From Anaerosolibacter sp. (GTDB lineage: Bacteria; Bacillota; Clostridia; Peptostreptococcales; Thermotaleaceae): a stretch of DNA of 64,000 bases. Shown piece after piece: positions 1-64,000 of the stretch. The position numbers and the translations under genes were made by a program. Within the stretch, counting starts at the first letter, position 1, and each line of letters starts with the position of its first letter. Location of the stretch: contig NZ_JARBTM010000007.1 of assembly GCF_029240175.1 (NCBI RefSeq), positions 1 through 64,000 on the forward strand, read 5' to 3'. Below the pieces are notes generated by a model. It worked only from the letters and a program-made list of their open reading frames with translations. It did no database searches and was not told the origin of the DNA.

Positions 1-411
1 GCCACCCTCTTTTTTCGTAGTCTTTAAAGCAACTTCTAGATTTCTTACATCATTTAGGGCATCAAAGATTCGAATGATGTCAATGCCGTTGGCGATGGCC
101 CTTTTTACAAACTCAGAAACCACATCATCGGCATAGTGCTTGTATCCAAGGAGATTTTGGCCCCTTAGCAGCATTTGAAGCTTTGTATTTTTTACGGTTT
201 TTCGGATCAATCGTAATCTTTCCCATGGATCTTCGCTTAAAAACCTTAAGGATGAATCAAAGGTAGCTCCGCCCCACATTTCAAGGGAATGATAACCCAC
301 TTTGTCAAGGGTCTCCAAAATCGGTGTCATCTCTTGTGTTTTCATTCTCGTAGCAACCAAAGATTGATGGGCATCTCTAAGAACTGTCTCAGTAATTCTT
401 ATTTTTGTCAT
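1..411 (-). CDS. Pyruvate/oxaloacetate carboxyltransferase (oxaloacetate decarboxylase alpha / pyruvate carboxylase subunit B), N-terminal part, truncated by window edge
   Basis: Reverse-strand translation from ATG at 411: [66 protein letters not shown]..., the typical HMGL-like carboxyltransferase N-terminus. Confidence 0.9.
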
Positions 412-533
412 TGTACTCCTCCTTGTAATTTATAAATTTGAGTATGCAAATAAAGCACTTATTATGGGCAACATATAACAAAATTTTTATAGTCACTGCA
501 AACCTTTTCCTGGTTCTGAAATATAGATTTAGC

Positions 534-1109
534 TTAACGCTTTTCTATGGCTATCAAAACTGGCGGACAATTTTTCTGATTTATAAAATCAAGTTTTAAG
601 ACGCTAAACTCACGCTGATTAAGTCCTTCGACAAAACGAAGAACTGCATCCTTTTCAGCTAGCCCTCCCTCATGTCCATAATATATGGAGATGGTTATAA
701 TACCGTTCGGCAAAAGGAGCAGCAGTGCCTTTTCAATGGCCTGAATGGTGGTTTGGGGATTTGTAATAATCTGGTGATCTCCCTTCGGTAAAAATCCAAG
801 ATTAAACATTGCAGCAGCTATGTTTTCATGGACATATAAATCCATGTCTTCGTGACCTCCATGTATAAGTTCAACTGAATCGTGAAGGCCATGAACCATA
901 AGCAATGCTTTTGTATTATTGATTGCTGTAGTTTGGATGTCAAAAGCGAATACTTTTCCACTTGATCCAACCAATTTTCGAAGGAATAATGTATCATTGC
1001 CGTTTCCCATAGTTGCATCTATGACACAATCACCAGCCTTTACGACTTGGGAAACTATATGCTTGGAAAGATTTGTAGCATTCGTTAGAAATTTTGATCC
1101 CATCAACAT
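534..1109 (-). CDS. Class I SAM-dependent methyltransferase (YtqB-like rRNA methylase family)
   Basis: VIDATMGNGNDTLFL SAM motif; ITNPQTTIQAIEKAL..PNGIITISIYYGHEGG typical of YtqB family. Confidence 0.85.
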   Translation of the reverse strand: MLMGSKFLTNATNLSKHIVSQVVKAGDCVIDATMGNGNDTLFLRKLVGSSGKVFAFDIQTTAINNTKALLMVHGLHDSVELIHGGHEDMDLYVHENIAAAMFNLGFLPKGDHQIITNPQTTIQAIEKALLLLLPNGIITISIYYGHEGGLAEKDAVLRFVEGLNQREFSVLKLDFINQKNCPPVLIAIEKR

Positions 1110-1121
1110 ACCTCACTTAAA

Positions 1122-1586
1122 TTACTTATTTGATCTACATGCTTTTAAAAAGAAATCAGGCAGTTTTGCAGCAAAAAGTTTATGATAAGCATTAAGGTTG
1201 TTATTAATAACTTGGCTGATATTCACGTCACTTTTTTGATCTTCATCTAATTCTTGAAAGCCTACCTTTGCGAAGAATTCTGTGCAATGCTGGGTATCAA
1301 CCAGCATTAATTCAATACCTCTTTTATCGGCCAAATTTAAGAGCGCTTTCACAATCCCATCTCCAAGGTATTCACGCTGATGTTCTTTATGTACAATAAC
1401 AAAACGGAGTACGGCAATAGAGCCGAATGACGCATAGCCTGCAGCAGCCAGTGGAATATTACCTTCATAGGCAACCATAGTGTTTTCCAAGATATCTTGC
1501 AACTCAATGCCATGCAAAGGGGAACAATCCCCTAGATTTTCAATATGAAGTATATCTTCTTTCATTGCATTTTTTATGGTAAGCAA
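1122..1586 (-). CDS. GNAT-family N-acetyltransferase-like protein
   Basis: Acetyltransferase-like fold pattern (VHKEHQREYLGDGIVKALLNLADKRG...FFAKVGFQEL). Confidence 0.7.
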   Translation of the reverse strand: MLTIKNAMKEDILHIENLGDCSPLHGIELQDILENTMVAYEGNIPLAAAGYASFGSIAVLRFVIVHKEHQREYLGDGIVKALLNLADKRGIELMLVDTQHCTEFFAKVGFQELDEDQKSDVNISQVINNNLNAYHKLFAAKLPDFFLKACRSNK

Positions 1587-1706
1587 ATATTTTCGCTCCT
1601 TTACATTTTATAATTATTATACCCATTTTTTTTCGGTGAAAGCATTTGTTCATGAACCTATCAAGAACGCAAAGCGCGCTTTAATATATTGGCACTTATG
1701 AGACAT

Positions 1707-1738
1707 GAAAAAGTCTATCAAATTTGATAGACTTTTTC
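1707..1738. terminator. Bidirectional intrinsic terminator, perfect 32-bp palindrome GAAAAAGTCTATCAAA/TTTGATAGACTTTTTC
   Basis: Perfect inverted repeat ending in T run just 3' of the rluB-like gene. Confidence 0.8.
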
Positions 1739-1745
1739 AAATATT

Positions 1746-2474
1746 TTAAAGTAATTTCAAATAAGCAACCTCTTCCGGTGATAAATGTCTCCATTTCCCT
1801 TTAGGAAGCTGAGCTATATCTAGATTGCCCATGGCAATCCTTTTGAGTGTTATAACTGGATGATTTAATACATCGAACATTTTTCTTATCTGCCTATTTT
1901 TCCCCTCACGAATAATTACTTTTATCGTTGAAAAAGAACGATCTACTTTTAATACTTCGAGCTCAGCTGGCGCTGTAGTATACCCGCCTATATCAATACC
2001 GCATTTGAAACGATTCTGCTCCTTTTCATTCAGCTGACCTTTGACAGTTGTAATATATGTCTTAGAAATTTCGTGCTTCGGATGGGTTAATTGATATGTT
2101 AGGTCGCCATCATTTGTCATGAGCAGTAATCCGGAGGTATCATAATCTAGACGACCAACGGGATAAATTCTTTCTTGAATATCCTGAATGAGATCAATAA
2201 CGGTTGGACGATTAAACTGGTCAGTTACCGTTGTCACATATCCTTCAGGCTTATGCAGCATAATGTAAATTTTTTTATCTTCAACGCGAATCGGTTTATT
2301 GTCGACAGTTACATGATCTACGTCTGGATTGATATTGACACCCATCTCTGAGATAGTAACATCATTCACTTTTACACGACCAGCCTGAATAAGTTCTTCT
2401 GCCTTTCGTCTTGAAGCTACACCGGATAAGGCAATATATTTTTGCAATCTCAATCCAAACAACTCCTTTTTCAT
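1746..2474 (-). CDS. rluB: rRNA pseudouridine synthase (RluB/RsuA family)
   Basis: S4 domain start (LRLQKYIALSGVASRRKAEELIQAGRVKVN) and PVGRLDYDTSGLLLMTNDG catalytic motif. Confidence 0.92.
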   Translation of the reverse strand: MKKELFGLRLQKYIALSGVASRRKAEELIQAGRVKVNDVTISEMGVNINPDVDHVTVDNKPIRVEDKKIYIMLHKPEGYVTTVTDQFNRPTVIDLIQDIQERIYPVGRLDYDTSGLLLMTNDGDLTYQLTHPKHEISKTYITTVKGQLNEKEQNRFKCGIDIGGYTTAPAELEVLKVDRSFSTIKVIIREGKNRQIRKMFDVLNHPVITLKRIAMGNLDIAQLPKGKWRHLSPEEVAYLKLL

Positions 2475-2495
2475 TTGCTAGCTATATTATATATT

Positions 2496-3794
2496 TTATA
2501 CTAACTTTTCATGAAATATATTTAGTAAATTCATTCTTTCGATTTTCGCCTTTAATTTTGTTTGGTCTGTAATATAAAGATCCAAATCTTTCATCCGTTG
2601 AAAATAGTCTGCACCTGCAAACGTATATCGTGTTTTTAATCCTTCTTCAGTTTGAATCCGCTCATTGGCGAAGGCTATAAGATCCCCACAAGCTAAGTTC
2701 ACTGGTAATTCAAGGAGCTGCATGCCCTTCACTAAGCGGACACTATTATGACCTGCAAGGCTGCCTGTAACAATGGCTTCTGTATGACCCACAAAAAGTC
2801 CGGATTTTTCCCCAGCACACAGCATATTGTCAAGGCCTAAGACTTTCATACTGTTACTCCTAGGAGCTATGGATAGATATCTGACAGAATTCCCAACTCC
2901 GCCAGCATAGGGATCTTCATATCTAGCATTTTCTAATCCTGGTATACTGCGCAGCTTATCTAGGGGATAGAACGGAGCCATAAGCTTTGCATGGCCTGTA
3001 TCAAGAAGAATAATATTTTCAGCATACTCTTTTAGTGCATATTGCTGGCACACTTTCATCTCCAATTTTTTTAGATTTATGTCTTCACTTGGAACGGGTA
3101 GTACAACAACACCTTTTTCATTGAGTTCATGGACAAGGGATGGACTTAGGGAGTCCTTATTTAACTTGCATGATCCGCTAAATGCGCCATAAGACCCATC
3201 ACTCCTTTTGCCTAAGATATCCTCTACACCAGCTTTTTGACATAAGCTTACCCTAGGGCCAAAGGATGGACATCTTAAAATGCACATGGCACAGCCATTG
3301 CCATATTTCAAGCAATTACCCATGGGACCCGTAGATCCCGTGGTTTCAATAAATACATCTCCTTCTATAATTTCCCCATTGTATAAAGTGATCCCTTCTA
3401 TCTTATCATTATTCTTTTTAACGTCTACCGCCCTTGATCTTAATCGGAGCTCAATGCCCATTTCTTGTAATAATTCCCGAACCATGGGCTCTACTTTACA
3501 TACGTCATACAGACTCGCATGGGTATGGCCTGGAAAATCTATGCCTGCATGCCGTGATGCACGATCTGTTACCGCGAATAATTCTCCTCCTCCCAGCAGG
3601 GCACATTCTTCTGCAGCGGTAAATCGTCCATTATTGCGCATGATTCCCCCTACATTACCAAGGCCAAGAAGAATATCCATTCTTTCGATAATCGTAACGT
3701 GTGCTCCAGCTTTTTTGGCAGTAATAGCTGCTGCAACTCCTGCCCAACCACCACCTATTACTACAACATCAGCCATTGCAATTTCCCCCTTCAA
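2496..3794 (-). CDS. FAD-dependent oxidoreductase
   Basis: N-terminal ADVVVIGGGWAGVAAAITAKKAGAHVTIIE dinucleotide-binding motif; C-rich CAMCILRCPSFGPR segment. Confidence 0.85.
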   Translation of the reverse strand: MKGEIAMADVVVIGGGWAGVAAAITAKKAGAHVTIIERMDILLGLGNVGGIMRNNGRFTAAEECALLGGGELFAVTDRASRHAGIDFPGHTHASLYDVCKVEPMVRELLQEMGIELRLRSRAVDVKKNNDKIEGITLYNGEIIEGDVFIETTGSTGPMGNCLKYGNGCAMCILRCPSFGPRVSLCQKAGVEDILGKRSDGSYGAFSGSCKLNKDSLSPSLVHELNEKGVVVLPVPSEDINLKKLEMKVCQQYALKEYAENIILLDTGHAKLMAPFYPLDKLRSIPGLENARYEDPYAGGVGNSVRYLSIAPRSNSMKVLGLDNMLCAGEKSGLFVGHTEAIVTGSLAGHNSVRLVKGMQLLELPVNLACGDLIAFANERIQTEEGLKTRYTFAGADYFQRMKDLDLYITDQTKLKAKIERMNLLNIFHEKLV

Positions 3795-4767
3795 TCATCT
3801 CTTCAATATCTATTTGAGATTTACACATTTTTACTCTTTGACCGTTTAGGGTGCGTGCCGTACAGGATCCACATACACCCTCACCACAGCATAGTTCATG
3901 ATTATTAATGGCTACCATTTTAACAGGTCGGCCTAAACGGCTCAACCGGTCTTTAATAACCTCATGTAAAAAGTCAGAACCACCGCTGTATACCAAACTA
4001 TAGGTTCCTTCAGCTAGAATTTGATTCAGTTTTTCAAGGCCGCCTGTAGAACGAAGGTTTAAGTAATGTCGATCTATTTCTAATGCAGCGATAGATTCAT
4101 TGATAAACGCTGAGCCTGTTCTTCCTTGATCAATAATAAAAGTAACCTTATTTTTATTATGAAGCAAATATTGGATAGCAAGGATTGCAGGAGCTAAAGC
4201 GATACCTCTGCCAATAACCAGTACATTCTGATTTGTTACATTTTTCAAATCTTTATATCCGATAAGACCATTCCAATAAGGACCTTTTAACAGAATCTTA
4301 TCATCACACGCCAGAAGTGATTTTGTTTTTACCCCTAAGATATGAATAGCAATGGCTATTTCACCTTTTTCAGCATCGGCGGCCATGATTGACATAGGAA
4401 CATCAAAAATCATTGGTTTTTCAGGATGCCTTAAAAACACATAAGATCCCGGCTGTTTTAACTGTCTTGCTAAGGTTTTTGACACCCCAATCCTTAATAC
4501 AAGAACATCATCGCCAATTTGTTTTCTTTCGATAATTTCTGACTCAATGGCTTCACGGGGCGTCTTTTTTTTCATTCCGCACCAAGCGTACTCTTGATAG
4601 ATGCATACACCTGACCAATTGCAATCACAAAAACTATTGCCTTGCAGTTGAGAACAGGTAATACATTCATCACTTTCGGCCAGATAACATGGGCAGTATT
4701 CACTGCCAGCATCTATACAAGTTACGATTTTATTTTTTGACAAACTGCACCCCTCCTTATTAAGCAT
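3769..4767 (-). CDS. Ferredoxin-NADP/dihydroorotate dehydrogenase electron-transfer-subunit-like FAD/[2Fe-2S] protein with Cys-rich N-terminus
   Basis: C-terminal CCGEGVCGSCTARTLNG..VKMCKSQ Fe-S motif; N-terminal CIDAGSEYCPCYLAESDECITCSQLQGNSFCDCNWSGVC; overlaps the oxidoreductase gene. Confidence 0.8.
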   Translation of the reverse strand: MLNKEGCSLSKNKIVTCIDAGSEYCPCYLAESDECITCSQLQGNSFCDCNWSGVCIYQEYAWCGMKKKTPREAIESEIIERKQIGDDVLVLRIGVSKTLARQLKQPGSYVFLRHPEKPMIFDVPMSIMAADAEKGEIAIAIHILGVKTKSLLACDDKILLKGPYWNGLIGYKDLKNVTNQNVLVIGRGIALAPAILAIQYLLHNKNKVTFIIDQGRTGSAFINESIAALEIDRHYLNLRSTGGLEKLNQILAEGTYSLVYSGGSDFLHEVIKDRLSRLGRPVKMVAINNHELCCGEGVCGSCTARTLNGQRVKMCKSQIDIEEMIEGGNCNG

Positions 4768-4842
4768 AAAACCCTATAATAATAGGGTATTTCTGAATAG
4801 GGAAAAGTGTGACATATCTAACTGTATAACATGAATAAGAAA

Positions 4843-4876
4843 AAAGAATAACTATACTTGATTATAGTTATTCTTT
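4843..4876. terminator. Intrinsic terminator hairpin AAAGAATAACTATA..TATAGTTATTCTTT
   Basis: 14-bp inverted repeat directly 3' of the D,D-carboxypeptidase gene. Confidence 0.75.
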
Positions 4877-4882
4877 CGTAAA

Positions 4883-5992
4883 TTAATTACCTTGAATGAA
4901 GTCAACAATTTTGTCTTTAAAATCTTTTCTTTCAATGTCTTCACGGGTATATAAATCCGTCGTATATATTAGCTTACCATCAAGAAAGACTTTTAATTTA
5001 CCAATTTTCGTGTTTCTAGTAACTGGAGCTTCTATAACTTCATCAACTTCTATAACTGAAGCCACTTTATCTTTTTCTTCTTCCGTAACGGGAATAATAA
5101 CATTTTCTTTTGCGATAACAGCGGTTTCAGATTTTTTTCCGTCTTTAACAGAAATAAATTTTAAATATGCATCTTGTTTAACAATATCATAGGGTTTGTA
5201 TTGATCAAATGCATAATCAAGAAGGTGATAACTATCTTGAAACCAGTTTGGTGCATTTAAAACTACTGTAACAAGCTGCATACCGTTCCTTGTAGCAGAT
5301 GTCACTAGACATCTTCCGGATTTTTTTGTGAATCCTGTTTTAACACCATCGCCACCCTCATATTGCGTCAGGGTTTTATTCTTATTGTAGAAATACTTAA
5401 AACCTTCTCTATCTGCAGTCCATAACTTCGTAGAAACAATTTTCTTAAATTCTTTATTTAGTAGAGCTTTCCTACTAATCAATGCCAAGTCATAAGCTGT
5501 CGTATAATGCTGATCATCATGAAGTCCATGGGGATTCACAAAATTTGTATTATTGGCACCTAGTTCCTTCGAACGGCGATTCATTAGTTTACTGAACTCA
5601 TCTACAGATCCTGCAACATGATTGGCAATAGCAACTGCTGAGTCGTTGCCGGAGCGAAGCATAAGACCGTACACAAGATCTTCCATATTTATGTTTTCGT
5701 CATATTGCAAATATATGGATGACCCCTCAACACCCACCGCCTGTCGCGGAACTTTGACTATTGTTTCAGGCGAAGAATTTTCAAGGGCCAATAAAGCTGT
5801 CATAATTTTTGTGGTGCTCGCCATTGGTTTTTTTGCATGAATGTTTTTAGCGTACAGGATTCTGCCTGTTTGAACATCCATAACAACGGCACTAGATGCA
5901 GAAATACTTGGCCCTTCCCCATATACTGAAAAAAATGAGATTTGAAAGCATATGAACGTGATTAATAGAATTGATAGAAAGGATTTCTTCAT
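4883..5992 (-). CDS. D-alanyl-D-alanine carboxypeptidase (penicillin-binding protein 5 family)
   Basis: Signal peptide; SxxK motif ASTTKIMTALLAL; SGN; KTGFTKKSGRC. Confidence 0.92.
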   Translation of the reverse strand: MKKSFLSILLITFICFQISFFSVYGEGPSISASSAVVMDVQTGRILYAKNIHAKKPMASTTKIMTALLALENSSPETIVKVPRQAVGVEGSSIYLQYDENINMEDLVYGLMLRSGNDSAVAIANHVAGSVDEFSKLMNRRSKELGANNTNFVNPHGLHDDQHYTTAYDLALISRKALLNKEFKKIVSTKLWTADREGFKYFYNKNKTLTQYEGGDGVKTGFTKKSGRCLVTSATRNGMQLVTVVLNAPNWFQDSYHLLDYAFDQYKPYDIVKQDAYLKFISVKDGKKSETAVIAKENVIIPVTEEEKDKVASVIEVDEVIEAPVTRNTKIGKLKVFLDGKLIYTTDLYTREDIERKDFKDKIVDFIQGN

Positions 5993-6083
5993 TTTATCAC
6001 TCCATTTATTAAAGTCATTCCTGTATAGTATTTTCTAAATAAAAGAAATTCATACGAAGGAACAAAAATAATGGAGTATCTAT

Positions 6084-6518
6084 TTACTCAGTTATAATCT
6101 CACACCCAAATTCTTTTGCTAACTTCTCGGCTTCTTTTAAATCTTCTTCACTCCATATGGACCAACCGCCCTTTAAAATGTCATTTACAAAGATTTCTAC
6201 TTTGTCCTTTTTTATAATCATGTATTTTTCATTTCTTTTCTTCATTTGCTGAATTTGGCTATGTATAGCTTTTTCAATATCCACATCCATAACCTTTAAA
6301 GCAATAAAGAGGCAAGATAGAGCATCTTCAAGTTCGCGACGAGCTTTGTCATTATCCCCTTTCATTAGAGCTTTCATAGACTCAGCTACTTCTTCATTTA
6401 AGTGACTTATGGTTTTTTTGGGATCATCTGTTATGTATTTTCTATTGTTCCATATAAGCTCTACGGCATCCTTAATATCCAAGGTGTGTACCTCCTTTAG
6501 AATATTCCTATAAAACAT
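6084..6518 (-). CDS. MazG-like nucleotide pyrophosphohydrolase-fold protein
   Basis: ISHLNEEVAESMKALMKGD...ELEDALSCLFIALK, an EExxE..ExxD MazG-like arrangement. Confidence 0.6.
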   Translation of the reverse strand: MFYRNILKEVHTLDIKDAVELIWNNRKYITDDPKKTISHLNEEVAESMKALMKGDNDKARRELEDALSCLFIALKVMDVDIEKAIHSQIQQMKKRNEKYMIIKKDKVEIFVNDILKGGWSIWSEEDLKEAEKLAKEFGCEIITE

Positions 6519-6616
6519 ATTATATCTATATTGTATACTTCCTTCTTCATTCTTTCAATCTACCATTCTACTATTTAAACGAAACAATATAAAATAAAGA
6601 GCGATGATAATCGCTC

Positions 6617-7078
6617 TTATTCAATAATGATTTCCTTTTCAACTTCTATTTTTTTAGATTTGTTTTCACTTCTTCTTTCACTCATAGCTTGGAGCTTGTC
6701 TAATAGCTTTGGTGTGAAATTAATGATACTATCTACCATTGTAGCATTCTGATCTACTGGTAAAAGTTTCATATGCCCATTTCCTACGACCATAAAAGCT
6801 ACTGGTTGTACTGATACTCCAGCACCTGTTCCTCCGGCGAAAGGAAGCTTATCTAATTTATCACCTGCTTCATCGCCTTTACCATTTGTTGTGGCTGTGT
6901 ATTCTCCACCGCCTGAGGCAAAACCGAAAGAAACTCTAGATATGGGTATTATCACTGTACCATCTGGTGTTTCCACAGGATCTCCTACTATTGTATTTAC
7001 ATCTACCATATCTTTTAAGCTTTCCATTGTAGTTCGCATTAGGGCTTCAATTGGATGATTTGACATTTTGTTTATCAC
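6617..7078 (-). CDS. ytfJ: GerW family sporulation protein (YtfJ)
   Basis: MMESLKDMVDVNTIVGDPVETPDGTVIIPISRVSFGFASGGGEY...AGGTGAGVSVQPVAFMVV, the GerW/YtfJ signature. Confidence 0.93.
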   Translation of the reverse strand: MINKMSNHPIEALMRTTMESLKDMVDVNTIVGDPVETPDGTVIIPISRVSFGFASGGGEYTATTNGKGDEAGDKLDKLPFAGGTGAGVSVQPVAFMVVGNGHMKLLPVDQNATMVDSIINFTPKLLDKLQAMSERRSENKSKKIEVEKEIIIE

Positions 7079-7838
7079 CTCGTTTTAAATATAGATATGC
7101 AGTTTTTGCTGTTGCAATTATAGCATAGCCTATTTTTAGTTTAATTATACAGTGAAGATATGTCTTGAACAGTTCCTTATCAAAATAAGGAACGATTTTA
7201 AAAGAAATATGTTCAGCGTATGTATGATGCTTCATAATTGTAAAAAGATTACCTTTGATTCCCCAAAATACACCTGAAAGAATCCCTGTGACCGCAGCAT
7301 CTCCAGTTCCAAATTCTGTCTCCCATTCTAGATTACATATACATACTTTTTTTCGAATATAATTAAGCACATCGTAATATTGATGATAAAGCTTTGCAGT
7401 TTTGTCTTGTATTTCTTGTATTTGAGATAAGCTGAAGAGTTGTTCTTTTTCTTGCATGAGTTTCTTTGACTTTTCTGACTCAATTTCCCCATCAACTTCC
7501 AAAGAGAATTTTCCATCCTTTTTCTCTACAAGATCTAATAAGGGTAGCTCCAACTTGTAATGAATAAGCCCAAAAAGCGCCTTAACATGAAAGACAATTT
7601 CATCGTTTGTTTTATCTTTTAAAATTTGTAATTCTACCATAACAGAAGTAAACATGATAATTATAAAAAAAACAACAAGAATTGCAAATATCCATAAAAA
7701 GATATACAAAAATTTCACCTCACTCACTCTCTTACAGTGTATATTTTTTCCAATAACAAAGAAAAATAAACCCCATATCATTAAACACCTACAGATTTCC
7801 ATTGGATTCGGTTTAAAGTTTGAAAAAAACATTGACAT
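7047..7838 (-). CDS. DUF2953 domain-containing membrane protein; true start probably the downstream GTG near 7718
   Basis: FTSVMVELQILKDKTNDEIVFHVKALFGLIHYKLELP pattern; adjacent upstream of ytfJ as in other spore formers; GAGGTG ribosome-binding site before internal GTG. Confidence 0.7.
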   Translation of the reverse strand: MSMFFSNFKPNPMEICRCLMIWGLFFFVIGKNIHCKRVSEVKFLYIFLWIFAILVVFFIIIMFTSVMVELQILKDKTNDEIVFHVKALFGLIHYKLELPLLDLVEKKDGKFSLEVDGEIESEKSKKLMQEKEQLFSLSQIQEIQDKTAKLYHQYYDVLNYIRKKVCICNLEWETEFGTGDAAVTGILSGVFWGIKGNLFTIMKHHTYAEHISFKIVPYFDKELFKTYLHCIIKLKIGYAIIATAKTAYLYLKRGDKQNVKSSN

Positions 7839-7859
7839 TTTAATTATTTAGTTTATATT
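7832..7859 (+). promoter_or_regulatory. SigA-type promoter TTGACA-N16-TATATT for speE-speB
   Basis: TTGACA at 7832-7837, TATATT at 7854-7859, about 200 nt upstream of speE. Confidence 0.55.
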
Positions 7860-7992
7860 TAATATGTGTAAAGTGAAAGATTAAAAGATCAAAAAATGGT
7901 TATATTTAATACAAGAGAGATAAATACTTTGATGAAATATTTATAACCAAAATAAAGCTTCTTGGATTTCACTAGATCAACAATTAAATATA

Positions 7993-8022
7993 AAGGTGGG
8001 AGCAGGATTCCCATCTTTATTT
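7993..8022 (+). promoter_or_regulatory. Terminator-like hairpin in the speE leader (AAAGGTGGGAgcaggatTCCCATCTTTATTTATG)
   Basis: 10-bp stem with one G-T wobble followed by a T-rich tract, upstream of the speE ribosome-binding site. Confidence 0.5.
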
Positions 8023-8058
8023 ATGTAAAACATATAAATTGCTAAGGAGGAATGTAAT

Positions 8059-8913
8059 ATGGAATTTTGGTATACTGAAGAACATACGGATGATGTTAGA
8101 TTTTCTTTGAGGGTAAAAGAGCACTTGTTTTCTGGAGAAAGTGAATTTCAAAAGCTTGATATTTTAGATACCCATGAATATGGAAAACTAATGACCCTGG
8201 ATGGGCTCGTAATGGTTACAGAAAAAGATGAGTTTGTTTATCATGATATGATTGTACATATTTCCATGGCAGTAAATCCAAACGTAGAAAATGTTCTAGT
8301 AATTGGCGGCGGCGATGGTGGCACAGTTCGAGAACTAATGAAATATCCAAGCATTAAACATGTAGATATGGTTGAAATTGATAAACTGGTTGTAGATGCT
8401 TCTAGAAAATACTTCCCAGCAGTGTCATGTGAAGTCGATAATCCTAGAGTTACAGTTCTTTATGAGGATGGTATTAAATTTATTCAAGGTAAAGAGCGTG
8501 TATATGACTTAATACTCATTGATTCTACTGATCCAATAGGACCTGGTGAAGGCTTATTTACTACTGACTTTTACAACAATTGCTATAAAGCACTAACGGA
8601 AGATGGTATCTTAATCAATCAAAATGAAACGCCAGTATATGAAAAGTTTTTTGAAGTAGGTATCAGCTCTAACAAAAAGCTTAAGAAAATGTTTCCGATA
8701 GTTCATGTATATCAAGCCAACATTCCAACCTATCCAGGGGGGTACTGGTTATTTAACTTTGCTTCTAAAAAATTCCATCCAACGCAAGATTTAAAAGAGT
8801 CTGACTGGAATCAACTTGGAATTAAAACAAAGTATTACAATACAGACCTTCACAAAGGATGCTTTGCCCTTCCGAATTATGTAAAGGAGAAGATTGAGAA
8901 TGGAGCTCTTTAA
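8059..8913 (+). CDS. speE: Spermidine synthase
   Basis: VLVIGGGDGGTVRELMKYPSIKHVDMVEID and DLILIDSTDPIGPGEGLFT motifs; AAGGAGG upstream. Confidence 0.96.
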   Translation: MEFWYTEEHTDDVRFSLRVKEHLFSGESEFQKLDILDTHEYGKLMTLDGLVMVTEKDEFVYHDMIVHISMAVNPNVENVLVIGGGDGGTVRELMKYPSIKHVDMVEIDKLVVDASRKYFPAVSCEVDNPRVTVLYEDGIKFIQGKERVYDLILIDSTDPIGPGEGLFTTDFYNNCYKALTEDGILINQNETPVYEKFFEVGISSNKKLKKMFPIVHVYQANIPTYPGGYWLFNFASKKFHPTQDLKESDWNQLGIKTKYYNTDLHKGCFALPNYVKEKIENGAL

Positions 8914-9751
8914 TAGATATTGTTTTATAGGATGCGAGAAGTCCTTTGAAGAAAGTGAAGTGGTAATCTTCGGTGCTCCCTTCGATGGTACATGCTCCTA
9001 TAGACCAGGTTCAAGATTTGCACCGAATAAAATAAGAATTGATTCCTATGGACTAGAAACCTATAGCCCTTATCTAGATCGTGATTTAGAAGATCATAAT
9101 GTTCACGATGCTGGAGATATTGATCTTATTTTCGGAAATAAGTATGCGGTGTTAGATTCTATCCAAGAATATGCTCAGTATTTAGTAAATAATAATAAAA
9201 AGCCATTAATGATTGGTGGAGAGCATCTTGTTACCCTTCCTGTGGTTAAGGCTATGTATGAAAAGCACAAGGATTTAGTAATACTTCATTTCGATGCCCA
9301 TACAGACCTCCGTGGTGATTACATGGGTGAGGAATTATCCCATGCTACCGTTATCAAGCAAATATGGAACTTCCTTGGAGATAACAGAATTTACCAATTC
9401 GGTATTCGTTCTGGTCTAAAGGATGAATTCTACTGGGCTGAAAAAGAAGGACATACTTTTATTAATAAGTTCGGTTATGATAAACTGGCTGAAGTTGTGG
9501 AAAAAGTAAAGGACAAGCCTGTGTATGTTACTATTGATTTAGATATATTAGATCCTTCAATATTCCCTGGAACAGGTACGCCAGAACCAGGTGGTATTTC
9601 ATTTCAGGATATGTTAAATATTTTAAAAACATTAGATGGACTCAATATTGTAGGCGCTGATGTTGTTGAACTTGCGCCAGACTATGATCCTACTGGGGTT
9701 TCAACAGCTGTAGCATCAAAGATCATGAGAGAATTAATGTTGATTCTATAG
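8894..9751 (+). CDS. speB: Agmatinase (ureohydrolase family)
   Basis: GGEHLVTLP, HFDAHTDLR, SHATV, TIDLDILDPS..PGTGTPEPGG metal-binding motifs. Confidence 0.95.
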   Translation: MRMELFNRYCFIGCEKSFEESEVVIFGAPFDGTCSYRPGSRFAPNKIRIDSYGLETYSPYLDRDLEDHNVHDAGDIDLIFGNKYAVLDSIQEYAQYLVNNNKKPLMIGGEHLVTLPVVKAMYEKHKDLVILHFDAHTDLRGDYMGEELSHATVIKQIWNFLGDNRIYQFGIRSGLKDEFYWAEKEGHTFINKFGYDKLAEVVEKVKDKPVYVTIDLDILDPSIFPGTGTPEPGGISFQDMLNILKTLDGLNIVGADVVELAPDYDPTGVSTAVASKIMRELMLIL

Positions 9752-9755
9752 CAAA

Positions 9756-9787
9756 AAAACCGATGAATGTCATCATTCATCGGTTTT
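9756..9787. terminator. Bidirectional intrinsic terminator between speB and scpB
   Basis: AAAACCGATGAATG-TCAT-CATTCATCGGTTTT 14-bp stem. Confidence 0.85.
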
Positions 9788-10345
9788 ATTTATTTCATTC
9801 TCATCAAAATCCAACTTCTCAAAATCCTCGATGGCAGGAAGATCCTCTAGACAACTAAGTCCAAAGGCCTTTAGAAAGGTCTCGGTTGTACCATATAAAA
9901 TAGGTCGGCCAGTTTTCTCTAATCTGCCTTTTTCTAAAATAAGTTCTTTGTCTAGCAAAGTACTAATGGCTTTATCGCTTTTTACACCACGAATCCCTTC
10001 CACCTCATGTCTTGTAATAGGTTGTTTGTAAGCAATAATTGCTAATACCTCAAGAGCAGCTTGAGTAAGTCCTTTATTTTGAGTGGGCGTACACAATTTC
10101 TGTATATAATCGTAGTGCTTTGTATTGGTACATAACTGAAAACTATTGTTGATCTCAATAATTTGAAGGCCTCTATCTTCCGCCTCATATTGTTTCTTTA
10201 AATCTAAAATCGTTTTTCGAATAAACTCCGGAGGAAAATCTAAAACTTCAGAAATATTCTTTACGTTTAAAGGATCTCCCCAGATAAATAGTAAGGATTC
10301 TATAATTGATTGAATCTCTTTATCTTCCATAAAATTACACCCCAT
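9773..10345 (-). CDS. scpB: Segregation and condensation protein B
   Basis: IIESLLFIWGDPLNVKNISEVLD..TQAALEVLAIIAYKQPITRHEVEGIRGVKSD. Confidence 0.95.
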   Translation of the reverse strand: MGCNFMEDKEIQSIIESLLFIWGDPLNVKNISEVLDFPPEFIRKTILDLKKQYEAEDRGLQIIEINNSFQLCTNTKHYDYIQKLCTPTQNKGLTQAALEVLAIIAYKQPITRHEVEGIRGVKSDKAISTLLDKELILEKGRLEKTGRPILYGTTETFLKAFGLSCLEDLPAIEDFEKLDFDENEINKTDE

Positions 10346-11114
10346 TTACTGAATCAATTTTCTTTATAATGATTTTATCGAAGATTCTACTCTGCTGGAC
10401 TGTTAAAAAATTTAGTTTAATCAATTCAAGTAATGCCAAAAAAGTTACGACAATTTCACTTTTAGAGCAAGAATCGGAAAACAAATGATGAAAGTCAACA
10501 GCATGATGAATTTCGAGATATTGTTGAATCTGTGAAATTTTATCTTCAATAGTCACCTCGTCTCGCTGAATCTCATCAACATAAGCTTGCAGTTTAGAAT
10601 GATTTTTTCTTTTTTCAAGAAGTTTATTAAAAGCGCTTATTAACGTGTTTAAATCCATTTCCACAAGCTCAATATCATCATACTTGATGTATTGATCAAG
10701 TTGCTCTTGGGATTTATAAAAAATCTTTTTAAATACATCTTCTCGCTTTTTAAATTCTTCAGCTGCAGTTTTATATTTCTTATATTCGATAAGTCGAGCA
10801 ATCAAATCTTGTCTTGGATCGATTTCATCGATGGCGATGGCCAGTTGTTCCTCGTGCTTATTTGGAAGCAACATTTTAGACTTGATTTCTATTAGCGTGG
10901 CCGCCATAACGAGAAATTCACTGGTTACTTCCAAATCGAATTTCTGCATATCTTGAATGTATTGAATGTACTGGTCAGTGATTTGAGCAATTGGAATATT
11001 ATAAATATCTACTTCTGCTTTTTCAATGAGGTGATACAGTAAATCGAAAGGTCCCTCAAAGGTTTCAAGCTTAACATTATATGTCATTAAAGATCTACCC
11101 CTAACAAATTTCAT
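10335..11114 (-). CDS. scpA: Segregation and condensation protein A
   Basis: YNVKLETFEGPFDLLYHLIEKAEVDIYNIPIAQITDQYI. Confidence 0.95.
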   Translation of the reverse strand: MKFVRGRSLMTYNVKLETFEGPFDLLYHLIEKAEVDIYNIPIAQITDQYIQYIQDMQKFDLEVTSEFLVMAATLIEIKSKMLLPNKHEEQLAIAIDEIDPRQDLIARLIEYKKYKTAAEEFKKREDVFKKIFYKSQEQLDQYIKYDDIELVEMDLNTLISAFNKLLEKRKNHSKLQAYVDEIQRDEVTIEDKISQIQQYLEIHHAVDFHHLFSDSCSKSEIVVTFLALLELIKLNFLTVQQSRIFDKIIIKKIDSVNGV

Positions 11115-11204
11115 TGAAAATTGACATCACATTTTATTATAACATAATTCATGTCACCATGTGATGGGATTATTCCCAAGGGTATAAAAGTATTACTACA
11201 ATGT

Positions 11205-11240
11205 TAAAGGAGGTATTTGATATCAAATACCTCCTTTAAA
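11205..11240. terminator. 36-bp perfect palindrome / terminator TTAAAGGAGGTATTTGATATCAAATACCTCCTTTAA
   Basis: Perfect inverted repeat ending 1 nt before the D,D-carboxypeptidase stop codon. Confidence 0.7.
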
Positions 11241-12434
11241 CTATTTTTTTGATCTTAATGATTTACGAATAATCTTACCAAACATATCAATGGCTGAAGC
11301 CGATTCAATCGCCTTTTCTGATACTAGATCGACGCGATGAATTTCTTTTCCTTCTACCATTAATACAATCTCACCTAATTTTTGTCCAGCAGTCAATGGC
11401 GCTTTAATGTTCTTAGGTAATATTATCTCTTTTTGAACCTTGTTTTCATCACCCTTTTTAACAAGAGCGCTCAATTGGTCTTTTGCGATAATATTTACTT
11501 TCTCTTCTCTACCCTTTTCTACTGTGACTTCTTGAACCACTTGATTCTTTTTGACGATCGGTACAGAACTATAGGTGGCAAAACCGAAATTTAATAATTT
11601 TTTAGCTTCCTCAAAACGTACTTGGGAGGTGGGGCTGCCTAATATTACAGCAATTAAATTTAAGCCGTTTCTACTAGCAGAAGCAGATAGACAATACATA
11701 GCATCTGAAGTAAATCCTGTCTTGATGCCATTAGCACCAGGATAACTTCTAATTAGCTTATTTGTATTGGTTAATTCTAAGGTAGTTATTTTTTTGTCTG
11801 GAAGTCCTACTTTCATAGTAGACATCCATATTGTAAGCCACTCATGGATTTTAGGATACTTTAGAAGCTCTTTCGACATAATGGCAATATCATATGCACT
11901 AGTATAGTGCCCTTCTTGCGGCAGTCCATTGGTATTCATAAACTGAGTATCATTCATACCTAATTCCTTAGCGCGCTCATTCATCCGTTTAACAAACATT
12001 TCTTCTGTGCCACTTAGATGTTCAGCCAAAGCAACACATGCATCATTGGCAGATGCAACAGAAATGCCTTTTAACAGCTCCTCAATGGTCTTTTCTTCAC
12101 CTGGTTCTAAGTAAAGCTGACTTCCACCCATACTGGAAGATCGCTGACTAATTAAAACTTTATCTTCTAGAGCAATCTGCTTCTGATCTAAGGCTTCCAT
12201 TGTTAAAAGCATAGTCATTACCTTTGTAACGCTAGCTGGTGGGAGCTTATCGTGGATATTCTTTTCATATAATATTGTACCTGTGGAAGCATCCATTAAG
12301 ATTGCTGACCTTGCATCAATATTGAATTCCTCCGCACTGGCCATTATATAAAATGAACTGAAAATCAAGGTAAAACAGATGATGGATACGATGATCTTGT
12401 TATATATTCCTTTCATCTCATGCCCTCCTTGCAT
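11241..12434 (-). CDS. dacF: D-alanyl-D-alanine carboxypeptidase, DacF-type
   Basis: SVTKVMTMLLTMEAL SxxK motif, SANDACVALAEH, IKTGFTSDAMYCL; same neighbourhood as Bacillus dacF (deoB/punA). Confidence 0.92.
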   Translation of the reverse strand: MQGGHEMKGIYNKIIVSIICFTLIFSSFYIMASAEEFNIDARSAILMDASTGTILYEKNIHDKLPPASVTKVMTMLLTMEALDQKQIALEDKVLISQRSSSMGGSQLYLEPGEEKTIEELLKGISVASANDACVALAEHLSGTEEMFVKRMNERAKELGMNDTQFMNTNGLPQEGHYTSAYDIAIMSKELLKYPKIHEWLTIWMSTMKVGLPDKKITTLELTNTNKLIRSYPGANGIKTGFTSDAMYCLSASASRNGLNLIAVILGSPTSQVRFEEAKKLLNFGFATYSSVPIVKKNQVVQEVTVEKGREEKVNIIAKDQLSALVKKGDENKVQKEIILPKNIKAPLTAGQKLGEIVLMVEGKEIHRVDLVSEKAIESASAIDMFGKIIRKSLRSKK

Positions 12435-12510
12435 TGTAAGTTAATTTTAGCTTTTCCAGCAACTACTTTCGTTATGCACAGGAAGGACATTCATACATCA
12501 CTGTAAAAAA

Positions 12511-13836
12511 TTACATGATTTCTACATGATCTTTCATAACTATAGCTTTAATCAACTTTGGTTTATCTACAGGCTCATTTGTTAAGGTAATTGCGTTTAC
12601 GATGATATCTTTGGCTTTTTCTATCATGTCCTTTTTATTTGTATACAAGGTAGCATAGGCCTCACCTTTTAAGATATAATCTCCAATTTTTTTCTGCATC
12701 AAAATTCCTGCGGACAAGTCTATCTGTGAGTCCTTATTCTCACGACCTGCCCCTAAAACAAGGGCTGCGACACCCATATCATCAGTTTGGATGGATTGAA
12801 TATAACCGTTTTCTGGAGCAACCACATCCATTTTGTAGGCAGCGTGAGGAAGAAGCTTTGTATCTGTGATAACCATAGGATCTCCACCTTGCGCTTCTAC
12901 AAATTCTTTAAATTTATTCAAGGCTTCTCCCGACTGTAATTTCATCATTACCTTCTCTCTGGCAGCACCAATGTCAGCAGCTTCCTTGGCCAATAGAACC
13001 ATATGGCTTGCCAACGTTATGCTCAATTCTGTAAGATCTACTGGGCCGTATCCTTGAAGGGTTTGAATAGCTTCTTCAATTTCAAGGCTGTTTCCGATAG
13101 CAAATCCTAAAGGTTGTTCCATGCTTGTTAGAATTGCTACAGTTTCTCTGCCCATATGATGACCGATATCCACCATTTCATTTGCTAATGCAATGCCACT
13201 TTCCAAGTCCTTCATAAAAGCACCACTGCCTACTTTTACATCGAGAATTATGGCATTTGAGCCAGCAGCTAGCTTTTTGCTCATAATACTACTGGCGATA
13301 AGGGATAGGTTATCAACAGTAGCAGTAACGTCCCTCAAGGCATATAATTTTTTATCTGCTGGGGCAAGATTGGCAGACTGGCCAATAACGGAAATTTTAT
13401 GCTGATTAACATTACCAATAAATTGTTCATTTGTCAGTTCTACATGAAACCCTTTTATAGATTCTAGCTTGTCAATGGTTCCCCCTGTATGACCGAGTCC
13501 TCTTCCAGACATCTTTGCTACAGGAACATTACATGATGCAACCAAAGGTGCAACAATCAGCGTTGTGGTATCTCCCACACCACCAGTACTGTGCTTATCA
13601 ACTTTGATACCATGGATTCTAGACAAATCTAACACATCTCCAGAATTCATCATAGCTTCTGTCAAATTGGCCGTTTCTTCCTTATTCATTTTCTGGAAAT
13701 ATATTGCCATCAACAGAGAGGCAGCCTGATAGTCTGGTATGTTCCCCCTTGTATACTCTTGAATAAAGTAGCTAATTTCATCCTTTGTAAGTGGATGGCC
13801 ATTCCTTTTCTTCAAGATAATATCATATATTCTCAT
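12511..13836 (-). CDS. pdp: Pyrimidine-nucleoside phosphorylase
   Basis: KVDKHSTGGVGDTTTLIVAPLVASCNVPVAKMSGRGLGHTGGTIDKLESI. Confidence 0.96.
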   Translation of the reverse strand: MRIYDIILKKRNGHPLTKDEISYFIQEYTRGNIPDYQAASLLMAIYFQKMNKEETANLTEAMMNSGDVLDLSRIHGIKVDKHSTGGVGDTTTLIVAPLVASCNVPVAKMSGRGLGHTGGTIDKLESIKGFHVELTNEQFIGNVNQHKISVIGQSANLAPADKKLYALRDVTATVDNLSLIASSIMSKKLAAGSNAIILDVKVGSGAFMKDLESGIALANEMVDIGHHMGRETVAILTSMEQPLGFAIGNSLEIEEAIQTLQGYGPVDLTELSITLASHMVLLAKEAADIGAAREKVMMKLQSGEALNKFKEFVEAQGGDPMVITDTKLLPHAAYKMDVVAPENGYIQSIQTDDMGVAALVLGAGRENKDSQIDLSAGILMQKKIGDYILKGEAYATLYTNKKDMIEKAKDIIVNAITLTNEPVDKPKLIKAIVMKDHVEIM

Positions 13837-14654
13837 TAAATGTTCACCTCACCCAGGATTCCTTTCACAAGACGAATAAATTTAGGTCGTGTTTGATTTG
13901 CTATTTCAACTACACGCTCATGTTCGAGGGGTTCTAAAGTATCTGCAATGGCCATATCTGTTACACATGAAATTCCTAAAACACGCAATCCTGTATGACG
14001 GGCTACGATCACTTCGGGAACAGTAGACATACCTACAGTATCTGCCCCAAACTTTCGTAACATTTTTAACTCTGCAGCGGACATATAGTTCGGTCCACTA
14101 ATAGCAACATAAACACCTTTCTTCGTCTCGATTCCTAATTTTTCACTCACCTGCTGTCCAAGGCTAATGAGCTCTCGATCATAGGCTGTAGACATATCAG
14201 GAAATCTTGGTCCAAGATCTTCATCGTTAGGACCTATAAGAGGATTACTTCCTGTAAAGTTGATGTGATCCTCTATAAACATAAGGGCTCCAGGGTATAA
14301 ATCTGGGTTCATACCTCCACACGCATTTGTCACAACAAGTACTTTTACTCCCAGTTCTTTCATAACCCGTACTGGGAAGGTAACCTCCTGTAATGGATAT
14401 CCTTCATAGAAATGGAACCGTCCCTGCATAGCAATGACACTTTTACCTTCTAATTGCCCAAGAACCAATTGACCCTCATGGCCTTCTACCGTTGAAATAG
14501 GGAAATTGGGGATCTGGTCATAGGGTATAATGGTAGGGTTTTCTATTTCATTTGCAAGACTCCCAAGACCAGAACCTAAAATAAGTCCAATTTCTGGAGC
14601 TGTTTCGATCCTACTTTTTATAAAGTCACTTGCTTCAAATATTTTTTGTTTCAT
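13836..14654 (-). CDS. Purine-nucleoside phosphorylase paralog with altered base-binding residues
   Basis: IGLILGSGLGSLANEI.., VGMSTVPEVIVARH; aligns with neighbour at 14654-15487 but has GPNYMSAAE and CVTDMA instead of GPTYETPAE and CITNMA. Confidence 0.9.
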   Translation of the reverse strand: MKQKIFEASDFIKSRIETAPEIGLILGSGLGSLANEIENPTIIPYDQIPNFPISTVEGHEGQLVLGQLEGKSVIAMQGRFHFYEGYPLQEVTFPVRVMKELGVKVLVVTNACGGMNPDLYPGALMFIEDHINFTGSNPLIGPNDEDLGPRFPDMSTAYDRELISLGQQVSEKLGIETKKGVYVAISGPNYMSAAELKMLRKFGADTVGMSTVPEVIVARHTGLRVLGISCVTDMAIADTLEPLEHERVVEIANQTRPKFIRLVKGILGEVNI

Positions 14655-15487
14655 TATTTATTCCTCCCCATCTTTATTAAAGAACGCTTAATGAATAGGA
14701 TAAAGTCATTTCTTACCTTATCTGCGGTTTCAATAACTTCATGATGATCCAATGGTTGATCTAAAATGCCTGCAGCCATATTGGTAATACAAGAGATTCC
14801 TAACACCTTCATTTTACTATGAGCTGCCACAATGACCTCTGGGACTGTGGACATACCAACGGCATCAGCACCTAAAAATCGTGCCATTCTCACCTCTGCA
14901 GGGGTCTCGTACGTAGGACCTGTAAACATTGCATAAACACCTTCTTTTAACACTAGATCCATTTCATCCCCTGCCTGATAAGCAAGTCCGATTAATTCCT
15001 TATCATAAACTTGAGAAATATCAGGAAAGCGAACACCAAGCTCATCGAAATTTTTACCGATAAGAGGATTATCAAATCCCCAGTTTATATGATCACGGAT
15101 GATCATAAGATTACCAGGTTGGAATTCAGTATTCACACCACCGGCGGCATTGGTAACGATAAGGATTTCAACACCTAAGGCTTTCATTACTCGAACTGGA
15201 AAAGTGACCTCTTCCATAGAATAGCCTTCATAATAGTGAAATCGTCCCTGCATAGCAATCACACTGTGGCCCTCGAGTTTGCCAAGTACGAGCTTTCCTG
15301 CATGCCCTTTCACCGTAGAAATTGGAAAGTTAGGGATATCCGAATAGTGAATATGTATGGAATCTTGAATTTCATCAGCTAATGATCCTAAACCAGAGCC
15401 TAGAATCAAACCAATCCTTGGAGAAACAACTGTTTGCTGCTGAATATAACGAACTGCTTCATTAATCTTACTGAGTAGATTCTGCAT
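14654..15487 (-). CDS. punA: Purine-nucleoside phosphorylase (canonical)
   Basis: GSGLGSLADEI, GPTYETPAEVRMARFLGADAVGMSTVPEVI, CITNMAAG. Confidence 0.95.
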   Translation of the reverse strand: MQNLLSKINEAVRYIQQQTVVSPRIGLILGSGLGSLADEIQDSIHIHYSDIPNFPISTVKGHAGKLVLGKLEGHSVIAMQGRFHYYEGYSMEEVTFPVRVMKALGVEILIVTNAAGGVNTEFQPGNLMIIRDHINWGFDNPLIGKNFDELGVRFPDISQVYDKELIGLAYQAGDEMDLVLKEGVYAMFTGPTYETPAEVRMARFLGADAVGMSTVPEVIVAAHSKMKVLGISCITNMAAGILDQPLDHHEVIETADKVRNDFILFIKRSLIKMGRNK

Positions 15488-15500
15488 AATCTATCCTCCT

Positions 15501-16670
15501 CTAAAATATTAAATCTTTAAAACTGATGCCATATTGTAACCCTTTTACCTGGAAAATATCAGCAATCGTTGCTGCTATATCAGCAAAGGAGTCTCTGGTG
15601 CCTATATTTATAGATTTTTTAACGGCTTGCCCATAAATGACAATAGGTATATATTCTCTAGTATGATCTGTACCACTGTAAGTTGGATCATTCCCATGGT
15701 CTGCGGTAAAAATAATAATATCATCTTCATGAAGCGCTTCTATCAATTCAGGTACCCTCTTGTCAAATTCCTCAAGGGCAATTTTATATCCTTGTGGATT
15801 CCTTCTATGACCGTACTTAGCATCGAAATCAACAAGATTTGTAAAAATTATTCCTTTACTATTCTCTCTAAGGGCCTTGATCGTTTCATCGACACCTTCC
15901 ATATTATCCTTGGTATGAATTGCCTTTGTAATACCTTGCCCATTGAAGATATCCTCAATCTTGCCAATGGCATACACTTCCATATTATGATTGGCAAGAA
16001 TATCAAGAATCGTAGTTCCATTTGGTGAAATTGAATAATCTCTGCGATTTGCTGTTCTTTCAAAGCTCCCAGGCTGACCTGCAAATGGCCGTGCGATTAC
16101 TCTAGCTACCTGATGCTCTCCCACTAGTAAGTTCCGAGCAATCTCACACATTTTGTAAAGCTCATCCAAAGGAACGATTTCCTCATGGGCGGCAATTTGA
16201 AAAACACTATCAGCAGATGTATAAACAATAGGGCAGCCTGTTTCAATGTGTTCTTGACCTAATGCTTCAATAATCTCAGTACCTGAGGCAGCTTTGTTAC
16301 CCAAACTTTTTTTTCCGATTTTTTCTTCGAAGCAGCGGATAATTTCTAAAGGAAAGCCATCTGGATAGGTTTGAAAGGGTTCTGTAATATAAAGTCCTGT
16401 CATTTCCCAATGTCCAGTAATCGTATCCTTTCCCTTCGATACCTCGTTTGCTTTTCCGAAACAACCTATAGGTTCTTGTATGCTTTCAACACCCTTGATG
16501 CCTTCAATATTACCTAGACCAAGCCGTATTAAATTAGGAAGATGAATTCCTTGACATACTTTTGAAATGTTACCTAAAGTATCTACATTGTAATCTCCAT
16601 ACTCAGGCGAATCTGGCAATGCACCGATTCCCAAACTATCAAGAACTACAATTGTGACTCTATTAATCAT
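15501..16670 (-). CDS. deoB: Phosphopentomutase
   Basis: MINRVTIVVLDSLGIGALPDSPEYGD..DTITGHWEMTGL..FTADHGNDPTYSGTDHTREYIPIV. Confidence 0.96.
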   Translation of the reverse strand: MINRVTIVVLDSLGIGALPDSPEYGDYNVDTLGNISKVCQGIHLPNLIRLGLGNIEGIKGVESIQEPIGCFGKANEVSKGKDTITGHWEMTGLYITEPFQTYPDGFPLEIIRCFEEKIGKKSLGNKAASGTEIIEALGQEHIETGCPIVYTSADSVFQIAAHEEIVPLDELYKMCEIARNLLVGEHQVARVIARPFAGQPGSFERTANRRDYSISPNGTTILDILANHNMEVYAIGKIEDIFNGQGITKAIHTKDNMEGVDETIKALRENSKGIIFTNLVDFDAKYGHRRNPQGYKIALEEFDKRVPELIEALHEDDIIIFTADHGNDPTYSGTDHTREYIPIVIYGQAVKKSINIGTRDSFADIAATIADIFQVKGLQYGISFKDLIF

Positions 16671-16758
16671 CAGACTCCTCCTTACATGTTTTTATAATAA
16701 GTGATTTAACTTTTATAGGAATATTGTTGCACTTTTTAAGAAAAATATAAAGAGCCGC

Positions 16759-17646
16759 TTAGGCTCTTGGATGGGTCTTATTGTATACCTCTTTGATCTT
16801 ATTTTTAGTAATCTGAGTGTAAATTTGAGTGGTAGAAATATCTGAATGACCTAACATCTCCTGAACGGATCTCAAATCAGCACCATTTTGCAGCAAATGA
16901 GTCGCAAAAGAATGCCTTAATGTGTGGGGAGTAATCTTTTTGCCGATCTTTGCTTTCTGAGTATACATTTTGATAATCTTCCAAAAACCCTGTCTGGTTA
17001 GTCTCGTCCCATGATAATTTACAAACAAAGCTTGTTCTGATTCATCTCTTACGAGACTAAATCGACATTCCTTTATAAATCTTTCGACTGCTTTTCTTGC
17101 CATGCTGCCGATGGGAATAATTCTTTCCTTCGTACCGCTATTCTTACATTTTATGTAGCCCATATCTAAGTTGAGATCACAATAATTAAGAGAGACTAAT
17201 TCTGATACACGAATTCCTGTGGCATATAGAAGCTCTAACATGGCTTTGTCTCGTATACCTTTTTCATTCCCTTCGTTAGGCTGGGTCAAGAGTAACTCTA
17301 CCTCATTTAGGGTTAATACGCTGGGCAGCTTCTTCTCGGATTTGGGCGACTCTAGATTGATTGTAGGATCTCTGTCTATATATTTTTCATTAAGAAGAAA
17401 CTGGTAAAAAGATCTTATGGAAGCAAGGTTTCTTGAAATCGTGGAGGTAGCTTTACCGTTTTTCTGCATGTAAAGCAAATAGGTAATAATCGTTGTTTTA
17501 TTGGTATACTGTATGTCATCAATATTTCTCTCATCTAAGAAAGAAATATACTGCGAGATATCTCTTTTATATGAATCAAGAGTATTTCGAGACAACTCTT
17601 TTACATTTGCTAAATAATCAATAAACGCACCAAGCAAGATATTCAT
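16759..17646 (-). CDS. xerD: Site-specific tyrosine recombinase XerD
   Basis: LLYATGIRVSELVSL, HTLRHSFATHLLQNGADLRSVQEMLGHSDISTTQIYT; neighbour of spoIIM and deoB as in Bacillus. Confidence 0.93.
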   Translation of the reverse strand: MNILLGAFIDYLANVKELSRNTLDSYKRDISQYISFLDERNIDDIQYTNKTTIITYLLYMQKNGKATSTISRNLASIRSFYQFLLNEKYIDRDPTINLESPKSEKKLPSVLTLNEVELLLTQPNEGNEKGIRDKAMLELLYATGIRVSELVSLNYCDLNLDMGYIKCKNSGTKERIIPIGSMARKAVERFIKECRFSLVRDESEQALFVNYHGTRLTRQGFWKIIKMYTQKAKIGKKITPHTLRHSFATHLLQNGADLRSVQEMLGHSDISTTQIYTQITKNKIKEVYNKTHPRA

Positions 17647-17722
17647 ATACTTGTCCCCTTCATTTCTATATCCATCTTTAACTACTATTCCACATCTTTA
17701 TGAAAATTCCTTCTAAATTCTA

Positions 17723-17983
17723 TCATTTCAAGGCTGATTTTATGATTAACAGCAAATTATTTTTAAATATCTCCTGTTTGGAAGGATATTGCTGTATTAC
17801 CAAAACACTATTTTCTCTTGGCAACTGCTCCTGATCCTTATGCCGAATGAGCTCCATAAAAGAATCGAATAGGGTAGATGTAGAAATAAATACCATGAGT
17901 GCAATGACTAAAATCCCAATACATAGATGATATACATTGCTTGATTTAAACAGTTGTTGTCTCATATGTACATTTACCTCCAT
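17723..17983 (-). CDS. Small single-TM protein between spoIIM and xerD, possible YqzK/DUF4227-like
   Basis: ORF with one predicted TM helix, 1-nt overlap with spoIIM; same position as yqzK in Bacillus; similarity not verified. Confidence 0.55.
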   Translation of the reverse strand: MEVNVHMRQQLFKSSNVYHLCIGILVIALMVFISTSTLFDSFMELIRHKDQEQLPRENSVLVIQQYPSKQEIFKNNLLLIIKSALK

Positions 17984-18648
17984 TATTGCATATAGCTAGA
18001 AACAAATTTCATCAAAATAGGTGTAATGTAAGCCTCCACAAGTGCACCTAATAGAATAATACTAAACAAACATGCAATGATCGTGCTATAAATGACAAAC
18101 TGTCTCATCATATCTGTCTTGTACGTTTTCATAAGTTTATTTTTGATAATCATTAAAGAGAAACTTATGCCTATCACTGCAATAGAAATAAAACATGGGA
18201 TAATGAGTATATTCTGGGGCAAAATAGCACATAACGCAAAAAACAAGCCTTGAATACCCATTTGCTCTACAAGAAATCCAACGGTGAAGCCAATAATGAA
18301 CCCTCTCAAAGCGATTAATAGTAGTATAAAAGGAATTCCTACAATGGTAATACCAAGGAGCCAAATCAGTACCCCTGTTTGTATATTGTTTAATAATGAC
18401 TGCTTTAATATAGAAAAAGTATCGTAGCTATTTTCATTGATAAACTGAAAGAAGCTGCGAAGATAACCTATGAGTTCCTGTTTTTGTACATCTGACAGTG
18501 CCTTGACAGTAAAAGCACCTGCTGAAATCCCAATAAGTAAGAACATAATAACAATAAAGTATATAACAAGATTGCCTTGAATATGTCTGCCTGCAATCTC
18601 ACGCATTTTTCTAAACAAAAAAATACCCCCTTTTCCTGTCCACTTCAT
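17983..18648 (-). CDS. spoIIM: Stage II sporulation protein M
   Basis: Polytopic membrane protein (FFLLIGISAGAFTVKAL.., NNIQTGVLIWLLGITIVGIPFILLLIALRGFIIGFTVGFLV). Confidence 0.92.
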   Translation of the reverse strand: MKWTGKGGIFLFRKMREIAGRHIQGNLVIYFIVIMFLLIGISAGAFTVKALSDVQKQELIGYLRSFFQFINENSYDTFSILKQSLLNNIQTGVLIWLLGITIVGIPFILLLIALRGFIIGFTVGFLVEQMGIQGLFFALCAILPQNILIIPCFISIAVIGISFSLMIIKNKLMKTYKTDMMRQFVIYSTIIACLFSIILLGALVEAYITPILMKFVSSYMQ

Positions 18649-18709
18649 ATAAAATAGTATGCTGGACGAGGGGATATTATGACACTACGAAGGATTTTGT
18701 CCAAAAGCC

Positions 18710-19276
18710 TTAAAGATCTGGTGTTGATTGCAAAAACTGCTTTACAGCTAATATTGCAATAATACTCTTGGCATCCTTAATCTCTCCGTTGAAAACCATA
18801 TGAATAAGTTGATCGAGGTCATGCATTTCAATTTCAATGTATTCATCTTCATCAGGAACAGCTTCACCTACCGTTAAATCTCTGGCTAAAAATAGATGCA
18901 TTGTCTCATTGGCAAAGCCAGGTGAAGAAAAGAAAGTAAATAGGTGCTGCATATTGGCGCTTGTATAACCGGTCTCCTCTTTCAATTCCCTATGAGCACA
19001 AAGCAGCGGGTCTTCTCCCTTATCCAATTTACCTGCTGGAACTTCGAGCAAAAAATCTTCCACAGGCTTTCTAAATTGCTTTACCATAATGATTTTCCCT
19101 TCACTGGTGATAGGTACAACCACAGCAGCGCCAGGGTGCTCAATAATTTCTCTTGTTGAGTATTTCTTGTCAGGTAATTCAACTGTGTCTACTCGTAACG
19201 AGATGATCCTGCCTTCATAAATCCGCTTAGAATTAATTGTGTTTTCACGAAGAGTCATTTTTTCGCCTCCAAACAA
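18710..19276 (-). CDS. nudF: NUDIX hydrolase, ADP-ribose pyrophosphatase
   Basis: GxxxxxEx7REUxEExGU Nudix box: GKLDKGEDPLLCAHRELKEETGY. Confidence 0.93.
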   Translation of the reverse strand: MFGGEKMTLRENTINSKRIYEGRIISLRVDTVELPDKKYSTREIIEHPGAAVVVPITSEGKIIMVKQFRKPVEDFLLEVPAGKLDKGEDPLLCAHRELKEETGYTSANMQHLFTFFSSPGFANETMHLFLARDLTVGEAVPDEDEYIEIEMHDLDQLIHMVFNGEIKDAKSIIAILAVKQFLQSTPDL

Positions 19277-19277
19277 A

Positions 19278-19305
19278 CATATTTTTTAAGGACAAGTCAT
19301 AGGCT
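19278..19305 (+). promoter_or_regulatory. Possible SigE-type promoter for the 44-aa ORF (CATATT-N14-CATAGGCT)
   Basis: Resembles the mother-cell SigE pattern ATAtt-N13-15-CATACAnT; lies between nudF and the small ORF. Confidence 0.35.
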
Positions 19306-19339
19306 ATTATAAATAATCGATGAAAGGTGTTGTGAATAG

Positions 19340-19474
19340 ATGTATACAATTATATCAAAAAAGCAGGTATATTTCATTGGTAAAATATCAGACTTATTAG
19401 AAGTATTAGAAGACTTATCTAATACATATCCTACCGTACAAGCTTACATAGACGCCCAGTTAGAAGCTCATTAG
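19340..19474 (+). CDS. mciZ: 44-aa MciZ-like small protein (candidate Z-ring inhibitor), absent from the ORF track
   Basis: MYTIISKKQVYFIGKISDLLEVLEDLSNTYPTVQAYIDAQLEAH; AAAGGTG 10 nt upstream of ATG; adjacent to nudF; pattern K-V---(V/I)GK-----L---T(F/Y)--V---I shared with recalled B. subtilis MciZ. Confidence 0.7.
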   Translation: MYTIISKKQVYFIGKISDLLEVLEDLSNTYPTVQAYIDAQLEAH

Positions 19475-20528
19475 CTAGTTTTGCAGAAAGACCTGCAGTT
19501 GTAAAAAACTCCATTTCTTGGTCTAGACCTCTACCCATGGTTTTCATCTTTATAGGTGAGGCTACAAGAAAATCTTGAATATCATCACTTTTCTTAAAAA
19601 TAACTTGATGCTTTTGTTCAATCATCGTTTGGTTCAACTGGTTCTTGATACATTGGTGCTTTGTATCATCGAAAATAGGAATTCCAACAATGGCAGGCGT
19701 TTTACATATCATATCGAGTACTGTAATAGAATGATGGCTGATTCCCTGATGACGCGGCCGTTGATCAGCAAAACTGATACGGGGTATAGCAATAGGTGTA
19801 CCGCCCAAATTAGTAACAGCATCAATGATGTTGCCTTGCTCAATCCCTGTAAATCCATATTTTGTACCAGTGCCAACAATGCCTGGCCCCATGGTAACAA
19901 TCGTGATGTCCGCTTTTAAAATCTCCTTTGCGGCGATAAGACCATTATATATATTGACGCATTCAAGGTCACCACCAAAAGCATGGCCTATGGTCACTGT
20001 TCCACATAATTTATTACTAGTCCTTAAATCATAAACTAAGTTACTGAGAGCCAGCGGCAATGCTGCACCATCCGTCATAACATAAGCGATACGTATCGTA
20101 TTATCGAGAGCTAGAAGTGTTTCAACAACAGGAGCAAGCATGCTATGTAAAGTACCGATGATCACAGGCATGTTATATAAAGATTCAAAATCATGAAAAA
20201 CTTGATGATGCTCGCTATCTTGTTCTTCTGCTGCTAAAACCTTCAGTTGATAAGGTGTATACCGTAACTTCATAATATGTCCGCTGCCGTCTGTAGCCTT
20301 TTCAGGATGATTAAGATTACATATAATAAAGTGATATCCGCCAGTTCCAAGTGCTAAATCAATTGCAGTGGTATTCAAGAGAACCGAATCGCCAATTTGA
20401 ATCTCACCGGTTAGATGATTATAGTTAATGGCCTTCTGCTTCTTTTCTTCAACCACGACATAGACCTCTGTGATGTTTTGCCTTTTAATAATTACTTCCG
20501 TTACTCTTCCATACTTTATATTCATCAT
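19431..20528 (-). CDS. DUF3866 family protein
   Basis: MKYGRVTEVI..G.VLLNTTAIDLALGTGGYHFIICNL..HIMKLRYTPYQLKVLAAEEQDS pattern; convergent 44-nt overlap with the small ORF. Confidence 0.85.
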   Translation of the reverse strand: MMNIKYGRVTEVIIKRQNITEVYVVVEEKKQKAINYNHLTGEIQIGDSVLLNTTAIDLALGTGGYHFIICNLNHPEKATDGSGHIMKLRYTPYQLKVLAAEEQDSEHHQVFHDFESLYNMPVIIGTLHSMLAPVVETLLALDNTIRIAYVMTDGAALPLALSNLVYDLRTSNKLCGTVTIGHAFGGDLECVNIYNGLIAAKEILKADITIVTMGPGIVGTGTKYGFTGIEQGNIIDAVTNLGGTPIAIPRISFADQRPRHQGISHHSITVLDMICKTPAIVGIPIFDDTKHQCIKNQLNQTMIEQKHQVIFKKSDDIQDFLVASPIKMKTMGRGLDQEMEFFTTAGLSAKLANELLTGRLCKLVR

Positions 20529-20616
20529 AGTGAAACCTCTTTCTGGATATGTGGTTTTGCTTCCCTAGCCTAGTTCAATTAAATTAAGGATCTTCATCGT
20601 TTCATATATAGATTCA

Positions 20617-21429
20617 TTATCTACCTAATGAATCTATATATCGAAGTAGTTTATTCTTTTCAATCGAAGTAGTTAACGAATATTTTTCAGCATATAGATG
20701 GATTGCGATTAAGAAACATAGGAAACCAACCCTTACAGCAAAGCCTGAATAAATACTGGCAATACCAAGGGAAATTCCTAAAATATTAGATCCCGTATCT
20801 CCCATCATTGCTTTTGCTTTTAAATCATAAGGGAAATACGCCAAGGCTGATCCTAGCAGTGCAACCAAAAAAAGATGGTGTACAGGGGAAAAGGTGAAAA
20901 ATAGTATAAACAGTGCACTTATAGAAAATCCTTTGATCGCCCTTCCCGGTCTTAAATCAAGAAGATTGATAAAATTTGTAAATAGTGCGACCAGCAAAGT
21001 ATTTATAAAAATATTCAAAGGACTATACCCGTGAAGCATACTGACAAGTAGGGCAATTACGCCCCCAAAGGCAGCTTTAAATCCACCGGTAGTCAGCTTT
21101 CCATGAAGCATAGCCTTTAAGTGACCTTTTAGTCCCGAAACAGATCGATTGCCTAATAGATCATCAACCAATCCAGCTAGTCCCATAGATAGTGCGCCTA
21201 CCAGCAAAATAAGCAATTGGTTTATATTTCCTTTTCCAACAAATATAACAGATAAAAAAACGATAAACACAGTAGCAGGTACAAAAATTAGGCCCATACA
21301 TACTGGAATAGATTCATCTCTATAATTCTTTCTTAAGCACTGGGCATCCATAAGAAGACTTAAAAAGAATGGGATGATCACCATAGTAAAGGCATATGAA
21401 GCAATCAAAAATAGTACTACCCTAATCAT
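20617..21429 (-). CDS. MraY/WecA-like glycosyl-1-phosphate transferase family membrane protein
   Basis: GLVDDLLGNR, NFINLLDLRPGRA, KAMMGDTGSNILG motifs. Confidence 0.8.
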   Translation of the reverse strand: MIRVVLFLIASYAFTMVIIPFFLSLLMDAQCLRKNYRDESIPVCMGLIFVPATVFIVFLSVIFVGKGNINQLLILLVGALSMGLAGLVDDLLGNRSVSGLKGHLKAMLHGKLTTGGFKAAFGGVIALLVSMLHGYSPLNIFINTLLVALFTNFINLLDLRPGRAIKGFSISALFILFFTFSPVHHLFLVALLGSALAYFPYDLKAKAMMGDTGSNILGISLGIASIYSGFAVRVGFLCFLIAIHLYAEKYSLTTSIEKNKLLRYIDSLGR

Positions 21430-21433
21430 GAAT

Positions 21434-22114
21434 TCATTCCTTTCTCCCTTTCCTTAATAAAACCTTAAATATTTGATAAAATTGCTTGCCACGGTGTAGA
21501 AAACCTGCCATATCTCTTCCAGTTTCTCGATGGGTCATATTTACTTCCACTTCTTTAATCTTATAACCTTTTCTTAAGATATCAATGGTCATGCCTATTT
21601 CGATACCGTAATCCAATGGAAATTTCCCCAATTGTTCTAATACATCTGATTTAAAGGCCCGTTGTCCGGATAAAGAGGTATAAATCATTTGTCCTGTATG
21701 GTAGTGGACACCATATCTGGCCAAATTCTTAACCAAACCAAAACCACCTTTACGCTGAGCTTGAGGAAATTTTGCAATGGTTACATCAGCTTCATTATGA
21801 AGAACAGGATAAATGAGTTTATCAACCTCTCTGGCTGAATCTCCCAGATCAGCGTCTAATAACACAATAATTTCACTATTATGGATAGACTTACTTATGC
21901 CATAATTCACTGCATAACCTTTTCCAAAATTTTTTGAGAGACGATACGTTTCGACCCCCATGTTTTCGGCAGTCTGATATGTTTGATCTGCGGAACCATC
22001 ATCAATGACAATTATTCTATTTACAAATGCTGATGATTTTACAGCTTCAATCGTTGTGCCTATTCTATCAGCTTCATCCTTTGCAGGTAAAATAACAGTA
22101 ATGTTTTTTGACAC
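21434..22114 (-). CDS. Glycosyltransferase family 2 protein
   Basis: ITVILPAKDEADRIGTTIEAV..IIVIDDGSADQT..VLLDADLGDSAREVDKLI. Confidence 0.92.
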   Translation of the reverse strand: MSKNITVILPAKDEADRIGTTIEAVKSSAFVNRIIVIDDGSADQTYQTAENMGVETYRLSKNFGKGYAVNYGISKSIHNSEIIVLLDADLGDSAREVDKLIYPVLHNEADVTIAKFPQAQRKGGFGLVKNLARYGVHYHTGQMIYTSLSGQRAFKSDVLEQLGKFPLDYGIEIGMTIDILRKGYKIKEVEVNMTHRETGRDMAGFLHRGKQFYQIFKVLLRKGRKE

Positions 22115-22125
22115 AAGCTCATCTC

Positions 22126-23013
22126 CTATTCCACAGTAATAAATTCTTCGGGCAGTAGCTGTTCAGCCGTTTCTTTCTCGCCAAAATGGCCTTCTTGACC
22201 GCTAACGACCATAAGCATAGAAATTTTTCCTATAATAGTGTCAACATTATCTACTGTAGAAATTCTTAGTTTTTTATAATCTGGGATATTGGAAAATCCT
22301 ACGTTAAGTTTTTCTACTGCCATGACAGGGATATTGCTGGCTTTAATTATATTAATCATAGGTACTTCTAGTGAATTTAAAATACCCTTCTCATCCGTAG
22401 AGCTTCCACCAGCAATTACTATATGATCAACAGGGAAGGAAACTCCTTCTGGGTAATCAATCATTTTTTGCTCGTTTAGATACTCCAAAAGATGGATATT
22501 ATCACCTTTAACCAATGCATTGGTAAAGCTTCTTATTAATTGTTTTTGGATTTCTTCTTTAGAACTACCTTTTAATTGCAGGGTTGCAGCTACTTCCTGA
22601 GCGGTAACATCATCTGCTAAGAAAAAGGAGTCTTTTATCAAAATATTGGTCACACTTTGTACACCTGCAAGCTTAAAAGGTTCACTAATGCCAGAGTAAG
22701 CATAATCCTCACTGGTTTCAAGGATAAGAACATCTAAACCTTTTAATTTATTAGCAGCCATTTCAGGGTAAGCAGTATCTATAAATCTAAGATTTTTTTC
22801 TCTCTCAGCATTTAGGAAATCAATGCGCTGCTGTTGTTCATCTTGTTTTGCTTTAAAATCGCCAAATTTACTCTCAAGTTGACTAACAAGCTGCTGTTGC
22901 TGCTCAACAATAAGTTCCTGTCCATCTAGCATGATTCCTATAAATATACCTATGCCGATCGCTAAGAAAATAGCCACGATGGTGATAACATAATATTTTA
23001 AATTAATGATCAT
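22126..23013 (-). CDS. steB: SteB/MctB-like (copper transporter-annotated) protein
   Basis: N-terminal TM plus coiled coil (IGIFIGIMLDGQELIVEQQQQLVSQLESKFGDFK); directly downstream of steA. Confidence 0.8.
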   Translation of the reverse strand: MIINLKYYVITIVAIFLAIGIGIFIGIMLDGQELIVEQQQQLVSQLESKFGDFKAKQDEQQQRIDFLNAEREKNLRFIDTAYPEMAANKLKGLDVLILETSEDYAYSGISEPFKLAGVQSVTNILIKDSFFLADDVTAQEVAATLQLKGSSKEEIQKQLIRSFTNALVKGDNIHLLEYLNEQKMIDYPEGVSFPVDHIVIAGGSSTDEKGILNSLEVPMINIIKASNIPVMAVEKLNVGFSNIPDYKKLRISTVDNVDTIIGKISMLMVVSGQEGHFGEKETAEQLLPEEFITVE

Positions 23014-23028
23014 TTTATACCCCCTAAT

Positions 23029-24165
23029 CTACATTCCAAAAATAAACTTCAGCTTGATTTGAAGAAGTTTTAGTAATTGTTGAACAGATGGAGCCATAAT
23101 TCCAACGATAAAGATTGGAATCATCGCACCAATTAGAAGACCTACGAGATGTTTTATTTTGACACTTTCTTTATAAAGCTTGTTTACGCCTTTGGCATCA
23201 ATTAGTTTTGAACCAACTTTAAGTCGAACAAGAAAGGTACTTGCCATTCCTTTCCTACCTTTTTCTAAAAAATCTACCATGTTAGAATGAGTGCCTACAG
23301 CTACAATCAAATCGGCACCTTTATCAAAAGCAAGAAGCATTGCAATATCTTCACTGGTGCCTGGAGCCGGGAAAACAACAGCCGTTCTATTCAATGATTC
23401 AACCCTCGTCAGTCCAGGCGCTCTACCATCAGGATACGCATGCACCACGATTTCCTTACATAAAAGAAGACATTTGTCTGAAACACTGTCCATATCTCCA
23501 ACGATCATGTCAGGAGTATAGCCGAACTCTAGCAAAGCATCACCACCACCGTCAACACCGATCAAAATAGGGTTAAATTCATCAATATAGGATTTAATTG
23601 CATGTAAGTCTTCCTTATAATTTTGACCTCTGACAACTACAAGAACATGTCTGCCTTGAAAAACGGTTTTTATTTCAGGGAGTTTTAAACTGCCTAGGAT
23701 AAATTCTTTTTCTTTCTTGGCATAATCCAAAGTATTTTCAATAAATTTTTCAAGTTCGTGTTCAAAGTTTTTTTCGGTTTCTGCTAGTTTTAGTTGAATA
23801 AGTTCTTCTGTTAAAAGCTGGCCCTTTCCAAGGAGTTCACCATTACGATATATTTCTTCATCGATAATCTCCAAAATATCATCTTCCTGAATCATTTCAA
23901 AGACTTTCAAGCCTACATAATCTAATATGGGAATACCAGCATTTTGTAAAACATTGGGACCAAGATTGGGATAGCGACCACTAATCGATTGATCCGCATT
24001 GATAATGAGCTTAGGTTTACAATCGACCAAACAATTGGCAGCTACTTCATCAATATCTTTATGGTTGATGACCGCTATTTCACCAGTATTCAACCGATTA
24101 ACCAGCTCTTTTGTTTTCCTATCCTTCCTTGCAATGGACTTTATAATCATAATAACCTCCAGCAT
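23029..24165 (-). CDS. steA: SteA-like protein (thiamine pyrophosphokinase-like domain)
   Basis: GVDGGGDALLEFGYTPDMIVGDMDSVSDKCL, SRTAVVFPAPGTSEDIAMLLAFDKGADLIVAVGTHSNMVDFLEKGRKGMASTFLVRLKVG. Confidence 0.87.
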   Translation of the reverse strand: MLEVIMIIKSIARKDRKTKELVNRLNTGEIAVINHKDIDEVAANCLVDCKPKLIINADQSISGRYPNLGPNVLQNAGIPILDYVGLKVFEMIQEDDILEIIDEEIYRNGELLGKGQLLTEELIQLKLAETEKNFEHELEKFIENTLDYAKKEKEFILGSLKLPEIKTVFQGRHVLVVVRGQNYKEDLHAIKSYIDEFNPILIGVDGGGDALLEFGYTPDMIVGDMDSVSDKCLLLCKEIVVHAYPDGRAPGLTRVESLNRTAVVFPAPGTSEDIAMLLAFDKGADLIVAVGTHSNMVDFLEKGRKGMASTFLVRLKVGSKLIDAKGVNKLYKESVKIKHLVGLLIGAMIPIFIVGIMAPSVQQLLKLLQIKLKFIFGM

Positions 24166-24340
24166 ATCAGCATTCGTGAATACTACACAGAAATAATAAC
24201 CTTATAAACCTATAACATTTTACACTATTGTACAAGATAATACAACAGCCATGATAAACAGATAAGCATTATGGACTATTATAAACAGTTTTTAGATATT
24301 TTAATAAGAAGTTTACCAATTAATAACATCTTTTTAGTTT

Positions 24341-24364
24341 TTTAGACGGAACAATCCGTCTAAA
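24341..24364. repeat. 10-bp perfect inverted repeat TTTAGACGGA-ACAA-TCCGTCTAAA
   Basis: Lies between divergent steA and a small ORF; no T tract on the correct side for a terminator. Confidence 0.7.
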
Positions 24365-24543
24365 GTTCCATCAAATGGTATACGTAATATTAGTATAGTC
24401 AACTAATGTAAAAAAGTAAGTTATATAAGACTATTATAATACTAATAAAATATGGCATTAGAGGAATAATAAGGAATAATTTATATTACCTAAAAATTGA
24501 ATGCCCTACGAATTCTTTAGTAGAAAAAATAGGAGGTTACCAC

Positions 24544-24723
24544 ATGAGCATCATGATGTTTCGTATAAAATTAGGTCTGCTGATAGATTTCTCAAAAAGA
24601 TTAAAAAAGGAAAGGGTTCCAATACCTATTCAAATAGCAATGATCAAGCATTATGCTGTGGAAGATTTAAATCTGACGCTTACGGATAAAATGACCCATG
24701 AATTAGTGGTTCAAACTTTATAA
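24544..24723 (+). CDS. Hypothetical 59-aa protein
   Basis: MSIMMFRIKLGLLIDFSKRLKKERVPIPIQIAMIKHYAVEDLNLTLTDKMTHELVVQTL; strong AGGAGG 7-8 nt upstream; followed by an intrinsic terminator; not in the ORF track. Confidence 0.55.
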   Translation: MSIMMFRIKLGLLIDFSKRLKKERVPIPIQIAMIKHYAVEDLNLTLTDKMTHELVVQTL

Positions 24724-24741
24724 AAGCAATCCCAAAGCATA

Positions 24742-24790
24742 AAAACACCTTAAAGCTTCTGGCTTCAAACCGAAAACTTTAAGGTGTTTT
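24742..24790. terminator. Intrinsic terminator, AAAACACCTTAAAG..CTTTAAGGTGTTTT
   Basis: 14-bp inverted repeat with T tract, 3' of the 59-aa ORF. Confidence 0.8.
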
Positions 24791-24853
24791 CTGTGCTCTG
24801 CTTGATGACTTGGTTTTTTCGTTATGTACAGTATAACAAAGTATTATGATTTA

Positions 24854-25399
24854 CTATAAGTAGAAATCTTCAATGGTCTTGTCTTTAATATCTTGATTAA
24901 TGCCTATGTATCTTAGTGTAATGCTTGGTGACGAATGATTAAAAATCTCCTGAAGGATGGCCACATCCTTATATATCTGATAATGCCAATATCCGAATGT
25001 TTTCCTTAAGGTATGGGTTCCAATTTCCTCTAGGCCCACAATGTCCGAAGCTTTATTGAGTATTCTGTATGCTTGTACTCTTGATATCGGACTATTATGC
25101 CCCTTCCTACTTTTAAAAACATATTCCGTGTCTTGCATATTGAATATATATTTTTCAAAATCCCTCTTTAACTGATGATTTATTAAAAAGCGTTTTTCTT
25201 TTCCAGTCTTTTTTTCCTTTATGGTTATATGGGTTCTTTTTCGTATATGATATACCCTCAGACTTAATATATCGCTTATCCTTAAGCCAGTATTTATTCC
25301 TACCACGAACAATAGATAATTCTTATACCCTAACTTCAATAATTCATTTTTCATTTCTTCAATTTTGTTTTTATCCCTAATTGGCTGTACTGTTTTCAT
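24854..25399 (-). CDS. Tyrosine-type recombinase/integrase
   Basis: NTGLRISDILSLRVYHI, IGTHTLRKTFGYWHYQIYKDVAILQEIFNHSSPSITLRYIGI. Confidence 0.9.
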   Translation of the reverse strand: MKTVQPIRDKNKIEEMKNELLKLGYKNYLLFVVGINTGLRISDILSLRVYHIRKRTHITIKEKKTGKEKRFLINHQLKRDFEKYIFNMQDTEYVFKSRKGHNSPISRVQAYRILNKASDIVGLEEIGTHTLRKTFGYWHYQIYKDVAILQEIFNHSSPSITLRYIGINQDIKDKTIEDFYL

Positions 25400-25837
25400 G
25401 TATTGTCCCCTTTAACATGCTGGTATGATACTACTCAATAATATATTACATTCAATGTTAAAGTCAAATACATTATGTTACTTTTGTTTATAAGGCTTAG
25501 ATAGATATGTTGAATTTTCAACGGATCAGACGCAAGGATCAATGTAACACAATAACTATTTTGTTACATTGACCTTCGAATTTCGATAGACCCTTATATA
25601 CTCTGTTTAATGTCTTATTTGCTGTGGGGTATAGGTATACTACCAATATGCAAAATAAATGGCCTACAATCGATTTTGTGGCTTCTGAAAAGAGAGTGAT
25701 TACATTAATAGCGCAACCTAAAAATTGGTAATTGTATTCATTACTCAAAGGTACTATTTGTATGGGTAATCGAATGGAATGCCATAAGATTCTAAAAAAT
25801 TTCAGTATGAACGCTAACCTGGTCAATTTTATGCAAA

Positions 25838-25887
25838 AAACACCTCCAAAAATATTGATTATGATAACCAATAGATTTGAGGTGTTT
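25838..25887. terminator. Hairpin AAACACCTC..GAGGTGTTT
   Basis: Inverted repeat in the 0.5-kb noncoding interval between integrase and spo0A. Confidence 0.5.
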
Positions 25888-25980
25888 ATAGGTTTAATAA
25901 GAAACAGTTTATAGGGTTAATAGCAATCATTAGAACGATTTAAAAATTTTACAACAGTTTGCATCAATGCATTAACTCAC

Positions 25981-26793
25981 CTATACCGCTTTTTGCTCTA
26001 TTCTAAGCTTGTCTGCAACCATGGCAATAAATTCGCTATTTGTTGGCTTGCCTTTATCATTATGTACTGTATAACCAAATAGATTATTGATAGTATCCAC
26101 TTTTCCTCTGCTCCATGCAACTTCAATGGCATGTCGGATGGCTCTTTCCACTCTACTTGGTGTGGTATTGAACTTCTTCGCAATGGAAGGATAAAGTTCT
26201 TTTGTTACAGCACTTAACATTTCGATGTTTTCAACAACCATAGTGATTGCTTCTCTCAAATATAGATATCCTTTGATGTGAGCTGGCACACCAATTTCAT
26301 GGATGATATTTGTAATTTCTGCCTCGAGCGTTCTATTTTTATGGGGACCTGATACAGAAGTATTTAACATCAAATCACTATAGTTTTTCTTTCTTTCTGA
26401 TACGGAAGAAGCAGCATTATTACCCATCAATTGTCTAATTCTAGTGATAAAAATTTCAAAATCAAACGGTTTAACCACGTAGTAATCTGCCCCAAGGCTA
26501 ATGGCTCTTTGTGTAATTTTATCTTGGCCAACGGCAGAAAGTACGATAACTTTCGGAAATTTTTCTAAATTCATTAAATTCAACTTTTCAAGAACTCCTA
26601 ATCCATCTAAATGAGGCATAATAATATCTAAAACCAAAACATCTGGTGATTTTTTTGCTACTAATTCAATAGCTTCTAAACCATCTTTTGCTACTCCAAC
26701 AATCTCCAGATCCTCTTGTTTCCCAAGATACTCGCTCAAAATGTCACAGAAATCCTTATTATCGTCTGCGATTAATACATTAATGTTTTTCAC
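25981..26793 (-). CDS. spo0A: Sporulation transcription factor Spo0A
   Basis: Receiver [35 protein letters not shown] and Spo0A C-terminal domain [45 protein letters not shown]. Confidence 0.98.
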
Positions 26794-26848
26794 TAAATTA
26801 CCCCCCTGAAAATCTTTATATATATTTTAATATTCTCTCAATTAACTA

Positions 26849-26857
26849 TTCGACAAA
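26849..26857 (-). promoter_or_regulatory. Spo0A box (0A box) TTTGTCGAA upstream of spo0A
   Basis: Reverse complement of TTCGACAAA, match to TTTGTCRAA, 56-64 nt upstream of the spo0A start. Confidence 0.65.
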
Positions 26858-26957
26858 GATATAAGATTTCCTTCTCTATTGGAAAAGAATAACAAACATT
26901 TTAATGTAAATTCTTTAAAAGTATTAACAATAAAGAGTGCCCTTATGGGCACCCTTT

Positions 26958-28271
26958 CTATTCATTACCATTTGCTAGTTGTCCGTAGCTTGTTAAATCT
27001 ACACCACATTCATTTAACATCCACTCAATAAAGAGACCATATCCTTTTGTAGGATCATGAACAAACACATGGGTCACAGCTCCAATGAGCTTACCATCTT
27101 GGATAATGGGACTACCACTCATTCCTTGAACAATACCCCCGCTTTTTTCAAGAAGTCTTTTATCAGTTACCCGAATAATCATACTTTTTACATTTGGATT
27201 TTTTTGATGATTTACTTTTTCGATAGATATTTCATAGGCTTGTACTTCGTTGCTATCAACAGTAGTGAGGATAGTAGCCTTCCCTTCCTTTACCTGATGT
27301 TGAAATCCAATTTCTATTGGTTGATGATATAAGGGGTTTTCAATATCTTCATAGGCTTTTCCATAAATCCCATAATGTGTATTCTTTTCTAGGTTTCCAA
27401 TAGGTTTTGTTGTTTCATAAAAGATACCTTTGATTTCACCAGGTTTTCCTTTCTTCCCTTGCTGAACAGAAGCTACTTTTGACTTAACAACTTCCCCGCT
27501 ATTGACTGCCAATAACAGACCTGTATCGATGTCTGTGATGGCATGACCTAGGGCGCCAAATTTCTGGGAATCTGGGTGATAAAAAGTTAATGTGCCTACG
27601 CCAGCTGTTTTATCTCTTACCCACAATCCCAATCGAAATTCTCCATCATCGGCAGATTTTACTGGATGAATATTAATGTCTAACAGCTTCTCGCCTCTTT
27701 TTATTCGCAGCTGAAGCATCTTGTTTCCGTTGTTATTGATTAAATTTGTTACATGTTCAGCATCTCTAACTTTTTCACTGCCTATTTCCAAGATGCTATC
27801 ACCAATATTTAATCCTGCCGTATAGCCAGGATTATATTTTTTTCCATCTATTCCTTCAATTTCTTCTAAGCCTACAATAAGCACACCTTTTGTATTTAAT
27901 TTGACGCCAATAGATTGTCCACCAGGAATCACTTTAACTTTAGGTATTACCTCAACAGATAATGTCTTAATTGGCAATACACCAAGTAACTTAAGCTGTA
28001 TATCTGTCTTACCTAATTTTACTGGGTTTAAGGAAATGGATTGATTATCCTTATTCTTTTCATGATTGATTAGACGAATACTATTGTTGGTATCTTGTTT
28101 ATTTTCTGCCTTTAAAGGAAACTTAACATTTAAAGATTGACTTTCACCTTCAAATAATCTAAGTTCAGTTGGAAATTGAATAATTTCATTCAAGACAAAA
28201 ACGTAAAATGCAGTCATGAAAACTGCAACTACGAAAAGCGAAATGAGGCGCTTTGTTCTGTCCTTATCCAA
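26958..28271 (-). CDS. spoIVB: SpoIVB peptidase
   Basis: PDZ domain plus S55 peptidase (GALGHAITDIDTG; GIVQGMSGSPIIQDGKLIGAVTHVFV). Confidence 0.97.
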   Translation of the reverse strand: MDKDRTKRLISLFVVAVFMTAFYVFVLNEIIQFPTELRLFEGESQSLNVKFPLKAENKQDTNNSIRLINHEKNKDNQSISLNPVKLGKTDIQLKLLGVLPIKTLSVEVIPKVKVIPGGQSIGVKLNTKGVLIVGLEEIEGIDGKKYNPGYTAGLNIGDSILEIGSEKVRDAEHVTNLINNNGNKMLQLRIKRGEKLLDINIHPVKSADDGEFRLGLWVRDKTAGVGTLTFYHPDSQKFGALGHAITDIDTGLLLAVNSGEVVKSKVASVQQGKKGKPGEIKGIFYETTKPIGNLEKNTHYGIYGKAYEDIENPLYHQPIEIGFQHQVKEGKATILTTVDSNEVQAYEISIEKVNHQKNPNVKSMIIRVTDKRLLEKSGGIVQGMSGSPIIQDGKLIGAVTHVFVHDPTKGYGLFIEWMLNECGVDLTSYGQLANGNE

Positions 28272-28492
28272 TAAAGATCACACTCCTCTTTTCCCCTTAT
28301 TTTTTTCTCCACCTCCACAATTTTTTTTTTACTTCTATAGTTAGATTAGCCTGATTTAAAGTCTATTATGCTTCATAAAAAATGTTATTAAGACCAGACT
28401 TCAGTCGAGTTTTCTTGTCAATGAAGACTTATTAAGAACAAATAACACTTAGCTAAGCATTAAAGTAGTACTATTAAAGTAAAATTTTACAT

Positions 28493-28525
28493 AAAAAAAA
28501 TAGGTTTCATTAACCTATTTTTTCA
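28493..28525. terminator. Intrinsic terminator 3' of recN
   Basis: AAAAAATAGGTT-tcatt-AACCTATTTTTT. Confidence 0.75.
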
Positions 28526-30248
28526 TCTTTTCCTTTAAATTTTCCTTGAAAGTTTTTCCTTGTTCAAGCATTTCTTTAGCATGTTCGATGGTCAACTGCG
28601 TTAATGAAACACCACCCAACAAACGAGCCAATTCATCAATGCGCTCATTATTTTTTAGCTTTTCTACATTTGTTTTTGTGTGACCCTCAATACTATTTTT
28701 TACAATGTAGAAATGGTTATCCGCCATTAATGCAATTTGTGGCAAGTGAGTTATACAGAGTATTTGGTGGGTTGAAGAAATCAAAGCCAGCTTTTCTCCA
28801 ACAATTGTTGCAGTACGACCGCTAATACCTGTATCAATCTCATCAAATATAAGCGTTGGTATATTGTCGACAGCAGCAAGAATTGTCTTAAAGGCCAACA
28901 TGATCCTAGACATCTCACCACCTGAAACAATTTTGGATAAGGGTTTTAACGGTTCACCTGGATTTGTAGAAATCAAAAATTCAATATGATCGATACCTTT
29001 AGCTGTGAAGATATGACGATGTTCTTTATCGAACTGAACAGAAAAATTAACTTTGAAGGTAACACTTTTCATGTTCAAACTGGATAATTCCTTCATTACT
29101 TTGGTCTCTAACTCATTAGAAATTGCTTTACGCTTTTCACTGAGTTTTTCACTCAAGGCTAACAGTTCATCTCTTAATTGATCAATATCCTTCTGTAAAT
29201 ATTGAATGATTTCTTCGCTATTTAGTATTTCTTCCAATTCGCTATGAATGCGATGACGATAGCTTAAAATATCATCGATGGTCTTACCATATTTCCTCTT
29301 CAAACTATTGATAATGTCTAATCTATTTTCAATTTCATTCAAAACATGAGGATCGAATTCTATACGATCTCGATATAGACGAATATCTCGCGTAAGATCC
29401 TCTAACTTATACAATATCTCATAAAGCCCCTGACTAATATCAGCCAGTGTTGGGTCATAGTCTTTTATGTGACTAAAGTCACTGGCAATATGGCCCAGAA
29501 TATCAATCAAAGATTTATTGTGATCTGTTCCATCAAATAAATATTCGTAGGATTGAGATACAACTTCATGTATTTTTTCACTATTGGCCAGTAAATTTCG
29601 TTCTGTCAATAGTGTCTCCTCTTCGTTATTTATTAGCTTACATGCATCTATTTCATTCACTTGAAATCTAAGCAAATCAATTTTTCTTTCTCGTTCTATT
29701 TCATTTCCATATAGACTAGCAAGCTTTCGTTCTTGATTCTTAAAGAGTTGATATTTCTCTTCAATCTCAGCTTTTAAAGCATAGATTTCCTTATCAGCAA
29801 AAGAATCTAAGATATCTATATGATTTTCCGAATATAAAAGCGATTGATGTTCATGCTGTCCATGGATATCTATAAGGTATTTGCTTATTTCTCTTACCAA
29901 AGAAACGGTAACTATTTTATCATTGATTCTCGAAACACTTCTACCGTTGATGTATAGCTCTCGGGTTAATATTAGAATTTGGTCATTTTCAAATTCGATA
30001 CCATGATCCCTTAAAACATCGTTTAACGCTGACTGATTACATTGAAAAATCAATTGAATCGTTGATTTCTCACAGCCTGTTCGAATAAAATTCTTATCTG
30101 CTCTTAACCCTATAGCCATATTTACTGCGTCGATTAATATAGATTTACCTGCTCCAGTCTCACCCGTTAAGATGTTGAGACCATTGGTAAAACTAACACG
30201 CATTTTTTCAATCAATGCAAAATTTTCTATATATAAATCTAAGAGCAT
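28515..30248 (-). CDS. recN: DNA repair protein RecN
   Basis: LNILTGETGAGKSILIDAV..LSKIVSGGEMSRIMLAFK..TLIFDEIDTGISG. Confidence 0.97.
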   Translation of the reverse strand: MLLDLYIENFALIEKMRVSFTNGLNILTGETGAGKSILIDAVNMAIGLRADKNFIRTGCEKSTIQLIFQCNQSALNDVLRDHGIEFENDQILILTRELYINGRSVSRINDKIVTVSLVREISKYLIDIHGQHEHQSLLYSENHIDILDSFADKEIYALKAEIEEKYQLFKNQERKLASLYGNEIERERKIDLLRFQVNEIDACKLINNEEETLLTERNLLANSEKIHEVVSQSYEYLFDGTDHNKSLIDILGHIASDFSHIKDYDPTLADISQGLYEILYKLEDLTRDIRLYRDRIEFDPHVLNEIENRLDIINSLKRKYGKTIDDILSYRHRIHSELEEILNSEEIIQYLQKDIDQLRDELLALSEKLSEKRKAISNELETKVMKELSSLNMKSVTFKVNFSVQFDKEHRHIFTAKGIDHIEFLISTNPGEPLKPLSKIVSGGEMSRIMLAFKTILAAVDNIPTLIFDEIDTGISGRTATIVGEKLALISSTHQILCITHLPQIALMADNHFYIVKNSIEGHTKTNVEKLKNNERIDELARLLGGVSLTQLTIEHAKEMLEQGKTFKENLKEKMKK

Positions 30249-30262
30249 TTTAATACCTCCGG

Positions 30263-30712
30263 TTACTTTATGAGCTTCTTAAATTTATCGACCACTAACC
30301 CGGCATATTCTTGGTCACGAATAAGTATAAAAATTGTGTCATCCCCGGCAATAGTGCCTACAATCTCCTTTATATCCAATGCATCTACTGCAGCAGCAGC
30401 AGCATTGGCAGCCCCAGAAAGGGTCTTTAATACAACAAAATTCGCAGCGCTGTCAATTGATAATATAGAATCCTTAAAAATTTTCACCAAACGATCAGAG
30501 ATAGCGCTTTCCTGTTGCTTTAATGAAGCATACTTATAACGGCCGCTCTTGGAAAGAACTTTAATGAGACGAAGCTCTTTAATATCTCTGGAAACGGTTG
30601 CCTGGGTTACATTAATGCCGCTTTTCTTCAAAAAATCTGCCAGATCTTCTTGGGTTTCAATTTCATTATTCTCAATGATTTCAAGTATCTTCGCATGTCT
30701 AGAATATTTCAT
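30263..30712 (-). CDS. argR: Arginine repressor
   Basis: [56 protein letters not shown]. Confidence 0.97.
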
Positions 30713-30906
30713 GCTAAACCTCCTAAAATATTAAATTTTCATTATGTAAATAAATAAATTCATATAATACTACATAATTAGCACTCACTAACATTATTCT
30801 ACATTGTTCTAGTTTATCCTTTATTCATCAAAAAAAATTTTTATACATTTCATTAATATTTCCAGTCCAGTATATAATAAAAGATAACCAAGCTGGCTAT
30901 CTCTTA

Positions 30907-31719
30907 TTACAGTTGACTATGGGATTGATGAACAACCTGTTCTATGAGTTGATCAGTATCAGTGGAATACTCTATACTAGTATCATCACTGGTCAGATAG
31001 GCTAGATATTCGATATTTCCTTCAGGTCCCTTGATTGGTGAGTAAGATAACCCTTTTATAGAAAAGTTGTTTTCTTTGGCAAAAGTAAGGATCTTAAGAA
31101 TGACCTCTTTATGAACCTGAATATCTTTCACTACACCTTTCTTTCCAACCTTTTCTCTTCCCGCCTCAAATTGTGGCTTAATTAAACACACAATTTCACC
31201 GCCTGTTTTTAGAAGCTCCTTAACAACCGGTAAAACCAATCTCAAAGAAATAAATGAAACATCAATTGAAGCAAAATCTACCGTTTCATGGAAGCTGTCT
31301 TTGCTTACATGTCGTATATTTGTGCGTTCCATGACAACAACCCGTGGGTCTTGTCTTAGACTCCAAGCCAGCTGACCATATCCTACATCGATGGCATACA
31401 CTTTTTTTGCTTGATTTTGGAGCATACAGTCTGTAAATCCACCAGTGGAAGCACCAATATCTAAGGCAACTTTATCCTTCAAATCAATGTTAAACTGTTG
31501 AATTGCTTTTGCAAGCTTTAATCCCCCTCTGCTAACATAAGGGATAGCCTTACCTTTTACTTCTATTTCAGCATCAGTATCAATTTTTGTACCACACTTG
31601 TCGACCCTGTGGTTATTGACAAATACAAGGCCTGCCATAATAGAAGTTCTTGCCTTTTCTCGGGAATCAAATATGCCTTTTTCAACGAGTACAACATCAA
31701 TTCTATTTTTTTCGCCCAT
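30907..31719 (-). CDS. tlyA: TlyA family RNA methyltransferase
   Basis: S4 domain plus DIGASTGGFTDCMLQNQAKKVYAIDVGYGQL. Confidence 0.95.
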   Translation of the reverse strand: MGEKNRIDVVLVEKGIFDSREKARTSIMAGLVFVNNHRVDKCGTKIDTDAEIEVKGKAIPYVSRGGLKLAKAIQQFNIDLKDKVALDIGASTGGFTDCMLQNQAKKVYAIDVGYGQLAWSLRQDPRVVVMERTNIRHVSKDSFHETVDFASIDVSFISLRLVLPVVKELLKTGGEIVCLIKPQFEAGREKVGKKGVVKDIQVHKEVILKILTFAKENNFSIKGLSYSPIKGPEGNIEYLAYLTSDDTSIEYSTDTDQLIEQVVHQSHSQL

Positions 31720-31731
31720 TATTTTTCTCTC

Positions 31732-33627
31732 CTATTTTCCAAGCATCTCGCGAACATGGCTGACAACGCCATCAACATCCAAACCATAGAGCTTAAACAA
31801 GTCTTCATTGTCGCCATGCTCTATAAATTGATCTGGAAAACCAAGTAACTTGAAGTTTCTGTAAATCTTATTTTCATTTAATAATTCCAAAACTTGACTC
31901 CCAAATCCACCCTTTATCAGATTATCTTCTAAGGTAATGACATGGGCACAAGCGGAAGCTTCAGTTAAGATGCTTTCCTCATCCAAAGGTTTTACAAATC
32001 TAGCATTAACGACAGTACAATTTATATTGTCTTTTTGCAGTCGTAAAGCTGCCTCATAAGCTGTCCGGACCATATTTCCTATAGCCAATATGCAGATGTC
32101 CTTACCCTTTAAAAGGGTCTCAGCCTTCAGTGAATCTATTTGATAATTTGCTGATATCTCTGAAAAATCATCGCTTTCACCCCTAGGGTAACGAATTGCA
32201 GACGGACCATCGTGGCTAAAAGAAAATTCCATCATTGCTTGAAGTTCCTTGCCATCTTTTGGGGCCATGATCACTATATTAGGGACATGAGATAAAAAGG
32301 AAAAATCAAAAATACCATGATGGGTTTCCCCATCATTGCCTACCAATCCTCCACGATCTATACAAAACAGTACGGGTAAATTCTGAAGACAGACATCATG
32401 GATAATTTGGTCATAGGCTCGCTGTAAAAAGGTCGAATAAACTGCAAACACGGGTCGCAGTCCCTTGGCAGCTAAGCCGGCAGCAAAGGTAACCGCATGC
32501 TGCTCTGCGATACCAACATCAAAAAAACGTTCAGGATACATGGATGCAAACTCACTTAAACCTGTACCTGAAGGCATGGCTGCTGTAATTCCAACAATTT
32601 TTTCATTTTCTTTCGCAAGATTGCAAAGAGTTTTCCCAAATACGGAGGAATAGCCTTCTCGCGATTGTGCAGCGATAGCCTTACCTGTTTCGATCTTAAA
32701 AGGATTGACACCATGAAATTTGTCAGGGTTTTTTTCCGCAAAATCATAGCCTTTGCCCTTTTTGGTGAGTACATGTATGAACACAGGACCGCGTATGTTT
32801 TTAGCTCGGTTCAGTACAATGGTTAGCTCCTTCAAATCATGACCATTTACAGGTCCTAGATAAGTAAACCCTAATTCTTCGAAAATGACCCCTGGTACCA
32901 AAAAGTACTTAAGACTATCTTTAGCTTTTTCCGCTGTCTTAAACATAGCTTTACCTACAGCAGGAATTTTATTTAATATGTTTTGTACATCATTTTTAAC
33001 TTTAAAATAGGCAGGATCAGATCTTAAACGATTTAAATATTTTGAAAGCCCTCCAACATTCTGTGAAATAGACATTTCATTGTCGTTAAGTATCACGATA
33101 AAATCTGTATTTGCATGCCCTGCATGGTTTAGTGCTTCAAAAGCCATGCCTCCAGTTAATGCACCATCACCAATGATAGAAACGACTGCATGTTTCTCCC
33201 CTAAGATGTCTCTTGCTTTTGCCATCCCCAATCCAGCAGAAATAGAGGTGCTGCTGTGGCCTGTCTCAAACGCATCATGTTCACTCTCACATCGTTTTGG
33301 AAAGCCACTCATACCTTTATGTTTTCTTAAAGAGTGAAACAAATGCTTTCTTCCGGTAAAAAGTTTATGTACATAAGCCTGATGGCCAACATCCCATATA
33401 ACTTTGTCCTTGGGGCTGTTAAAGACACGATGAATCGCAATTGTTAGTTCAACTACACCTAGATTTGAAGCCAAGTGACCACCTGTTTTGGAAACACTTT
33501 CAATCAAAAAATTTCTAACCTCTTTACCGAGTTCCTGAAGTTCATTATTACTCATTTTTTTTAGATCAGCAGGTGAATCAATTTTTGAGATCAAGCCATT
33601 CACATTACTCATCTCTCTTTCTCTCAT
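31732..33627 (-). CDS. dxs: 1-deoxy-D-xylulose-5-phosphate synthase (start may be Met at 33612)
   Basis: GDGALTGGMAFEALNHAG, DIGIAEQHAVTFAAG, GGLVGNDGETHHG. Confidence 0.97.
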   Translation of the reverse strand: MREREMSNVNGLISKIDSPADLKKMSNNELQELGKEVRNFLIESVSKTGGHLASNLGVVELTIAIHRVFNSPKDKVIWDVGHQAYVHKLFTGRKHLFHSLRKHKGMSGFPKRCESEHDAFETGHSSTSISAGLGMAKARDILGEKHAVVSIIGDGALTGGMAFEALNHAGHANTDFIVILNDNEMSISQNVGGLSKYLNRLRSDPAYFKVKNDVQNILNKIPAVGKAMFKTAEKAKDSLKYFLVPGVIFEELGFTYLGPVNGHDLKELTIVLNRAKNIRGPVFIHVLTKKGKGYDFAEKNPDKFHGVNPFKIETGKAIAAQSREGYSSVFGKTLCNLAKENEKIVGITAAMPSGTGLSEFASMYPERFFDVGIAEQHAVTFAAGLAAKGLRPVFAVYSTFLQRAYDQIIHDVCLQNLPVLFCIDRGGLVGNDGETHHGIFDFSFLSHVPNIVIMAPKDGKELQAMMEFSFSHDGPSAIRYPRGESDDFSEISANYQIDSLKAETLLKGKDICILAIGNMVRTAYEAALRLQKDNINCTVVNARFVKPLDEESILTEASACAHVITLEDNLIKGGFGSQVLELLNENKIYRNFKLLGFPDQFIEHGDNEDLFKLYGLDVDGVVSHVREMLGK

Positions 33628-34264
33628 GTTTTATACTTCGTTTTTTATTGGGTAAAATATTTATTTTGAATTTTGAATGAAGGAAATATAGTACTTTTCC
33701 CACCGAAAAAACAATTTCTTTAGATTTTCTCAGGGCAATTTCCTTTGCAATAGCTTTACCGCCGACGGTTACTGCAGCTACAGCACCACTTACAAGGATG
33801 GCGAGGAGGGATATATTGATTTGACTGACATCGCTTAGTTTTAATATCAATATAGCACCAGCTGCGCCGCTTACTATGCCGCAAATGTCACCGATGACAT
33901 CATTACAAAAATTAGCTACAGGTCCAGCATTCCTCACCAAAGTTACAGCGTGCTTTGCACCAGCAATCTTATTTGCAGCCATAGAGTGAAAAGGCGTCTC
34001 CCTGGCTGAAGCTACTGCAATACCGATGAGATCAAAAAAAATTCCTATAAATACAATCGTGACAAGTATGATAAATGCTAGAATCAGGTTTACACTTCTC
34101 AATATTGTATCAGAAACAAAGCTCATGGCCATTGCTAGAAAGAAAGTCCATACTGTTATGAGTATTACCCATTTTGAATTATATAAACGAATCCAAGACT
34201 TACCCATTTGTTTTCTTCGATGGGGTGCTTCCCCAGATTGCTCTTTCATATTATATCCACCCAC
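33605..34264 (-). CDS. oapA: OapA-like OLE-RNA-associated membrane protein
   Basis: Small polytopic membrane protein (MGKSWIRLYNSKWVILITVWTFFLAMAMSFVSDTILRSVNLILAFIILVTIVFIGIFFDLIGIAVASARETPFHSMAANKIAGAKHAV..); directly downstream of the noncoding interval and upstream of dxs, as in known OLE loci. Confidence 0.85.
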   Translation of the reverse strand: MGGYNMKEQSGEAPHRRKQMGKSWIRLYNSKWVILITVWTFFLAMAMSFVSDTILRSVNLILAFIILVTIVFIGIFFDLIGIAVASARETPFHSMAANKIAGAKHAVTLVRNAGPVANFCNDVIGDICGIVSGAAGAILILKLSDVSQINISLLAILVSGAVAAVTVGGKAIAKEIALRKSKEIVFSVGKVLYFLHSKFKINILPNKKRSIKHERKRDE

Positions 34265-34290
34265 AAATTAGATTAGTTTATCTCTATAAA

Positions 34291-34834
34291 GGCTGATAGC
34301 AAATGCTATCAGCCTGGGAGTTCAGTATATCAAGTGGCAGCATATTGAGTAAATTTTGCGGCTTAGGTCTAGTAGGCTTTCCCAAATAGATACTGGTTTG
34401 TCGCCAAATCAGCGGTTTCCCTTCAAATCTATTTTTACCTTGTTGCCAGAGATAAGACTAGATTACCACTTAGTCCGCACTGTAATCCCCAATATGCTTC
34501 TAAAGGAACAGTCTAGGAGTTTTCCTCGACAGTCAAACTATTTCTTAGCCTCTTTTGCAGAAAAGGTTTCGAATAGCAATAACATTATACTTATTGGCCG
34601 ATAAGCATAATGCCTGTTACCTATTATCCGCCAAATCCCACTCAAGGCAGGCTACGCTGCATGTAGCACACAACCAAAATGCATTGGAACCACTATGCAG
34701 GTTTATCCAAAGACCTGACCATCGGTCATCTCTTTGGTCTCCACGGTAAGAGGGTCATCGCCCACATGCCATTGTGGATCGCCCCCATCACCTTACTCCC
34801 AGCACCGACCCCCGACTGGGCGTCAGCAGTTAAT
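34291..34834 (-). ncRNA. ole: OLE RNA (ornate, large, extremophilic RNA); 5' and 3' limits approximate
   Basis: About 545-nt ORF-poor, relatively GC-rich interval in the ispA-[PAP2]-ncRNA-oapA-dxs order; many short inverted repeats; 3' hairpin GGCTGATAGCA..TGCTATCAGCC followed by TTT on the minus strand. Confidence 0.87.
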
Positions 34835-35278
34835 TCAAATAAGCATATTCGCTATCACAATTCCCAAGAGAGCGCCAGCGAAAACTTCAACAGGTGTATG
34901 ACCGATTAACTCTTTTAATCGCTGTTCACCAATGGGCTTGTGTTTATGACGATCCTCAATCATTTTGTTCAAAATAATGGCTTGTTTGCCAACTGCTCTT
35001 CTTACGCCCGAAGCATCATACATGATGATAAGCGAAAAAGAGAGTGCAATAGCATAGGCAACGGAGTCCCAGCCACTTTTAATGCCTACTGCTGTAGATA
35101 TTCCCATGACGAGAGATGAGTGGGAGCTAGGCATACCACCAGAACCAACAAACCGGTAAAGATTTAATCTCTTATCCTTTATCAAGCTATGGATAACTTT
35201 TAACGCCTGAGCGATAAACCAAGCAATGAGTCCAACGATAAAAACATCATTTTTCATGATTAGTTCGAAAAAGTGCAC
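34835..35278 (-). CDS. Divergent PAP2 family protein (YuiD-like)
   Basis: FVGSGGMPSSHSSLVMGISTAVGIKSGWDSVAYAIALSFSLIIMYDASGVRRAVGKQA..IGHTPVEVFAGALLGI. Confidence 0.93.
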   Translation of the reverse strand: MHFFELIMKNDVFIVGLIAWFIAQALKVIHSLIKDKRLNLYRFVGSGGMPSSHSSLVMGISTAVGIKSGWDSVAYAIALSFSLIIMYDASGVRRAVGKQAIILNKMIEDRHKHKPIGEQRLKELIGHTPVEVFAGALLGIVIANMLI

Positions 35279-35295
35279 TTTTCTCCCTCCTTTAC

Positions 35296-36240
35296 CTAAT
35301 AATCACGTTTTACGAGATAATCTGCTAGTTCCATAAAGAATGCAGACTTTGTATCGAATTCTTGAAGCACTGCTAAGCTTCTGTGAAATAGTTCATTGAC
35401 CTTAGCAATAGATTGGTCAATGCCATGAATAGATGGATAGGTGGATTTATTGTTTTCAATATCGCTTCCAATCTTTTTGCCTAGCTTTTCCTCATTGCCG
35501 AAGATATCCAATAAATCATCGGTTATCTGAAAACCTAATCCAATACACTTGCCATACTCTGTTAAGCATTTCAATGTATGGTCATCTGCACCACCGATGA
35601 TTGCTCCGGCTCTGATGGCAGCGATAATCAAGGCTGCAGTTTTATGATTATGAATATAGTCTAGGGTCTCCCCGTCAATTTGCTTGTTTTCAGAAGCCAA
35701 ATCTACAACTTGGCCGCCGATCATGCCGTAGATACCTGCTGCTCTAGTGATTTCTTCCATGGCCATAATCTTTCGTTTTGAATCAGCACCACCTTGAAGA
35801 ATGGATTTCAGCATAATTTCATAAGCATAGTTTAGCAGTCCATCACCGGCAAGTACTGCAATTCCTTCTCCATAAACTTTATGGTTTGTAAGCTTTCCCC
35901 TGCGAAAATCATCGTTATCCATGGCAGGTAGATCGTCATGAATCAAAGAGTACGTATGAATCATTTCTATAGCGCAGCAAAAAGGAAGAACATCCTTTTC
36001 ATTTCCCCCAACAAAATCAGATGCGGCAAGCATAAGGATTGGACGCAGTCGCTTTCCACCAGCAAAAACACTGTAACGCATAGATTGAAAAATAATGTCT
36101 TGATGGCCTATTTCTTTTGGGAGAATTTCCTCAAGGGCAAGATCAATTTGTTCTGCTTTTTTATGGAGTAGATTTTTAAAGTCCATTTTTATCCACCTCA
36201 AGATCCTTGTATTGAAATTCTTCATATTTTCCTGAATCAT
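35296..36240 (-). CDS. ispA: Polyprenyl (farnesyl/geranyl) diphosphate synthase
   Basis: GGKRLRPIL, IHTYSLIHDDLPAMDNDDFRRGKLTNHKVYGE, GFQITDDLLDIFG. Confidence 0.96.
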   Translation of the reverse strand: MIQENMKNFNTRILRWIKMDFKNLLHKKAEQIDLALEEILPKEIGHQDIIFQSMRYSVFAGGKRLRPILMLAASDFVGGNEKDVLPFCCAIEMIHTYSLIHDDLPAMDNDDFRRGKLTNHKVYGEGIAVLAGDGLLNYAYEIMLKSILQGGADSKRKIMAMEEITRAAGIYGMIGGQVVDLASENKQIDGETLDYIHNHKTAALIIAAIRAGAIIGGADDHTLKCLTEYGKCIGLGFQITDDLLDIFGNEEKLGKKIGSDIENNKSTYPSIHGIDQSIAKVNELFHRSLAVLQEFDTKSAFFMELADYLVKRDY

Positions 36241-36448
36241 TCTTCCCTAATATACTTACCCGCTGTTCCGTCTTATCTAGTAGGTTACTGCATCGTCTGT
36301 AAAGATTGATTCCCTCTTCATATAAAACCAAAGTATCATCTAAAGAAAGTTTACCCTCATCCAATATTTTTACGATTTCATCCAAACGAGACATAGCTTC
36401 CTCAAAGGATAAATCTGGTTTATCATTGTTTGTCTTCTGTGTTTTCAA
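36176..36448 (-). CDS. xseB: Exodeoxyribonuclease VII small subunit
   Basis: DLSFEEAMSRLDEIVKILDEGKLSLDDTLVLYEEGINLYRRC. Confidence 0.95.
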   Translation of the reverse strand: MKTQKTNNDKPDLSFEEAMSRLDEIVKILDEGKLSLDDTLVLYEEGINLYRRCSNLLDKTEQRVSILGKNDSGKYEEFQYKDLEVDKNGL

Positions 36449-37664
36449 ATTCCTGTTCCTCCCTAACTACATCGGCTACTTTGCAAACTATTTCACCATC
36501 AGTTAACATAATATTTATATCGTCACCCACAGTGATCTTTTCAACGGATGTTATTGCTTTACGATTTATAGGATGCAATGTTATAGAATATCCCCTTCTT
36601 AAAGTGGCAAAGGGATTTAGTACATCCAGTTTATGGCCATAGCCAACTAAAATACTTTTGTTTTTATCTATCAAGCGATTCGCCTGAACATGCAAATTAT
36701 TTAAAACCATGTCTAGGTGCTGCCTATCTTCACGAAGTTTGTTTTTCAGTCTGCGCTCCAGTTGAAGCACATCAGACCTTTCCAATCGATTTCGCTTTTC
36801 TGTTAGATATTTTTCAAGGGCCAAATGTATATGATAAATATACGTGTCTACACGATTCTTTAGATCCATATAAACAGGTACAGCTAGTTCTGCTGCTGCA
36901 GAAGGTGTTGGTGCTCTCAGGTCTGCAACAAGATCGCTTATGGTGTAATCACTCTCATGGCCTACTGCTGATATAATGGGGATTTGTGAGGAAAAGATGC
37001 TTCGAACTACGATCTCCTCATTGAAAGCCCATAGTTCTTCAATAGACCCACCACCTCTTCCCAAAATGATGGTATCAATATCTGTACGATGATTCACCAT
37101 CCCGATGGCTTGGGATATTTCAGCGCCTGCTGTTTCACCCTGGACAGTCACGGGTACGATAACCACATGAACAGTAGGATTTCTCCGCTGAATAACCGAT
37201 AAAATATCGCGAATTGCTGCCCCAGTCAAAGATGTGATCACAGCAATTTTTCTAGGAAAAGAAGGAATCGTTCTTTTATATGTTCTATCAAATAGGCCTT
37301 CTTTCTCAAGTTTGTCCTTTAACTGCTGCAGGGCGAGGTAGAGGGAGCCAATGCCTTCAGGCTCTATTTCATGAACATAGAGCTGATATTGTCCGTCCCG
37401 TTCATAGGTTGAAACATACCCTTTTACAATTACATTTAACCCTTCTGTAACCCTGTATTTCACCTTGTGCACATCATCCTTAAACATGATGCAGTTAATT
37501 TTGCTCCGATCATCTTTCAAAGAAAAATACGCGTGACCGCTATGATGAATTTTAAAATTAGAGACTTCACCTTTCAGATGAATATTGTTTAGAATAGGAT
37601 CAGCACTAATAATTCTCTTAATGTACTTATTCAATTCGGAAACACTTAGGGTTCGAAGCTTCAT
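36423..37664 (-). CDS. xseA: Exodeoxyribonuclease VII large subunit
   Basis: LSVSELNKYIKRIISADPILNNIHLKGEVSNFKIHHSGHAYFSLKDD..LGRGGGSIEELWAFNEE. Confidence 0.97.
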   Translation of the reverse strand: MKLRTLSVSELNKYIKRIISADPILNNIHLKGEVSNFKIHHSGHAYFSLKDDRSKINCIMFKDDVHKVKYRVTEGLNVIVKGYVSTYERDGQYQLYVHEIEPEGIGSLYLALQQLKDKLEKEGLFDRTYKRTIPSFPRKIAVITSLTGAAIRDILSVIQRRNPTVHVVIVPVTVQGETAGAEISQAIGMVNHRTDIDTIILGRGGGSIEELWAFNEEIVVRSIFSSQIPIISAVGHESDYTISDLVADLRAPTPSAAAELAVPVYMDLKNRVDTYIYHIHLALEKYLTEKRNRLERSDVLQLERRLKNKLREDRQHLDMVLNNLHVQANRLIDKNKSILVGYGHKLDVLNPFATLRRGYSITLHPINRKAITSVEKITVGDDINIMLTDGEIVCKVADVVREEQEFENTEDKQ

Positions 37665-38506
37665 TTTTTAAGCGCCGCCTTCAAGGTGTTTTGTAAGAGC
37701 ATAGCGATGGTCATAGGACCAACCCCGCCAGGCACAGGCGTAATCCATGAGGCAACCATTACAGCCTCATTGTAGTTTACATCACCCACCAATTTATTGT
37801 CAACAACTCTTGTACCAGCATCTATTACGATGGCATCTTCTTTGATCATATCTCCTCTTACGAGATTTGGAATTCCTGCAGCTGATACGATAATATCTGC
37901 TGTCTTCAAAACTGAAGTCAAGTCCTTGGTTTTTGAATGACATAGCGTAACTGTGGCATTTTCTCGTAAGAGCAGCATCCCAGCTGGTTTACCGACAATA
38001 TTACTCCTGCCGATTACCACAGCATGCTTTCCTGAGATATCTATGCCCGTATGCTTTATCAATTCAATGATCCCTAAAGGTGTGCATGGCGCCAAGCTAT
38101 CTTCACCCAAAAAAAGTTTTCCATTATTTACTGGATGAAATCCGTCTATATCCTTTTCAGGATGAATTCTATTGCTTATCACTTTTTCATCAATACCTTC
38201 GGGCAAGGGCAGTTGAATGAGTATGCCATGAATTTGCTCATCATGATTTAACTGATCGATAATGTTTAAAATTTCAGATTGGGTTACTGTAGAAGGGAGA
38301 CGAAAAGACTTAGAATACATGCCAACGGCAGAACATGCTTTTTCCTTCATGTCCACATAAACAAGAGAAGCATCATCAGCTCCTGCAATAACCACAGCTA
38401 GTCCTGGAACAATGCCGCTGCTATTATGGAGGGCTTCGATCTCTCGCGCCAGCTTCTCCTTGATTTCTTTTGCAATCTTCTTTCCATCTAGTATTTTTGC
38501 TTTCAT
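37661..38506 (-). CDS. folD: Bifunctional methylenetetrahydrofolate dehydrogenase/cyclohydrolase
   Basis: GILIQLPLPEGIDEKVISNRIHPEKDIDGFHPVNNGKL..PCTPLGIIELI..PVPGGVGPMTIAML. Confidence 0.97.
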   Translation of the reverse strand: MKAKILDGKKIAKEIKEKLAREIEALHNSSGIVPGLAVVIAGADDASLVYVDMKEKACSAVGMYSKSFRLPSTVTQSEILNIIDQLNHDEQIHGILIQLPLPEGIDEKVISNRIHPEKDIDGFHPVNNGKLFLGEDSLAPCTPLGIIELIKHTGIDISGKHAVVIGRSNIVGKPAGMLLLRENATVTLCHSKTKDLTSVLKTADIIVSAAGIPNLVRGDMIKEDAIVIDAGTRVVDNKLVGDVNYNEAVMVASWITPVPGGVGPMTIAMLLQNTLKAALKK

Positions 38507-38528
38507 GGAATCACCCTTTCTATAAAAA

Positions 38529-39470
38529 TTAGTCTATTCCTAATAGAGCTGTTCCCACAGCATGATCTGTGCAATATTTTGAATCCCCATAATATATGTC
38601 TATACCCTTAAGTTTATGAGAATCACGAAGAAAATCTCTAATATAGCCGCTAGAAGCCACCCCTCCGACAATGATCACTTGATGGAGCACCGTATTTTGA
38701 CATGCATTTAAAATGGCTGCTTCTAAGGATTTAGCGATGCATTGAAATGTGGCCCAAGCAATTTCATGGGGATTTCCCCCTTGTGAAATTGCACCCATTG
38801 CCTTGGTTTCAGGCCCAGATAAGTTCATATAGGTGCCCTTAACTGATATAGGGAGCTTAAAGTCAAAGGATTTGTTGTGTAAAGCCATTTGATCCAAGGC
38901 TTTACCGGCTGGAAAGGAGAGGCCTAATCTTACACCTACCCGATCAATCAACTGGCCAATACTGATATCCTTTGCACCCCCAATTTCCATAATATCATAA
39001 CCAGCCCTCTGATTTTTTTCAATTTTTAAGACTTCAGTGGTCCCCCCAGAGATGTGGATCCCAATGAAATGATTATTTAAATTCACACCTGCTGACCATT
39101 CTGCTGCTTTTATATGATTTTCTTGATGACTAAATTCCTGATAACTGCAATTGAGGGTTGCAGCCAATACTTTACCATAGGATTGACCAGCCCGAAAGAC
39201 TGGCATATAAGAACCCTCCACAGGGCGAGGTCTGCTGCTGACAACAATCTTTTTGATTTTGCTGGCAGCTACATGTTTAGAAATATCGTCAAATAATTCA
39301 GGCATCGTCATAACATGCTGAAAGAGGGCATCCGATTGTCTTAATCCCCTCTCTCCTTGTTTAACCTCTAGCAATTTTCTTTTTTCATATATCAATGAAC
39401 CCGCAGCATCTACTACCGCTACGGACGTTGTATAATTACTGGTGTCAATTCCTAAATAATATGGCCCCAT
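38529..39470 (-). CDS. Kae1-like (TsaD paralog) O-sialoglycoprotein endopeptidase-like protein
   Basis: LGIDTSNYTTSVAVVD, FSHQENHIKAAEWSAG, IHISGGTTEVLKIEK. Confidence 0.87.
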   Translation of the reverse strand: MGPYYLGIDTSNYTTSVAVVDAAGSLIYEKRKLLEVKQGERGLRQSDALFQHVMTMPELFDDISKHVAASKIKKIVVSSRPRPVEGSYMPVFRAGQSYGKVLAATLNCSYQEFSHQENHIKAAEWSAGVNLNNHFIGIHISGGTTEVLKIEKNQRAGYDIMEIGGAKDISIGQLIDRVGVRLGLSFPAGKALDQMALHNKSFDFKLPISVKGTYMNLSGPETKAMGAISQGGNPHEIAWATFQCIAKSLEAAILNACQNTVLHQVIIVGGVASSGYIRDFLRDSHKLKGIDIYYGDSKYCTDHAVGTALLGID

Positions 39471-39476
39471 ATGAAA

Positions 39477-39911
39477 TCACTTCTTTTCCACAAAGCTTCC
39501 CAATATACCATTAATGAATCCACCTGAATGATCTGTGCTATATTGCTTCGCTAATTCTACAGCTTCATTGATTGATACGCTTTCAGGTATATCCTCACGA
39601 TACTTGATTTCTGCAATGGCAAGACGAAGTATTGCAGCATCAACTTTTGGCATTCTATCTATCTTCCAATCTATGGCATGATCATCTATAATTTGATCTA
39701 TTTCATTCTTGTGGGATATATATATACCTACAATATTTTGAATATAGTCATTCTCCTGTTTATCTTCTGGCAGTTCATTAATAAAACGGTGGATCATTGT
39801 ATCGGAAAACTCTCCATGCATATCCATCTGATAGATCAATTTCATAGCCATTTCTCTGGCAAATTTTCTACTCATATATTTCCTCCTAGTTGTATCAATC
39901 TTTGCATTCAA
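39477..39911 (-). CDS. nusB: Transcription antitermination factor NusB
   Basis: SRKFAREMAMKLIYQMDMHGE..IDRMPKVDAAILRLAIAEIKYREDIPESVSINEAVELAKQYSTDHSGGFINGIL. Confidence 0.96.
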   Translation of the reverse strand: MNAKIDTTRRKYMSRKFAREMAMKLIYQMDMHGEFSDTMIHRFINELPEDKQENDYIQNIVGIYISHKNEIDQIIDDHAIDWKIDRMPKVDAAILRLAIAEIKYREDIPESVSINEAVELAKQYSTDHSGGFINGILGSFVEKK

Positions 39912-39964
39912 ATTATACTCTTTTCAATATTGTAACTCAAAATAGGATATGTATGTAAAACCTA

Positions 39965-40204
39965 TCAAAATTTCCCCGGGGGCAATATTTTATCCAGGAG
40001 TATCAGTAAATCCTCTTTATCATCAATCTTTTTGCCGATAAAGAATCCCAGATAAATACAGAGGGTAATAAACAGGGTTTTAATAATACCAATCCATATG
40101 ACAAAAACACTAAAAAACAACCCAGTCAGCATGCCTATTATTTTTCCCCTATGAGGGGTAAGAACTTCCATGAGTTTTTCTTTATCAATAGACATATTTC
40201 TCAT
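39965..40204 (-). CDS. DUF2273 domain-containing protein
   Basis: Small membrane protein in the Asp23/AmaP cluster; LTPHRGKIIGMLTGLFFSVFVIWIGIIKTLFITLCIYLGFFIGKKIDD. Confidence 0.85.
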   Translation of the reverse strand: MRNMSIDKEKLMEVLTPHRGKIIGMLTGLFFSVFVIWIGIIKTLFITLCIYLGFFIGKKIDDKEDLLILLDKILPPGKF

Positions 40205-40207
40205 ATA

Positions 40208-40744
40208 TTACTCAACCCTTCCTTTGCCGACGGAAGCAATATTTTCTATGCTTACCTTTACCTCTCTGACCTCAATACCTGAATACTTCTCAATATATTC
40301 TTTGATGGATTGCTGCATCATAACTGTTGCTTCAGGAATATTCACATCAGGTGCACAAAGGGCATTAACATTTATGAGTATTCCTTCCGCCAAAGGATGT
40401 ACCGCAGCCTTAATCTCACGGAGTCCATTGATTTCTCTAGCAGATTTTTGTGCCATCCCTTCCAGCGTATTCAAAGAGATTCTGATCTCGCCATAGGATG
40501 TATGCTTTATGATACCTCTGTTTTTTGAAGTGCGACGCTTTAATCCTGTCATGAGAAATCGAACGCTCATGATGAAAAAGAAACCAGGAATTAGAACATA
40601 TTGCCAGTCAAATCGATAGATATCAAAAATACGGCTTGTCCACCAGTAGACCTCCTCATAGAAGGGTACGAATAAAAGAATCAAAGAAAATAAGCCGATG
40701 AACAAGCTGTACAAAGCTAAGAACATACGATCAATGATATTCAT
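40208..40744 (-). CDS. amaP: Alkaline shock response membrane anchor protein AmaP
   Basis: N-terminal TM pair and Asp23-like C-terminus; adjacent to Asp23/DUF2273. Confidence 0.85.
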   Translation of the reverse strand: MNIIDRMFLALYSLFIGLFSLILLFVPFYEEVYWWTSRIFDIYRFDWQYVLIPGFFFIMSVRFLMTGLKRRTSKNRGIIKHTSYGEIRISLNTLEGMAQKSAREINGLREIKAAVHPLAEGILINVNALCAPDVNIPEATVMMQQSIKEYIEKYSGIEVREVKVSIENIASVGKGRVE

Positions 40745-40767
40745 AAAACGCTCCTCCCTGAAAACAT

Positions 40768-40805
40768 TTAAACTAACCCCCTGAAAACTCAGAGGGTTAG
40801 TTTAA
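40768..40805. terminator. Hairpin TTAAACTAACCC..GGGTTAGTTTAA
   Basis: 12-bp inverted repeat between asp23-like gene and amaP. Confidence 0.65.
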
Positions 40806-40809
40806 GGTT

Positions 40810-41205
40810 TTATTTTACTCTTTGGATGTTTTCTTCTTCTTTATTCTCTTTCTCGATGTTGACACCTTGAACGTGGATATTTACTTCAATAACCTTAAGA
40901 CCGGTCATCGTTTCAACAGCTTTTTTAACATTTTCTTGAATTTGCCAAGACACGTCAGGAATTTTAATACCATACTCAACGATGATAAACATATCGACGG
41001 CGGCCTCTTTTTCTCCTACTTCCACCTTCACACCTTTGGACAGATTTTTACGGCCAAGCATTTCGGCAATTCCGCCTGCGATACCACCGCTCATACCTGC
41101 AACACCAGGTACTTCTGTTGCAGCTAAACCAGCAATTATTCCCACAACTTCATCGGCTATCTTAATTTGACCATAATCAGAATTGTCTAGATCATTAATG
41201 ACCAT
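40810..41205 (-). CDS. Asp23/Gls24 family envelope stress response protein
   Basis: YGQIKIADEVVGIIAGLAATEVPGVAGMSGGI..VEVGEKEAAVDMFIIVEYGIKIPDVSWQIQENVKKAVE. Confidence 0.95.
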   Translation of the reverse strand: MVINDLDNSDYGQIKIADEVVGIIAGLAATEVPGVAGMSGGIAGGIAEMLGRKNLSKGVKVEVGEKEAAVDMFIIVEYGIKIPDVSWQIQENVKKAVETMTGLKVIEVNIHVQGVNIEKENKEEENIQRVK

Positions 41206-41282
41206 TGGTACACCCCCTGCGTCTATAAATGGAAATCTCTAAAGAATATTATACCAAAAGCATACTCAATTTACAAATCTAA

Positions 41283-41969
41283 CTAAAATTTATTTAATAT
41301 TTTTATATTATCAAAAGGAACTTTTGTTTCTCTCATCACAATATCTAATATTTTCGCCATATCAGAGTCTGTTAGCTTTTCAGCTTCAACAATAACATTC
41401 ACAGAGTTATCCGTGATAAACACAAGGGCTTCTTCAAATCCTTTGGCCTTAATTAAGTTTTCTATAATTTTTTCCTTGTTCATGATATCAATCAACTTTA
41501 ACTTTTGATCATTTGCTGCTTTACGATTGTTTTCATCGGTCATTTCATTGTTAATCATCTCATTGAGAAGTCCAACAATTTTTTCCCGCTCGATGGTGGT
41601 ATTAAGTCTAGACTCCATAAAGTAATTTGATCTTTTTATGGTTTTGCTGTTGGTGATCGAGCTGGCAATGGTTGTACTTGCCTCTGAAACTAGATCCTCA
41701 ACATGATTATCAGTGCTGTCTACCAAAGAAATATCGCTTTTGGGCTTTTGCTCTTCAGCAGATGACTGACCATCTTCAGTAGCTTCTTCTGAAGGTAATT
41801 CAGAATCTGCCAAATCTACCTCTGTTAATTTTATCTCCTCATATCGAGCAAATTCTGAGGATGTTTCCAACAGAGAGTACTTATTGATTGCATAATTCAA
41901 GTAACTTATAAAACATAACACTGCCACCAGTGAAAGTACCAAATAGTTTCTTCGCTTAAATCTATACAT
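41283..41969 (-). CDS. spoIIIAH: Stage III sporulation protein AH
   Basis: Last gene of ordered spoIIIA operon; SpoIIIAH-like C-terminus (KGFEEALVFITDNSVNVIVEAEKLTDSDMAKILDIVMRET). Confidence 0.95.
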   Translation of the reverse strand: MYRFKRRNYLVLSLVAVLCFISYLNYAINKYSLLETSSEFARYEEIKLTEVDLADSELPSEEATEDGQSSAEEQKPKSDISLVDSTDNHVEDLVSEASTTIASSITNSKTIKRSNYFMESRLNTTIEREKIVGLLNEMINNEMTDENNRKAANDQKLKLIDIMNKEKIIENLIKAKGFEEALVFITDNSVNVIVEAEKLTDSDMAKILDIVMRETKVPFDNIKILNKF

Positions 41970-41986
41970 AATTTTTCCTCCCTATC

Positions 41987-42571
41987 CTATTGTTTTTCAT
42001 AAACCATGACTTTATGGGCTGGCACCTGAAAAATTGTTTTCACTGCTTCTATCAGCTCCGTTTTTACTTGGATATCTCCAGCACCCTCAGCAACCACAAC
42101 AACACCCCTGATTTGTGGTTTGATCTCCTTCAATACAATCAGTTGCCCTGTTCCATTGTTAGATGTAATGATGCTTTCACTTTGATCATCTTGTTTTGTC
42201 GTGCGCGTCCCTCCTTGGGCATCCTTTTCTTCTGTGATCTGATTAGATTGGGTTTTGTTGATGGCAGGGATAACCTCTGCTGTGCTTTCGTAGGTAACCA
42301 TTACTTCAACTGCACCAACACCTTTAATCTGACCTAGAATATGCTTTAATTGTTGCTCTAGACTATCTTTATAATCTGACGCTTGTGTCTCTTCCTTCTC
42401 CTTTACATTTCCAACCAGCTTTGTTTCTGGGTTGCTCCTGCTGCTGGGAAAAAAAGTATCCCAAGACAGCAGTGCGATTACACAAACGATGATGATGGCT
42501 ACGAGGTTATATATCATTTTTTTATAATTGGTATTGTTAATCATCTCTTTGTATTTTTCAAAAATCTTCAT
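41987..42571 (-). CDS. spoIIIAG: Stage III sporulation protein AG
   Basis: Operon position; VGAVEVMVTYESTAEVIPAINK..IRGVVVVAEGAGDIQVKTELIEAVKTIFQVPAHKVMV. Confidence 0.95.
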   Translation of the reverse strand: MKIFEKYKEMINNTNYKKMIYNLVAIIIVCVIALLSWDTFFPSSRSNPETKLVGNVKEKEETQASDYKDSLEQQLKHILGQIKGVGAVEVMVTYESTAEVIPAINKTQSNQITEEKDAQGGTRTTKQDDQSESIITSNNGTGQLIVLKEIKPQIRGVVVVAEGAGDIQVKTELIEAVKTIFQVPAHKVMVYEKQ

Positions 42572-42591
42572 GGCTCTTATCCCCCCTGATC

Positions 42592-43224
42592 CTAATGACT
42601 TGTCTTATTCATACTAATATTAATATTATCTTCTTCGATATCATAGAACCTAGAAATGCTATTTTTTATATCAGAAATGATATATAAATCTTCTGGCTTA
42701 TTTGATGGCGTTTTGGATGGACCACCATTTACAGCGATAGAAACTTGGTCAATGTTTTCAATGGCAATCTGTTCTTCCGACATCTTATTACCCTCTGTTA
42801 GTACGAGGTGAATCTCTTTGATTTTTCCAAAGTCCTTATTCTCCGTGTCTTCTTCAATTTCTATACGGGCATTCTCTAGCCTTACATCATACTCATAACC
42901 AATTTTATCTCGTAGATGCTCTGAGATTTTTTCTTTATACATTGCAATCATCTGTTGATTACGGGATTTTTGAAAGCCAGCGGCATCCTTGGAGAGTGCC
43001 TCTCTTTCTATCATTACCGTAGATTTAAAGATTTCATCCTGAACATTGATATCACCATACAGAAGCTCAATGATAGGATTTAGAATCACTAGAATAACCA
43101 ACAGACCTACTACCATTTTTATATACTTTTTCATACTGCTGCTAGGGAGCAATAACTCCACAAATGAAATAAAAATAACTACCATGACGATGTTTAACGT
43201 CCAGGTTCTTAAGAAGGCTGTCAT
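42592..43224 (-). CDS. spoIIIAF: Stage III sporulation protein AF
   Basis: Operon position; two TM helices, LLPSSSMKKYIKMVVGLLVILVILNPI. Confidence 0.95.
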   Translation of the reverse strand: MTAFLRTWTLNIVMVVIFISFVELLLPSSSMKKYIKMVVGLLVILVILNPIIELLYGDINVQDEIFKSTVMIEREALSKDAAGFQKSRNQQMIAMYKEKISEHLRDKIGYEYDVRLENARIEIEEDTENKDFGKIKEIHLVLTEGNKMSEEQIAIENIDQVSIAVNGGPSKTPSNKPEDLYIISDIKNSISRFYDIEEDNINISMNKTSH

Positions 43225-43238
43225 AAGTTCACCTCTTT

Positions 43239-44429
43239 TTATCGCATCATTGCGCTTATATTTCCAGCGCCTATAATCATCGTTACAGCCATAAAGAACA
43301 TGATGGCTACAGATAAAACAGTACCAAATAACATGACCAAAGCATTGCTCAGATCACTTAAACAATCAGGCAGATCACTGTCTACAATGGGCTCTATTAA
43401 TGCACTGGCCAGCTTGTAAATCAAAATCATGGCCAGTATTTTTAAAAGCGGCATCAAGACAATAAAAGTCAATATAAATAATCCAACTCCGCCAATCGCA
43501 TTTTTCAATATAAGGGAACAACCCAGGATTGCATCGGCAGCATCAGATATGAAGCCGCCGACCACTGGAATCAATCCAACGGCAAACTTGGCTGTCCTTA
43601 TACTGACACCATCTGTAGCAGAAGCCGCTACGCCTTGAATGGTGATGATCCCTATGAATACTGTAAGCATCAAACCCATGAGTATAACGCAAACCTGTTT
43701 CAATAAAGAGGCAAGTTTAGATACATGGATTTTCGAAGACAGATAATTGACAATGGATAAGATAACTGAAAAAAAGATCAATGGTATGACGATGGTTTTC
43801 ATAAGGGTGCTGATAATGCCTACAGAGGCAATAATGACAGGCTGAAACAACGCTGAAGCTGTAACGCCGCCCATGGTCATCAGCAATGTTAAAAGAATAG
43901 GCAGCAGTGCCTGCATAAACATAACCATTTCATCGATAGCTTCTACACCGATTTTTGTTGCAATGGAAAAGCTTTGTATGGCCATGGCTATAATAACGAT
44001 GTAACATGTGCTATAAGCCAGCTTTCCTACAGCGTCACTTTCAAATGCACTGGAAAGATTGCTGAGGAAGGCACACAATACGGCTATCACAATAAGCTTT
44101 ACCAGGAGCATAGAGTTTGCTACAACTTCTTTAAAAAGATATTTTAAAAGTCCATTCAGAAGATCTTTTATAGAAAATATGGTTTCTCCTCTTACAATAG
44201 ACTGTACCAGGGATTTAAGATCCATGTCAGGCAAGTATTGGTTGAGATCCCCGTTGATACTCTCAACAATTTGATTGAGGCTATGGGTATCTATTTTATC
44301 TAGTTGTTCCATTATGAGTTCGTCGGTAATGGAACTATTGTCAGGATTGGATTCCGTGGCAAAGGATACTTGCCCAAGAAAGATGCTTATAAAAACAACC
44401 AGGCATACGATTTTTTTCATCAATTTCAC
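43239..44429 (-). CDS. spoIIIAE: Stage III sporulation protein AE
   Basis: Operon position; polytopic membrane protein, VGLIPVVGGFISDAADAILGCSLILKNAIG. Confidence 0.96.
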   Translation of the reverse strand: MKLMKKIVCLVVFISIFLGQVSFATESNPDNSSITDELIMEQLDKIDTHSLNQIVESINGDLNQYLPDMDLKSLVQSIVRGETIFSIKDLLNGLLKYLFKEVVANSMLLVKLIVIAVLCAFLSNLSSAFESDAVGKLAYSTCYIVIIAMAIQSFSIATKIGVEAIDEMVMFMQALLPILLTLLMTMGGVTASALFQPVIIASVGIISTLMKTIVIPLIFFSVILSIVNYLSSKIHVSKLASLLKQVCVILMGLMLTVFIGIITIQGVAASATDGVSIRTAKFAVGLIPVVGGFISDAADAILGCSLILKNAIGGVGLFILTFIVLMPLLKILAMILIYKLASALIEPIVDSDLPDCLSDLSNALVMLFGTVLSVAIMFFMAVTMIIGAGNISAMMR

Positions 44430-44432
44430 ATC

Positions 44433-44822
44433 CTATGGCATTAGTTTCACGAGAAGATTTAGCAGCGCTATCAATATAGGTACTGCCAGTACCATAATGA
44501 GTACCTTACCAGCAAATTCAATCTTAGATGCGATGGCAGCTTCCCCTGCATCTCGGCACACCTGGGCACCAAACTCAGAAATGTAAGCAATCCCTACAAT
44601 TTTGAAGATGGTGGTAATATAAATCAGGTCAATATCAATTTTTTGTGCAACTAGACTTAACACTTCAATAACATAACTTAGTCTTGTCGCAATGAATAAG
44701 AAAATAATTAACCCTGTTACAATACTAATTTGCAATGAAATTTCTGGTTTTTGGCTCCTCAAAACCACAGAAAGAATGGCTGCGATTAAGCCTAGTCCTA
44801 CAATTTTAAATATCTCCATTGA
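44433..44822 (-). CDS. spoIIIAD: Stage III sporulation protein AD
   Basis: Start chosen at internal Met (MEIFKIVGLGLIAAILSVVLRSQKPEISLQISIVTGLIIF); ORF track extends upstream to 44888. Confidence 0.93.
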   Translation of the reverse strand, partial: SMEIFKIVGLGLIAAILSVVLRSQKPEISLQISIVTGLIIFLFIATRLSYVIEVLSLVAQKIDIDLIYITTIFKIVGIAYISEFGAQVCRDAGEAAIASKIEFAGKVLIMVLAVPILIALLNLLVKLMP

Positions 44823-44838
44823 AATCACACCTTTTATG

Positions 44839-45042
44839 TTAGTAGAGTTGGAACATTGTTCTGACCGTTGTAAACAAATCGTTAACAAGTTGTATCACCA
44901 TGAACAATACAACAATAATCCCTGCCAAGGTGGTCATGGTTGCCATTTCATCTCTACCAGATCGTGTCAATACTTGATGAAGCACAGCCAATAGAATCCC
45001 TATACCTGCAATTTTAAAAATCAAATCAACATTCGTACCCAT
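44839..45042 (-). CDS. spoIIIAC: Stage III sporulation protein AC
   Basis: VDLIFKIAGIGILLAVLHQVLTRSGRDEMATMTTLAGIIVVLFMVI. Confidence 0.95.
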   Translation of the reverse strand: MGTNVDLIFKIAGIGILLAVLHQVLTRSGRDEMATMTTLAGIIVVLFMVIQLVNDLFTTVRTMFQLY

Positions 45043-45070
45043 TTTAAATCCCCCTTATTTTGTCTTTCAT

Positions 45071-45598
45071 TTATAGAAATAGTATTACGATTGCCACACC
45101 AAGCAGAACACCTAGGCTTCTATACATTCGCTCATTTTTTGATCGAAGCTCTTCCGCAGATTGCTGTTGTTTTTTAAGCTGTCCATAGATAAAATGAAAA
45201 TTCTTTAATTGATGATCTCGATCTACTGTACCAAGGCTCATGCCAAAGTCGATAAGGGCCTCTTTATCTTCCTCTGTCAAAGAAGTAAAATGATAATGCT
45301 TTTCTACCGATTGTCTCCAAGCATCTTCAATACAGAAGCCGTCCTTCTTCTCCAGGAGTTCACTAGCCTCTGTGAAGATTCTGTTCAACTCCATAGAAGA
45401 CTTTCCCCCAACCTTTTTCAATGCCTGGGGCAATGGGGTTAGCAGATACAATATCTCAGTCTCCAATAGCTGCAAAGATAAAAAAAGATGCTTAATTTGT
45501 CTTGGACGCTGAACGTATTTATAGGAAAGGATGTAACCAATAAAAGATGCACTCAAAATAATAATGATGGAAAGAATCGCTTTAACCAATGAATTCAC
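45071..45598 (-). CDS. spoIIIAB: Stage III sporulation protein AB
   Basis: RPRQIKHLFLSLQLLETEILYLLTPLPQAL. Confidence 0.95.
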   Translation of the reverse strand: MNSLVKAILSIIIILSASFIGYILSYKYVQRPRQIKHLFLSLQLLETEILYLLTPLPQALKKVGGKSSMELNRIFTEASELLEKKDGFCIEDAWRQSVEKHYHFTSLTEEDKEALIDFGMSLGTVDRDHQLKNFHFIYGQLKKQQQSAEELRSKNERMYRSLGVLLGVAIVILFL

Positions 45599-45621
45599 TC
45601 TCCCTGCTAACTTCTGTAGGT

Positions 45622-46629
45622 TTATAACAAAGGCACCTTGGTTTTGCCGTCTAAGATCGATTGAATTGTACCTACTCTGGGTTGATTCGATAGAATAATG
45701 ATTCTTTCGAATATATTTTCTTCCATCATTTTTCTTAGATTTGGCCGTTTACTGACTTCGTCCAAGCTATGGCCATGCACTGTGGTCAGCACTTTAACCC
45801 CTGCATTTAATGCTTCCTCAATGGCCAACACGTCATCAAGCTTACCGATTTCATCGGTGGCAATAATCTGGGGAGACATGGAGCGAATCAGCATCATTAT
45901 TCCCTCTGCCTTTGGACAAGCATCCAAAATATCCGTTCTGATTCCGATATCGTTTTGTGGGATGCCCTGATAGGTTCCACAAATCTCCGAACGTTCGTCC
46001 ACGACACCTACTTTAAAACCCTGGAACCCCCTTTTTATCATGCCATTACTAAGATTCCGAACCATATCTCGCAGCAATGTTGTTTTTCCGCATTGGGGGG
46101 GGGATACGATTAGTGTGTTTCTAAAAATATTATTACTTGCTACGATATGCTCCATATATGCATCTGAAATTCCGATTTTCTGCCTAGATATCCGAATGTT
46201 TAAGCCGCTAATATCTTTGATGGTTTTGATGGCTGACCCGTTCATGACAGTACGTCCGCTGATACCTACCCTATGGCCGCCCCGTATCGTAATAAAACCT
46301 TTCTTAATATCCTCTTCCAAGGCATAAACTGAGTAATCAGTGACCAATTGGAAGGTTTTTTCTAGGTCTAACTTTGTAACCACATATGCCTTAGAGATCT
46401 CAGAACCTATTCCCCCATTGGAATAGACAAATATATCTTTATTTAGACTGTGAATCAACAGTGGTTGATTCGTACGGAGCCTTATTTCCTCCATGCTATT
46501 CCATAATGAAGAAGGAAGACCTTGAATCAATTCTCTGAGGTGTAAAGGAAGGGCATCGAGAATTTCCTTCCTTGGTAAATGATCTGAAGAGGTTTTCTTT
46601 AGAAAATTGATATTACCTGAACCATCCAT
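45622..46629 (-). CDS. spoIIIAA: Stage III sporulation protein AA (ATPase)
   Basis: TLIVSPPQCGKTTLLRDMVRNLS Walker A; VVDERSEICGTYQGIPQNDIG. Confidence 0.96.
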   Translation of the reverse strand: MDGSGNINFLKKTSSDHLPRKEILDALPLHLRELIQGLPSSLWNSMEEIRLRTNQPLLIHSLNKDIFVYSNGGIGSEISKAYVVTKLDLEKTFQLVTDYSVYALEEDIKKGFITIRGGHRVGISGRTVMNGSAIKTIKDISGLNIRISRQKIGISDAYMEHIVASNNIFRNTLIVSPPQCGKTTLLRDMVRNLSNGMIKRGFQGFKVGVVDERSEICGTYQGIPQNDIGIRTDILDACPKAEGIMMLIRSMSPQIIATDEIGKLDDVLAIEEALNAGVKVLTTVHGHSLDEVSKRPNLRKMMEENIFERIIILSNQPRVGTIQSILDGKTKVPLL

Positions 46630-46713
46630 AACCTGTCCCTCCTTTATATAAATATGTATTTTGAAAAGGACAATAATATGATTAAAATTTGTTCTGGGGA
46701 CAAAAAAGGGATT

Positions 46714-46748
46714 AAAAAAACCTGATACATTATGTATCAGGTTTTTTT
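46714..46748. terminator. Strong intrinsic terminator AAAAAAACCTGATACA..TGTATCAGGTTTTTTT
   Basis: 16-bp stem with A and T tracts, separates CD1247-like gene from spoIIIAA. Confidence 0.9.
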
Positions 46749-46752
46749 AATA

Positions 46753-47193
46753 TTATTCGTGATGGTGATGACCGCAGCAGCCGCCTTCTTCATCACATGC
46801 ATCTTCAAAATGTAATTTTTCATGACAGCTTGGGCAAACAACCTCTATGTCATCATCGTCATCTGTTGCGTCTTCGTCAAGGTATATTATTTCGTGACAG
46901 TTTGGACACTCCAATTCGATGAAACCAAATTCATCTTCGTCATCCTCATCATCATCGTCATCGTCCATTTCACCATATACGTCATCCTCAACAACAGCCA
47001 AATCCTCATCCAGCGCTTCTACATACTCATCTAGATCTTCAACTTCCCGCTTAACTTCTTCAATAGAATCAGCGAAATCTTCCAATATATCAATGATGTT
47101 TAGAAGAATCTTGCCTTCCCTTGTCTCTTCGGTAAGTTCAGAACCCTCTGCAAGTCCTCTCAAATATGCTACTCTCTCGTAAAGATAATTCAT
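46753..47193 (-). CDS. CD1247 N-terminal-domain protein with acidic linker, zinc-ribbon-like Cys pairs and Cys/His tail
   Basis: NYLYERVAYLRGLAEGSELTEETREGKILLNIIDILEDFADSI; CPNCHE..CPSCHE; GCCGHHHHE C-terminus. Confidence 0.85.
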   Translation of the reverse strand: MNYLYERVAYLRGLAEGSELTEETREGKILLNIIDILEDFADSIEEVKREVEDLDEYVEALDEDLAVVEDDVYGEMDDDDDDEDDEDEFGFIELECPNCHEIIYLDEDATDDDDDIEVVCPSCHEKLHFEDACDEEGGCCGHHHHE

Positions 47194-47235
47194 GGTGAAA
47201 CCCTCCTTTTATTTAATATACCTTAGTATTATTGC

Positions 47236-47793
47236 CTAAGCTCTTGATAAATAGTCACCGGTACGTGTATCAATTTTAATTTTATCCCCTTCATTGATGA
47301 AAAAAGGCACATGGATAACAGCCCCTGTTTCAACAGTTGCAGGCTTTGTTACGTTTGTAGCGGTATCACCCTTTACACCAGGTTCAGTATAGGTTACCAC
47401 AAGCTCAACAAAGTTTGGTGGGTCTACTTGGAATGCTTTGCCCTTGAAGAACTTAACAGTTGCTGAATCATTCTCTCTTAAGTAAATAATTGCTTCTTCT
47501 ACTTGCTCCTTTGACAGAGGCAATTGCTCAAAAGACTCGTTGTCCATAAAATAATACAAATCACCATCATTGTATAAATACTGCATTTGTTTCGTCTCAA
47601 TGTGGGCTTTTGGGAACTTGTCATTTGGGTTGAAAGCTTCTTCACGGATAGAACCAGTTGTAACACTCTTGTACTTTGTTCTAACGAAAGCAGCTCCCTT
47701 ACCAGGCTTAACATGTTGGAAGTCCACTACTACAAAAGGTTCACCATTTATTTCAAATGTCACACCTTTTCTAAAATCTGATGCTGAAATCAT
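47236..47793 (-). CDS. efp: Elongation factor P
   Basis: [47 protein letters not shown]. Confidence 0.98.
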
Positions 47794-47880
47794 TATTATC
47801 CCTCCATTAATTATAAAAATAAAAAAATATTTATGCTATCTACTGGTAGTATTCGTGTATTGCCAGTAGTTGTATACATC

Positions 47881-48942
47881 TTATAACTCTATGAGTTCCT
47901 TTGGTGACTTGGACAAGGTCTTACAACCGTCTTCAGTAACGACTACAAGATCTTCGATTCGTACACCGCCAAACCCGGGCAAGTATATACCTGGTTCATC
48001 GGTAACAATCATTCCCGGCTTCAATGTATCATGGCCTAATGGAGATAATCTCGGAGATTCATGGACCTCCAAACCAACACCATGACCTAAACCATGACCA
48101 AAATAGTCACCATATCCATTTTCGCTGATAATATCTCTTGCAATCTTATCTACTTCGACCCCTGTCATGCCAGGTTTTATGGCTTCTAATGCCTTTTCTT
48201 GAGCCTCCAAAACAATAGAATATAACTTCTTTTGCTTTTCGCTGGCTTTTCCTACTACGATTGTTCTCGTCATGTCAGAGCAATACCCTTCATAAATACA
48301 TCCAAAATCCAAGGTTACAAAGTCACCTGTCTCGATGATTTTATCTGAAGCAACCCCATGGGGTAAGGATGAACGAATACCAGATGCAACGATGCTGTCA
48401 AAGGATAACCCACTGGCTCCTCTTTTCTTCATGAAATTTTCCAGCTCCAAAGCAACTTCATTTTCTTTCATACCTGCTTTCATATATGTAAGGATATACA
48501 CAAAGGCCTGATCTGCAATTTGGGCAGCTTTTTCGATGATGGATATTTCTTCATCATCTTTGATCTTTCTAAGGTTACCCATGGCACCTTCCAAAGGAAC
48601 CATCTTTGTTTGCCCCAGCTTGTCAGAGAACTCCTTATACTGGGCAAAGGTAACAAAATCATCTTCGAAGGCCATGGTATTTAAATTGAATGTGTTCAAA
48701 ATCATATGTAACGGATTCTGGTTTGTATGTTCAACAACTTTAAAGCCGTGGCACTGCTTAGCAGCCTGCTCCATATAACGAAAATCAGTGATAAAATAAG
48801 CGTCATTTAAGGTAATTAACACATACCCAGAGCTGCCAGTAAAGCCACTCAAGTATCTTCTATTTTCAGGTTTGTATATGATGGCTCCATCAATACTTTT
48901 TTCACGCAACAGCTCTCTAAAACGACCAAGCCTTGCAATCAT
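47881..48942 (-). CDS. Xaa-Pro aminopeptidase (M24 family)
   Basis: SFDSIVASGIRSSLPHGVASDKIIETGDFVTLDFGCIYEGYCSDMTRTI..GHGLGHGVGLEVHESP..VTDEPGIY. Confidence 0.96.
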   Translation of the reverse strand: MIARLGRFRELLREKSIDGAIIYKPENRRYLSGFTGSSGYVLITLNDAYFITDFRYMEQAAKQCHGFKVVEHTNQNPLHMILNTFNLNTMAFEDDFVTFAQYKEFSDKLGQTKMVPLEGAMGNLRKIKDDEEISIIEKAAQIADQAFVYILTYMKAGMKENEVALELENFMKKRGASGLSFDSIVASGIRSSLPHGVASDKIIETGDFVTLDFGCIYEGYCSDMTRTIVVGKASEKQKKLYSIVLEAQEKALEAIKPGMTGVEVDKIARDIISENGYGDYFGHGLGHGVGLEVHESPRLSPLGHDTLKPGMIVTDEPGIYLPGFGGVRIEDLVVVTEDGCKTLSKSPKELIEL

Positions 48943-49111
48943 TGCAGATACCCCCCACCAACATGATGTTTATAAGTTTCCATAAATGCCAAACCATACC
49001 TATTCCCAATCCTTTAATATGATAACATAATTTTATATATTTGGATAGAATTTTTCATGTTTCTTACAATATTATACCCAATATTTACAACTTCTTTACA
49101 ATATACGAGAT

Positions 49112-49375
49112 TTATTTATGCCTTGGGTTCTTGGAAACGATGGTAATAGCATCAATCAATGCTTTCATAACATCTGTTTCAAACTGAATATTCATTTCAT
49201 TGACCCTTGAATAAAGCTCACCCTTCTCCGACACCACATAGTGAGGTTTCAAATGATTTAGTGCGATGGCTCTAATGTCATCTAGACACTGCGGACACTG
49301 ACAAACATTTGGAAACACCTTCAACATCGATGGTAATACATGATCCACAACAATCTCCATATAGTTCTTAAGCAT
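49112..49375 (-). CDS. Late competence development ComFB family protein
   Basis: NYMEIVVDHVLPSML..CQCPQCLDDIRAIALNHLKPHYVVS. Confidence 0.88.
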   Translation of the reverse strand: MLKNYMEIVVDHVLPSMLKVFPNVCQCPQCLDDIRAIALNHLKPHYVVSEKGELYSRVNEMNIQFETDVMKALIDAITIVSKNPRHK

Positions 49376-49502
49376 TGAATATCCTCCTTCATCCTATAAA
49401 AGACTTATTAACATATAACTATAAGGTTAATCTTCCATACAAAAATGAAAATTCCTCTACAACATAGAAGAATTTTCGTATAAATACGACACGCTATAGG
49501 TA

Positions 49503-50045
49503 TTATTTATCTTCTGCTGACTTAATATTTCGGAAGAATGCACTATTTTCAATGGTTAGTGTCTTACCTCTTCTTTGACAAGTGATAATGACACGGATAC
49601 CTTTACATTCCTTATATTCGCCATCGATGGGAATGATCACAAAATCTTTAATATAGTTGGCGTATTGCACGTTAGCATCATTGCCATAACCATACCAAAG
49701 GCTGGCACTGGCCCTTTTATGCTCAAATACAAGCTTTTTATATTTAGGATGGATTTCATCCTCTTTAGGGGAATTTCTAAAAACAATCTTTTTTACTTTA
49801 TGCTGGGATTCATCATGGAAGCTTACTTGCTGAATCCCTTGACTATACATGACCTTATTCAAAAATTCGTTCACAGCGATTTGGGCTTGATACTGGAGCT
49901 CTAACTGGTCGTCCATCTTCTCTCCATACCTTTGATAAGCTTGAAAAAATGAAAAGACGCTGGTCATGATGATGCATAAAATGGCGAGGGCAATCAACAG
50001 CTCCATATAGGTGAAGCCTTTTCGATTAAGGTCCAAATAGCTCAT
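49503..50045 (-). CDS. Type IV pilin-like minor pilin (prepilin N-terminal methylation motif)
   Basis: NRKGFTYMELLIALAILCIIMTSVFSFF class III signal. Confidence 0.85.
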   Translation of the reverse strand: MSYLDLNRKGFTYMELLIALAILCIIMTSVFSFFQAYQRYGEKMDDQLELQYQAQIAVNEFLNKVMYSQGIQQVSFHDESQHKVKKIVFRNSPKEDEIHPKYKKLVFEHKRASASLWYGYGNDANVQYANYIKDFVIIPIDGEYKECKGIRVIITCQRRGKTLTIENSAFFRNIKSAEDK

Positions 50046-50478
50046 CTAACAACAATACTCTGCCGCTGGCAGGAACAATGGTAATTTGGTAGAATCGCCG
50101 TGAATCTTTGTTATAGATCGTGATGGTATCACCTCCATGGGTAGGTACGCCTTGGTAACTGAATCGGACTTCTTCATTCCCATAAAGAAGCTCAAACGGG
50201 TCGGGGATCTCTACACTCTTTAGCTCCTGGGTGCCGTCTAAGACCTTATAATACTTTTTACTAAGCAGAATGCTGTACTGTCCACCCAGTGTCATTTTCG
50301 ACATGCGCACCTCCCGTATGTCCGTACATAGATGTCGGGCATAGGATTTCATGGTAAAGCTTGATTTCTTGATTGTGGGCATCGCCAGGGACGAAAGGAT
50401 AACCATCAATCCAATAACAGCCACCACCTCAATCAGGGTGAAACCTTTCTGCCTGTGGTTTTTCTTCATCTCGTTCAC
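50026..50478 (-). CDS. GspH/FimT-like pseudopilin
   Basis: RQKGFTLIEVVAVIGLMVILSSLAMP class III signal. Confidence 0.88.
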   Translation of the reverse strand: MNEMKKNHRQKGFTLIEVVAVIGLMVILSSLAMPTIKKSSFTMKSYARHLCTDIREVRMSKMTLGGQYSILLSKKYYKVLDGTQELKSVEIPDPFELLYGNEEVRFSYQGVPTHGGDTITIYNKDSRRFYQITIVPASGRVLLLDELFGP

Positions 50479-50485
50479 CTACCTG

Positions 50486-51061
50486 CTATTCAGAAAGATA
50501 TCGCATATGGAGGATATCTTCTATGTCCGTTGGTTCTAGCGGATATAAGGAAGCATTGGGCACCGATATTTCAAAGATTGCCTTTGGCATATGGGAGACA
50601 TTTCTATATTTATAAACAGACTGGATTGTTATGGAGAATTTGTCGTTCCCATTTACAAATGGTTCAACCTCTAAAACCTTCAGCGAGGGCCTTTCATTGC
50701 TTAGGGTCGGATCTAATATCGTACACGAATAACTGCTTAAAGACGAGACCAATTTTTCATTAAGATAGGTGGTATAGGATGTTTTGAACTGATGATGTCC
50801 TCCGCCTTCTTTTTCTCGTTCTAGCTGCCCAAATGCTGCCGCATGGTCAATCTCCTTGGCGATTAATCCGTATGCTTCCTCCAAGCCTGCTTCGGCTAAA
50901 TAAAAGGCAGTTTTGCTATAAAGTTCAATTTGTTTCATTCTATAATTCATCATGCTGACAGAGAATATGGCAGTGCCTAAGGCTCCGACAATGGCCAAAA
51001 TGATAATGACCAATATATAGGCAGCTCCCCTCTTTTCCAACCTAGCGTTTCTCACCATCAA
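50486..51061 (-). CDS. PilX-like pilus assembly protein
   Basis: RGAAYILVIIILAIVGALGTAIFSVSMMNYRMKQIELYSKTAFYLAEAGLEEA. Confidence 0.75.
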   Translation of the reverse strand: MMVRNARLEKRGAAYILVIIILAIVGALGTAIFSVSMMNYRMKQIELYSKTAFYLAEAGLEEAYGLIAKEIDHAAAFGQLEREKEGGGHHQFKTSYTTYLNEKLVSSLSSYSCTILDPTLSNERPSLKVLEVEPFVNGNDKFSITIQSVYKYRNVSHMPKAIFEISVPNASLYPLEPTDIEDILHMRYLSE

Positions 51062-51069
51062 CAGCTCCT

Positions 51070-51450
51070 TTAATTTCGTCTCCTAAGACCAACCATTCGT
51101 GACAGTTCATGGGTGTCATCAATATCCTTCACAATCAATTGAATCTTTTCTAGTCTGGCATCATTGTTGGCCCTTTCTAAGGGTTCAATGGATACTTCGA
51201 CCCGCAGCTGAAGCGCTTCTATGTCATAAATATGTAATCCGGTACCTACATAGAGATCATATTTGCTTCTCTCCATATATTGCTGGCTTAGATGAGAATA
51301 GATCATCAGCTGCTTCGCCTCTTGGAGTAGTTTTACTGTAGACAGAAACATGGAGGATATGGGAACAAACAAAATTCCCATGATACACAATGCGATGATA
51401 ACTTCTATGAGGGTCATACCCTTTTCTTGATCCATCTTCTTTTCCATCAA
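51070..51450 (-). CDS. PilV/GspI-like minor pilin
   Basis: DQEKGMTLIEVIIALCIMGILFVPISSMFL class III signal. Confidence 0.85.
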   Translation of the reverse strand: MMEKKMDQEKGMTLIEVIIALCIMGILFVPISSMFLSTVKLLQEAKQLMIYSHLSQQYMERSKYDLYVGTGLHIYDIEALQLRVEVSIEPLERANNDARLEKIQLIVKDIDDTHELSRMVGLRRRN

Positions 51451-51654
51451 CCCAACCCCTTCGTGATTTGAACGGATCTAAATATTCAAACTATTCGATA
51501 AAAATCTACACAATCCTTCAAAAACTGGAAAATAAAAACAGTTTCTATGAAATAATTCTTTAGCTGTTAAAGAAAAAAGAGGAAAAAACTGTCATATGCC
51601 GAATTATATTTAGAATGGAAAACTTTTTTTTGATATTTTGAGGAGGAAAAATAT

Positions 51655-53889
51655 ATGCAACCTACTCTATTTACCAAAACAAATATTTTATTCTCCAATG
51701 GTGCTAAGGAAATATCCACGGATGACCATGGTAAAAATAGTATTGAAAAACCCTCCAATGAACTCCATGTCTTGGCTGAGTTTACTGTAGAGAATACCAA
51801 CGATATGATTTTTTGGATTGATTATACAGGAAAGATTTTTTTCGCTAACAACGGAGCCTGTAAGACTTTAGGCTATCACAAAACAGACTTTTTAAAGATG
51901 ATGGTTTTTGATTTAGACCCCACCTACTCTAGAGCATTGTGGGAAAATCATTGGACAGAAATCACCCGACAAAACACCATGACCTTTGAGTCCTCCTTAA
52001 GGACCCGGATGGATACCTATGTCCCTGTAGAAATTACTTTTGACTACATGAACTATTACGGCAAGGAATATATTTGTGCCTTTGTTCGGGATCTTACCTA
52101 TCGCAAGAAAGCCGATGAGAAGCTTAATAATCTACACAAGCTTCTAATGAATGTGGTATCTACCATACCTGGAGAGTTGTCGGTCATCGACCGCTATTAT
52201 AATATTGTCTACAGCAACTGGCCGCAATTTGATACGGGGATGGATATTAAAATCATACAACAAGATAAGTGTTTTAGAAGCTGTAAATATATCAAGGAAA
52301 ATTATACCTACTGTATGGCAAAGACAGTATTCGAAACCCAGGCGCCTCTCATGGGCAAGCAGATCAAGCTAAGGAATGGCACCTGGGCAGAGCTCAACTG
52401 TATTCCCCTCTATAATAATGAAGGAAAGATCGAAATGGTGGTGGAATACGTCTCTGATATCACGGCCCATAAAAATGCCGAAGAAGTCATTCGCGAAAGT
52501 GAAGAGCGCTGGCAGCTGGCTCTCCGAGGAAACAATGATGGGATTTGGGACTGGAATATCAAAACCAATGAAACCTTCTTTTCTGCCCGTTGGAAGGAAA
52601 TGCTCGGATATGGAGAGGATGAAATCGATCACACCTTTCACAGCTATACCCAGTTAATTCATCCCCATGATATCGGTCGTGTAATGAAGGCCATAAATGA
52701 TCATATGAATAAAAAGATTCCTTTTTATAGCTTAGAGCATCGGATGATCTGCAAGGATGGTTCCCATAAATGGATACATGCTCGCGCACAGGCTATATGG
52801 GATGAAGATGGAAATGCCATTCGTATGGCTGGCTCCCACACCGATATTACAGAGCGTAAAAAAGCTGAAGATGAGGTTCATTATCTTAGTTTCCATGACA
52901 AGTTAACGGGACTCTATAATCGTGCCTATTTTGAAGAGGAGCTCAATCGATTAAATACGGAGAGACATTTACCCCTTTCTGTTATTATCGGAGATGTTAA
53001 TGGACTTAAACTCACCAACGATGTTTTTGGACATACAGTGGGAGACCGTCTTTTAACACGTATTGGAGATATCTTGAAAAATTCCTGCCGAAAAAGTGAC
53101 ATTATCTCCCGCTGGGGCGGAGATGAATATGCCATCATCCTGCCAAAAACCGATGAAAGAGCCAGTGCGGAAATCTGCGCCAGGATCAAGGCAGCATGTC
53201 TGCAGGATGATGGAGAACTGATTAAACCCAGTATTTCATTGGGTAGTGCAACCAAGCATGATCAATCCCAGGAAATCATCCAAATACTTAAAGAGGCAGA
53301 GGACCGCATGTACCAGCATAAGCTTTTGGAAACCCAGAGCAACCAGAGCGTAATCATATCCTCTTTAGAAAAAACGCTTTTCGAAAGAAGCCATGAAACC
53401 GAGGAACATGCCCAGCGAATGAGAAAAACCTGCTATGATCTTGGCGTTCAGGTGGGCCTGTCTGAAAAGGAACAGGATGATTTGAGCCTCTGCTGTCTTC
53501 TCCATGACATAGGAAAGATTGCCATTGCCGATAGTATTCTGATGAAGGCCGACAAGCTTACCTTTGAGGAATGGGAAACCATGAAAAAGCACCCTGAAAT
53601 CGGCTATCGTATTGCAGAGTCTTCTAAGAAGCTTTCTCATATCTCTGAGTACATCCTGTACCATCATGAGCGTTGGGATGGCAAGGGCTACCCTAAAGGT
53701 CTAAGGGAATTTGAGATTCCAAAGCTTTCGAGGATACTCACCATCGTAGATGCCTATGATGTGATGACAAACGCCAGGGTCTATAAAGAACCTATGAGCA
53801 AAAAAGAAGCCCTCAAAGAAATCAGCCGCTGCGCAGGCACCCAGTTTGATCCTTTTCTTTCTAAAGTGTTCATAAAGATGATGAAATAA
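51655..53889 (+). CDS. PAS-domain GGDEF + HD-GYP hybrid cyclic-di-GMP signalling protein
   Basis: Multiple PAS segments; RWGGDEYAIILP; LLHDIGKIAIADSIL..HHERWDGKGYPKGL. Confidence 0.93.
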   Translation: MQPTLFTKTNILFSNGAKEISTDDHGKNSIEKPSNELHVLAEFTVENTNDMIFWIDYTGKIFFANNGACKTLGYHKTDFLKMMVFDLDPTYSRALWENHWTEITRQNTMTFESSLRTRMDTYVPVEITFDYMNYYGKEYICAFVRDLTYRKKADEKLNNLHKLLMNVVSTIPGELSVIDRYYNIVYSNWPQFDTGMDIKIIQQDKCFRSCKYIKENYTYCMAKTVFETQAPLMGKQIKLRNGTWAELNCIPLYNNEGKIEMVVEYVSDITAHKNAEEVIRESEERWQLALRGNNDGIWDWNIKTNETFFSARWKEMLGYGEDEIDHTFHSYTQLIHPHDIGRVMKAINDHMNKKIPFYSLEHRMICKDGSHKWIHARAQAIWDEDGNAIRMAGSHTDITERKKAEDEVHYLSFHDKLTGLYNRAYFEEELNRLNTERHLPLSVIIGDVNGLKLTNDVFGHTVGDRLLTRIGDILKNSCRKSDIISRWGGDEYAIILPKTDERASAEICARIKAACLQDDGELIKPSISLGSATKHDQSQEIIQILKEAEDRMYQHKLLETQSNQSVIISSLEKTLFERSHETEEHAQRMRKTCYDLGVQVGLSEKEQDDLSLCCLLHDIGKIAIADSILMKADKLTFEEWETMKKHPEIGYRIAESSKKLSHISEYILYHHERWDGKGYPKGLREFEIPKLSRILTIVDAYDVMTNARVYKEPMSKKEALKEISRCAGTQFDPFLSKVFIKMMK

Positions 53890-53898
53890 TAAAGATAA

Positions 53899-53931
53899 AA
53901 AAATCGAGGATGTCGTTATCCTCGATTTTTT
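53899..53931. terminator. Bidirectional terminator between convergent GGDEF/HD-GYP and PilO-SLH genes
   Basis: AAAAATCGAGGAT..ATCCTCGATTTTT. Confidence 0.85.
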
Positions 53932-53934
53932 ATA

Positions 53935-55119
53935 TTATTTGAAGTGGTACAGTAGATAAACTGCTTCTCCTTTGGAAAGGTATCCCGTTTTGTTGGTAAG
54001 ACCTACAGACTCAAACCCTTTTTCAGTCTTTGCCTTCTCTCCAACCTGATTCCAGTTAAAACCAGGATCTGTCTTTACTTGGCGCATGATATATTCCACT
54101 TCCTCATAGGTTATGGGTTCCCTTGGACGTAGGGTGTTATCCGTATATCCTGCCACATATCCTCCGATAAAGCCTTTGAAAATAGCCTTGGCAATAGAGC
54201 TTTCATAGCTGCCCAAGGTACTATAATCACCAAACTTGGTCAAATCCACCTTGCCTTCTGGCACAGGCCACTGATAGACCCTATCCAGCAAAATAATGAA
54301 ATCTCCCCTTGTGATGGCTTCATCCGGCTTAAACTGATTTTCCTGATTGCCCTGGATATACCTCTTCTCACCAAAATCGTTAAGCTCTGCTTCTGCCCAA
54401 TGACCAACAATATCCGTAAACTTCACATATGTATCTGTTTTCAGCTTTGATGGATCTCCGCCGATGAAAAGATAATTAATTTTCAAGCCATTTGATGGGC
54501 TCATGGAAGAAAAAGGATTTTCTTTATAAAAATCTTCGTCAATGTACCATCGGAACAAATCATCCTTTAAATCGGGACTGTTTTTCATTCTATAGAAACC
54601 TATTTCGAAGCTGCCGCTTAAACGGCCACCTTCAGTTCTAGCCATATTGATATTCTTCACGATAATCTTCTTTTGGAATTTCCACATAGATCTTAATAGG
54701 TTCATCAGCGATGGATAATCCCCTTCGTAAGAAAGGGTGGCGTTCATGGATTCTAATTCTGTCTCACCAAGCTTTTCTATGGTGAATGGAGTAAAGGATA
54801 TTACCGATACATTAAGATTTGGATCCTGAAGCATTTCGTTAAAAAGTAAAATAAATTCTTCTTGCTCTGTAGTGGTAAAGAAGTTATTGGTAATCAGTTT
54901 GATCTTTTCATTCATGGCTGTGATGTTCTCATCCAGCTTTTTCTCGGTGGCAGCAGCATTTTCCACCTTCGTCATTTCTGCTTTGTACTGCTCTCGTTGC
55001 TGTTTTAAGCTATCTAACTCCACCAGCTGCGGCGTAATCAGAAACTGATAATATACCCACAGGAAAAGCACTGCACCTAGAACCGAAACCAATACGCGCT
55101 CTCTTCTCGTCAGCTTCAT
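53935..55119 (-). CDS. PilO-like pilus assembly protein with C-terminal S-layer homology (SLH) domains
   Basis: N-terminal TM and coiled coil as in PilO, in pilM-pilN-pilO order; FTDIVGHWAEAELNDFGEKRYIQGNQENQFKPDEAITRGDFIILLDRV and second SLH-like repeat GYVAGYTDNTLRPREPITYEEVEYIM. Confidence 0.87.
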   Translation of the reverse strand: MKLTRRERVLVSVLGAVLFLWVYYQFLITPQLVELDSLKQQREQYKAEMTKVENAAATEKKLDENITAMNEKIKLITNNFFTTTEQEEFILLFNEMLQDPNLNVSVISFTPFTIEKLGETELESMNATLSYEGDYPSLMNLLRSMWKFQKKIIVKNINMARTEGGRLSGSFEIGFYRMKNSPDLKDDLFRWYIDEDFYKENPFSSMSPSNGLKINYLFIGGDPSKLKTDTYVKFTDIVGHWAEAELNDFGEKRYIQGNQENQFKPDEAITRGDFIILLDRVYQWPVPEGKVDLTKFGDYSTLGSYESSIAKAIFKGFIGGYVAGYTDNTLRPREPITYEEVEYIMRQVKTDPGFNWNQVGEKAKTEKGFESVGLTNKTGYLSKGEAVYLLYHFK

Positions 55120-55120
55120 C

Positions 55121-55669
55121 TTAATTCACATCCTTTAACGCGAATTGAATGGAAAAATTGTATAGACCTTCATTTAAAGAAACGGAAGGAATAAATAAAT
55201 CTTTAAATGCCTTTGTCTCTCGGAGATTGTACTCAATTTCTGCAATGGCTGATTTATCCCTGGCGGTACCATTGATGGTAATTTGTTCAGGGCTTATGTT
55301 AAAGGATATAAATTCTAAGTCTGGAGGAATCGCATCTACGATAAGCTGGACCAATTCATCGCTTAATACATCAATTTTTCGAAGCGCTAGCTCGCTCTTT
55401 TGCACCATGGGTAATACTGCTGTGATTTCTTCAAGCTTACTTTGTTTTTCATTGACCCTTGCCATTTTTTCTTTGGTTTCAGGAGACTCCAGTATCGTCT
55501 GCATTTGGGCAATATCTTTTTTCATATTATGGGCATAAACCAGGTTGAACACAGGAAAAGCTAGAACAGCCACAACGCACACTACTGCCATGCCATAGTA
55601 TAAGTTTTGCCTTTTTTCCTTTCCTTGATGCTGCTGTATATAGGGTTCAAAAAAGTTAAAATCTTTCAC
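55121..55669 (-). CDS. pilN: PilN-like pilus assembly protein
   Basis: Bitopic protein, DLEFISFNISPEQITINGTARDKSAIAEIEYNLRETKAFKD. Confidence 0.87.
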   Translation of the reverse strand: MKDFNFFEPYIQQHQGKEKRQNLYYGMAVVCVVAVLAFPVFNLVYAHNMKKDIAQMQTILESPETKEKMARVNEKQSKLEEITAVLPMVQKSELALRKIDVLSDELVQLIVDAIPPDLEFISFNISPEQITINGTARDKSAIAEIEYNLRETKAFKDLFIPSVSLNEGLYNFSIQFALKDVN

Positions 55670-55683
55670 TGTTGCTTCCCCCC

Positions 55684-56763
55684 TTATCTTCTGACCATAG
55701 CACCCAGGGCGTTAGCATAAAGCCCAAGGTCTATATTGCCCTTGATATTGTCTGTATTTACGGAACTGATGGTTTTGATTTTTTTCACTGGGATGTTGAA
55801 GGCCTCCTCCATGTACCCAGCGATACCATTTAGATTTGCACTTCCCCCATATAGATAAATGACATCCAGTCGATTGCCTGTATTTCTAGTCATATGGTAT
55901 TTGAAAATCCGCTCGATTTCATCGATCCATGTATCCACACTGGACTTGATGATATTTAGAAATCTGGATTCATCGTTGTATTCTCCAAAGGACTTCGAAA
56001 TATCACTACATTCCACTTTTTTGATTCTCGCCTCTTCTAAAGAAAAATCCAGGAAGTTTGCAAGGTTATGGTCAATATCCTTACCACCTATATTTAAGAG
56101 ACGATTAAACTTAAAATTTCCGTTATCAAAGATGGACACATTGATTTGGTTATGGCCCAAATCAACAATAGCAGAAGTCTTACCAGCTACCGTGTCTCCA
56201 TGGTTCACCTCTGATTGTGGATGAATCAACTTGGTGATTGCATTGGAATGGACATCTAGGGCGATGGGCTTTAGATGTAAGGTTTCTAAGAGGTTTAGGT
56301 AACTTTCGGCGATACCCCTTGGCAAGGCAGCCACCAGTAAATTAACGTGCTTGGTGTCCCCTTCCATAAACTCATCCAACTGCTTATATTGTATGATGTA
56401 TTGATCTAATTCAATCGGAAGGAATTGCTGAATCTCATAGCCCACCATCTCTTTCAACTCGTGAGGCTTTGCAGAAGGCAGTACAACCTCCCGGGTGATA
56501 ATGGTGCTGCTTTCCAGGGTGCATATGGCAGCTCGGGTACGGACCTTATTCATATGCAAAGTTTCTTCTAGAATATCCTTCACCTTTTGTCCGTCGTAAA
56601 ATTGTCCATCTTTGTATAGATCCTCAGGCATGGGGATGATAAAAGCATTGTCCAAGACAAGCTTATCCTTGTCCAGCTTTCCCACCACTGCCTTAATGCT
56701 GTGGGCACCGATATCCAAGGACAGTACATCAGTGTATTTATGCGATATGGCTCTTTTCTTCAA
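55684..56763 (-). CDS. pilM: Type IV pilus assembly ATPase PilM
   Basis: LSLDIGAHSIKAVVGKLDKD..EMVGYEIQQFLPIELDQYIIQY..IYLYGGSANLNGIAGYMEEAFNIPV. Confidence 0.93.
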   Translation of the reverse strand: MKKRAISHKYTDVLSLDIGAHSIKAVVGKLDKDKLVLDNAFIIPMPEDLYKDGQFYDGQKVKDILEETLHMNKVRTRAAICTLESSTIITREVVLPSAKPHELKEMVGYEIQQFLPIELDQYIIQYKQLDEFMEGDTKHVNLLVAALPRGIAESYLNLLETLHLKPIALDVHSNAITKLIHPQSEVNHGDTVAGKTSAIVDLGHNQINVSIFDNGNFKFNRLLNIGGKDIDHNLANFLDFSLEEARIKKVECSDISKSFGEYNDESRFLNIIKSSVDTWIDEIERIFKYHMTRNTGNRLDVIYLYGGSANLNGIAGYMEEAFNIPVKKIKTISSVNTDNIKGNIDLGLYANALGAMVRR

Positions 56764-56785
56764 GTGTGCTCCCCCTTTTAACGTA

Positions 56786-57544
56786 TTACATGAATCTTTG
56801 TAAATACCAAGAAATCATTTCATTTTGAAAACATATGGTGATAAAAGCAGCCATGGCAATAAACGGGCCAAAGGGAATCGCTTCCTTCCTTCCTTTTATT
56901 TTCGCTGCCAAGAGAAACACAGATATTACTGCCCCGATAACAAAGGATAACAAAATGATCAAAAGAATACTTTGGATACCTAACCAAAATCCCAGCATGG
57001 CCATGAGCTTGATATCCCCGCCGCCCATACCTCCATTAGATAATATGGCTATGAGCAGGAATAGACCTCCTCCTATTAGAAACCCACCAGCTCTGCTGAA
57101 TAGCGTTATAGAAGACGCACCTATGTAATATCCATATAAGAGATATATACCACCCAAAATGAATCCGCAAACCACCATTTCATCGGGAATGATTTGATGG
57201 TCAAAATCAATACCTGCGATGGCAATAAGGAGGCTGGCTAGCAAGCTGTAAGCAATAAAATCCATGGTTTGTCCGAATACAATATATAACAAAAGGAAAA
57301 CACAACCTGTGAATAGTTCAAAGAAAGGATAGCGAAAAGAAATCTTGCTGCTGCAGTATCTACATTTGCCTCTATAAAACAAATAGCTAAGCACTGGGAT
57401 TAGGTCGAAGGCTTTAAGAAAGGTACCACATTGAGGGCAGTGAGAAGATGGATATACGATGGACTTATCATTCGGTATCCGATAGATACACACATTTAAG
57501 AAAGAACCAATCAATAACCCGTATATGAATACAAAGATATGCAT
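56786..57544 (-). CDS. pilD: Prepilin peptidase (type 4 leader peptidase)
   Basis: GSFLNVCIYRIPNDKSI, CPQCGTFL..CRYCSSKIS, IDFDHQIIPDE, MGGGDIKLMAMLGFWLG. Confidence 0.96.
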   Translation of the reverse strand: MHIFVFIYGLLIGSFLNVCIYRIPNDKSIVYPSSHCPQCGTFLKAFDLIPVLSYLFYRGKCRYCSSKISFRYPFFELFTGCVFLLLYIVFGQTMDFIAYSLLASLLIAIAGIDFDHQIIPDEMVVCGFILGGIYLLYGYYIGASSITLFSRAGGFLIGGGLFLLIAILSNGGMGGGDIKLMAMLGFWLGIQSILLIILLSFVIGAVISVFLLAAKIKGRKEAIPFGPFIAMAAFITICFQNEMISWYLQRFM

Positions 57545-57690
57545 CTATATGTCCCCCCTTTTTTATAAAGTTCATGCAGTGAAGAAAATTGGAAACAGCT
57601 TACTTAAAAGCAAAATTTCACTATAAAATTATACCATAAATTAGTAGCCATCACAATCAAATAGGAACAAATACCTATTGACAGCATTAG

Positions 57691-58008
57691 TCAAAATTCT
57701 CCAAAATACACACTTAACCATCTAAAATGTAGTATAAGTACATAGGCCTTGATGCTGGCTAAACCTGTTAACATCATATTCAACCACTTAACCTTTTCAC
57801 TTACTTTATAGAGGAAAACCAATGCAATCGCCACATATGCCAAGACACAAAAAGCCGTTGCTTCCGTTGATAAGCAGATAAAGTAATTCATGATAGGATT
57901 ACCCTCTTGTATAATCCCTAATTGCAACCCGAATAGTGTAAAAGCAATATCAAGCACTGTAAGCAAATATATGATATAGTAAACAAAACGTGACCATTTC
58001 ATAATCAT
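57691..58008 (-). CDS. DUF5658-like small membrane protein
   Basis: Multi-TM; YLLTVLDIAFTLFGLQLGIIQEGNPIMNYFI pattern. Confidence 0.65.
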   Translation of the reverse strand: MIMKWSRFVYYIIYLLTVLDIAFTLFGLQLGIIQEGNPIMNYFICLSTEATAFCVLAYVAIALVFLYKVSEKVKWLNMMLTGLASIKAYVLILHFRWLSVYFGEF

Positions 58009-58312
58009 ACAACTCCTTAATAGACATGTATGCTAATTATAATTATCTGTTGTATGATAGTATTTGTACTTATCGGGTTATGAACTGTGGTATTTACTTC
58101 CAAAGATATTCCGAGATTTAGTGTCTTGCCTAATCAGTGAAATAAGTTATGTCATGAAAGCGAGCGATTATCGTAGTCATACTGAAAATAGCTCCCTAAG
58201 ACTGGCTCATATACTAGGAGGGCTTTAACACTGGAAATCGTCAAGATATTCATTACCGTATTACCAGGTCGGGTGATTTTAATTTATTACCTCTTTACTC
58301 TTACTTTTTGAA

Positions 58313-58344
58313 CATGAAAAAGAGTCAATCAAAATGATTGACTC
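58313..58344 (-). terminator. Intrinsic terminator of the pilin operon (GAGTCAATCATTTTGATTGACTCTTTTT)
   Basis: 10-bp perfect stem followed by T tract on minus strand, 3' of the 58369 CDS. Confidence 0.85.
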
Positions 58345-58368
58345 CCAAATTTAAAGAAAGAGATATTA

Positions 58369-59517
58369 TTACTCAGTTACAGTAACATCGCCTGGACTTC
58401 CATGGTTTGATGGAATATAAACATCAAAAACCTTAGTGATGGTAGCTCCATTTAAACTACCTTGCAATGTAATTGTTCCCGATTTGTGATCGCTACCATG
58501 TCTTGTAACTTCTCCACTTGGAATGGCAATTGCTGCTCCGCTCTCTACTGTTCTAGAGATGAAAGAAAAAGCTATCCCATTAATACTTGCGGGCAGATTT
58601 ATTGTTGGTTTCGCCTGATTGTTTTTATTTCCGGCATTAGAGACACTCAAAACTGCCAAAGTATCAAGTGCATCTTGTATAATTTGCTCATTTGATGGCA
58701 AAAGTATAAACTCAATTGTGTATGTAGCGCTTCTTGTACCATCTGCAGAGGTAACTTGAATCGTTGCTGTACCTGGTAGACTAGCAGCATCTGTTATACT
58801 TGAGACCGTAGCACCATCCTTACCTGTTGCAGTAACTATTGTTGGTGGGATAGTTGTTCCATGAGGTAATGATACGGTATAGTAGGTTATTGAGGAATCA
58901 AATGCTGGGGTTAGCGTACCACTACTTAATGTAAGGTTGCTTAGTTGAGCATTTGCTGGAACGGGTACAGGGGCACTTATTCCTTTTTTATAATATATAC
59001 TTTGGCTGTTTGTTAAAGTTGTTGCTGTCTCGATGTTATTCAACATTACGCTAGAGGCTAAGGTGTACGCATTCCCTTGATTTTTTCCATTGATTGAAAA
59101 ATCAAGAGTATATTTCGAACCTATTTGTACAAGTGAAAACTGTAAATCGGTGGATGGATTCTGTATTATAGCATCTGTTTTATCTATGGTAGTTCCACCA
59201 AAAGGCTTATATTTTAACTTGTTACCACTTACGTATATTTGATTATAATCATTGGGATTAGCTGGTGTTGTAAGCATAATTTCCGTGGCATTTCTTACAT
59301 CTTTTATAATAAAATCAGAGGCTAATCTAAGTGTAGATTGAATGTCAGATTGCGTGACGCCTTTATTAAAAACTTTTGTTCCAAATGATTGAAAGGAGAA
59401 TATTATGCCTAATATGATACTCAATAATCCGATTGTAATAATCAGCTCTATTAGAGTAAAGCCACTTTGTCTATTTCTTTTTCTTTCATTAGCACTACTT
59501 TTGATAGTCAAAATCAC
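58369..59517 (-). CDS. Pilin-like protein with cadherin-like beta-sandwich and atrophied Ig-like domains
   Basis: RQSGFTLIELIITIGLLSIILGIIFSF class III signal; LSNLTLSSGTLTPAFDSSITYYTVSLPHGTTIPPTIVTATGKDGATVS..SADGTRSATYTIEF. Confidence 0.87.
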   Translation of the reverse strand: MILTIKSSANERKRNRQSGFTLIELIITIGLLSIILGIIFSFQSFGTKVFNKGVTQSDIQSTLRLASDFIIKDVRNATEIMLTTPANPNDYNQIYVSGNKLKYKPFGGTTIDKTDAIIQNPSTDLQFSLVQIGSKYTLDFSINGKNQGNAYTLASSVMLNNIETATTLTNSQSIYYKKGISAPVPVPANAQLSNLTLSSGTLTPAFDSSITYYTVSLPHGTTIPPTIVTATGKDGATVSSITDAASLPGTATIQVTSADGTRSATYTIEFILLPSNEQIIQDALDTLAVLSVSNAGNKNNQAKPTINLPASINGIAFSFISRTVESGAAIAIPSGEVTRHGSDHKSGTITLQGSLNGATITKVFDVYIPSNHGSPGDVTVTE

Positions 59518-59553
59518 CCGATCCTTTCTAAATTAGTTTGGATGTTGGAATTA

Positions 59554-59922
59554 CTACGGTACAAACGTGGTTACTTTAGATTTCTTAGCATTTATCTCAG
59601 CTTCAAATGAAATCGATTGTCCTGATACCGTCATCCCGGGTGACGGTGGAGATGGCAACTCGATAGTAATGGTAGTAGGACTCGACGTTTCCACAATACT
59701 TGGGGCAGGTGTGCCGCCTGCAATTTTCTGCTCGGCTGCTTGATGCGCTTTAAATCCTGCTCCACTTTTGTGACCTGCATTAACAACCTGGACATACCCA
59801 AATGTAAAGAGATTCAAAAAAGCAATAACCAATATACCTAAAATCGCTACAGACACTATGATCTCAATAAGTGTCATTCCTCTATTTTCTTTTAGTCTAT
59901 TCATATTTATCATACCTTCCAA
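59554..59922 (-). CDS. PilV-like minor pilin
   Basis: ENRGMTLIEIIVSVAILGILVIAFLNLF class III signal. Confidence 0.87.
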   Translation of the reverse strand: MEGMINMNRLKENRGMTLIEIIVSVAILGILVIAFLNLFTFGYVQVVNAGHKSGAGFKAHQAAEQKIAGGTPAPSIVETSSPTTITIELPSPPSPGMTVSGQSISFEAEINAKKSKVTTFVP

Positions 59923-59927
59923 GAAAA

Positions 59928-61019
59928 TTAATCACCCCATAAATCACGGCTATATCCTTCTGACTGAAAACCAAGATCTTCAGGATATAAGTTCCCTACA
60001 GCAGCTGAAGCTGCAACATCTCCTCCTGATTCTAAAGTTAGGTTTTTTGCTACAATAGCACCTACGCTATCCATATTTGCCTTAATGGTCATATCTGCAC
60101 CTGGTCCATAAATAAATCCCTGAAATTCACTATTACCAGTTTGGAAATCCAATGTACCCGAATTAAAAATATTGAGTATCGTCTTTGCATTGGGGCCAGT
60201 AAATAGGTTTCCTTTAAAATAAATACTATTCGTGTATAGGGATAAGGTACCATTGCCAGTAACGTAAATATTTGCATTGTTTCCAGACAGTGAGTTGAAT
60301 TGAATTTTCATATCTCCTGAAAGATTGATGTAGTAGGTATCACTGCCAAGGTTTACAGCGTCAAATTTACGGTCTGCGTAACCGTCACCACTGTTAATAT
60401 TAAAACCTAAAGGAGGCCAACTCAGCGTTGGGTCAGCTTCTAGCAAAACAGGGTCTGAAGGTTCTGGAAATGTTCTATTTGTTATTTTGGGGGGCTGCAC
60501 ACTTATATTACTCGTATAGCCAGTGATACTAGCGGTAGGAGTCCTTGATACGCTGCCAGTTACCTCACAGTTTGGCTGATCTATGTGCAATGAGTTTGTG
60601 ACGGTTACTGTAGAATCAAAAAAATAGTTTTTTTCTAGTGCAAGGTTAACCTTCTGCTCAACGCCACTGTATTCACCCACACTATGGATAGTCGGTTTAT
60701 ATTTATCTCCTGAAAAACTGATTTTAAAGCGACCATCTGCAAATGTTGTCCATTTATCAACGTTCGTGGTGTTGCTTGAAATCAATGTATCAATTGTACT
60801 TAGGGTATGGGTTGGATCTTCTATCCAAGTTGAAGCAGCTTCCGCACCTGCTCTTGCAATATAATAGGCTTTAAGTCGCTTTTCCTCATGGATCGCAAAA
60901 TTATTCTCTGCAAGACTTACTTGAAGAAGCGCCGCACCAAGAATAGAAAGAACAGCCATAACAATTATGATCAAAACTAATGAGGAACCTTTCTTATTTT
61001 TAAATGCTTTGTTCATCAT
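59928..61019 (-). CDS. PilX-like protein with C-terminal repeat/beta-helix-like surface domain
   Basis: KKGSSLVLIIIVMAVLSILGAALLQVSLAENNFAIHEEKRLKAYYIARAGAEAA; Asn/Gly-rich C-terminal half. Confidence 0.75.
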   Translation of the reverse strand: MMNKAFKNKKGSSLVLIIIVMAVLSILGAALLQVSLAENNFAIHEEKRLKAYYIARAGAEAASTWIEDPTHTLSTIDTLISSNTTNVDKWTTFADGRFKISFSGDKYKPTIHSVGEYSGVEQKVNLALEKNYFFDSTVTVTNSLHIDQPNCEVTGSVSRTPTASITGYTSNISVQPPKITNRTFPEPSDPVLLEADPTLSWPPLGFNINSGDGYADRKFDAVNLGSDTYYINLSGDMKIQFNSLSGNNANIYVTGNGTLSLYTNSIYFKGNLFTGPNAKTILNIFNSGTLDFQTGNSEFQGFIYGPGADMTIKANMDSVGAIVAKNLTLESGGDVAASAAVGNLYPEDLGFQSEGYSRDLWGD

Positions 61020-61164
61020 TATCCCTCCTGGATATGATTTTAAGAGTGGGTTATGTTATACGCTTTACTTATATTTTGCAATTTATCATTCAAGAAAATT
61101 TCAGTTAATATACGAAGACACTTTAGCCAATAGCTGATGTTAATTTTCAGAAAAAATTCTTAAA

Positions 61165-61194
61165 TGGGAGTCAATCATTCTAATTGACCCCCAT
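61165..61194 (-). terminator. Intrinsic terminator ATGGGGGTCAATTAGAATGATTGACTCCCATTTAAGAATTTTTT
   Basis: Stem-loop with T tract on minus strand, upstream of the pilin operon. Confidence 0.7.
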
Positions 61195-61243
61195 TAACGT
61201 TTAGGTATTTAGTTAAGGTGTCTACCACCTCTACTTTAGTGAT
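61176..61243 (-). pseudogene. Possible C-terminal fragment of a decayed CDS (..ITKVEVVDTLTKYLNVNGGQLE*)
   Basis: Protein-like frame ending at TGA inside the terminator; upstream frame broken by stops. Confidence 0.35.
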
Positions 61244-61386
61244 TATTCAAATATCCTTTTGACTACCAACACAGACATTTATCAAGTAAGTAGATTAGTA
61301 TTACAATTCATATACCCAATCTATTCCTACAGCAAGCAACAATTATGTCAAACGAGAAAAATCTAGCATTTTTTATTTTTCATTTG

Positions 61387-61434
61387 TTGTATACTTAAAA
61401 TATGGGTAATATTACCCATATTTTAAGTATACAA
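61387..61434. repeat. 48-bp perfect palindrome without spacer TTGTATACTTAAAATATGGGTAAT/ATTACCCATATTTTAAGTATACAA
   Basis: Base-by-base check of both arms, 24 of 24 complementary. Confidence 0.95.
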
Positions 61435-61454
61435 TCTAGGCTTTATATTGTCAA
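61426..61454 (-). promoter_or_regulatory. Consensus SigA promoter TTGACA-N17-TATACT, -10 inside the palindrome
   Basis: TTGACA (61454-61449), 17-nt spacer, TATACT (61431-61426). Confidence 0.7.
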
Positions 61455-61572
61455 ATGCTACCATGTTACAAGTATTGACAGGATATTTGTTTTACCACTG
61501 TGATCATTATTACACTATCAAAAATCCTTTTAATAGTCACTATTCATCTCTCCTGTTTTTTATCCCCCTATC

Positions 61573-61613
61573 TTCTTGTGAACTATACATCGTGCATGAA
61601 TAGTTCACAAGAA
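61573..61613. repeat. 14-bp perfect inverted repeat TTCTTGTGAACTAT-N13-ATAGTTCACAAGAA
   Basis: Read directly; adjacent to the decayed integrase. Confidence 0.85.
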
Positions 61614-61639
61614 AATACATAATTTGTAATTTAGTTTCC

Positions 61640-61841
61640 TATCTCTGCTTTGGAATGCGCTAGTTAATGGTATTGACCTCATAGTTGGTCTCAAGAAGAT
61701 ACTTATTGAATGTAGTTTTTTATCTAACCATTGGAGAAATCACCTCACATCACCCACGTAGAAAAGGATTGTCTTTCTGCTCTTTCCGTCTGCAACTAGG
61801 TCTTGCTCAAATTTCTATATCAATTCAATTGTACTTGTCAT
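61640..61841 (-). pseudogene. Decayed tyrosine recombinase/integrase N-terminal fragment
   Basis: ATG at 61841 with AAGGAG; MTSTIELI*KFEQDLVADGKSRKTILFYVGDVR*FLQWLDKK then +1 frame TTFNKYLLETNYEVNTIN*, core-binding-domain pattern with two in-frame stops and a frameshift. Confidence 0.75.
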
Positions 61842-62197
61842 TTTTCACTTCTCCTTTCTACTAAAATTTAAAAACTGGCTGTAGAATTTGAATTCTTCAA
61901 CCTATTTTTTGATGCTGATTGTCGGAGCAATGATTGCAATCACTCCAAATGTTTCAATCTACAATCATTCGCCACTGTTTTTCAGCTAGTTTTGTCTCTT
62001 TTTTTTTACCAGTTCCAACTAGGACAACTGACTCGCTGAAAAATCACGTCTTCCTAGTTGCCACTCTCTGGACACGAAAAATCCTAGGTACCTTTCCCAC
62101 TACTCAGTGGTAAATCCCATTCCTCTCTGGCAACACAAAAAAACCTAACAGAGTTTTCTCTCCATCAGGTCTGAATCTTTAGATTCTATACAGATGC

Positions 62198-63940
62198 ATG
62201 CGACAGTTGAGAACCGTCCGAAACCACTGAAAAAGTCTTGTTTTTTAAACTATTTTAATCACGAAGTGAGCCGACAATAGCAATATTGGTTCTGATCATC
62301 AAAAAATTAATAAACATTCCTGAAAAAGAGGATACCAGCTTGGCTATCCTCTTTAAATTTACTGCTATTGCAGTTAATTTTGCTTGTATGCCCATGCTAC
62401 GCAGACCGTAACCCCTGGCTCGGTCTAATCCATGAAATCTTTTCATTTCCCCATTCTTCCACTCATGACTTGCTCGCTTTTTATACTTGTCTAAAAATCC
62501 TTCCTGCTTGGTAAATTGACTATATTCATAGAACTCAAAAGTATTTGCGGTTATCTCAAGAATTTTTCTTGCTTTGCCTTTATTTAGACACTCGTGGCTC
62601 TTTGGACAGTTTTTGCAGCATTCTTTTTCAAAATAGTAATAATGGCTTACTCTGTCCTTGCTATTACCTTTTTTCTTTTTAATCGTTTTATTTCCTTCAT
62701 CACAAATCCATTGATCTGAGTCCTTGTTGTATGTAAACTTGGAATCATCTAATTTATATACCGATTCACTTACTGGAATATATGCCTCTACAGTCTCTTC
62801 CTTCAATAAATCCAATATTGGCTTTCGAAAATATGCTTTATCACCATATGCTTCCTTTATACTTATTCCACATTCTTTCGTTTTGGTGTAGAGATTTTTA
62901 AATTCAGTTCCATCAACGTAAGCTCCGCCTTGTACAACGACTGCTGTTATCATGCGTTCTTCAGGGCTCATAGCATATTCAACCTTGTATCCAAAGAAAC
63001 TATCGGTTTTAGATTTGTAACCCACTCTTGCATCTTTATCAACGAGAGATCGGATACCTTTTTGTTGTATAAACTTAGGAGAGTCTAATATTTCTTTAGC
63101 GTTTTTAATGGATTGAAGAGTTTTAGGGCAAGTGGCTAAATCAAAATTCTCTTCCATTGTCTCTGTGACCTTTTCTAGATAGTTTTTCATAGTTTCCTTT
63201 GCTAGATTGTGATCCTGTATTTCTTTGTAATTAGGTATTTCTTTAGCTACCTGTTCAGCAGCTACGCTGTTTTCCTCTTCGATGCTTATAAAAATTCTTT
63301 TGGCAAGGTGCTTCATAATTCTCTCTGGTACTTTTTTAATGGTGTTGGCTTCTGTATGGGTAGCATCTATGCTAATACCAGTTCCCTTAATGATACCTCT
63401 ATTAACACATTGTTTTACAATTTCTTGGATGATATCATCCAATGTTGTTTCTTTAAGCCTCTGGGTTCTAAATTTAGCTAGAAGACTTGGGTCTGGAAGT
63501 TTATCCTCTGGATTGATACCGATAAACCACATATATGCTAGGTTTACCTTTGTATCTTCTACTACCTGTACATCTGAAAGATTGTATAAATATTGGAGTA
63601 TTAACAATTTAGCCATCATTTCTGGTTCCTTAGCTGGTCTTCCATAGAACTTACAGTATGAGTTTTCAAGAAGTTTGTTGATGAAATTAAAATCAACAGC
63701 GTTATTTATCAATTTTAATATATGATTTTCTGGAATTCTATCGTATAATATGGAATAGATGCTTAACTGCATATTTTTGTCTTTAAGCATGGAGAAACCC
63801 CCTTTTCTATGATATTGTCTCGACAACACTATCATATCAAATTAGCGGGTTTTTCTCTATCGTTTATGCTTATTTTAGGCAGGATATTCCAATATTTAGG
63901 ATGTGTTTTTCAGTGGTTTCGAACCGTCCTCATGTCGCAT
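62198..63940 (-). mobile_element. IS1182-family insertion sequence
   Basis: Imperfect terminal inverted repeats ATGCGACAgtTGAGAACCGTCCGAAACCACTGAAAAA (left) and reverse complement of right end ATGCGACATGAGGACGGTTCGAAACCACTGAAAAA, flanking the transposase. Confidence 0.85.
62255..63835 (-). CDS. tnp: IS1182 family transposase
   Basis: ILKLINNAVDFNFINKLLENSYCKFYGRPAKEPEMMAKLLILQYLYNLSDVQVVEDTKVNLAYMWFIG..PDPSLLAKFR; ISIDATHTEANT; YGDKAYFRK; MKRFHGLDRARGYGL. Confidence 0.93.
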   Translation of the reverse strand: MIVLSRQYHRKGGFSMLKDKNMQLSIYSILYDRIPENHILKLINNAVDFNFINKLLENSYCKFYGRPAKEPEMMAKLLILQYLYNLSDVQVVEDTKVNLAYMWFIGINPEDKLPDPSLLAKFRTQRLKETTLDDIIQEIVKQCVNRGIIKGTGISIDATHTEANTIKKVPERIMKHLAKRIFISIEEENSVAAEQVAKEIPNYKEIQDHNLAKETMKNYLEKVTETMEENFDLATCPKTLQSIKNAKEILDSPKFIQQKGIRSLVDKDARVGYKSKTDSFFGYKVEYAMSPEERMITAVVVQGGAYVDGTEFKNLYTKTKECGISIKEAYGDKAYFRKPILDLLKEETVEAYIPVSESVYKLDDSKFTYNKDSDQWICDEGNKTIKKKKGNSKDRVSHYYYFEKECCKNCPKSHECLNKGKARKILEITANTFEFYEYSQFTKQEGFLDKYKKRASHEWKNGEMKRFHGLDRARGYGLRSMGIQAKLTAIAVNLKRIAKLVSSFSGMFINFLMIRTNIAIVGSLRD

Positions 63941-64000
63941 GTCTTCTGTTGTGGGTTGCTCCATCGATGATACTGAAGAGGAATCCAAAGAAAACTTTAA

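Follow-up and report, generated by a model that had tools for sequence, protein, structure and literature searches.

An OLE RNA gene lacking its promoter and 5' domain beside an intact oapA in an Anaerosolibacter assembly

The genome assembly of an Anaerosolibacter sp. (GCF_029240175.1) carries an OLE RNA gene from which the promoter -10 box and the entire 5' domain are missing, while the adjacent gene for the protein partner OapA is intact. We consider it probable that this is a recent natural loss-of-function allele of ole whose oapA has stayed whole. The locus lies within positions 1 to 64,000 of contig NZ_JARBTM010000007.1, the whole stretch analyzed here, which we call the window and to which all coordinates refer unless stated otherwise.

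An Rfam cmscan search of the whole window gave a single match above the gathering threshold, to OLE (RF01071) at 34318-34938 on the minus strand, with 403.9 bits and an E value of 3.4e-115, which exceeds the curated 50-bit threshold of this covariance model and is not a chance result. The match falls in a minus-strand interval between a yuiD-like gene and a small membrane-protein gene that a preliminary description had singled out as a candidate OLE-OapA locus. This non-coding interval is real, holding only short spurious open reading frames; its GC content is raised as described, reaching 0.46-0.49 across the 5' part of the RNA, and the xseA-xseB-ispA and dxs-tlyA-argR-recN surroundings are as claimed, the full order xseA-xseB-ispA-yuiD-OLE-oapA-dxs-tlyA-argR-recN-spoIVB agreeing with published ole clusters (PMC12265935). 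On the upstream side lie ispA, encoding farnesyl diphosphate synthase (35296-36240, minus strand; NF045485), and the yuiD-like divergent PAP2 gene (DUF212; 34835-35278, minus strand; Pfam PF02681), which now abuts the OLE remnant; dxs (31732-33627, minus strand; TIGR00204) lies downstream of oapA. OLE is indeed present in the proposed RNA interval of 34265-34834, but the conserved RNA proper is narrower, running from 34829 down to about 34332, and the extension of the Rfam match to 34938 reflects a forced global alignment across the yuiD coding sequence. The remnant at 34332-34829 (minus strand; RF01071) retains the apical P5 and the strands of P6-P9 and P10-P15, and both the P9 loop with its palindromic GGCC and the OapB-site region (P12.2/P13) are present in the Rfam alignment. 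On this sequence evidence the interval is an OLE RNA of the known family. An assembly-wide search found this minus-strand copy and no second one. Copy number varies within the family of the host: one member (G013) has three OLE genes, scoring 516, 494 and 398 bits, of which only the first is beside oapA, the one oapA found in that genome.

The downstream gene (33605-34249, minus strand) encodes an intact protein of 214 aa, identified by homology to the Halalkalibacterium halodurans and Anaerosolibacter carboniphilus proteins. It is 86% identical to OapA of A. carboniphilus, 69% to that of Thermotalea metallivorans and 45% (E = 6e-52) to that of H. halodurans DSM 497, whose locus itself carries OLE at 538.6 bits. 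The suggestion that this gene is OapA was thus upheld, with one amendment: the start is more likely the ATG at 34249 than the GTG at 34264 proposed earlier, since A. carboniphilus does not preserve the GTG frame. The protein contains DVIGD, a form of the DxxxD motif that marks OapA (PMC11332333), within a block, ANFCNDVIGDI, that is invariant across seven aligned relatives. It has no Pfam or NCBIfam match at an E value of 0.001; a weak similarity to CNNM (E = 0.6) fits the published distant relation between OapA and CNNM domains. With a dN/dS of 0.07, oapA is, as judged from substitution patterns, under strong purifying selection. The OLE/OapA identity therefore stands on the covariance match, the homology and motif of OapA and the published cluster order. 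That the OLE RNP locus is whole, as the description implied, is not supported: a deletion has taken away the promoter and the 5' domain that all comparable OLE genes possess.

The OLE score is ~127 bits below that of A. carboniphilus (530.6 bits) and also below the range of 486-554 bits elsewhere in the family, taking the best OLE copy per genome, because model positions ~1-100 land, weakly aligned, on the 3' end of yuiD. In a pairwise alignment with A. carboniphilus, the junction (34829-34832, minus strand) joins TTTGAATT to CTGCTGACGCC through AA, these two nucleotides standing in place of 126 nt of A. carboniphilus sequence, a net loss of 124 nt. This deletion is the sole indel longer than 2 nt in an 11.8-kb collinear alignment of about 80-84% identity. 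Relatives have, downstream of the yuiD stop, a -35/-10 promoter, then GTGGYGCAGTATTCTAGTCAG...GGCGGGGCTAAAAATCCGTC...AAGGGCACATCGATGAAGTTCCTGG, and then the P5 hairpin; in the window, ATTTGAATT, in which the yuiD stop overlaps the -35 element, is joined by AA alone to CTGCTGACGCCCAG, which lies within the left arm of P5. The -10 box of ole, its start and its first ~90 nt are thus deleted, while the -35 element and the yuiD stop codon are retained. The junction contains no run of N, and microhomology of at most ~3 nt is possible. The 5' segment is lost from the assembly rather than moved, since BLAST with the segment of the congener returned nothing significant in it apart from the 25 nt that follow the junction and a covariance model of the 5' 90 nt of OLE (R1, built from 56 OLEs) found no match there; a moved or split 5' domain elsewhere in the assembly was rejected on the same grounds.

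The loss stands alone among relatives. We sampled 395 genomes of the order; OLE passes the cut-off in 80, and R1 matches 79 of these at 91-114 bits, the exception being the genome of the window; even in a genome where the 5' part of OLE sits on another contig end (G043), R1 still finds it. Among the loci that we fetched, the 5' motifs occur in every OLE with a readable core except that of the window, one further locus (L124) being truncated where its contig stops. Of the 47 conserved columns on the 5' side of the junction, the window matches 11, which is the chance level. Because the 5' domain (P1, P3 neck and P4 A-rich loop) is deleted, we class this copy among broken or truncated ole genes and not as an intact OLE. 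The family is known; the allele, as read from one assembly, appears to be new.

The deletion also bears on transcription. In 80 of 96 relatives, the 70 nt upstream of OLE contain a sigma-A-like promoter (at least 9 of 12 matches), compared with 9% of control stretches; its usual form is TTGANN-17-TATAAT ending 13-20 nt before GTGG. Across these 96 loci, the promoter is strongly positioned directly before OLE, and its -35 often overlaps the yuiD stop codon. The window keeps a -35-like TTGAAT (34833-34838, minus strand) that likewise overlaps the stop codon, without the deleted -10 box. Consensus scans for promoters and terminators in the window alone were at chance level, and it is the comparison with relatives that is informative. 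Polycistronic transcription has been described for the H. halodurans cluster (PMC12265935), so read-through of the remaining RNA is possible. At the other end, the 3' hairpin named in the preliminary description is a perfect 10-bp stem at 34291-34314 (minus strand; GGCTGATAGCATTTGCTATCAGCC followed by TTTAT, with the arms GGCTGATAGC and GCTATCAGCC closing an ATTT loop), a motif found at no other position in the window and present after OLE in many relatives. It may act as a terminator or a processing site. The stem, GCTGATAGC/GCTATCAGC, is conserved across several genera, beyond what an ordinary terminator needs.

Covariation over 96 full-length OLEs provided the helices in which the deleted segment pairs with downstream strands. 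P1 (AGUGGC/GCCACU) is paired at 0.94-1.00, and the P3-neck helix (AUUUCU/AGAAUU) at 0.95 against 0.48 expected; a GGCGGG/UCCGUU hairpin with a UAAAAAU loop, and the base of P5, vary little and are supported by conservation more than by covariation. The deletion removes the 5' strands of P1 and P3, the whole P4 hairpin with its A-rich loop, the basal strand of P5 and, probably, the 5' strand of P4a. These P-numbers are our own assignments from covariation and the text, not the figures, of the structural papers, those of P2 and P4a resting on complementarity only; the UAAAAAU-loop hairpin is equated with the P4 of the cryo-EM structures, and the neck with P3, by position and A-rich loop. The P4 loop is a bridge of the OLE dimer, and P3 has been proposed as a membrane-spanning element (PMC12286853, PMC12265935), while the reported binding sites are near P2 and P4a for OapA and near the P5 base for OapC (PMC9723947). 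The deleted stretch would thus include the reported OapA sites at P2 and P4a, if the published sites carry over. The sequence now in place does not compensate: the base of P5 is not restored by the 20 nt that now precede it (-15.6 kcal/mol versus -27.3 in the native RNA, and weaker than shuffles at -17.4 +/- 1.5), and the yuiD tail was rejected as a substitute partner for the orphaned P1, P3 and P4a strands, its pairing being no better than that of shuffled tails.

What is left of the RNA, about 510 nt, shows no sign of decay. None of the 159 conserved columns 3' of the junction (those identical in at least 95% of relatives) has changed in the window, and the remaining RNA carries 7 substitutions on the window branch versus 15 on that of A. 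carboniphilus. In oapA and neighboring genes, dS is 1.0-1.7. A remainder evolving neutrally for a fraction f of the branch (~0.6 substitutions per site) would be expected to show ~95f changes at these columns, and zero changes imply an f below about 3%. The absence of decay means that the loss is very recent, that the remainder is still constrained, or that the deletion is not real.

We favor the first of these. One small deletion would have recently destroyed ole, rejoining the sequence inside the left arm of P5, so that no RNA presumably starts at ole any longer and a 5'-truncated remainder would be made at most through read-through of the ispA-yuiD transcript. Such an RNA would be unable to form the P3 neck, the L4 dimer bridge and the P2/P4a contact with OapA, and the OLE RNP would accordingly be absent or not anchored in the membrane. 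The other genes of the cluster, oapA and dxs among them, are intact, so OapA would still be produced but in the absence of its usual RNA, and too little time would have passed since the loss for either ole or oapA to decay. It is less likely that a full-length OLE exists in the organism and that the draft lost 124 nt at a conserved stretch that is hard to assemble, or reports the consensus of a minor strain. The assembly lacks the ribosomal-protein region, nusG and rplX included, a gap that also bears on the OLE RNP partners OapB and OapC, and is therefore probably a metagenome bin; contigs of four other genomes (G032, G043, G044 and G184) end inside OLE, at positions ~62-132, so the region is difficult to assemble. 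The undecayed remainder would also follow from an artefact, as would the presence of oapA, given that known genomes nearly always have ole and oapA together or have neither (PMC11332333). Nevertheless, conserved k-mers usually break contigs and do not yield clean deletions, and here the junction is free of N with hardly any possible microhomology, the neighboring genes are all intact with no other comparable indel over 11.8 kb, and the missing segment is on no other contig.

The third reading, a functional 5'-truncated OLE that is transcribed with the operon and works through P5-P9 and P10-P15 without P1-P4, strikes us as improbable. The unchanged conserved columns, the fewer changes than on the branch of the congener, the purifying selection on oapA and the existence of natural OLEs without P7/P8 (PMC11332333) speak for it, but the conservation is equally well explained by a recent deletion. 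Moreover, the 5' domain is kept in all 79 other OLE-positive genomes of the sample, the lost parts are the very elements reported as OapA sites (P2, P4a), L4 dimer bridge and P3 neck (PMC12265935, PMC12286853, PMC9723947), the promoter is gone and no replacement pairing was found. We give equally little weight to the broader idea of a lineage whose OLE/OapA system works without the P1-P4 neck domain, be it through OapA alone or through a functional 3' part of OLE.

The genome of the window also differs from its relatives in having two CNNM/CBS/CorC genes, versus one in each of the 12 other OLE-positive family members. The second, an MpfA-type gene in the assembly (G000:C33:64190-65443), is ~40% identical to the resident copy of the family and was probably acquired, since it shares 80-83% identity with genes of other families. 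It is suggestive given the reported anticorrelation of OLE and MpfA, yet multiple copies are common in the order: by our own tally, two or more CNNM matches occur in ~18 of the 80 OLE-positive genomes, among them the two closest sources of the extra gene. The extra gene is therefore not evidence that OLE was replaced, and replacement of OLE by MpfA was rejected.

The roles of the P3 neck, the P4 dimer loop and the P2/P4a OapA sites are debated, including whether P3 crosses the membrane. A natural allele without these elements and without its promoter offers an existing test both of OapA acting on its own and of the capacities of the RNA that is left; it would be a natural mutant, open to testing, of an RNP that is still unsolved, rather than a new system. 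With intact OLE (RF01071), as in H. halodurans and A. carboniphilus, the window shares the genomic context, the 3' ~510 nt, the 3' hairpin and oapA downstream, and it keeps all the conserved nucleotides from the P5 loop to P15; unlike intact OLE, it lacks the promoter -10, the 5' strands of P1, P2 and P3, P4, the 5' strand of P4a and the base of P5. OLE variants 1 and 2 (Fernando and Breaker, 2024; PMC11332333) are likewise natural OLEs with missing parts, but in those P7-P9 are reduced or absent, as often is the OapB site, parts that the window keeps while losing the 5' domain. Defective ole genes have also been noted in organisms without OapA (PMC11332333). A comparable case in our sample is a genome from another family of the order (G114), which has a relic between yuiD and dxs, in an ispA-yuiD-dxs context, around contig position 7399-7469 on the minus strand (G114:C51:5400-9400): a promoter, ~70 degenerate nucleotides of the OLE 5' end and the 3' hairpin remain, while the rest of ole, including its middle, and all of oapA are gone. 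There ole is disrupted at the same chromosomal place, but the opposite part, the 5' end, is retained. In the published cases, as in G114, oapA has been lost, whereas in the window it is intact. The window, with a defective ole and a constrained oapA, would represent an earlier stage of the loss seen in G114, and together the two suggest an order of loss in which ole goes first and oapA later.
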